This document shows positions 1 through 33,687 of a stretch of 33,687 nt of DNA, in pieces. Under the pieces are notes generated by a model. That model did no database searches. It was given only the letters and a program-made list of their open reading frames with translations, and had not been told where the DNA came from. This DNA is from Betaproteobacteria bacterium. Lineage in GTDB: Bacteria > Pseudomonadota > Gammaproteobacteria > Burkholderiales > SG8-39. The translations under genes were made by a program, and so were the position numbers. The stretch is from the NCBI GenBank assembly GCA_947476535.1, contig CANJRC010000031.1, forward strand, positions 1 to 33,687, written 5' to 3'. Each line of letters opens with the position of its first letter. Within the stretch, counting starts at the first letter, position 1.

Positions 1-939
<939 letters not shown>

Positions 940-1029
940 GGCGCGCGAGGAGTGAGCGTGATCTGCATGCTTGCCCCGCGCCGCCAACCGTTGGCCGCAT
1001 TGCGCATTGCTCCCTGCAGCTAGGCGCCA

Positions 1030-1935
1030 ATGGATCGCCAGCCGCCACCCTTCTTCAACCGCGGACCGGCGCCCCTTGTCCGTCTGTCGTTTTTCATGCT
1101 CCTTGCCATCCTCCTGATGGTGCTGGACATGCGCTTTCGCGCCGCCGAGACGCTGCGCACCGCACTGGCCGTGGTGATCTACCCGCTGCAGCGCGCCACC
1201 GGCGCGCCATTGGAAATGCTGTCCTCGATTGCCGACTACTTCAGCAGCCTTTCCTCGGCGCAGCGCGAGAACGAGGCGTTGCGCAGCAAGGTCCTGCAGA
1301 ACGCGCGCGACGTGCTTACGCTAGAGGCCCTCGCCGCCGAGAACGCGCAATTGCGTCGCCTGCTCGATGCGCGCGAGCGCGTACCCACCGGAGCTTCGCT
1401 CGCCGAGATCATGTATTCGGGTCGAGATCCTTTTTCCCGCAAAATCGTGATCGACAAGGGCTCGCAGCAGGGGATGCTATCGGGTCAGCCGGTGATCGAC
1501 GAAACCGGCGTGATCGGCCAGGTGACGCGCGTATTTCCCATGCTCTCCGAAGTCACGCTCATCACCGACAAGGACCAGGCCATCCCGCTGCAGGTGGTGC
1601 GCAACGGCCTGCGTGCACTGGCCTACGGGGATGGGGCGACGCTCGACCTGCGATTTGTCGCAGCCAATGCCGACATACAGAACGGCGACATCCTGGTGAC
1701 ATCGGGCATCGACGGCATCTACCCGTCCGGACTGCCGGTGGCGCGGGTCTCACGCGTTGAGCGCGACGCCGCCTACGCATTTGCGCGCATCCAGTGCGTG
1801 CCCATTGCCGGCACCGAGCGCCACCGCCAGGTACTGGTGCTGGCCCACGACGCGAAGTTGCCATCGGCACCCGAAGCGCAACCGCAACAGGCAGTCCGCT
1901 CGCCCAAGGGACGTCGCGCCAAGAAGCGCGAATAA
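1030..1935 (+). CDS. mreC: Rod-shape-determining protein MreC
   Basis: A 301-residue protein with a short cytoplasmic N-terminus rich in proline (PPPFF), one membrane segment at about residues 18-34, a coiled-coil-like stretch at about 70-115, and the periplasmic beta domains typical of MreC. It forms part of the elongasome and activates PBP2/RodA. An in-frame TAG at 1021-1023 rules out any start further upstream, so the ATG at 1030 is the first possible one, although no clear ribosome site precedes it. The C-terminal tail is basic and low-complexity. The gene lies 90 nt after mreB and 17 nt before mreD. Confidence 0.95.
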   Translation: MDRQPPPFFNRGPAPLVRLSFFMLLAILLMVLDMRFRAAETLRTALAVVIYPLQRATGAPLEMLSSIADYFSSLSSAQRENEALRSKVLQNARDVLTLEALAAENAQLRRLLDARERVPTGASLAEIMYSGRDPFSRKIVIDKGSQQGMLSGQPVIDETGVIGQVTRVFPMLSEVTLITDKDQAIPLQVVRNGLRALAYGDGATLDLRFVAANADIQNGDILVTSGIDGIYPSGLPVARVSRVERDAAYAFARIQCVPIAGTERHRQVLVLAHDAKLPSAPEAQPQQAVRSPKGRRAKKRE

Positions 1936-1952
1936 GCGAAGAGTCCAAACGC

Positions 1953-2474
1953 ATGCAATACGAACCCAGACCGCAACGCATCCTGCTCCCGGTGAGCCCC
2001 CTGTTCATGGGTTTGACGCTAGCCTGCGCACTCACGTTCAACCTGCTTCCCTGGCGCAACGTGAGCGGCATGCCCGACCTGCTCGCGCTGGTGCTGGCCT
2101 TTTGGGGTGTGCACCAGCCGCGCCGCGTCAGCGTCGGCATTGCATTTGCCTTTGGCATCGTGATGGACGTGGCCAACGGCGCATTGCTCGGCCAACACGC
2201 CTTCGCCTACGCCGTGCTTGCATTCGCCGCCAATGCCCTGTCGCGACGCCTGTTGTGGTTCCCGGCATGGCCGCAAGCCATGCACATGCTGTTCGTGCTG
2301 CTGGGCAGCCAGTTGCTCATGCTCGCGGTGCGCATGTTCTCGGGCAGCCCCTTCCCTGGCGTGCTCTATTTTCTCGGCAGCTTCATTTCCGCAGCGCTGT
2401 GGCCCGTGGCAACCATGCTGCTGCTCGCCCCGCAGCGTCGCTCCGAGTCCATTGACGAGAATCGGCCCATTTGA
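1953..2474 (+). CDS. mreD: Rod-shape-determining membrane protein MreD
   Basis: A 173-residue integral membrane protein, almost entirely hydrophobic with about five or six predicted spans, matching MreD in size and position. MreD links MreC to the PBP2/RodA synthase. The open frame extends further upstream inside mreC, but that part is arginine-rich and low-complexity and is a shadow of the mreC frame. The ATG at 1953, just after the mreC stop, gives the expected short N-terminus (MQYEPRPQ). The gene ends 10 nt before the mrdA start, which implies one transcript. Confidence 0.92.
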   Translation: MQYEPRPQRILLPVSPLFMGLTLACALTFNLLPWRNVSGMPDLLALVLAFWGVHQPRRVSVGIAFAFGIVMDVANGALLGQHAFAYAVLAFAANALSRRLLWFPAWPQAMHMLFVLLGSQLLMLAVRMFSGSPFPGVLYFLGSFISAALWPVATMLLLAPQRRSESIDENRPI

Positions 2475-2484
2475 GCGCGCAACC

Positions 2485-4383
2485 GTGAAATTCACCGAAT
2501 TCCGCAATACTGAACGCGACCTGTACCTGTTCCAGGTGCGCATCGGCATCGCCGGCGCCGCGGTCATGGTGGCGTTCGCCATGCTTTTCGCACGCTTCAT
2601 CTACCTGCAGGTAATCCAGCACGACTACTACCATACGAAGGCCGAAGACAACCGCATTTCCATCGTGCCGATAACCCCCAATCGCGGCAACATCGTCGAC
2701 CGCAACGGCGTGGTGCTGGCGCGCAACTATTCTGCCTACACCCTGGAAATCGCCCCGGGGAAGGTGACGGACATCGAGAAGACCATCAATGAACTATCGA
2801 CGATCATCGACGTCCGCCCGAGCGACCGCAGCCGCTTCAAGCGCCTCCTGATCGAAGCCAAGGGGGCGGAGACGCTGCCGATTCGCGCGCGCCTCAGCGA
2901 TGAGGAGGTGGCACGTTTTGCAGCCAATCGCTACCGCTTCCCCGGCGTCGACATCCGCGCCCGACTGTTCCGCCAATATCCTTTCGGCGAGCTTGCCTCG
3001 CATGCGATGGGTTACATCGGGCGCATCAACGACCGCGACCTCACCTGGATCGAGGAACAGGATCTCGAATCCAACTACAAGGGCACCGACCACATTGGCA
3101 AGACCGGCCTCGAGCAGAAGTACGAGCGCGAGTTGCACGGCACAACCGGCTACGAACAAGTGGAAGTCGATGCCGCAGGCCGCGGCGTGCGCACGCTTTC
3201 GCGCACGGCGCCGACTTCCGGAAACAACCTCGTCCTGACGCTGGACCTCACCTTGCAGGAAGTGGTTGAGACCGCCTTCGGTAATCGCCGCGGCGCGCTG
3301 GTGGCCATAGAGCCATCTACCGGCGGCGTGCTCGCCTTCGTGTCGAAACCGGGATTCGATCCGAACCTTTTCGTCGACGGCATCGACCCGGTGAGCTGGG
3401 ACGAACTGAACACCTCGCTCGACCGACCGCTCAACAACCGCGCCCTCACCGGCGTGTATCCGCCCGGCTCCACCTTCAAACCCTACATGGCGCTGGCGGC
3501 GCTGGAGACCGGCAAGCGCACCCCTTCGCAGGCAATCTTCGACCCGGGCCATTTCGATTTCGGCGGCCGGCGTTTCCGCGACGACAAAGTCGGCGGCCAC
3601 GGCATGGTGGACATGTACAAATCCATTGTCGTTTCCTGCGACACCTATTACTACACGCTAGCCAACGATCTGGGCATCGAGAACATCTCGCGCTTCATCG
3701 GCCAGTTCGGCTTCGGCGCGCGCACCGGCATCGATATGGAAGGCGAGGGCATCGGCGTGCTGCCCTCGATCGAGTGGAAGACAAGGCGCTTTCGCCGTCC
3801 CGACCAGCAGAAATGGTACGCAGGCGAAACCATCTCGGTAGGCATCGGCCAGGGTTACAACGCCTACACCCCGCTGCAGCTTGCAGTGGCCATGGCCACG
3901 CTGGCCAACAACGGCGTGATGTTCAAGCCGCATCTGGTCAAATACATCGAGAACGTCAACACCGGGGAACGGCGCTTCGTCGAGCCGCAACCGCTCAAGA
4001 CCATCCCGATGAAGCAGGAAAACATCGATGTCATCAAGCGCGCGCTGGCCGGGGTCAACATCGAGGGCACAGGGGCGCGGGCATTTGCCAAGGCGGAATA
4101 CACCAGCGGCGGCAAGACCGGCACCTCGCAAGTCATTGCCATCAAGGCCGGGGAAAAATACAGCGAGTCACGGACTGCGGAGCGCCATCGCGACCATGCC
4201 CTGTTCATTGCTTTCGCGCCGCTGGAAGCGCCCAAGATCGCGCTGGCCGTCCTGGTGGAAAACGCCGGATTCGGCGCCACCGCCGCCGCCCCGATTGCCC
4301 GGATGGTGCTCGACTATTACCTGCTCGGCAAAAAACCCGTGAAACCTGCGACAGCCGATGAAGCGGCCAGCGATGGCGGCTGA
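2485..4383 (+). CDS. mrdA: Penicillin-binding protein 2, peptidoglycan transpeptidase
   Basis: This is the elongation-specific class B PBP that crosslinks wall precursors polymerised by RodA. It has 632 residues from the GTG at 2485; the open frame runs further upstream but only as a shadow of mreD. There is one N-terminal membrane anchor (about residues 20-40), then the pedestal/dimerisation region beginning TPNRGNIVDRNG, then the transpeptidase domain. The catalytic motifs are complete: STFK with nucleophile Ser329, SCD at 384-386, and KTGTS starting at Lys544. The start lies 10 nt after mreD and rodA follows 26 nt later. Length and motifs are normal for PBP2 and nothing appears broken. Confidence 0.96.
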   Translation: MKFTEFRNTERDLYLFQVRIGIAGAAVMVAFAMLFARFIYLQVIQHDYYHTKAEDNRISIVPITPNRGNIVDRNGVVLARNYSAYTLEIAPGKVTDIEKTINELSTIIDVRPSDRSRFKRLLIEAKGAETLPIRARLSDEEVARFAANRYRFPGVDIRARLFRQYPFGELASHAMGYIGRINDRDLTWIEEQDLESNYKGTDHIGKTGLEQKYERELHGTTGYEQVEVDAAGRGVRTLSRTAPTSGNNLVLTLDLTLQEVVETAFGNRRGALVAIEPSTGGVLAFVSKPGFDPNLFVDGIDPVSWDELNTSLDRPLNNRALTGVYPPGSTFKPYMALAALETGKRTPSQAIFDPGHFDFGGRRFRDDKVGGHGMVDMYKSIVVSCDTYYYTLANDLGIENISRFIGQFGFGARTGIDMEGEGIGVLPSIEWKTRRFRRPDQQKWYAGETISVGIGQGYNAYTPLQLAVAMATLANNGVMFKPHLVKYIENVNTGERRFVEPQPLKTIPMKQENIDVIKRALAGVNIEGTGARAFAKAEYTSGGKTGTSQVIAIKAGEKYSESRTAERHRDHALFIAFAPLEAPKIALAVLVENAGFGATAAAPIARMVLDYYLLGKKPVKPATADEAASDGG

Positions 4384-4409
4384 TCCGGGCGTAGCACCGA
4401 TCACGGAAG

Positions 4410-5510
4410 ATGCCGATGTTTGAGCGCGCGCTGCATCGCATCACTGCGCCCATCGATGGCACGCTGCTCGCCATCGTAGGCGGCGTCGTTCTGCTCGGCC
4501 TGATCACGCTGTTCAGCGCCTCCTACGAGAATCCCGGCCGCTTCTCCGCGCAATTCGCCAACCTAGGCCTCGCATTCATCGTCATGCTAGTGGCCTCGCA
4601 GATCCCCCCACAGACGCTGATGCGCTTTGCACCGCCAGCCTACCTGGTAGGCCTGTTGCTGTTGATCGCCGTCGCCCTGTTCGGCGACGTGCGCAATGGG
4701 GCACGTCGCTGGTTGAGCCTGGGCATTACCAGCATCCAGCCTTCGGAGATCATGAAGATCGCCATGCCGCTCATGCTGGCCTGGTACTTCCACAAGCGCG
4801 AAGCGGTATTGCGCATGCACGACTACGCCATCGCCGCCTTTCTCCTGGCCGTGCCGACGCTGCTGATCGCGCGCCAGCCCGATCTTGGAACAGCCCTGCT
4901 GGTGGCGGCGGCCGGTTGCTACGTGATATTCCTTGCCGGACTGTCATGGAAGGTCATCATCGGCCTGGGTGCCGGCGCACTGGCGAGTGCGCCCTTTCTG
5001 TGGGGCATGCTGCACGACTACCAGCGCAAGCGCATCCTCACCTTGCTCGACCCCGGAGAAGACCCCTTGGGCGCCGGGTACCACATCATCCAGTCCACCA
5101 TCGCCGTGGGCTCGGGCGGCTTCACCGGCAAGGGCTGGCTGAACGGCACGCAGACGCACCTGGAGTTCATCCCCGAGCGCTCGACAGACTTCATTTTCGC
5201 CGTATATTCCGAAGAATTCGGCCTGATCGGCAACATGCTGCTCCTGACGCTCTATCTTGCCCTCATCGCGCGCGGGCTGGTGATCGCCGCCAACGCGCCC
5301 ACTTTCTTCTCGCGCCTCCTGGCCGGAGCCATCGTCCTCACGTTTTTCACCTACGCCTTTGTCAACATGGGCATGGTGAGCGGCATCCTGCCCGTCGTTG
5401 GCGTCCCCCTGCCGCTGGTGTCCTATGGCGGCACCGCGCTGGTGACACTCAGCTTCGGCATCGGCGTGCTGATGAGCGTGCAGAGCAACCGCAAGCTAGT
5501 GCAGACGTGA
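4410..5510 (+). CDS. rodA: SEDS-family peptidoglycan glycosyltransferase RodA
   Basis: A 366-residue polytopic membrane protein of the RodA/FtsW/SpoVE family, which polymerises lipid II with PBP2 during elongation. Hydrophobic spans run the whole length. Family-typical stretches are present, including ARRWLSLG, the QPSE(I/M)MK loop, RQPDLGTALL with the conserved acidic residue, and the C-terminal PLPLVSYGGTAL block. The ATG at 4410 and a second ATG at 4416 are both possible; GGAAG just upstream fits the second slightly better. The stop overlaps the GTG start of the following rlpA, showing translational coupling. Confidence 0.96.
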   Translation: MPMFERALHRITAPIDGTLLAIVGGVVLLGLITLFSASYENPGRFSAQFANLGLAFIVMLVASQIPPQTLMRFAPPAYLVGLLLLIAVALFGDVRNGARRWLSLGITSIQPSEIMKIAMPLMLAWYFHKREAVLRMHDYAIAAFLLAVPTLLIARQPDLGTALLVAAAGCYVIFLAGLSWKVIIGLGAGALASAPFLWGMLHDYQRKRILTLLDPGEDPLGAGYHIIQSTIAVGSGGFTGKGWLNGTQTHLEFIPERSTDFIFAVYSEEFGLIGNMLLLTLYLALIARGLVIAANAPTFFSRLLAGAIVLTFFTYAFVNMGMVSGILPVVGVPLPLVSYGGTALVTLSFGIGVLMSVQSNRKLVQT

Positions 5511-6646
5511 ACACCCCGTCTCACTCCATTGACGCGCGGTGGTTTCCCGCAGCCAGGCGCGCCCTCGCCCTCATCGCGCTGACGGTGCTGCTGGCAGCCT
5601 GCGGCAGCGTCGAGCGGCGGCCGGTGGTCGAGCGCGAAGCGGGTGCCGCCCCTGCATCACCCGGTGGCGTCACCACCACCACCCCACCGGCGCCAGCCAG
5701 CCCGCGGCCTGGCGGTGGCGGCTACTACAAGGACGACGGACCGGGGGACAGCCCGCCGGATGTGGCGCTACTCGCCGCCGTTCAGGAACCCGAACCCAGG
5801 ATCGAACCCCTGCACCGTTTCGCCAACAACCCGTACAACGTATTCGGCGTGGATTACGTTCCGCTCAAGTCGGTAGCCCCATTCCGCCAGCGCGGCCTGG
5901 GCAGCTGGTATGGCCGCAAGTTTCACGGCCAGCGCACATCCAGCGGCGAGGCCTACGACATGTACGGCATGACGGCAGCCCATCCGACGCTGCCGATCCC
6001 CAGCTATGCACGCGTCACCAACGTCGGCAACGGCCGCAGCGTGATCGTGCGCATCAACGACCGCGGCCCCTTCCATCCCGGGCGCGTCGTCGACCTGTCC
6101 TATACCGCGGCCTGGAAGCTCGGCTACCTCAATGCCGGCAGCACGCCGGTGGAGGTCGAACTCATCACGCCGGACCAGTATGCCGGCATCATCGCGGCGC
6201 GTCGGGCCACAGCGACGCCACAGGGCACGCAAGTGGCGTCTGCATCGCCGTCGGCCACGAGGTCCGCCGGCGCCGCACAGCCCTCGCCGACATTCGGCAC
6301 GACGGATGCCGCGACCCGGCCCGAACCCGCGCCTGAATCCCAGGCCGTGCAGGTAGCGGCGCTGAACGAACCGGCGGCACCCAAGGCGGCGCCGCTTCCC
6401 GTCGACGTGGAACCCGGTGGCGTATTCCTGCAGCTGGGCGCCTTCTCCGGCCGTGACAATGCCGAAAACTTTCGCGCGCGCGTCTACCGCGACCTTGCGT
6501 GGCTCAACGATGCCATCGAAATCCTGCCCAAGAACGGGCTATTCCGCCTGCACCTGGGCCCTTACCGCGATCGCACGGAAGCGGGCGGCATGGCCGAGCG
6601 CATCCGCGCCGCGCTGGAACTCAAGCCCGTGATCGTGTTTCGCTAG
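5507..6646 (+). CDS. rlpA: RlpA-type septal/peptidoglycan lipoprotein, copy 1
   Basis: A 379-residue lipoprotein. The N-terminus has a signal peptide ending in the lipobox LAAC with lipid-acceptor Cys32. A Pro/Thr/Gly-rich linker follows, then a double-psi beta-barrel (DPBB) domain at about 130-220 (SWYGRKFHG, TAAHPTLP and the INDRGPF motif with catalytic-type Asp), a second low-complexity linker, and a C-terminal SPOR domain at about 305-379 that in this family binds denuded septal glycan. RlpA proteins are lytic transglycosylases in Pseudomonas. The GTG start overlaps the rodA stop (GTGA); a longer open frame upstream only shadows rodA. A second RlpA follows directly. Confidence 0.93.
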   Translation: MNTPSHSIDARWFPAARRALALIALTVLLAACGSVERRPVVEREAGAAPASPGGVTTTTPPAPASPRPGGGGYYKDDGPGDSPPDVALLAAVQEPEPRIEPLHRFANNPYNVFGVDYVPLKSVAPFRQRGLGSWYGRKFHGQRTSSGEAYDMYGMTAAHPTLPIPSYARVTNVGNGRSVIVRINDRGPFHPGRVVDLSYTAAWKLGYLNAGSTPVEVELITPDQYAGIIAARRATATPQGTQVASASPSATRSAGAAQPSPTFGTTDAATRPEPAPESQAVQVAALNEPAAPKAAPLPVDVEPGGVFLQLGAFSGRDNAENFRARVYRDLAWLNDAIEILPKNGLFRLHLGPYRDRTEAGGMAERIRAALELKPVIVFR

Positions 6647-6706
6647 TGGAGAGCGCCATATTGGACCGACAGCGATGAGTAGAATATTCATGTATAGGCC
6701 CGAGCT

Positions 6707-7657
6707 GTGGGCATTACTATATCCAAACTGATCATATTTTACGGAGCAGCCGCGCTCCTCGCAGCGTGCGCCAATCCGGCCTGGCGCACTCCCGACACGC
6801 CGGGGCGCGGCGTCCATCCCACTATTCCGACGTCGTTACTGTTGAGAAAACCCGGCGGGTTCTATTCCGACGACGGCCCGGATAGCGCGCCGCCCGTGAA
6901 CCTGGACCGCGTTGCCGATGCCCAGCCCCGGCCAGAGCCCCTCAATGCCAGTGCCAATGAACCCTACTTGGTGTTCGGACGCGACTACATCCCGATCAAG
7001 CCCGGAGTCATCTACAAGCGCCAGGGCACGGTGTCCTGGTATGGGCGAAAGTTTCACGGCCAGCGCACCGCCAGCGGTGAGATCTACGACATGTTCGCCA
7101 TGACCGCCGCACATCCGACGTTGCCCATTCCGAGCTACGCGCGCGTGGTGAACCTCGAGACCCAGCGCAGCATCATCGTACGCATCCATGATCGCGGCCC
7201 TTACAGCTCGGGACGAATCATGGATGTGTCCTATGCCGCGGCGCACCGACTCGGCTTCGCGGAGTCTGCCCTGGCCACCGTGGAAGTGGAAGCCATCTAT
7301 GCCGGCCCGCCCCTCGAGATTGCAGCGACGGGCGCGACACCCGAGTCGAAGCCGGAGCCCGTGCGCGAAGCACCGGCGGAGCCGATCCCGGTCGCTTCCG
7401 ACCGCCGTGGCGTGTTCCTGCAGCTGGGCGCGTTTGGCTCGCGCGCCAATGCCGAGAGCCTGGGTTCGCGCATCCAACGGGAATTTGGAAGCGCCGACTG
7501 GATGAAATCCGGGACGGGAGCCGAGCTGCACATCGAGCTGCGCGCCAACCTGCACCGCGTCCAATTGGGCCCCTACGCCAGCCGCGCCGAAGCCAACGCC
7601 GCTGCTGACAAGATCCGCGAAGCGGTGGCGATCCGCCCCGTAGTGGTGGTCAGATGA
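6707..7657 (+). CDS. RlpA-type lipoprotein, divergent copy 2
   Basis: A 316-residue paralogue of the preceding gene with the same layout: a signal peptide with lipobox LAAC (Cys21), a DPBB domain at about 107-195, and a C-terminal SPOR domain at about 235-316. Conserved blocks such as SWYGRKFHGQRT and AMTAAHPTLPIPSYAR are shared, but the linkers are short and the signature motif is IHDRGPY rather than INDRGPF. The start is a GTG at 6707; nearby ATG codons are out of frame. The 5' leader is more AT-rich than its surroundings. The gene overlaps the next one by four bases (ATGA). Whether it keeps transglycosylase activity cannot be told from sequence. Confidence 0.88.
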   Translation: MGITISKLIIFYGAAALLAACANPAWRTPDTPGRGVHPTIPTSLLLRKPGGFYSDDGPDSAPPVNLDRVADAQPRPEPLNASANEPYLVFGRDYIPIKPGVIYKRQGTVSWYGRKFHGQRTASGEIYDMFAMTAAHPTLPIPSYARVVNLETQRSIIVRIHDRGPYSSGRIMDVSYAAAHRLGFAESALATVEVEAIYAGPPLEIAATGATPESKPEPVREAPAEPIPVASDRRGVFLQLGAFGSRANAESLGSRIQREFGSADWMKSGTGAELHIELRANLHRVQLGPYASRAEANAAADKIREAVAIRPVVVVR

Positions 7658-8802
7658 GCCGATGGTTCGGCCGGGCCGCGGCCTTCATCGGCCTGATCGC
7701 AGCCTCCTTGCTGATCGTGGCCGGCCTGAGTTCCTGCGTCAGCGTCAGCCCTTATTTCGACGCCGACAAGCCACACCGGGCGCGCGACGGCTTTCGCAAC
7801 AACTATGACAACTCCGACAAGCAAAGCTTCTGGCGCTGGCAGCTGGAACGCTGGCAGTCGGGTGCGCCCTTTCCGCCCAAGGCGCCCACCCCCTCCGCCA
7901 TTCCGGAAACGGATTTCCTGCGCACCAATCTCACAGAACCAACCATGACCTGGATCGGCCATGCCACGGTGCTGCTGCAGGTAGCCAGCTACAACATCCT
8001 GACCGACCCGCATTTTTCCGAGCGCGCCTCGCCGGTGAGCTTCGCCGGTCCCAAGCGCATGACCCAGCCCGGCATCGCGATCGATCAACTGCCACACATC
8101 GACGTGGTGCTGATCTCGCACAACCACTACGACCATCTGGACATCAGCACGGTGCAACGCCTTGCCGCCCAGTCGGGCGGCCCGCCCATGTTCATCGTTC
8201 CGCTGGGGCTGGAGACCTGGTTCAAGTCAGCGGGCATCGGCAACGTGGTCGAACTCGACTGGTGGGACCGCGTGCGGCTGGGCAGCCTCGATTTCCACTT
8301 TGTACCGACGCAGCACTGGAGCCAGCGCACGCTGTGGGACCGCAACAAAAGCCTGTGGGGCGGATTCTTCGTGAAGCACCATTCAATGTCCTTCGTCTAT
8401 ACGGGGGACACCGGCTATTCGAAGGATTTCAGCGATATTCGCGCGCGCCTCGGCGCACCGGACATAGCCGCCATCCCGATCGGCGCCTATGAGCCGCGCT
8501 GGTTCATGGAAAAACAACACGTCAATCCGGCCGATGCCGTGCAGGTCCACAAGGACCTCGGCGCGAAGTACTCGCTCGGGGTGCACTGGGGCACATTCGA
8601 GCTGACCGACGAATCGCTGGATGAGCCGCCCATCGCCCTGGCGGAAGCGCGCGTCAAGGCAGGGGTTCCCGCCGAACGATTCTTCATCACGCGCATTGGC
8701 GAAATACGCCGGCTCGCGCCCATGCTGCGCGCCGACATGAAGGCTGCGGCAAGTGCCACGCCGCAACCGATATCGGACGCACCCCGTCGCACCGGGCGCT
8801 GA
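7654..8802 (+). CDS. MBL-fold metal-dependent hydrolase, NAPE-PLD/UlaG-like, predicted lipoprotein
   Basis: A 382-residue protein with an N-terminal hydrophobic segment and lipobox-like LSSC (Cys28), followed by a metallo-beta-lactamase fold. The metal-binding motif HNHYDH is at 156-161, preceded by the WIGHAT strand typical of the NAPE-PLD/UlaG/RomA branch; later ligands are plausible in YTGDTG and in GVHWGTFEL. Family members hydrolyse phosphodiester or lactone-type bonds, but the substrate here is unknown. The start overlaps the stop of the second rlpA (ATGA), so it is translated with the cell-wall block, and the lipobox suggests an envelope location. A role in lipid or wall turnover is inference only. 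Confidence 0.85.
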   Translation: MSRWFGRAAAFIGLIAASLLIVAGLSSCVSVSPYFDADKPHRARDGFRNNYDNSDKQSFWRWQLERWQSGAPFPPKAPTPSAIPETDFLRTNLTEPTMTWIGHATVLLQVASYNILTDPHFSERASPVSFAGPKRMTQPGIAIDQLPHIDVVLISHNHYDHLDISTVQRLAAQSGGPPMFIVPLGLETWFKSAGIGNVVELDWWDRVRLGSLDFHFVPTQHWSQRTLWDRNKSLWGGFFVKHHSMSFVYTGDTGYSKDFSDIRARLGAPDIAAIPIGAYEPRWFMEKQHVNPADAVQVHKDLGAKYSLGVHWGTFELTDESLDEPPIALAEARVKAGVPAERFFITRIGEIRRLAPMLRADMKAAASATPQPISDAPRRTGR

Positions 8803-8886
8803 AGCAAGTCGCGCGCTGCCCCCCGCCAACTGGCGCCGCTCACCACAACACGCCAAGGGCCACATGTCCGGGTTCCACGGGGTGGC

Positions 8887-8895
8887 TGGTATACT
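8887..8895 (+). promoter_or_regulatory. Extended -10 promoter for dacC
   Basis: The sequence TGGTATACT is a strong extended -10 element (TGnTATACT), 24 nt before the dacC ATG, so the leader would be about 18 nt. No good -35 hexamer sits at 16-18 nt upstream, as is usual for extended -10 promoters. It separates the dacC-lip group from the upstream shape operon. Confidence 0.6.
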
Positions 8896-8919
8896 TTCGC
8901 TTTCACGATTAGGCGCGAC

Positions 8920-10074
8920 ATGAGCCGGTTCTTCCGCGCACTCTCCGTTCTCGCAGCTCCCGCGCTCGCCGCACTCCTCCTGCTCCCTCAATCGTCGTTC
9001 GCGGCCGAAGTGCCCGCGCCACCGGTCATCACGGCCCGCGCATGGCTCCTGATGGACGCCAGTTCCGGCCAGGTTCTGCAAAGTCAGGCGCCAGACGAGC
9101 GTGCCGAACCGGCATCGCTCACCAAGCTGATGACGGCGTACATCGTCTTTGGCGCCTTGCGCGACCGCAAGATCAGCCCGGAACAGGGTGTATCGGTGTC
9201 CGAACGCGCCTTGCGCGCCGACGGCTCGCGCATGTTCATCGAGTCGAAGAAGCCGGTGAACGTCGAGGAGTTGGTGCGCGGCATGATCATCCAGTCGGGC
9301 AACGATGCCTGCATTGCCCTGTCCGAAGCTGTCTCGGGATCGGAGGACGTTTTCGTCCAGCTCATGAACCGCGAGGCCCAGCGCCTGGGCATGAAGAACA
9401 CCAGCTTTCGCAACTCCACCGGTCTTCCGGATCCGCAACACTACTCGACGGCACGCGACCTGGCGATCCTGGCGTCGTCCCTGATTCGCGATTTCCCCGA
9501 CCAATACAAGTATTACTCGATGCGCGAATACCGCTACAACAACATCACGCAGCAGAACCGCAACCGGCTGCTGTGGCTGGACCCGACGGTGGACGGCATG
9601 AAGACCGGCTACACCGAGAATGCCGGCTATTGCATCGTTGCCTCCGCACGCCGGGGGCAGCGGCGCATGATCTCCGTGGTGCTCGGCACGGCGTCGGATG
9701 CGGCGCGCGCCCAGGAAGCGCAGAAACTCCTCAACTTCGGCTTCCAGATCTATGACGGCGTGCGCGTCTACGAAAAGAACGCCACGGTGAGCACACTGAA
9801 AGTCTGGAAAGGCAGCCCCTCCGAGCTGAAGGCCGTGGTGGCCAATGACCTGGTGGTCTCGGTACCGGCGGGGGCCGGCGACAGGATCAAGGCCGAATTC
9901 GTCGGACAAGAGCCACTGATCGCCCCGGTGTCCGGCGGCCAGCGGGTCGGGATCGTCAAAGTGCTCCTGGATGGCAAGTCCATCGCGGAGTATCCTGTGG
10001 TGGCACAGAAAAATGTTGGCGTCGCCGGATTTTTTGGCCGCATGTGGGACACCCTGCGGCTGTGGTTCAAATAA
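8920..10074 (+). CDS. dacC: Serine-type D-Ala-D-Ala carboxypeptidase (PBP5/6 family)
   Basis: A 384-residue class C low-molecular-weight PBP that trims the terminal D-alanine from wall pentapeptides in the periplasm. A cleavable signal peptide ends near SSFAA (about residue 29). All three catalytic motifs are present: SLTK with nucleophile Ser66, SGN at 126-128, and KTG at 228-230. The C-terminal part has the PBP5 beta domain, and the final residues form a likely amphipathic membrane anchor (RMWDTLRLWFK). The gene could equally be called dacA. In many Betaproteobacteria a D-amino-acid aminotransferase gene lies between this gene and the DUF493 gene; here it is missing. Confidence 0.95.
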   Translation: MSRFFRALSVLAAPALAALLLLPQSSFAAEVPAPPVITARAWLLMDASSGQVLQSQAPDERAEPASLTKLMTAYIVFGALRDRKISPEQGVSVSERALRADGSRMFIESKKPVNVEELVRGMIIQSGNDACIALSEAVSGSEDVFVQLMNREAQRLGMKNTSFRNSTGLPDPQHYSTARDLAILASSLIRDFPDQYKYYSMREYRYNNITQQNRNRLLWLDPTVDGMKTGYTENAGYCIVASARRGQRRMISVVLGTASDAARAQEAQKLLNFGFQIYDGVRVYEKNATVSTLKVWKGSPSELKAVVANDLVVSVPAGAGDRIKAEFVGQEPLIAPVSGGQRVGIVKVLLDGKSIAEYPVVAQKNVGVAGFFGRMWDTLRLWFK

Positions 10075-10148
10075 GAACCGGATGCAAAATAAAATTTTTG
10101 CGTCCCCCGGGGTAGGCGAGTATGAGGGAAGCATCCCCTCATATTGCA
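10075..10148 (+). repeat. Structured ~75-nt intergenic repeat, copy 1
   Basis: This begins immediately after the dacC stop and ends 60 nt before the DUF493 start. It has two hairpins: an A/T-rich one (GCAAAA at 10084-10089 pairing TTTTGC at 10096-10101) and a perfect 8-bp one (TATGAGGG at 10121-10128 pairing CCCTCATA at 10136-10143). A closely related element of the same length and orientation lies at 16638-16712. Its role is unknown; it could be an untranslated RNA element, an attenuator or a small dispersed palindromic repeat. Confidence 0.7.
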
Positions 10149-10208
10149 ACAGCCCCTAAAAGTGTGAAACAACGGCGCTGCAACAGCATCCCGACGATGA
10201 GGCCGACC

Positions 10209-10484
10209 ATGTCAGATCCTGAAAAGTTCGAAACCCTGCTGGCGTTCCCCTGCGAGTTCCCTTTGAAGATCATGGGGCTCACCCAGCCCGGCTTCGCCCA
10301 GGCGGTGATCGAGGTGGTGAAACGCCATGCCCCCGACTTCGAACCGGCGACGGTGGAGATGCGCAGCAGCCGCGAAGCAAAGTACCTCTCCATCACCACC
10401 ACCATCAACGCACACTCGCAGGAGCAACTCGATGAGTTGTATCGCGAACTGTGCGATCACCCCATGGTTTCGATGGTGCTGTAG
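10209..10484 (+). CDS. DUF493 (YbeD-like) family protein
   Basis: A 91-residue cytoplasmic protein with the DUF493 pattern: LLAFPCEFPLKIMG at the N-terminus, then a ferredoxin-like alternation of strands and helices ending in HPMVSMVL. YbeD-family proteins are small ACT-like domains usually found beside lipB; their biochemical role is not established. The open frame extends upstream into the structured repeat, but that part is not family-like. The ATG at 10209 has an AGG-containing ribosome site about 6 nt upstream. The ATG at 10197 (adding MRPT) is a weaker alternative. Confidence 0.88.
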   Translation: MSDPEKFETLLAFPCEFPLKIMGLTQPGFAQAVIEVVKRHAPDFEPATVEMRSSREAKYLSITTTINAHSQEQLDELYRELCDHPMVSMVL

Positions 10485-10551
10485 GCTGCGCGCCAAACGG
10501 CAATTCTGTTAGACGCTCTAAAAACACCTGTCGCATTTTTGCCGCAACCTC

Positions 10552-10566
10552 GCGGAATAATTCCGC
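10552..10566. promoter_or_regulatory. Palindrome upstream of lipB
   Basis: GCGGAATAATTCCGC is a perfect 7-1-7 palindrome, 72 nt before the lipB start and upstream of a candidate promoter. The symmetry suggests a protein-binding site, though a short hairpin is also possible. No regulator can be named. Confidence 0.35.
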
Positions 10567-10584
10567 CGCCAACACGCGCGCCAC

Positions 10585-10612
10585 TTGCAGACAAGTTTCG
10601 CTGGTGTAGTAT
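10585..10612 (+). promoter_or_regulatory. Candidate lipB promoter
   Basis: TTGCAG and TAGTAT are separated by 16 nt, with TAGTAT ending 26 nt before the lipB ATG. The -35 matches consensus at only three of six positions, so this is tentative. The 153-nt gap between the DUF493 gene and lipB makes an internal promoter plausible. Confidence 0.35.
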
Positions 10613-10637
10613 TCGGTGCAAGCGAACTGCAGCCTAC

Positions 10638-11336
10638 ATGCCCACACCGTCACCACTCATCAAGCACCTCGGCCTCACGGCCTACGAGGCAACATGGCGC
10701 GCAATGCAGGAATTCACCGCGGCGCGCACCTCCCATGTACGCGATGAACTCTGGGTGGTGGAACATCCGCCCGTCTATACCGCTGGCATTGCCGCGCGGC
10801 CAGAGCATTTCCCGCGTCCCGGCTCGGTTGCAAACAAGGGTAAACCAATTCCGCTGGTACAGACGGACCGCGGCGGGCAGATCACCTATCACGGCCCGGG
10901 ACAGGCAGTGGTGTACGCCCTCGTCGATATCAACCGACGCAATATCAAGGTGCGCGAATTCGTAGGCTTGCTCGAGCAGTCCGTCATCGACTTGCTTGCC
11001 GAGTACAGCGTGCCCGCGGCGCGCCTGCAGGGTGCTCCGGGCGTCTATGTCGCCGGGGCAAAGATCGCCGCCCTCGGGCTCAAGGTCAAGAAGGCCGGTT
11101 GTTACCACGGCGTGAGCCTGAACGTCGAGCTCGACACCGCACCCTTCCTGGCCATTGATCCCTGTGGGTATCCGGGGCTTGCCGTCACGCGCACGCGTGA
11201 CCTGGGCATCCTGAAGAACACGCAAGACCTCGGCGAGGCATTGGCGCGACGCATCGCCCGGGCACTGGATGAGCGCGCCCGGCAGGCCAAACTGCGTGAA
11301 CGCACACGCGAGAGCCTGCATGCCATCCCGGCCTGA
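10638..11336 (+). CDS. lipB: Lipoyl(octanoyl) transferase LipB
   Basis: A 232-residue enzyme that moves octanoyl groups from acyl carrier protein to lipoyl domains, the first step of de novo lipoylation. It contains the family block [12 protein letters not shown], the catalytic lysine in GAKIAALG (Lys142) and the catalytic cysteine in DPCGYPG (Cys176). The open frame continues upstream, but the ATG at 10638 gives the family-like N-terminus. LipB feeds LipA, whose start codon lies 17 nt inside the end of this gene. Lipoylation serves pyruvate and 2-oxoglutarate dehydrogenases; an E1 gene for such a complex lies at 22029-24638. Confidence 0.95.
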
Positions 11337-12342
11337 CCTCGAAGGGCTGACCCCCGACCAGCTGAAAGCCTTGCAGAAGGGCCAGCTCAAGACGGCCAAG
11401 ATCCCAATCAAGATCGTGCCGCAGGAGCGGCTGCGCAAGCCGGAGTGGATTCGCGTGCGGGCGGCTCCCGCCGGGTCACGCTTCCATGACATCAAGCGCA
11501 TCCTGCGCGACGCCAAGCTACACACCGTGTGCGAGGAGGCATCCTGCCCGAATATCGGCGAATGCTTCGGCAAGGGCACCGCCACCTTCATGATCATGGG
11601 TGATACTTGCACGCGACGCTGCCCGTTCTGTGATGTGGCCCACGGCAAGCCCAGGCCGCTGGATGTCGAGGAGCCGCTCCACCTGGCCCAAACCATCGCC
11701 AAGCTGGGCCTGTCCTATGTCGTTATCACCAGTGTTGACCGCGACGACCTGAAAGATGGCGGGGCGCAGCATTTCGTCGACTGCATCCGCGCCGTGCGCA
11801 ATCTGTCACCCTCCACCCGCATCGAGATTCTGGTGCCGGACTTTCGCGGACGCCACGACCGGGCCCTGGCCATCCTCGATGCTGGCCCGCCGGACGTGAT
11901 GAATCACAACCTGGAAACGGTGCCGCGCCTTTACCGCGCCGCCCGCCCCGGATCCGATTACGTGCATTCGCTGAACCTGTTGAAAACCTTCAAGCAACGC
12001 CACCCCGATGTGCCGACAAAGTCCGGACTGATGGTCGGTCTGGGCGAAACGGACGATGAAATCCTCGAGACCATGCGCGACATGCGCGCCCACGACATCG
12101 ACATGCTCACCATCGGCCAGTACCTGCAACCCTCGGTGCACCACCTGCCGGTCAAGCGCTATGTCGAGCCGGCCGTGTTTAGCCGATGGGAAGCTGAAGC
12201 CTTCGCGATGGGGTTCCATCACGCGGCAGTGGGACCCATGGTGCGCTCGTCGTATCATGCCGACCAGCAGGCCCACGCCGCAGGCGTTCCTGGTACGGCC
12301 GCAGGCGTTCCTGGTACCGCCGCAGGCGTGCCGCACACGTAA
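11320..12342 (+). CDS. lipA: Lipoyl synthase LipA with repetitive C-terminal tail
   Basis: A 340-residue radical-SAM enzyme that inserts two sulfurs into the octanoyl chain. The SAM cluster motif is CTRRCPFC (Cys97, Cys101, Cys104). The auxiliary cluster that donates sulfur is the LipA-specific Cys71-x4-Cys76-x5-Cys82. The C-terminal RSSYHA motif is present. The ATG at 11320 is preferred; it overlaps lipB by 17 nt. After the family end at about residue 316 the protein continues with a tail of AAGVPGT repeats encoded by a 21-bp tandem repeat, which is not part of the usual fold. The core enzyme looks fully functional. Confidence 0.95.
12280..12339 (+). repeat. 21-bp tandem repeat in the 3' end of lipA
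   Basis: Two full units (12280-12300 and 12301-12321) differ by one base, followed by a partial third unit (12322-12339) that matches for the first eight bases and then diverges before the stop. The unit is seven codons, so it encodes the heptapeptide AAGVPGT in frame. Such repeats change copy number by slippage, so strain-to-strain length variation of the LipA tail is likely. Confidence 0.9.
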
Positions 12343-12438
12343 ATGAGTCGGCTGAAGGACTGAGGTTGTCGCTGCGCCGACAGCGGTATCGACACCCACA
12401 CCAAATGGGTATCTAGATTTCCCGACGGGAGGATTCAC

Positions 12439-12885
12439 ATGACAATTGACTGGCAACACTTCACGCCTTGGGCATCGCTGGCCGGCGGTTTGCTCATCGG
12501 CATCGCCGCATCCATGCTCCTTCTTCTCAATGGCCGCATCGCCGGGATCTCCGGCGTGCTTGGGGGACTGATTGCGTTTCGCCAGGACCAGCCGCGCCTG
12601 TGGCGCGTGCTGTTCCTCGCCGGGCTGCTCATCGCGCCGCTCGCATGGGCCATGACAGGCACACTGCCTGAGGCCACAATCTCCGCCGACTACATTGAGC
12701 TCATCGTCGCAGGACTGCTGGTGGGCGTAGGCACGCGCTACGGCACCGGCTGTACCAGCGGCCACGGCGTATGTGGCCTGTCGGCCTTGTCGCTGCGCTC
12801 GCTGGTGGCGACGCTGTGCTTCATGAGCAGCGGCATTGTGGCAGTGTATGTCGTTCGCCACGTCGTTCAGGCCTCTGGGGTCTGA
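12439..12885 (+). CDS. YeeE/YedE-type sulfur-transport membrane protein, N-terminal half
   Basis: A 148-residue membrane protein with about four spans. It carries the conserved-cysteine loop [18 protein letters not shown] characteristic of YeeE/YedE (DUF395) transporters, which in studied members import thiosulfate or related sulfur species. A strong ribosome site, GGGAGGA, is 7 nt before the ATG. The next gene starts one base after this stop and encodes the matching second half, so the two probably assemble into one transporter. In longer relatives both halves are on one polypeptide. Some databases call such proteins Pmp1/Pmp2. The actual substrate is not determined by sequence. Confidence 0.88.
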
Positions 12886-12886
12886 C

Positions 12887-13303
12887 ATGCAGCTACTCAC
12901 CGCATTTGCCTCCGGCCTTGTGTTTGGCGTGGGCCTCATCCTCGCCGGCATGACCAACCCTGCCAAGGTCCAGGGCTTTCTCGATATCTTCGGCGCCTGG
13001 GATCCATCGCTAGGCCTGGTCATGGGCGGCGCGATCGTCGTTGGGGCATTCGCATTCTCGCGTGCAAAACGGCTCAGGCGTTCGCTACTCGACGCCCCGC
13101 TTTATATTCCCGAGCCACGTCGCCTCGACAAGCGGCTTCTATTTGGCAGCCTCGCCTTCGGCGTCGGCTGGGGTCTAGGCGGCTTTTGTCCCGGACCGGC
13201 ACTGGTGTGGCTAGGAACGGGCGACGCAAAAGCCGCTGTGTTCGTCCTAGCGATGATCGGCGGCATGGCCATCTTCGAATTGCTGCAGCCACGCGCGAAA
13301 TAA
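12887..13303 (+). CDS. YeeE/YedE-type sulfur-transport membrane protein, C-terminal half
   Basis: A 138-residue membrane protein with about four spans and the second YeeE/YedE cysteine loop, GLGGFCPGPALV. The N-terminal GLVFGVGLILAGMTNPAKVQGF segment is typical of this half. The ATG at 12887 directly follows the partner's stop with one intervening base, so translation is coupled; the open frame extending into the partner is a shadow. The stop lies 10 nt from the stop of the convergent VOC gene, and no hairpin terminator is visible between them. Confidence 0.88.
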   Translation: MQLLTAFASGLVFGVGLILAGMTNPAKVQGFLDIFGAWDPSLGLVMGGAIVVGAFAFSRAKRLRRSLLDAPLYIPEPRRLDKRLLFGSLAFGVGWGLGGFCPGPALVWLGTGDAKAAVFVLAMIGGMAIFELLQPRAK

Positions 13304-13313
13304 AGCGTGTTGC

Positions 13314-13769
13314 TCAGTGCTTGTCGCTGAGTTCGAGGATATTGCCCTCAGGGTCCCGCACGTAGACCGCCGTGGCAGTCCCGCCTGAGGGCGTGGACTT
13401 GGTAATGATCTCGGCCAGGTGGCTGCCGCCCGCGGCGAGCACCGCATCGTAGGCTTCCTTGACGTCCTCCACGCCAAAGCAGATATGGGCAAAGCCGAAA
13501 CGGTTTAGTTCCGGGCGCTTGCCTGGAACGGCCGTGTTGTAGGCGATGATTTCAAGCTCCGTTCCCTGCTCGCCGGCATCGGGAAGTCGCAGGTGCAACA
13601 CCCGCAGCTCGACATCCTTCAAGCCGGTATGCCGATCCAGCCACTCCCCCGAACGGGTCCGCTCCGGCCCCGCTTCTTCAAATCCAAAGACCTCCTTGTA
13701 GAACGTCACGAGACGATCCATGTTGCGTGCAATCAGGTTGGTGTGGCGAAATTGGGCGCTGATCGGCAT
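13314..13769 (-). CDS. VOC-superfamily (glyoxalase I-like) protein, copy 1
   Basis: A 151-residue protein of two beta-alpha-beta-beta-beta modules. The four metal-ligand positions expected for a glyoxalase-type VOC enzyme are present: His in FRHTN, Glu in ELEII, His in FAHICF, and Glu in the terminal EGNILEL. It resembles lactoylglutathione lyase, but the substrate is not certain. The start at 13769 is supported by AAGGAA 7 nt upstream; a longer open frame adds a non-homologous N-terminus. A related protein is at 31059-31529. It may belong to the adjacent leftward catabolic genes, although a 230-nt gap with hairpins separates it from the dioxygenase gene. Confidence 0.85.
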   Translation of the reverse strand: MPISAQFRHTNLIARNMDRLVTFYKEVFGFEEAGPERTRSGEWLDRHTGLKDVELRVLHLRLPDAGEQGTELEIIAYNTAVPGKRPELNRFGFAHICFGVEDVKEAYDAVLAAGGSHLAEIITKSTPSGGTATAVYVRDPEGNILELSDKH

Positions 13770-13841
13770 GCTGGTATTCCTTTTTTCAGTTCTGCATATG
13801 TGGTTGCCGACGGTCCGGCGTTGATTGTGCAAAGATGCTGG

Positions 13842-13862
13842 ACTCCCAAATTTCCCGGGAGT
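13842..13862. promoter_or_regulatory. Inverted repeat upstream of the VOC gene
   Basis: ACTCCC and GGGAGT flank a 9-nt spacer containing AAATTT, centred about 83 nt upstream of the VOC start. It could be an operator or a hairpin in the leader. No regulator can be assigned. Confidence 0.3.
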
Positions 13863-13947
13863 TCAGGCCATCGCCATCGCCCCGATCGACCTTTGGAGAG
13901 CCTAACAATGCCAGGGAACACATCCCCGCGCACTTCGCTAAATCAGG

Positions 13948-13974
13948 GCGCCTAATGCCAATTCTGGCAGGCGC
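13948..13974 (-). terminator. Bulged hairpin after the dioxygenase gene, possible terminator
   Basis: GCGCC and TGCCA (13948-13952, 13956-13960) pair with TGGCA and GGCGC (13965-13974), giving a 10-bp stem with a 3-nt bulge and a 4-nt loop. It lies 26 nt downstream of the dioxygenase stop on the - strand. The T-run after it is short, so termination would be weak; an operator role is also possible. Confidence 0.45.
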
Positions 13975-13999
13975 TCTACCCTAACTCTCTTTGGAACTT

Positions 14000-14842
14000 T
14001 TACTTCTCGGCGAGCGTGATCCGGTGCATCACGCGCTTGTAGCCATGGTAATCGTTGACCGGATTGTGCTGTGTGCAGCGGTTGTCCCAGAACGCAATCG
14101 ACCCCACCTGCCAGACAAAACGACAGGTGAACTCCGGGCGGATCTGGTGCTGGAACAAGTATTCGAGGATCGGCTTGCTCTCGGCATCCGTCATGCCGCG
14201 AAATCGCGCCGTATGCGCGACATTCACATACAGCGCCCTGCGGCCGGTCTCAGGATGCACCTTGACCGCGGGATGCTCGGAGACGTATTCTTTTTTCGCC
14301 TCGGGACGACCGTCGGAGGCGATGCGGTCTTCACGTGTCTTTGACACATCGGCTAGCGACGACATGTTGACCGCAACCAGTTCATCGACGATGCTGCGCA
14401 TCGTCTCGGACAGGGTCTCGTAGGCAAGGTACTGGTTGGCGAACAGCGTATCACCACCATAGGGCGGGATCTCGCGCGCGAGCAGCATGGTCGCCATGGG
14501 AGGATTGGGCAGGTAGGTGGTGTCCGCATGCCACACTCCGCCAAAATTCACTTTCTCATGCTCCAGTTTCATCACAGCGGTGAGTTCCGGAAAACCTTCG
14601 AGCCCCTTCACGAACGGATACTCGACCGGCTTGCCCAGCCGCCGCGCGAAGGCCATGTACTGGGCCGAGGTCAGTTCCTGGCCGCGAAAAAACACCACGT
14701 TGTACTTGAGCCAGATGCGGCGGATTTCGGCCATGGCGTCGGCATCCAGCTCGCGCGACAAGTCCACGCCATGGATTTCTGCGCCGAGCGCACCGGCAAT
14801 CGGCTTGATTTCCAGCTCTGTACGGGCCCCAGCTTGCGCCAT
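14000..14842 (-). CDS. TauD/TfdA-family Fe(II)/2-oxoglutarate dioxygenase
   Basis: A 280-residue cytoplasmic oxygenase. It has the facial triad of the family: His105 and Asp107 in WHADTTY and distal His259 in CTQHNP, with Arg270 in GYKRVMHRI as the likely 2-oxoglutarate anchor. Relatives hydroxylate taurine, alkyl sulfates, 2,4-D or similar compounds; the substrate here is not predictable. The start has AGGAG six bases upstream. A consensus TATAAT lies 27 nt before it. It follows the amidohydrolase gene on the same strand, but a strong terminator separates the two, so it is probably transcribed separately. Confidence 0.92.
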   Translation of the reverse strand: MAQAGARTELEIKPIAGALGAEIHGVDLSRELDADAMAEIRRIWLKYNVVFFRGQELTSAQYMAFARRLGKPVEYPFVKGLEGFPELTAVMKLEHEKVNFGGVWHADTTYLPNPPMATMLLAREIPPYGGDTLFANQYLAYETLSETMRSIVDELVAVNMSSLADVSKTREDRIASDGRPEAKKEYVSEHPAVKVHPETGRRALYVNVAHTARFRGMTDAESKPILEYLFQHQIRPEFTCRFVWQVGSIAFWDNRCTQHNPVNDYHGYKRVMHRITLAEK

Positions 14843-14869
14843 ATCACGCTCCTCATTGCAGATGGTTCG

Positions 14870-14875
14870 ATTATA
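14870..14875 (-). promoter_or_regulatory. Candidate -10 element for the TauD-type dioxygenase
   Basis: On the - strand this is a perfect TATAAT, placed so that the leader would be about 20 nt. A perfect TTGACA lies further upstream (14898-14903), but the spacing is 22 nt, too long for standard sigma-70 use, so an activator or another -35 may be needed. Confidence 0.5.
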
Positions 14876-14921
14876 GCCAAGCGTCGGCGCGCTTCCCTGT
14901 CAATGACCGTTGATCGGGATC

Positions 14922-14936
14922 GAATTCCTGGAATTC
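14922..14936. promoter_or_regulatory. Palindromic site upstream of the dioxygenase promoter
   Basis: GAATTCCTGGAATTC is a perfect 7-1-7 palindrome just upstream of the TTGACA-like box of the dioxygenase gene. Its position suits an activator or repressor operator. The binding protein is unknown. Confidence 0.4.
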
Positions 14937-14971
14937 CGCATAGCGAAGTGACTCTCGTTTCGCCGGCGAAA

Positions 14972-14999
14972 AAAAACGCAGCCCGAAGGCTGCGTTTTT
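14972..14999 (-). terminator. Rho-independent terminator of the amidohydrolase gene
   Basis: A perfect stem is formed by AAAAACGCAGCC and GGCTGCGTTTTT around a four-base loop that reads TTCG on the - strand, the very stable UUCG tetraloop, with flanking A- and T-tracts. It lies 17 nt beyond the amidohydrolase stop, so it ends that transcript before the dioxygenase gene. The symmetric A/T tracts would let it work in both directions. Confidence 0.92.
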
Positions 15000-15015
15000 G
15001 TGACACGGTTGCCGC

Positions 15016-16266
15016 TTAGGAACGCGATGAATTGCGTGTCGGGGTCTTCAGCGACTGCACGTTGCTCTCGCGCGGCTCGTTGGACAACTTAGTGCGCTCT
15101 TCCTTGGTCATCATGCCCAGCTGGACCAAGATGTTGAGCGCTTCGATCTGCACGCGCTCATTGCCCGGCACCTTGGCGAACAGGCGCTCGCGCACGTCGC
15201 GTGAGAACGGCCAGTCGCTGACGCTGTGCGGGAAGTCCGACGCCCAGCAGATGTTGTTGAGACCGATGGAGTGGCGCAGCGCCACGCCGGCGTGGTCTTC
15301 CTGGAACGAGAACGAGATGTGATCGCGCACGTACTGGCTCGGCGCCTTGGCCAGCTTGACGCCCGCCCAATGTCTATGACGGTTGAAGCGGTCGTCCATC
15401 TGCTCGAGCCAGTAGGGCAACCAGCCAATACCGGCTTCGGCAAAGTGGAAACGCAGCTTTGGATAGCGATCCAGCACGCCGCCGAGGAACAGTTGCTCGA
15501 TGGTGAGGATCGGGATCGTCGGCATCGGCAGATCGCAGGTCAAGAGCCACGCGAACATCGCCAGGTCCACGGCACCGTCCATCTTCAGCGCCTTGTCCTT
15601 CTGGCCGGGCAGCGGGTGGGACTTGCCCTTGTCCTCGCCGCCGAAGTTGTGGTGCGCCGTGACGCAGATGCCCATGTCGTTGGCCATCTTCCAGAACGGC
15701 TCGTCACCATAAGTACCCCACTCGCCGCCATTAGGGAAGGAGAGCAGCTGGGCTGCGCGGATGTTCGGCAGTTTGCCGATGCGCTCTAGTTCCGCGCAGG
15801 CGTCTTCAACATTGGTGGGCGGAATCACGCCCACGCCAAGCAGGCGGTCCGGTGCGTAGGAGCAGTAGTCCTGCAGCCAGGAATTGTAGGCGGTGGCGAT
15901 CGCCTTCAGCACTGCCGGATCCTTGATCTTCTTCAGGGACGTCGCGACCACCGCCGCGTACAGCAGCTCGGCGTCAGTGCCATCCTTTTCCTGCTCGGCC
16001 ACACGTTGCGCGCCGTCACCGGTGCCGGGCAGCTTGTCGGCAAACTTGTGGCCCTTGGTCTTGAATTCGGTGTACTTCTGGCCGCCGGTGAGCTGCAGGC
16101 CGAGCGGTGCGGGCTCGCTGTCCCCGATCTGCACGGCATCGCCGCCGCCTTCGATCTGAACGACCCTGGGCGCCTTGTCGCGCAGGTTGGCGGGCATACG
16201 CTCGGACCACGCCGTCGGCGGGACCTCTACGTGTGCATCAGCGGAAATTGCTTGGTATTTGCGCAT
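15016..16266 (-). CDS. Amidohydrolase-2 family metal-dependent hydrolase/decarboxylase
   Basis: A 416-residue TIM-barrel protein of the amidohydrolase-2 family, which includes ACMSD-type decarboxylases and ring-acid hydrolases. The N-terminal metal motif is the DAHVE variant (Asp-x-His-x-Glu). Further ligands are likely in CVTAHHN, and in the C-terminal WASDFPHS block the conserved Asp is present. RBS GAGGAGA precedes the ATG. It has its own near-consensus promoter with a probable operator, and is divergent from an IclR regulator gene, which suggests substrate-controlled expression. The substrate is unknown; aromatic or unsaturated carboxylic acids are typical for relatives. Confidence 0.88.
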   Translation of the reverse strand: MRKYQAISADAHVEVPPTAWSERMPANLRDKAPRVVQIEGGGDAVQIGDSEPAPLGLQLTGGQKYTEFKTKGHKFADKLPGTGDGAQRVAEQEKDGTDAELLYAAVVATSLKKIKDPAVLKAIATAYNSWLQDYCSYAPDRLLGVGVIPPTNVEDACAELERIGKLPNIRAAQLLSFPNGGEWGTYGDEPFWKMANDMGICVTAHHNFGGEDKGKSHPLPGQKDKALKMDGAVDLAMFAWLLTCDLPMPTIPILTIEQLFLGGVLDRYPKLRFHFAEAGIGWLPYWLEQMDDRFNRHRHWAGVKLAKAPSQYVRDHISFSFQEDHAGVALRHSIGLNNICWASDFPHSVSDWPFSRDVRERLFAKVPGNERVQIEALNILVQLGMMTKEERTKLSNEPRESNVQSLKTPTRNSSRS

Positions 16267-16346
16267 GACTTCTCCTCGTGTGATTGTGTCAATGGCAGCG
16301 GACTGCCGGAATTTTCGTCGGTCGTCGTATCTTCGTGGAATTCGAG

Positions 16347-16385
16347 CGTTCCGGCTAGTGGAACGATTGGGCCGGTTAGCGGAAC
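16347..16385. promoter_or_regulatory. Probable IclR-type operator, phased repeats
   Basis: CCGGCTAGTGGAAC (16351-16364) recurs as CCGGTTAGCGGAAC (16372-16385), exactly 21 bp apart, i.e. on the same face of the helix. The first unit is also part of an inverted repeat, CGTTCC (16347-16352) and GGAACG (16360-16365). The block lies right after the -10 of the leftward amidohydrolase promoter and covers its start site, which suits a repressor. The divergently encoded IclR protein is the natural candidate; this assignment is inference. Confidence 0.65.
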
Positions 16386-16388
16386 AAG

Positions 16389-16416
16389 CTTATAATGCAC
16401 TTGAGAATCGTGTCAA
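16389..16416 (-). promoter_or_regulatory. Sigma-70 promoter of the amidohydrolase gene
   Basis: On the - strand TTGACA (16416-16411) is followed after 16 nt by TATAAG (16394-16389). This is a perfect -35 and five of six at the -10, the strongest promoter seen in the window. Transcription would start near 16382, leaving about 115 nt of leader that includes the repeats at 16347-16385. Confidence 0.8.
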
Positions 16417-16637
16417 GACCCATTTTCATGTTGCGCGTAGCCAGCAGGGTTTGCAAGGACTACTTGTCGTGCGCCATTTTGTCACGATCAACGCGCCGAT
16501 TTTCAAGGTCGGCATGAATCCTGGGATCAGCAGACACTCACATGCAGGTGGAGTGCCGGTAGGACAACACGTAAAATGCAGTCCGTCGTCGCTTGGCCGT
16601 GGAGCCCGCGCCCGATAGAAGCCGACGGTCGCAATAG

Positions 16638-16712
16638 GAGCCGGTTGCGAAATGAATTTTTTGCAACCTCTGAAGTAGAGGAGCATGAGGGGACGCACTC
16701 CCTCATTTTGCA
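16638..16712 (+). repeat. Structured ~75-nt intergenic repeat, copy 2
   Basis: This is the counterpart of 10075-10148 with the same order of parts and the same orientation. Hairpins are TTGCGAAA (16645-16652) with 16659-16666, CCTCT/AGAGG (16667-16671 and 16677-16681), and ATGAGGG (16685-16691) with CCCTCAT (16700-16706). Several base differences from copy 1 keep the stems paired. It ends 42 nt before the iclR start. Confidence 0.7.
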
Positions 16713-16754
16713 GTCCATTCCAAGAACCACCTGTCGAAGGACCGATCGAGAGAC

Positions 16755-17528
16755 ATGTCCGATAGCGGCAACGAGACCATTCGCAGCGTCACCAACGCGC
16801 TGACCGTCATGGAGGCGTTCAAGCCGGACGAGACCATCGGCGTCAGCGATCTGGCGCGCCGCGTTGGCCTTGCCAAGACCACCACCCAGCGCATCCTCCA
16901 GACCTTGCAGGCCGCGGGCTGGGTGTCGGCCACCGGCACGCCACAAACACGCTGGGGTCCGAGCGCCAAGTTCCTCGCCATCGGCAGCCGTCTGTCGCAG
17001 GGCTGGGGCCTGCGCATGGTGGCCACGCCGGTGATCCACGAACTGCGCGACAGCACATCTGAAACCGTCACCCTGGTCGTGCCACAGGGCAATCAGGTGG
17101 TGTACCTCGATCGCGCCGAGAGCCGCGAAATGATCCGCGCAACCACCTCGCCGGGCAGCGTGCAGTCCATCCTCCAATCAACCGGCGGCAAAGCCATCCT
17201 GTCGGAAATGCCCGAGGCCGAAGCGCGCAAGCTCCTGGGCAGTTCGCTACCGCGTCACACCGAACATACCATCACCGATATCGAAGAAATGGTCGTCAAC
17301 CTTCGCCAGGCACGCAAGCAAGGGTACGCGGTGTCCTGGCGCGAGTGGCACATCGACGTCGTGGGCGTTGGCGCCGCAATCAAGGATGCCAGCGGCGCCC
17401 CGATCGCCGCCATCTCCATGATCATTCCCGCCGTCAGGGCCACACGCACGCGCATCAGCAAGGAACTCGGCCCGCTCGTCGCGCAGGCCGCCAAGTCCAT
17501 CAGCGCGCGGCTGCAGGCGGCGCGCTGA
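16755..17528 (+). CDS. IclR-family transcriptional regulator
   Basis: A 257-residue regulator. The N-terminal winged helix-turn-helix occupies about residues 10-65 (SDLARRVGLAKTTTQRILQTL), and the remainder is the IclR effector-binding domain, which in this family binds small aromatic or aliphatic acids. It is transcribed away from the amidohydrolase gene and is followed 51 nt later by the luciferase-like oxygenase gene. It most likely controls both directions through the repeats at 16347-16385. Its leader contains the structured repeat, suggesting additional post-transcriptional control. The effector is unknown. Confidence 0.92.
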   Translation: MSDSGNETIRSVTNALTVMEAFKPDETIGVSDLARRVGLAKTTTQRILQTLQAAGWVSATGTPQTRWGPSAKFLAIGSRLSQGWGLRMVATPVIHELRDSTSETVTLVVPQGNQVVYLDRAESREMIRATTSPGSVQSILQSTGGKAILSEMPEAEARKLLGSSLPRHTEHTITDIEEMVVNLRQARKQGYAVSWREWHIDVVGVGAAIKDASGAPIAAISMIIPAVRATRTRISKELGPLVAQAAKSISARLQAAR

Positions 17529-17579
17529 TGGACTTCTGATTCACCCGATACCGATCCCATCCTTCGCAAGGAAACAATC

Positions 17580-18467
17580 ATGAAATTTGCCGCCGTATTC
17601 CCTGTCAACGCGTTCGCCAACGATGCGGTGGCCATCCGCGATTGGGCGCAGGCCGCCGAGTCGCTCGGCTATTCACGCATCGTCGGTTTCGACCACGTGG
17701 TGGGCGCCGTGCACGAGGGGCGCAAGGAGCCCCTGTTCGGGCCCTACAGCGAGAAAGACGTCTTCCACGAACCGCTGACGCTGTTCGCTTTCCTTGCCGG
17801 CGTCACGAAAACCATCGACTTCCTCACCGGCATGATCATCCTGCCGCAGCGCCAGACGGTGCTGGTCGCCAAGCAGGCGGCACAGATCGACATCGTGTCG
17901 CAGGGCCGCCTCAACCTGGGTGTCGCGCTCGGCTGGAACTACGTCGAGTACGAATCGCTCGGAGTGCCATGGAAAAACCGCGGTGCGCGCATCGACGAGC
18001 AGATTCCACTCTTGCGCCGGCTGTGGTCGGAAGAGGTCATCGATTTCACCGGCACCTACCACCGCATCGATCGCGCCGGCATCTGCCCACGCCCCTCGCG
18101 CCAGATTCCCATATGGTGCGGCGGCTTTTCCGAGCCGGCCGTGCAGCGCGCAGCCAAGGTGGCCGACGGCTTCCTGTTCGCCTCGGCCTCCTCGGAAAGC
18201 GTGGAGCTCGCCACCCGCCTGAAGCAATTGCTTGCCGAAAGCGGCCGCAAGGACGTCGCCAACTTCGGCCTGCAGTCCATCGTCGCCCATTCGCTGGGAC
18301 CCAAAGTCTGGCGGCAGGAGTACGAAGGATGGAAGAAGCTCGGCGCCTCGCATTTCACGCTGCGCACGCATCGCTCGACCCCACCCAAGCCCAACAGCGC
18401 GAAGCCGGCCGAGACCATCGGCGAGCACATCCAGGTGCTGGAGACTTTCATCAAGGAACTGCGCTAG
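17580..18467 (+). CDS. LLM-class flavin-dependent oxidoreductase
   Basis: A 295-residue luciferase-like TIM-barrel oxidoreductase using FMN or F420. Family features include the N-terminal MKFAAVFP strand, the AAESLGYSRI helix, the QAAQIDIVSQGRLNLGVALGWN block and IPIWCGGFSEPAV near residue 180, as in the TIGR03619-like group of probable F420-type LLM proteins. Members oxidise ketones, sulfonates, amines or heterocycles. The ATG at 17580 follows AAGGAAAC. It lies between iclR and a MetE-type gene on the same strand with small gaps, so it is probably part of the IclR-controlled pathway. The substrate is unknown. Confidence 0.9.
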   Translation: MKFAAVFPVNAFANDAVAIRDWAQAAESLGYSRIVGFDHVVGAVHEGRKEPLFGPYSEKDVFHEPLTLFAFLAGVTKTIDFLTGMIILPQRQTVLVAKQAAQIDIVSQGRLNLGVALGWNYVEYESLGVPWKNRGARIDEQIPLLRRLWSEEVIDFTGTYHRIDRAGICPRPSRQIPIWCGGFSEPAVQRAAKVADGFLFASASSESVELATRLKQLLAESGRKDVANFGLQSIVAHSLGPKVWRQEYEGWKKLGASHFTLRTHRSTPPKPNSAKPAETIGEHIQVLETFIKELR

Positions 18468-18497
18468 TCTTTAAGACCAGATCCTTCCGGAGGCCCC

Positions 18498-19532
18498 ATG
18501 GCCGCTACGCACCTGTTCCAGACGACCATCGCGGGCTCACTGCCCAAGCCGAGCTGGCTCGCTGAAACCGACAAGCTGTGGCCGCAGTGGCGGCAAGAAG
18601 GCGAGGCGCTCGTCGCGGCCAAGCAGGACGCCACGCTGCTGTGGTTGAAGTCCCAGGAAGATGCCGGCATCGACATCGTCACCGAGGGCGAACAGTCACG
18701 GCAGCATTTCGTGCACGGGTTCCTCGAAGCGGTGGACGGCATCGACTTCGCCAATAAGGTGAGGATGGGCATTCGCAACAATCGTTACGACGCCATAGTG
18801 CCGCAGGTCACAGGACCGCTCAAGCTCAAGGGCCGCGTGCACCAGATGGAAGCGCGTTTTGCCCGCGCGCGCACCCAACACAAGCTCAAGTTCACCCTGC
18901 CCGGCCCCATGACCATCGTCGACACCGTGGCCGACCGCCACTACGGCGACAAGGTGAAAATGGCCATGGCTTTCGCCGAACTGATCAACACTGAGGCGCG
19001 CGCGCTACAGGCCGATGGCGTCGACGTGATCCAGATTGACGAGCCCGCCTTCAACGTCTACACCGACGATGTCATCGACTGGGGCATCGAAGCCCTGCAC
19101 CGCGCCATTGACGGCCTCACCTGCACCACCGCCTGCCACATCTGCTATGGCTACGGGATCCAGGCCAACCTCGACTGGAAGAAGACGCTGGGCAGCGAAT
19201 GGCGCCAGTACGAGACGATCTTTCCGGCGCTGGCGAAAAGCCGCGTGCAACAGATATCCCTGGAATGCGCTCACTCCAAGGTGCCGCTGCCCCTGATCGG
19301 GCTGTTGAAAGGCAAGGACGTGCTGGTGGGCGTGATCGATGTGGCGAGCGATGTGGTCGAGACGCCCGAGGAAGTCGCCGACACCATCGGGCGCGCCCTT
19401 GAATTCGTACCCAAGGATCGCCTCTATCCCTGCACCAACTGCGGCATGGCGCCCATGGATCGCAGCATCGCGTTCAGGAAACTGCGCGCGCTGGGGGAAG
19501 GCGCAAAGATCGCGCGAGAACGCTACCGCTAA
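18498..19532 (+). CDS. Short MetE-type (cobalamin-independent) methyltransferase
   Basis: A 344-residue protein equal to only the C-terminal catalytic half of MetE. The zinc ligands are all recognisable: His214-x-Cys216 in ACHICYG, Glu256 in SLECAH, and Cys315 in CTNCGM. The IAGSLPKP N-terminus and QIDEPAF block are typical. Core-MetE proteins of this size in other bacteria act as methionine synthases or as other thiol methyltransferases. Here it is 30 nt after the LLM gene, within a catabolic context, and no DUF1852 partner is present. It could therefore be a demethylation enzyme for a methylated substrate rather than a housekeeping methionine synthase; this is inference. Confidence 0.88.
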   Translation: MAATHLFQTTIAGSLPKPSWLAETDKLWPQWRQEGEALVAAKQDATLLWLKSQEDAGIDIVTEGEQSRQHFVHGFLEAVDGIDFANKVRMGIRNNRYDAIVPQVTGPLKLKGRVHQMEARFARARTQHKLKFTLPGPMTIVDTVADRHYGDKVKMAMAFAELINTEARALQADGVDVIQIDEPAFNVYTDDVIDWGIEALHRAIDGLTCTTACHICYGYGIQANLDWKKTLGSEWRQYETIFPALAKSRVQQISLECAHSKVPLPLIGLLKGKDVLVGVIDVASDVVETPEEVADTIGRALEFVPKDRLYPCTNCGMAPMDRSIAFRKLRALGEGAKIARERYR

Positions 19533-19545
19533 GCGCTCATTTCAA

Positions 19546-19572
19546 TATGATGGGTACATCCCCTCAATTGAG
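19546..19572. repeat. Possible degenerate third copy of the repeat hairpin
   Basis: TATGATGGGTACATCCCCTCA resembles the second hairpin of copy 1 at 10121-10143 and keeps a stem with one mismatch. The upstream A/T-rich hairpin is not recognisable. It lies between convergent genes and could instead act as a weak terminator. An adjoining CTCAATTGAG palindrome is at 19563-19572. Confidence 0.3.
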
Positions 19573-19586
19573 TTCCGCACTCTTAC

Positions 19587-20462
19587 TCAGCGCTTGACGT
19601 CCCGCGGATCAGCGTAAAGCCTCTCGAGTTCATAGTAATCGGGAAACCCGACCACCCGCTTGATCTCCTCGAAGTTCGCTTCGGGCACCATGGGCCCGTT
19701 TCCGGAACGCATCGCCTTCAGCGCCTGCTGCATGGCATGAATGGCGGCGGCGAACGGCACCATGGGATACACCGCCAGCCGGTAGCCGATGTCGAACAGG
19801 CGCTTCGCCGGCAGCATCGGGGTCTTCCCGCCACTCACCATGTTGGCCATCATCGGCCGATCGATCGCGCGGCAAGCAGCTTCCATCTCGCGCTCGCTCT
19901 CGGGGGCCTCGAGGAACACGATGTCGGCACCTTCGTCCTGGAAGGCGTGGCAGCGGTCCAGCGCTTCGGCCATGCCGTGCACGGCACGCGCATCGGTGCG
20001 CGCGATGACGAGAATGCCGCTCTCCTTGGCCGCATCCATGGCCGCGCGCACCCTGAGGCGCGCTTCCTCGCGATCAACGACGCGTTTGCCCTGCATGTGC
20101 CCGCAACGCTTGGGGCTGACCTGGTCCTCGATCATGATGCAGGCGGCGCCCGCACGCGCATATTCGCGCACGGTGCGCTGGGCGTTGATGGCGTTGCCGT
20201 AGCCCGTGTCACCGTCAGCCATGACGATGGTGCCCGGCACCGCGGCACAGATATTGGCCAGCTGGTCGCGCATTTCGGCAAAAGAGATGAGCCCGGTGTC
20301 GGGCATGCCAAGGCGCACAGCCGACACCGCGAACCCGGACATGAAGGTGGCGGGAAAACCGGCTTCTGCAATGAGCCTTGCCGACAGCGCATCCGAGCAG
20401 CAGGGCACTTCGAGCAGGGTGTCACCCGCCAGCAGCTTGCGCAACTCTCCCGAGTTAGCCAT
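19587..20462 (-). CDS. Isocitrate lyase/PEP mutase family carboxylic-acid lyase
   Basis: A 291-residue TIM-barrel enzyme. The magnesium-binding acidic pair is in ADGDTGYGN (Asp83, Asp85). The active-site loop is KRCGHMQGK with catalytic Cys120, which marks the C-C bond lyases (isocitrate, methylisocitrate or dimethylmalate lyase) rather than the phosphonate mutases. A likely reaction is cleavage of a substituted malate or citrate, or decarboxylation of oxaloacetate. RBS GAGGGGA lies just before the ATG, downstream of an AT-rich promoter region. It converges with the MetE-like gene and could supply the last step of the local pathway. Confidence 0.88.
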   Translation of the reverse strand: MANSGELRKLLAGDTLLEVPCCSDALSARLIAEAGFPATFMSGFAVSAVRLGMPDTGLISFAEMRDQLANICAAVPGTIVMADGDTGYGNAINAQRTVREYARAGAACIMIEDQVSPKRCGHMQGKRVVDREEARLRVRAAMDAAKESGILVIARTDARAVHGMAEALDRCHAFQDEGADIVFLEAPESEREMEAACRAIDRPMMANMVSGGKTPMLPAKRLFDIGYRLAVYPMVPFAAAIHAMQQALKAMRSGNGPMVPEANFEEIKRVVGFPDYYELERLYADPRDVKR

Positions 20463-20528
20463 CGCGTCCCCTCTTTATTTTTCCGGAAATTATTATCAAT
20501 ACCCAATATAGTGAGCCATTACACTTGG

Positions 20529-20852
20529 CTAGCGATTGATATTCTTATCATCCACATCGGGTTCCGTCGATTCCGGTAGCGCCTCGATCACGCGCCCCCG
20601 CCCGCGTTCGGCACCACCCGGGCCGTCGCGCTCCACCGCATATTCGCCCTCGATGATGACCGTGCCCGCACCTGCCGGTGGGGCGCGCTTGGCGCCGAAC
20701 ACGCGCCGGATTCCAAGGTAGGCCGACAGCGCCAGCACCGCGAACAGCACCAGCCACCAGGCCACGAAGAAGCCGACGATGCCGAGAACCACCAGCGCGC
20801 CGACCACGGCAAAGCGCAGGATGGCCCTGAAAAGCGCCGCAAATGCATTCAT
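20529..20852 (-). CDS. Small membrane protein of unknown function
   Basis: A 107-residue protein from the ATG at 20852; a TTG at 20864 is a less likely alternative. Residues about 7-50 are strongly hydrophobic, enough for two close membrane spans, followed by a basic stretch (RRVFGAKR) and a hydrophilic, charge-rich tail. By the positive-inside rule the tail is cytoplasmic. It is transcribed divergently from the WYL regulator with 73 nt between starts. I do not recognise the family. It ends 66 nt from the start of the leftward lyase gene and may be transcribed with it. Confidence 0.65.
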   Translation of the reverse strand: MNAFAALFRAILRFAVVGALVVLGIVGFFVAWWLVLFAVLALSAYLGIRRVFGAKRAPPAGAGTVIIEGEYAVERDGPGGAERGRGRVIEALPESTEPDVDDKNINR

Positions 20853-20925
20853 AAATGGACCCAAAGATCATTTTCACCAGCGCGCAGTGTATGCTTTTTG
20901 CGATGCCCGCAACGCCGGAGCGCCG

Positions 20926-21897
20926 ATGGACCGCAGCGAACGCTTTTACAAGATCGAGCAGATGCTGCACGACCGCAGGGTGGTGCCGTTGTCGGCGTTT
21001 CTTGAGGCGCTTGAGGTCTCACGCGCAACCTTCAAGCGCGACCTCGAGTACCTGCGCGACCGCTTCAGCGCGCCGGTGGTATGGGACCGCGAGGCCGGCG
21101 GCTATCGCTTCGATGCGCCTGCAAAGCACGCACCGCGCCACGAATTGCCGGGCCTGTGGTTCAACCCGAGCGAGATCCACGCACTACTGACCATGCAGCA
21201 CCTGCTGTCGGGCCTTGAGCCCGGGCTGCTCGCGCCGCACGTCGCGCCGCTACAGGCGCGCCTGCGCGCGCTGCTGGCCGCGGACGACCAGTCGCCGGAG
21301 GAAATCGAAAAGCGCATCCGCATCATCCGCCTGGCAGCTCGGCCGATGAAACTGCAGTTCTTCGAACTCGCTGCGACGGCCACGTTGAAACGACAGCGCC
21401 TCGCCATTACCTACTGGGCACGCTCCAGCGACGAGACCACCCGGCGCGAAATCTCGCCGCAGCGCCTCGTGTTCTACCGCGCCAATTGGTACCTCGATGC
21501 GTGGTGCCACCTGCGCGACGCACTGCGCAGCTTCTCGCTGGACGGTATCCGCAAGGCAATCGGGGTCACGGGCAAGGCCAAGAACGTCCCCGCCGCCGAA
21601 CTCGATGCATTCCTCGCCAGCGGCTATGGCATTTTTTCCGGACGCGATACCCGGTGGGCCACCCTGCGCTTTTCGCCCAAGGCTTCGCGCTGGGTGGCCA
21701 GCGAGGAGTGGCACCCAAAGCAGCGCCAGCGCACCGAACCTGATGGCAGCACGATCCTGGAACTTCCGTACAGCGAAGACACGGAACTGGTCATGGACAT
21801 CCTGCGCCACGGTGCCGAGGTCGAGGTGCTGGGCCCGGCGAACCTGCGCGCCCGCGTAAAGCAGTCGCTGGCTGCAACGCTCAAGCGCTACGAGTAG
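20926..21897 (+). CDS. WYL-domain transcriptional regulator
   Basis: A 323-residue cytoplasmic regulator. The N-terminus is an HTH of the DeoR/HTH_11 type (about residues 1-60, with LEALEVSRATFKRDLEYLRD), and the middle and C-terminal parts are a WYL domain (about 145-230, RLVFYRANWYLDAWCH) plus the WCX-like C-terminal region. WYL domains are thought to sense nucleic acid or nucleotide ligands. The ATG at 20926 has GGAG 5 nt upstream; the open frame continues upstream but into the divergent gene. A target could be the divergent small membrane protein. No defence genes are nearby, although WYL regulators often sit beside them. Confidence 0.9.
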   Translation: MDRSERFYKIEQMLHDRRVVPLSAFLEALEVSRATFKRDLEYLRDRFSAPVVWDREAGGYRFDAPAKHAPRHELPGLWFNPSEIHALLTMQHLLSGLEPGLLAPHVAPLQARLRALLAADDQSPEEIEKRIRIIRLAARPMKLQFFELAATATLKRQRLAITYWARSSDETTRREISPQRLVFYRANWYLDAWCHLRDALRSFSLDGIRKAIGVTGKAKNVPAAELDAFLASGYGIFSGRDTRWATLRFSPKASRWVASEEWHPKQRQRTEPDGSTILELPYSEDTELVMDILRHGAEVEVLGPANLRARVKQSLAATLKRYE

Positions 21898-21899
21898 TG

Positions 21900-22024
21900 G
21901 GACCGCGCCGCCTGCTCCGCAGGCTCGGCGGCGCTGCTGGGGGGGCCGCGCCACCTGCTCCGCACGCTCGGCGGCACTGCTGGAGGGACCGCGCGGCCTG
22001 CTACGCAGGAGCGGCCGCGCTGCC
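21900..22024. repeat. 43-bp tandem repeat, three units, between convergent genes
   Basis: The unit starting GACCGCGCCGCCTGCTCCGC recurs with a 43-nt period: CCGCGC begins at 21903, 21946 and 21989. Units 1 and 3 each contain a perfect small inverted repeat (GCCTGC/GCAGGC at 21910-21924; CCTGC/GCAGG at 21997-22009). The array fills the gap between the WYL regulator and the leftward E1 gene. A bidirectional terminator or an expanding intergenic repeat are both possible. Confidence 0.8.
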
Positions 22025-22028
22025 AGAG

Positions 22029-24638
22029 CTAGGGCAAGCGTCCTTCGATGGCGGCCAGTGCGGCGCGCACGATGTGCCGGCGATCGACCTGGAAGGCTTC
22101 GCGCAGCGCGGCACGCGTGTCGCTGCGGCCAAAACCGTCTGTGCCGAGCGACACGTAGCGCCGCCCCTCGGGCGTGTAGGGGCGCGGCAGGTCGGCCACG
22201 GCGCGCACGTAATCGCTGGCGGCAACGATCGGCCCGCGCGTCGGCGCGAGACAACGATGCACATGCGCTTGCCGCGCATCGCCCGCCCCACCGGCCAGCG
22301 CCGCACGCTCGCGCTCCAGGCCGTCGCGACGCAGCTCGCTCCAGCTGGTCACGCTCCAGACGTTGGCGGCGATCCCGTGCTCCTTCGCCAGCACCCCGGC
22401 TGCCGCGATCACTTCGCGCAGGATGGTCCCGCTACCCAGCAACTGCACCACCGCGTCATCCGCCCCCTGCAGCAAGTACATGCCGGAGAGAATGCCCGGC
22501 ACGGCGCCTTCGGGCAGCGGCGGGTGGACGTAGTTCTCGTTCATCACCGTCACGTAATAGAACACGTCCTCCTGCGCCTCGAGCATGCGCCGCGCCCCGT
22601 CCTGCACGATGACCGTGAGCTCGTAGCCGAAACAGGGATCCCAGGCGCGGCAGTTCGGGATGGTTGAGGCCACCAGGTGGCTGGAGCCATCCTGGTGCTG
22701 CAACCCCTCGCCCGACAGCGTAGTGCGGCCCGCCGTGGCGCCGATGAGAAAGCCGCGCGAACGCGCGTCGGCGGCCGCCCAGATCTGGTCACCCACGCGC
22801 TGGAAGCCAAACATGGAGTAATAGATGAACACCGGCAGCATGGGCAGGCCGCTGGTGCTGTAGCTGGTGGCCGCCGCGACCCAGGACGCCATGGCGCCGG
22901 CCTCGGTGATGCCTTCCTCCAGGATCTGGCCGTCGCGCGCCTCCTTGTAATACAGCAGCTCGTCCTTGTCCTCGGGCTCGTAGAGCTGGCCCACCGCCGA
23001 ATAGATGCCGACCTGCCGGAACAGGTTGGCCATGCCGAAGGTCCGCGCCTCGTCGGCCACGATGGGCACCACGCGCGGACCGATTTCCGGCTCGCGCAAG
23101 AGCTGCGACAAGAGCTGCGCGAACACCATCGTTGTCGATTGCTCGCGTTCCGCCGAGCCGGCCAGCAATTTCGCGAAGCGATCGAGCGCCGGCACCGGCA
23201 GCTTCGGCGCGGCAGCCGAGCGCGCTGGCAGGTAGCCACCCAGCGCCGCGCGGCGCGCATGCAGGTACTTCATCTCTGCCGTATCCGCCGCCGGCTTGCA
23301 AAAGCGCAGTTGCGCGATATCCTCATCGGACATCGGCACGGCGAAGCGGTCGCGAAATTCCAGCAGCGCGTCGGTCTCCAGCTTCTTTTGCTGGTGCGTG
23401 GTCATCTTGCCCTGGCCCCAGTGCCCCATGCCATAACCTTTCTTGGTCTGGGCAAGGATGACGCTGGGCTGGCCACGGTGGGCCGCCGCGGCATGGTAGG
23501 CGGAGAAGATCTTCACGGTGTCGTGCCCACCGCGGCGCAGCCGGTCGATGTCGCTGTCGCTCAGGTGCGCCACCAGCGACTGCAGCTCGGGATACTTGTT
23601 GAAGAAATGCTCGCGGTTGAATCGCCCGTCGGTGGCGGCATAGGTCTGGAATTCGCCATCCACAGTTTCATGCAGGCGTTTGAGCAGCACGCCACCCTCG
23701 TCGCGCGCGAACAACGGATCCCAGTCTGCCCCCCACAGCACCTTGATGACGTTCCAGCCCGCGCCCGCGAACAGCCCTTCGAGCTCCTGGATGATGGAGC
23801 CGTTGCCGCGCACCGGCCCGTCGAGTCGCTGCAGGTTGCAGTTCACCACCACGACGAGGTTGTCGAGGTGCTCCCGCGCGGCCAGCGACAGGCCCGCGAG
23901 CGACTCCGGCTCGTCCATCTCCCCATCCCCGACCACCGCCCACACCTTGCGGTTCGCGGTGTCCTGCAGGCTTCGGTCGCGCAAGTACCGCAGGAAGCGC
24001 GCCTGGTAAATGGCGTTGATCACGCCGATGCCCATGGAACCGGTCGGGAACTGCCAAAAATCGGGCATCAGCATGGGATGCGGGTAGGACGACAGCCCCT
24101 CGCCGCCCACCTCGCGGCGGTAGTTGGCGAGTTGCGCGTCCTCGAGGCGCCCTTCCAGAAAGGCACGCGCATAAACACCCGGCGCCGAATGCGGCTGGAA
24201 GTACACCAGGTCGCCGGACTGCCCGGCGCGAAAGAAATGGTTGAACCCGACCTCGAACAGGTCCGCCGCCGAGGCATAGCTGGCGATGTGTCCGCCCAGT
24301 TCGGCATTGGCACGGTTGGCGCGCACCACCATGGCCAGCGCGTTCCAGCGGATGATCGCCGACAGTCGCGCCTCGACCTCGAGGTTGCCGGGAAATTGCG
24401 GCTGGTCGGCCAGCGCGATGGTGTTGCAGTACGGCGTGTTGAACACCGGCGGCAGGCGCACCTTCCTCACGCGCGCGTGCTCGAGCAGCCTTCGCAGCAG
24501 GTAAGTCGCGCGCGCGGGGCCTTCGTGCTCGATGATGGCGTCGAAGGCGTCCAGCCACTCGCGCGTCTCGACAGCATCGGCGTCCTTCGCGCCGATTCGC
24601 CAGAAAGCATCGGTGAACGCATCGGTCAGGTCCGACAT
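22029..24638 (-). CDS. Homodimeric-type 2-oxoacid (pyruvate) dehydrogenase E1
   Basis: An 869-residue thiamine-diphosphate enzyme of the AceE family, which decarboxylates pyruvate and passes the acyl group to lipoyl-E2. The ThDP/Mg motif is complete: GDG at 237-239 and NCN at 266-268. The AceE blocks ARTFGM, GQILEEGI and GEGLQH are present. In the block that reads HEDGHSH in E. coli AceE it has HQDGSSH (648-654), replacing a commonly conserved histidine. No E2 or E3 gene is adjacent. It could be a paralogue like MdeB, the 2-oxobutyrate E1 of Pseudomonas, rather than the main aceE. A strong ribosome site (GGAGGGG) precedes the start. Confidence 0.9.
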   Translation of the reverse strand: MSDLTDAFTDAFWRIGAKDADAVETREWLDAFDAIIEHEGPARATYLLRRLLEHARVRKVRLPPVFNTPYCNTIALADQPQFPGNLEVEARLSAIIRWNALAMVVRANRANAELGGHIASYASAADLFEVGFNHFFRAGQSGDLVYFQPHSAPGVYARAFLEGRLEDAQLANYRREVGGEGLSSYPHPMLMPDFWQFPTGSMGIGVINAIYQARFLRYLRDRSLQDTANRKVWAVVGDGEMDEPESLAGLSLAAREHLDNLVVVVNCNLQRLDGPVRGNGSIIQELEGLFAGAGWNVIKVLWGADWDPLFARDEGGVLLKRLHETVDGEFQTYAATDGRFNREHFFNKYPELQSLVAHLSDSDIDRLRRGGHDTVKIFSAYHAAAAHRGQPSVILAQTKKGYGMGHWGQGKMTTHQQKKLETDALLEFRDRFAVPMSDEDIAQLRFCKPAADTAEMKYLHARRAALGGYLPARSAAAPKLPVPALDRFAKLLAGSAEREQSTTMVFAQLLSQLLREPEIGPRVVPIVADEARTFGMANLFRQVGIYSAVGQLYEPEDKDELLYYKEARDGQILEEGITEAGAMASWVAAATSYSTSGLPMLPVFIYYSMFGFQRVGDQIWAAADARSRGFLIGATAGRTTLSGEGLQHQDGSSHLVASTIPNCRAWDPCFGYELTVIVQDGARRMLEAQEDVFYYVTVMNENYVHPPLPEGAVPGILSGMYLLQGADDAVVQLLGSGTILREVIAAAGVLAKEHGIAANVWSVTSWSELRRDGLERERAALAGGAGDARQAHVHRCLAPTRGPIVAASDYVRAVADLPRPYTPEGRRYVSLGTDGFGRSDTRAALREAFQVDRRHIVRAALAAIEGRLP

Positions 24639-24714
24639 GCCCCTCCTTCAGTTCGTCGCGCCAAGGACTCCAGTCTATCCAAGCCATCGCACCTTTGCGT
24701 CGCGCACCGGCCGG

Positions 24715-25776
24715 TTACTTGAATATCCTGTTCCACCTGTCCGTGTAGCGTTTGGTGACATCAGCCGGGTAGTCGGCGGGATTCCAAGGCGTGACCGCAT
24801 TGATCGGCAGCCCACCCGGCACGCCTGGCAACGGACTCGCGCTGGTGCCGTTTCCATGCCACGCCGCCTGCCCGTCAGGGGACATCACATAATCCATGAA
24901 CACCAGCGCCGCGTTTCTGCGCTTGCCCCAGCCCAGCACCGCCAGGCCGAACTTGTAGCCCATTCCAGGCGAGGGCATCGCGAAGTCGATGGGCGCACCC
25001 TTTTCCATCATCAGGCGAAGATCACTCGGCACGCCCCACAGGCCCACGTCCACCTCGCCCGATGCCAGCGCTTGGGTCAGCGTGACGCCGCTGGTATAGA
25101 ACTTCGGATTCTGCGCCTTGATTCTTTCGAGGTAACCGGCGCCCTGGGTCTTCTCGATCCAGTCGTAGTAGGCAACGATGGTGGTCGCCGCCAGTTCGAC
25201 AATGCCCAGCCGTCCCTTGATGTCCGGGCGCAGCAGGTCGGGGTAACCCCGAGGAGCCGGCTTCACGGTATTGCGGTTGTAGGAAATCGCAATCGGCTCC
25301 ACGCCCGGCACCACAGTGTTGCCGCCGTCGATCAGCCATTCCTTCGGCCAGGCTGCGAGCGCCGGCCCTGCGGGCTTGATGAGAACGCCTTCATTGGCGC
25401 GCAGCGTGAACCACCCCATTTCGGTGGAGTTGACGATGTCGGCGCCATCGGCGCCGCCCAGCCGTTCCTGGTCGACCTTGGCCATCAGCGGGCCGCTGGG
25501 CACGCGCAGCGACTCCACCTCGATATCCGGATAAGCCTTGCGGAACCCGGCGATGACGCGGCCCTGCGAGGCCGGCGTGGCGCCATAGTAGAAGGTGACT
25601 TTGCCTTCCTTCTTCGCTGCCGCGACGATATCCGACCAGGCAGGCGTTGCCGTGCGCGCTGCCTGGGCGAATCCCGTGTCCCACGGCAGGAGCGCCAGCA
25701 GCACCGCCGCCATCGAGAAAACACTGCGCCTCGTCGCGCGCAATGACCTGCTTGCTATTGCCTCAAGAATCCTCAT
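24715..25776 (-). CDS. Extracellular solute-binding protein (family 1, orphan)
   Basis: A 353-residue periplasmic binding protein with a long Sec signal peptide (about residues 1-38, ending GFAQA). The mature part follows the iron/spermidine-type SBP layout (VTFYYGATP, GADIVNSTEMGW, PIAISYN, and a C-terminal MDYVMSPDGQ segment). Such proteins deliver Fe(3+), polyamines or organic acids to ABC permeases, but no permease or ATPase gene is nearby. GGAGG lies 5 nt before the ATG. It sits 57 nt after the PrpD-like gene and 76 nt before the E1 gene, all leftward. The ligand is unknown; an organic acid handled by the neighbours is possible. Confidence 0.88.
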   Translation of the reverse strand: MRILEAIASRSLRATRRSVFSMAAVLLALLPWDTGFAQAARTATPAWSDIVAAAKKEGKVTFYYGATPASQGRVIAGFRKAYPDIEVESLRVPSGPLMAKVDQERLGGADGADIVNSTEMGWFTLRANEGVLIKPAGPALAAWPKEWLIDGGNTVVPGVEPIAISYNRNTVKPAPRGYPDLLRPDIKGRLGIVELAATTIVAYYDWIEKTQGAGYLERIKAQNPKFYTSGVTLTQALASGEVDVGLWGVPSDLRLMMEKGAPIDFAMPSPGMGYKFGLAVLGWGKRRNAALVFMDYVMSPDGQAAWHGNGTSASPLPGVPGGLPINAVTPWNPADYPADVTKRYTDRWNRIFK

Positions 25777-25833
25777 CCCTGCCTCCCCGCGTCATTGATG
25801 CCGTAAAAGGTATTGTCGCCTGCCTGCCCGACA

Positions 25834-27261
25834 TCATGAAGATGCCGGCGCACCTTCCGAGGCGCCGATGCGCGGCTCGCGCGGGGTCACCACGCACAGT
25901 GCCATCAGCGAAGCAAGGCTGTCCACGCGCTCCAGGTTGCGCGTCAGATCAAAGATACGCTGCTGCGCGCCGGTCTCAAGTATGCCGCTTGTCAGCATGC
26001 CGAACTTCGCCCGCAGGTCGTCATCGTTCATGGCATTGCGCGAATGGCCCTTGGGATAAAACACTGTCTCGGCAAACGACCTGCCGTCGGTGGTCGTCAC
26101 TGTCACACGCCCGGGCAGGCTCGTCCGCCCGACACTCTTGTACAGCTCGGGATCGTAGGCCACTTCGACACGGTCGATCATGGATTTGATCACCGGATCG
26201 GCGATCGAAGCCTCCGTGAACTCCTCCGGTGTCACGCGGCCGTGCACGGCGGCCGCAGCCAGTGCATAGGGTAGGCTGAACTGCGCCGACACCACCTTCT
26301 CCACTTTCTTCTTGGCGAGGATGGCAACGTACTGGTGCCAGAACGCAGAGATGCCGGCGATGTCCGCGTGGCGGATGTTCTCGCGCCGGATGATGTTGAG
26401 CAGCGCTTCGCATGGGGCATGCAGCGTCGCATTCATGGGGTAGCCCTTGAGCCAGGTCTCGGTGATCTTGAAGGATTTTCCGAGATCCTTCGTCAGTGCC
26501 GCGACGTCATATTCGTTGTTCGCGAACACGCGATAGAACCCATATTCGCCCTCGAGCGGTTGTTGCGGTCCGACGAAGCCGGATTCGGCCAGTGTCGCCG
26601 CTGTCACGCCCCGCTCCGCGGCCATGCCCAGGTTGAGCCGGCGCGTCCACGCGCCCTCATCGTGTCCCTGGAAATAACCGCCGGTGAGCGCGCCTGCGAT
26701 CCCAAGCGCCCAGGTCATGTTCTGCTCGCGCAGTTGCAGCGACTTTCCCGCCGCCGCTGCCGCACCGAACGAGCCCACCAGTGCGGGAAGGTAGAGCCCG
26801 CGCCCGAGCGTCGGCCCGCCGCGCTGGGACTCGTTGACGGCACCGCCGACGCGTGTGTTCACCTCGTAACCCGCCACGATTGCCGTGATCAGGTCGCGAC
26901 CGCTGCGCTTGCGCGCCTCGCACAAGGCCAGCGCCGAAGGCACCACGGCCGGGAAAGGTCGCGTGGCAGTGTCCGGATGCACATCACCGAGCTCGAACCC
27001 CTCGGCCAGCGTGCCATTGGCCAGCGCGGCCTGTACCGCCAGCGTGCGGTTCCCAGAGCCCAGGATGGTAGCCTCGGGCTGCAGGCCGCCGTGCGCGAAG
27101 GCGAACTGGTGCATCACCTTTCCCCATTGGGTGCGGCCCGCGGCGAAGAGACTGGCCCCGAGACAATCGAACAAAACGTCCTTGGCCTTTTGCACGGCCT
27201 CAGGCGACAGGTCTTCATAGCGCAGCTTGGCTACCCAGGCCGCCAGATCACGAGTACTCAT
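25834..27261 (-). CDS. MmgE/PrpD-family protein
   Basis: A 475-residue member of the 2-methylcitrate dehydratase (PrpD)/MmgE/IDS-epimerase-like family. Typical features are the N-terminal DVLFDCLGASLFAAG region, NGTLAEGFELGDVHPDTATRP with likely catalytic residues, the YPMNATLHAPCEA block, and AQFSLPYALAAA. Many relatives act on small tricarboxylic or dicarboxylic acids, and the exact activity is often unknown. Starts at 27261 and 27264 (ATG ATG) are preceded directly by a G-run, and a GTG at 27285 is also open, so the N-terminus is uncertain. No prpB or prpC is adjacent, so a complete methylcitrate cycle is not supported. Confidence 0.88.
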   Translation of the reverse strand: MSTRDLAAWVAKLRYEDLSPEAVQKAKDVLFDCLGASLFAAGRTQWGKVMHQFAFAHGGLQPEATILGSGNRTLAVQAALANGTLAEGFELGDVHPDTATRPFPAVVPSALALCEARKRSGRDLITAIVAGYEVNTRVGGAVNESQRGGPTLGRGLYLPALVGSFGAAAAAGKSLQLREQNMTWALGIAGALTGGYFQGHDEGAWTRRLNLGMAAERGVTAATLAESGFVGPQQPLEGEYGFYRVFANNEYDVAALTKDLGKSFKITETWLKGYPMNATLHAPCEALLNIIRRENIRHADIAGISAFWHQYVAILAKKKVEKVVSAQFSLPYALAAAAVHGRVTPEEFTEASIADPVIKSMIDRVEVAYDPELYKSVGRTSLPGRVTVTTTDGRSFAETVFYPKGHSRNAMNDDDLRAKFGMLTSGILETGAQQRIFDLTRNLERVDSLASLMALCVVTPREPRIGASEGAPASS

Positions 27262-27321
27262 CATCCCCCCAGAAAATCCACGCACACGCCCGGATGCCGG
27301 CGCTTGAGCGCTCCAAGATCG

Positions 27322-27349
27322 ATTATAGAAACATCGACCCCGGTCACAA
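27322..27349 (-). promoter_or_regulatory. Sigma-70 promoter of the PrpD-SBP-E1 genes
   Basis: On the - strand TTGTGA and a perfect TATAAT are separated by 16 nt, giving a start near 27315 and a leader of about 55 nt. It is the best promoter for the three leftward genes that follow and may drive all of them. Confidence 0.65.
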
Positions 27350-27441
27350 GAAGTATCGCATTCGGGGACAGGCTCACGCCATGAGCCACTCGCCTTCTAG
27401 ACTGATTGCGAATGAGCAACCTGGACACCCCGGAGACCGAC

Positions 27442-27717
27442 ATGAGCCTCACCCGCCACGCCCTCATCCGCATGCAGCAGCGCGGCATCCGCGCCGACGT
27501 CGTGGAGGACTTGCTGGATTTCGGTCGCACGACGCACGACCACCGGGGCGCCGAGATCGTGTTCTTCGACAAGGCGGCACGGCAACGGATGGCGCGCGAA
27601 CGCGGCGAGGACGCTCTCGGGCGCCTGGGCAGGCGCTTGCGCGCCTACCTCGTCATGGGCGCCGGCGGCGACGTGCTCACCGTGGGCCACCGCACGCGGC
27701 GGATCCGCCGCAGTTAG
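27442..27717 (+). CDS. DUF4258-like small protein
   Basis: A 91-residue basic protein beginning MSLTRHALIRMQQRGI, the HA-x-x-RM-x-QRGI signature of the DUF4258-type family, with a central FFDKAARQR stretch and a C-terminal hydrophobic strand (RLRAYLVMG, DVLTVGHR). The family's molecular role is not known; relatives occur both as lone genes and near toxin-antitoxin-like loci. The ATG at 27442 has CGGAGA upstream; an earlier in-frame ATG at 27412 would add ten residues. A possible 26-residue peptide gene follows 20 nt later. Confidence 0.7.
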   Translation: MSLTRHALIRMQQRGIRADVVEDLLDFGRTTHDHRGAEIVFFDKAARQRMARERGEDALGRLGRRLRAYLVMGAGGDVLTVGHRTRRIRRS

Positions 27718-27737
27718 GCCTCAGGAGACGAAAAGCA

Positions 27738-27818
27738 ATGGGAAACGAAGTGCAGGCCTTGATCGAGTACTCGCCGCTGCTTCTGGCGGCACTGCTGTGG
27801 ATGTGGTCCGGTGTCTAG
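27738..27818 (+). CDS. Putative 26-residue hydrophobic peptide
   Basis: A short frame (MGNEVQALIEYSPLLLAALLW and a short tail) with a good ribosome site, AGGAG, 10 nt upstream and one hydrophobic segment long enough to cross or enter the membrane. It lies 20 nt after the DUF4258-like gene. Its TAG stop overlaps the TAG stop of the convergent desaturase gene within the self-complementary CTAG. It could be a real leaderless membrane peptide or chance; only comparative data would tell. Confidence 0.35.
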   Translation: MGNEVQALIEYSPLLLAALLWMWSGV

Positions 27819-28999
27819 ACGTAAGCCTTGAGCTGCCGGGCAAACCCCGCCAACGGCGCGATACCGCTCTCTTCGGCCCGGCGACACCAGTCCTGCAACC
27901 GGGCGACGAGCTGGTCGCTGGATTCCAGCGAGCGGCCCCACAGCGCCTTGAGCTCTCGCCGCATGGCAAGCAATTTCAGCAACGCGGGCGAGTTTGAAAG
28001 GCCCGACTCGAGCAACTCGCGTTCACGCGCCAACAGCACGCGCTCCTCGCTGAACAGCCAGTGCTTGAGCTTGTACAGCCGCTCGGCTTCGCGCGGCGAT
28101 CGCTGCTTGAGTTTGGCCAACTCCTCGGTCCAGGTGGCCTTGATGGCGTCTGCGTAGCGCGACAGCACATCATAGCGGTTGGTGATGACGGCACTCAGTG
28201 TCTGCTGGTCCAGCACGGCCTTGGGTGCGCCCTGCTGCGCCACCGGCGCCATGTGCTTCACGCGCGCCATGCCCAGCGCACGCAGGATGCTGATGTACAC
28301 CCAGCCGATGTCGAATTCGTACCACTTGAGGGAAAACTTGGCCGCCGTGGGGAAGGCGTGGTGGTTATTGTGCAGCTCCTCCCCGCCAATCAGGATGCCC
28401 CAGGGCGCCATGTTGGTGCTGGCGTCCTCGGTCGGCGAGACGCGATAGCCGAACCAATGGCCGATGCCATTGATGACACCGGCCGCCCAGAAGGGGATCC
28501 AGGCGATCTGCGTAATCAGGATCAGCACACCCGGGACCAGTCCATAGAGCAGCACGTCCGTCAATCCTGTGAGTGTCAGGCCGAACAACACCCAACGCGA
28601 ATACAGGTTGCGCTCGATCCAGTCGTCAGGCGTGCCGTGTCCGTAACGCTCGACCGTATCGGCGTGCGCCGACTCGCGCACGTAAAGGATCACGCCTCCC
28701 CACAACACTGCATTGATGCCGAGCACCTGCGGGCTGTGCGGGTCGTCCACGGTCTCGCACTTGGCGTGGTGCTTGCGGTGCACCGCCACCCACTCCTTGG
28801 TGCGCATGCCGGTGGTGAGCCACAGCCACAGGCGGAAGAAGTGGCTGGGGATGGCGCCGAGTTCCAGCGCATGGTGAGTCTGGCAGCGGTGCAGGAACAG
28901 GGTCACCGCGGCAATGGTGATATGGGTATAGCCCAGCGCAACCAGCACGATGCCCCACCAGGGGAGGTCGAAGACGCCGGAGAAGAGATGCAATTCCAT
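27815..28999 (-). CDS. Acyl-CoA/acyl-lipid fatty acid desaturase
   Basis: A 394-residue membrane di-iron desaturase that introduces a double bond into acyl chains. Hydrophobic spans surround three histidine boxes: HRCQTH (37-42), HRKHH (74-78) and HNNHH (210-214). Family members of this type are stearoyl-CoA 9-desaturase-like. The C-terminal ~130 residues form an extended hydrophilic, charged helical region, a common extension in proteobacterial versions. The start has AAGGACA upstream. Electron donors are not encoded nearby. It converges with the small genes on the other strand, sharing the CTAG stop. Confidence 0.92.
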   Translation of the reverse strand: MELHLFSGVFDLPWWGIVLVALGYTHITIAAVTLFLHRCQTHHALELGAIPSHFFRLWLWLTTGMRTKEWVAVHRKHHAKCETVDDPHSPQVLGINAVLWGGVILYVRESAHADTVERYGHGTPDDWIERNLYSRWVLFGLTLTGLTDVLLYGLVPGVLILITQIAWIPFWAAGVINGIGHWFGYRVSPTEDASTNMAPWGILIGGEELHNNHHAFPTAAKFSLKWYEFDIGWVYISILRALGMARVKHMAPVAQQGAPKAVLDQQTLSAVITNRYDVLSRYADAIKATWTEELAKLKQRSPREAERLYKLKHWLFSEERVLLARERELLESGLSNSPALLKLLAMRRELKALWGRSLESSDQLVARLQDWCRRAEESGIAPLAGFARQLKAYV

Positions 29000-29210
29000 T
29001 CGTGTGTCCTTTTCAATGCCTGGTTCAATGCGCTTGAGGCAAGGGCCGCCTTCATCTAGAGTGGGCGGCTGGCGATGATTTTATATTGCTCTATGTTACC
29101 GGACGGGTGCCGGTCAGGGGAGATAGGGCTTATATGGGGCCATTATGATCGATTACCAGGGGTGATGCCGTACCAGGCGTAGCTGAATACAATAATTATT
29201 ATCAAGGGAG

Positions 29211-29591
29211 ATGATTATCAAGACCATCCAGACCAGCGCCGCGCCGGCGGCCATCGGGCCCTACTCGCAGGCTGTCGTTTCAAACAAGCTCGTTTTCTGC
29301 TCCGGGCAGATCCCGCTGACGCCGGAAGGCGTGGTCGCGGGCGACGATATCGAGGCGCAGGCGGAACAGGTGTTTCGCAACATCCGCGCCATTCTCAAGG
29401 AAGCGGGCACTGACCTTGGCGCCGTGGTGAAGGCCACGGTATTCGTGAAAGACCTCAACGACTTCGCCAAGCTGAATGCCGTCTACGAGCGCAACTTCGG
29501 CGCCCACAAGCCGGCGCGCTCGACCGTGGAGGTGTCACGCTTGCCGCGCGACGTGCTGGTCGAGATCGAAGTCATCGCGCGCCAGCCGTAG
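29211..29591 (+). CDS. ridA: RidA family (reactive intermediate deaminase)
   Basis: A 126-residue trimeric RidA/YER057c/UK114 protein that hydrolyses reactive enamines and imines made by PLP enzymes. The family pattern is clear: APAAIGPYSQAV, FCSGQIPLTPEG, and the catalytic arginine in ARSTVEVSRLPRD. The ATG at 29211 fits the family length, but the AGGGAG ribosome-like site abuts it with no spacing, so initiation may be unusual or use another signal. The upstream region (29000-29210) is AT-rich near TACAAT at 29188-29193, a possible -10. It converges with the HI0933-type flavoprotein gene, with a hairpin between. Confidence 0.93.
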   Translation: MIIKTIQTSAAPAAIGPYSQAVVSNKLVFCSGQIPLTPEGVVAGDDIEAQAEQVFRNIRAILKEAGTDLGAVVKATVFVKDLNDFAKLNAVYERNFGAHKPARSTVEVSRLPRDVLVEIEVIARQP

Positions 29592-29594
29592 GCG

Positions 29595-29630
29595 CGCGAC
29601 AGGAGATCCGCTTCGTCCTGCGTTGTCGCG
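29595..29630. terminator. Hairpin between convergent genes, possible terminator
   Basis: CGCGACAGGA (29595-29604) pairs with TCCT and GTCGCG (29616-29619, 29625-29630), with an 11-nt loop and a 5-nt bulge. It is 4 nt past the ridA stop and before the flavoprotein stop on the other strand. No long T-run follows, so efficiency is uncertain. Confidence 0.45.
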
Positions 29631-29658
29631 TGCTTCGGCGTGTTGTCGTCCAATTCGC

Positions 29659-30900
29659 TTAAACCGACTCGCCTGCGGCGTGACCTGAAGACCAGGCCCA
29701 CTGGAAGTTGTAGCCGCCCAACCAGCCGGTGACATCCACCACTTCGCCGATAAAGAACAGGCCTGGCACGTTGCGAACCTCCATGCTCTGCTGCGAGAGC
29801 GCATCGGTGTCGACCCCCCCCAGGGTGACCTCTGCCTTGGCATAGCCCAGGGTACCCGAGGGCTGGATGCGCCAGGACTTGAGCGTGGTCGCCATGGCCT
29901 CGAGCGCGGCATTCGACAAATCGGCCAGCGGCAGCGTCCAGCCCTGCGCCGCGGCAAGGCTCTGCGCGAAGCGCTTGGGCAGGCGGGTGGCAAGCAATGG
30001 GCCGACCTGCTGGCCCGCGCGCCGATGCATCGACAACCAGTCGAACACCTCGCGCTCCGAACCGGCTTCAGGCAGCACATCGAGTTCAATGGCGCCTCGC
30101 CCGCCGGCCAGTTGCCAGTACGACGACACCTGCAGAATGGCCGGGCCGGACAGCCCGCGGTGCGTGATGAGTGAGGCTTCGCGAAAGCGCGGCCAGTGCG
30201 CGGCGCCGCGACCCTTGGCTTTGGGTGCATCGGCGGGTGCTGCCACACTCACCACGGTATCGATCGAGGAGCCCGAGAGTTCGCCGAATTGCGCCAGCCA
30301 CTCGGGCGATGCAGCCAGCGGCACCAGCGCGGGCTTGGGTGCGATCACCGGCAGGCCGAATTGCTCGGCGATCCGGTAGCCTAATGGCGAGGCGCCGATC
30401 TTCGGGATGGAAAGCCCGCCGGTGGCGATCACCAACGATGCGGCACGGAACGCGCCTTGGCTGGTCGCAATCACGTAGCCTGCATCGGTTCTCTCGACCT
30501 GCTGCACCACCGCCGGCATGGCCCATCGCACGCCGCCCTTGTCGCACTCGCGCCGCAACATGTCGATGATTCGCTCGGCACTGTCGTCGCAGAACAATTG
30601 CCCCAGCGTCTTCTCGTGATAGCCGATGCCGTAACGCTCGACCAGGTCGATGAAATCGCGCTGGGAGTAGCGCGACAGTGCAGAGCGCGCGAAGTGCGGG
30701 TTGCGTGAAATGAAGGCGTCGGGCTTGCAACCGAGGTTGGTGAAGTTGCAACGCCCCCCACCCGAAATGCGGATTTTCTCGGCCAGTTTTTCGGCATGGT
30801 CGACGAGCAGCACCCGCCGGCCGCGCCGTCCTGCCGTGGCGGCGCACATCATGCCGGCGGCGCCCGCACCGATGACAATCGCATCGAATTCAGTTTGCAT
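29659..30900 (-). CDS. HI0933/YhiN-family FAD-dependent oxidoreductase
   Basis: A 413-residue flavoprotein. The N-terminus has the Rossmann dinucleotide motif VIGAGAAGMM, followed by the family signature RISGGGRCNFTN, and at the C-terminus the LFFIGEVVDVTGWLGGYN block that completes FAD binding. HI0933-like proteins are cytoplasmic NAD(P)/FAD oxidoreductases, and physiological substrates are not established. The ATG at 30900 gives the standard N-terminus; a longer frame exists but encodes a non-homologous extension. It is divergent from the second VOC gene, with 158 nt between. Confidence 0.9.
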   Translation of the reverse strand: MQTEFDAIVIGAGAAGMMCAATAGRRGRRVLLVDHAEKLAEKIRISGGGRCNFTNLGCKPDAFISRNPHFARSALSRYSQRDFIDLVERYGIGYHEKTLGQLFCDDSAERIIDMLRRECDKGGVRWAMPAVVQQVERTDAGYVIATSQGAFRAASLVIATGGLSIPKIGASPLGYRIAEQFGLPVIAPKPALVPLAASPEWLAQFGELSGSSIDTVVSVAAPADAPKAKGRGAAHWPRFREASLITHRGLSGPAILQVSSYWQLAGGRGAIELDVLPEAGSEREVFDWLSMHRRAGQQVGPLLATRLPKRFAQSLAAAQGWTLPLADLSNAALEAMATTLKSWRIQPSGTLGYAKAEVTLGGVDTDALSQQSMEVRNVPGLFFIGEVVDVTGWLGGYNFQWAWSSGHAAGESV

Positions 30901-31058
30901 GCGCTGAGGGTACCGCAGATGCACTGCGGTCATGGCCGTGCTCGGGGCATGGCGTATAGTTGACGCATGGCACGCCTGCCGCAGGACGCCTGACCCAGGA
31001 CGCCTATAGTTAGCCAGACGCAGAGAGCCTCTTTTACGCACAGACCAAGGATCCGGCG

Positions 31059-31529
31059 ATGCCCATCAAGGCGAAATACGCGCACACCAACATGATCGTC
31101 AACGACCTGCCGAAGATGGTCGCCTTCTACCGGGACGTGTTCGGCTTCACCGATGCCGAGCCGGAGCGCGCGCAGTCTGCCCCGGCGCTGGAAAGACTCA
31201 CCGGCATCCCCGGCGCCTCCATCCGCGTGCAACACCTGCGCTACCCCGGTGACACCGGCAACCAGGGCCCCACGCTGGAGATCATCTGCTACCAGCAGCA
31301 GTTGCCGCATGAAAAACCGGCAGCCAACCGGCCCGGCCTGCGTCATCTTTGCTTTACCGTGGAGGACGTCGATGCAGCCTTTGCCGCGGTAATCGCCGCC
31401 GGCGGCGGCAGCCTTGGCGATGTAGTACGCACAGAGAACCCGCGCGCGTTCAACCACATCGTCTATGCCACCGATCCCGAAGGCAATATTCTCGAGTTGC
31501 TGAACAAGACGCTCAAGCCGCAAGCCTGA
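31059..31529 (+). CDS. VOC-superfamily (glyoxalase I-like) protein, copy 2
   Basis: A 156-residue protein related to the one at 13314-13769: both start MPI-x-A, keep the HTN motif and end in EGNILEL. The four ligand positions are present (His in YAHTN, Glu in TLEII, His in RHLCF, Glu in NILEL). It is likely a metal-dependent lyase, dioxygenase or resistance-type VOC enzyme; lactoylglutathione lyase is a common annotation for this branch. The start has AAGGA upstream. It is followed 16 nt later by PPK2. Two short TATAGTT-containing sequences at 30955 and 31005 could be -10 elements. Confidence 0.85.
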   Translation: MPIKAKYAHTNMIVNDLPKMVAFYRDVFGFTDAEPERAQSAPALERLTGIPGASIRVQHLRYPGDTGNQGPTLEIICYQQQLPHEKPAANRPGLRHLCFTVEDVDAAFAAVIAAGGGSLGDVVRTENPRAFNHIVYATDPEGNILELLNKTLKPQA

Positions 31530-31545
31530 CCCGCCGGGACACCGC

Positions 31546-32313
31546 ATGAAGAAAAAAGACTACGAAGATGCACTGGAGCCGCTGCAACAGGAACTCAACA
31601 ACCTCGCGCACTGGCTGCAGCACACTGGCCGCAGCATGCTGGTGATCTTCGAGGGCCGCGATGCCGCCGGCAAGGGCGGCTGCATCAGCGCCATCGCCGA
31701 AACGCTGAACCCGCGCCAGGTGCGCGTGGTTGCATTGACCAAACCCTCGGAGTACGAGCGCACGCAATGGTATTTCCAGCGCTACATGCGCCACCTGCCC
31801 TCGGCCGGCGAACTCGTGCTGTTCGATCGCAGCTGGTACAACCGCGCCGGCGTCGAGAAGGTCATGGGGTTTTGCACGGCGGCGGAGTACCGGCAGTTCC
31901 TCGTGCAGGCGCCGGTGTTCGAGAAAATGCTGTGTGACAGCGGCATCCTGCTCTTCAAGTACTGGCTCGCCACCGACCAGGCCGAGCAGGAGCAACGCTT
32001 TGCGGAACGGGCAAAGGACCCGCTGAAGCGCTGGAAGATCTCGCCGATCGACATCGAGGCGCGCAAGCACTATGAAGACTACGGACGGGCGCGCGACGCC
32101 ATGTTCCGCGCGACGCACAAGAAAGGCGCGCCGTGGACCGTGGTCGACTTCAACGACCAGCGTGCCGGCCGCCTCACCCTGATCCGTCACCTGCTCGACC
32201 AGGTGCCCGACGTCGGGGTTCCCGAGAAGCCACTGAAACTGCCGCGGCTCCGGGGAAAACCGCATCGCGAACGCTACACCGGGCCAGTCAAGCCGATTCC
32301 TGGGCGGTACTAG
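31546..32313 (+). CDS. ppk2: Polyphosphate kinase 2
   Basis: A 255-residue P-loop kinase of the PPK2 family, which transfers phosphate between polyphosphate and nucleoside mono- or diphosphates. Walker A is GRDAAGKGG (37-45), Walker B is the FDRSWYNR segment (93-100), and the lid module RAKDPLKRWK is at 155-164. The length fits single-domain PPK2; the class I type (favouring ADP/GDP) is likely from size and lid, but this is not proven. It is transcribed with the VOC gene. The stop overlaps a - strand stop in a CTAG site at 32310-32313. Confidence 0.93.
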   Translation: MKKKDYEDALEPLQQELNNLAHWLQHTGRSMLVIFEGRDAAGKGGCISAIAETLNPRQVRVVALTKPSEYERTQWYFQRYMRHLPSAGELVLFDRSWYNRAGVEKVMGFCTAAEYRQFLVQAPVFEKMLCDSGILLFKYWLATDQAEQEQRFAERAKDPLKRWKISPIDIEARKHYEDYGRARDAMFRATHKKGAPWTVVDFNDQRAGRLTLIRHLLDQVPDVGVPEKPLKLPRLRGKPHRERYTGPVKPIPGRY

Positions 32314-32410
32314 CGTTCGGCCTGCCCGCGAATCATGAGCACGATGTCGTCGTCGTAGCTCCAGGTGCCATCCGCATGATGCTCACATTGATGCGGCGCT
32401 CCGCTTCACC
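32310..32410 (-). pseudogene. Remnant of a heme-binding beta-barrel (nitrobindin/FABP-like) protein
   Basis: Read leftward, one frame gives GEAERRINVSI and, after a one-base shift near 32377, the next gives HADGTWSYDDDIVLMIRGQ then AER and a stop. Together they resemble the C-terminus of the heme-binding beta-barrel (FABP/THAP4-like) family, which as I recall continues EPFHHTDRNTL. Stops occur upstream in both frames, and no rest of the gene is visible, so this is a decayed fragment. It lies just after ppk2. The family recognition is from memory and should be checked. Confidence 0.5.
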
Positions 32411-32533
32411 ATTGACACCGCGCCCCTACCTGCTTGCCTTGACAAGGCCCACCCCGTCCAATAAGGTCGCCGGCTCGGGCGGCACCCTTGTTAACGGGGA
32501 CTGCGCATAGTGATCCAACAGACGGAGCCGGGC

Positions 32534-33544
32534 ATGGAGCGAAGACCACTTGGAAAGACCGGACTGAATCTTTCCGTACTCGGCTTCGGTTGCGGCTGGG
32601 TCGGCGGCTTGATGATCAAGGGCAGTGCCGCCGACCAGGCGCACGCCGTGGTACGCGCGCAGGAACTGGGCATCAACTACTTCGACACCGCGCCGCACTA
32701 TGGCAACGGGGAATCGGAACGCAACCTGGGTCGCGCGCTGGCAGACACGGGCTCGACCGGCGCGATCGTCGGCACCAAGACCTGGGTCAGCGTGCCCGAG
32801 TCCGGCCCCATCTCGAAGGCTATCGCGGACTACATCGACACCTCGATTGCCACCAGTCTCAAGCTGCTGCGGCGGGAATGCGTCGATCTCCTGCAGTTGC
32901 ACAATGTGTTGGCCATGCGCCGGGCAGGCAACGTGCTCGATCCGGACACGGTGCTAGGCGAGGTGGTCCCGGTCTTCGAGCGCTTGAAGCGCGAAGGCAA
33001 GGTGCGCGCCTTCGGCTTTACCGGCCTGGGAGAAACGGCCGCCACCCTCGAAATCATCGACAGCGGCGCCATGGCGAGCGTGCAGGTGGTGCACAACATG
33101 CTGAACGACAGCGTGGCGCGCGCCATGCCCAACGGTTATCCCGGGCAGGACTACGGACAACTGCTGGCACGCACGCAGGCGCGTGGCGTCGGCGCGCTCG
33201 GCATACGCGCGCTGGCCGGCGGCGCGCTCTCGGGCAGCCACGAGCGGCACGCCGTTGCGCTGCCCTCGGTGCCGCCGCTCGGCTCCGGTGTGGATTACGC
33301 CGCGGATGTGGCACGCTCGCAGCGGTTGGCCGTGCTGGTGGACGAGGGGCATGCCGCCACACTGGTCGAGGCGGCCATGCGTTTTGCCGCCGGGAATCCT
33401 GCCATCGCAAGCACCATGCTCGGGCTCTCCAGCCTCGAGCAACTGGAAACGGCCGCAGCCGCGGTCACCAAGGGTCCGCTGTCACCGGCGGCGCTGGCGC
33501 GCCTGGCCGAATTGCAGGCGACTTTCGTCGGCGAGCCGCGCTAG
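32534..33544 (+). CDS. Aldo/keto reductase
   Basis: A 336-residue TIM-barrel NAD(P)H-dependent carbonyl reductase. The catalytic tetrad is recognisable: Asp51 and Tyr56 in YFDTAPHYG, Lys82 in GTKTW and His123 in LQLHN. The N-terminal PLGKTGLNLSVLGFGC motif is typical of the AKR family that includes YajO- and Gcy-like proteins. The ATG at 32534 has GGAG 6 nt upstream, better than the GTG at 32510. The stop is followed at once by the start of an IS630-type element, so the natural C-terminus may have been altered. The substrate is unknown. Confidence 0.9.
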   Translation: MERRPLGKTGLNLSVLGFGCGWVGGLMIKGSAADQAHAVVRAQELGINYFDTAPHYGNGESERNLGRALADTGSTGAIVGTKTWVSVPESGPISKAIADYIDTSIATSLKLLRRECVDLLQLHNVLAMRRAGNVLDPDTVLGEVVPVFERLKREGKVRAFGFTGLGETAATLEIIDSGAMASVQVVHNMLNDSVARAMPNGYPGQDYGQLLARTQARGVGALGIRALAGGALSGSHERHAVALPSVPPLGSGVDYAADVARSQRLAVLVDEGHAATLVEAAMRFAAGNPAIASTMLGLSSLEQLETAAAAVTKGPLSPAALARLAELQATFVGEPR

Positions 33545-33687
33545 TGTAGTGCGCCGTAAATATTAAAACTTAATTGCGATTGCCGTGTCTGTAGTATTAG
33601 GAGGGCACAGACATGCGAATCGCACCCACGATCACAATCACCGAGACGCAGGCACGCCAGCTTCAGGCTTGGGCGCGCGGGCGTAGC
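33545..33687 (+). mobile_element. Left end of an IS630-family insertion sequence (truncated by window)
   Basis: The element probably begins within a few bases of the aldo/keto reductase stop: the AT-rich leader from 33545 precedes a transposase start at 33613. IS630 elements insert at TA, and TA occurs in the CTAG around 33542. The exact terminal inverted repeat cannot be defined without the other end. Confidence 0.65.
33613..33687 (+). CDS. IS630-family transposase, N-terminal fragment
   Basis: Twenty-five residues are visible before the window ends, starting MRIAPTITIT and continuing with ARQLQAWARGRS. This is the typical IS630/Tc1-mariner-type transposase N-terminus that leads into its helix-turn-helix. 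A strong ribosome site, AGGAGGG, lies 7 nt before the ATG. The DDE catalytic domain is outside the window, so completeness is unknown. Insertion sequences often break assemblies, so this may mark a contig end. Confidence 0.75.
   Translation, partial: MRIAPTITITETQARQLQAWARGRS

Follow-up and report, generated by a model that had tools for sequence, protein, structure and literature searches.

Bacterial MITEs (e.g., Correia/NEMIS, RUP, ERIC), for which TA is listed at most termini, have been reviewed as a class (PMC2229807), and it is to this class that the repeat described here bears the closest general likeness: it is shorter than 200 bp, protein-free, bounded by terminal inverted repeats and a target duplication, mainly intergenic, rich in stable hairpins and variable in copy number. 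It departs from the class by its 3-bp TNA duplication, by several short hairpins in place of one long stem, and by having a conserved interior between variable ends. Among insertion sequences, ISLrh (IS5 family, IS1031 subgroup) prefers TNA, produces a 3-bp repeat and has an end starting with GAACCTG (PMC12016507); our element shares the TNA target, the 3-bp duplication and the GAACC ends with this subgroup, but carries no transposase gene, and a matching insertion sequence was not found in the genomes searched. The Bordetella repeat BRE (PMC3110155) is similar in length (about 90 bp), mainly intergenic placement, occasional tandem arrangement, betaproteobacterial host and variable copy number; judged by its description it differs in composition and range, its reported G+C content being 63.7-78.9%, whereas our copies mostly have 43-57% and are nearly confined to one family. 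GTAG REPs and REPtrons (PMC3733652) are also dispersed and intergenic, with GTAG near a hairpin, but differ from the element in its inverted-repeat ends, its TNA duplication and the lack of RAYT association.

The analysed stretch of DNA (33,687 nucleotides; hereafter the window) belongs to a 4.12-Mb genome assembly (G000; relatives are denoted G001, G002, G005 and so forth). The first-pass annotation had reported a structured element occurring twice, at 10075-10148 and 16638-16712. Both segments exist, on the plus strand and with their parts in the same order, and were correctly located, although the element is slightly longer than given and the count was incomplete. Copy 1 (type A, plus strand, 10072-10159; 87.1 bits with covariance model R1) has its body at 10075-10156, between a left TAA (10072-10074), with which the upstream D-Ala-D-Ala carboxypeptidase gene terminates, and a right TAA (10157-10159). 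Its first hairpin, H1, occupies 10080-10105 (arms GGATGCAAAA...TTTTGCGTCC) and the hairpin H3 10122-10142 (arms ATGAGGG...CCCTCAT). Copy 2 (type A, plus strand, 16635-16723; 84.5 bits with R1) has its body at 16638-16720, H1 at 16643-16668 and H3 at 16685-16706, and its flanking triplets (TAG/CAA) would, from their sequence, be a decayed target duplication whose left/right match is gone. To these the window adds a diverged type C copy on the minus strand (copy 3, 13892-13978; arms GCGCCTGCCAG...GGCATTAGGCGC, tail TTGTTAGG; 20.8 bits, E 8e-4 in the window search with R1), with a glyoxalase-like gene on one side and a TauD-like gene on the other, and a remnant of another type C copy that retains H1 only (minus strand, near 10488-10522) between the DUF493 and LipB-like genes, which occurs in the relative G005 too. 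The neighbours of the window copies (D-Ala-D-Ala carboxypeptidase, DUF493, LipB-like, LipA-like, IclR, glyoxalase-like and TauD-like) are unrelated.

From 70 fetched copies a common layout was derived, [TNA]-GARNC-H1-linker/H2-TAGGGGAG-H3-ATTG-tail ending CTC-[TNA], with a non-coding body of about 82-85 bp. The linker that follows H1 is short and often folds as a small hairpin (H2), while H3 has the sequence GAGGGGA..TCCCCTC. Both H3 and the TAGGGGAG core are conserved, the core also across genera, and the H1 arms vary. Among the 58 better copies of G000, 32 have H1 of type A (GGTTGCAAAAT...ATTTTGCAACC), 19 of type B (GGCCATTTC...GAAATGGCC) and 7 of type C (GCGCCTAAC...GTTAGGCGC); other genera add further arms (e.g., GGTGCAACGAC, CCACTCGC, GGCGATGAC, GTTCCGG), with palindromy kept. 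About ten unrelated H1 arm sequences were seen, palindromic in most copies, and in 81 of 110 copies H1 palindromy exceeded that of all 20 shuffles. The unusual point of the family is this combination of a conserved interior with a first hairpin whose sequence changes entirely and which yet stays palindromic. The CCTAAC/GTTAGG arms of subfamily C resemble an integron attC site, an identity rejected on inspection as the other subfamilies lack them.

The first-pass annotation had observed that H1 stays paired despite changes on both sides, and this holds (GGATGC/GCGTCC in copy 1, GGTTGC/GCAACC in copy 2), an A-T pair of the stem having become T-A. Across the collected copies the H1 arms covary (17.6 vs 12.0 in shuffled pairings, sd 0.57, 0 of 5000), also within subtypes; in a plain alignment test, the initial set of 21 copies (almost exclusively type A) showed only weak covariation, as their low diversity would lead one to expect. 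Left end and tail together make up a pair of imperfect terminal inverted repeats, each left end matching its own tail better than shuffled ones (14.4 vs 12.1, sd 0.44, 0 of 5000), with a covariation that lies between subfamilies and is not significant within them. Compared with dinucleotide shuffles, the two plus-strand window copies fold more stably both as RNA (z -3.9 for copy 1, -2.0 for copy 2) and as DNA (z -3.4 and -2.4, respectively).

Stable hairpins with covarying arms, in copies close to genes, are also what would be expected of a cis-acting RNA (an attenuator, a riboswitch-like leader or an RNA-processing site) selected at each locus. We regard such a role as very unlikely. Selection on RNA in place predicts conservation in place and an excess of G-U over A-C mismatches in one strand, and neither was seen: at six shared loci identity is lower within the element (0.66-0.90) than in its flanks (0.88-0.97), and G.T and A.C mismatches in the stems are equally frequent (16:16 in H3, 13:13 in H1, 29:29 in total). 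The structure is thus probably not kept locus by locus, and the mismatches give no sign of selection acting on a transcript. Further against an RNA role, the copies adjoin unrelated genes in tandem, convergent and divergent contexts, the element is missing at orthologous sites of relatives, and Rfam holds no matching family (window searched at the gathering score, eight loci at E <= 1), the one hit in these searches, to a microRNA model, lying outside the element and being put down to chance. An intrinsic terminator was likewise discarded on reading the sequence, as a T-run is absent after both H1 and H3. The earlier proposal of an attenuator or regulatory leader is therefore not upheld for copies that are mobile, diverge faster than their flanks, lie beside unrelated genes and show no strand bias in their mismatches; the structure would rather be kept at the level of the DNA or of an active parent element.

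Gene calls around the 70 copies, made with a home-made coding-potential gene finder, placed 65 of them between genes, in every gene orientation (tandem, convergent and divergent). The copies had also been described as standing before a start codon; they do lie near genes, but over the 70 copies a stop codon usually lies nearer than any start codon, and copy 1 itself begins exactly at a stop codon. Exactly on a stop codon sit 17 of the 70 copies, a placement explained by TAA and TGA being TNA sites and by the shortness of the intergenic gaps. Special targeting of stop codons was considered and rejected (10 observed vs 9.0-9.6 expected from TNA sites, among 30 testable intergenic copies).

The consensus insertion target is C-TNA-G. 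The middle base of the TNA is equal on the left and right in 45 of 70 copies (26 expected; 0 of 2000 shuffles), and when the two triplets are compared as an inverted repeat it is anti-correlated (8 vs 26 expected, same 70 copies). Being equal directly and anti-correlated in inverted comparison, this base is part of the target that was duplicated, not of the element's ends. Copies from other genomes show the same tendency (20 of 37 vs 13.3 expected; 81 of 5000 shuffles).

Comparison of 14 orthologous sites between G000 and G005 (about 1.2 Mb of the latter) revealed both shared and polymorphic insertions. Some of the sites carry the element in both genomes; copy 2 is absent from the matching G005 site (about 91% identical there), another site occupied in G000 (L044) is empty in G005, and at a third (L031) G005 carries two back-to-back elements (a tandem of A and C). 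The tandem at L223 (G005:C9, 12805-12975) consists of type A and type C joined by a common CTTAG junction, its G000 orthologue being A only. A half element made up of H3 and tail only was encountered in G000 (L106, G000:C2:25806-25900), the matching site in G005 being empty; either the halves may be mobile or the other half may have been deleted.

At the copy 1 locus, the insertion is shared by G000 and G005, falls on the same stop codon in both and has similar 3' halves, but H1 is of type A in G000 and of type B in G005; the element is absent from this locus in G001 and G002. The simplest reading of these sequences would be one insertion in which H1 was later exchanged, although this TAA might also have been hit twice independently. 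This swap, together with the roughly ten palindromic H1 sequences and the TAGGGGAG-H3 core conserved across genera, could suggest a mobile palindrome that is read by its hairpin shape and core, and not by its terminal sequence, with H1 interchangeable. We consider this unlikely: tail type follows H1 type in 44 of the 58 better copies, so the sequence of the ends has some influence; no such enzyme is known; and ordinary gene conversion could account for the H1 swaps.

We favour, as the likely explanation, a non-autonomous MITE-like element on which an IS5-family (IS1031 subgroup) DDE transposase acts in trans at C-TNA-G sites; that the mobiliser is probably of IS1031 type is suggested, by analogy, by the 3-bp TNA duplication and the GAACC ends. 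The transposase, supplied in trans, would insert the element into such sites; insertions between genes would survive selection, and those falling onto a TAA or TGA stop would rebuild it and leave the protein intact, because both codons are themselves TNA sites. Inserted copies would decay afterwards, and their H1 hairpins would sometimes be exchanged between copies, as in the one orthologous case seen. The family is short, multi-copy and non-coding, with terminal inverted repeats, target duplication and insertion polymorphism, which are properties of a MITE. Counting against a standard MITE, it is the ends that differ from one subfamily to another and the interior that is conserved, opposite to the usual pattern; against a DDE mobiliser speaks the fact that H1 is palindromic by itself, which such a transposase does not need; and the empty sites found were few and imperfect.

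The ends around the PF01609, PF13340 and PF05598 loci of G000 and its relatives, in fragmented draft assemblies that may lack copies of insertion sequences, were compared with those of the element and yielded no match; the IS5-type genes present in these genomes are broken or belong to insertion sequences with other ends. In G000, the IS5-type transposase genes at C3:42389-42961 (L153, L309) and at C117:1621-1791 (L304) are decayed, contain internal stops and showed no repeat-matching ends.

The GTAG that lies 5' of H3 in many copies recalls REP-type elements, in which a GTAG tag and a hairpin are mobilised by a RAYT (a Y1 tyrosine transposase). REPs are likewise short, dispersed, palindromic and mainly intergenic (PMC3733652), and some of the relatives do possess Y1 genes. 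Nonetheless, the copy-rich G000 and G001 have no PF01797 gene, nor do G002, G006 and G028; GTAG stands about 6 bases away from H3; and a TNA duplication with terminal inverted repeats is unexpected for Y1 transposition. Among the Y1 loci checked, no gene flanked by the element was found, and only one has the element nearby. There (L285, G027:C66, about 1998-2785) the TAA of a Y1-type (RAYT-like) gene is the target triplet of a one-sided, single copy lying exactly at the stop codon, as other insertions do. We thus view mobilisation by a RAYT as improbable.

With blastn, 20-21 matches to the element were recovered from the G000 assembly, whereas the covariance model (built from 21 copies, nearly all of type A) returned at least 80 at E <= 0.001 and at least 105 at E <= 0.1, counts that are lower bounds because 150 of 765 candidates were scored. 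The conserved structure and the dispersed palindromic repeat anticipated by the first-pass annotation, for which it had suggested a covariance-model search of the genome and its relatives, are well supported by the many further copies, with covarying arms, that this search returned in unrelated surroundings. Of the 61 genomes searched, 18 carry the element, every one of them from the same family as the window genome, and none is from the 24 other families; within the family, about half of the sampled genomes have it, and copy number ranges from 0 to 70+. A search across 300 genomes of the order recovered G000, one same-family genome and three marginal singletons. These lone model matches (L298, L299 and L300), each with E about 1e-4 and each from a further family within the order, are marginal and may represent chance or remote relatives. 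The exact core pattern, searched in 84,980 species, occurred in 18 contigs of uncultured Betaproteobacteria, Burkholderiales or Proteobacteria MAGs, and in two unrelated records (Paenibacillus and Bacteroidales) that are compatible with chance.

We conclude that this is a new family of MITE-like mobile element, of a kind already known: an undescribed but ordinary sort of genomic parasite, for which effects on individual neighbour genes are possible. Its recognition implies that repeated structured leaders in this uncultured betaproteobacterial lineage are mobile DNA, and guards against their annotation as riboswitches or attenuators. A family in which the hairpin sequence has turned over completely while palindromy was kept is moreover well suited to studying how palindromy is maintained in the palindromic repeats of bacteria.
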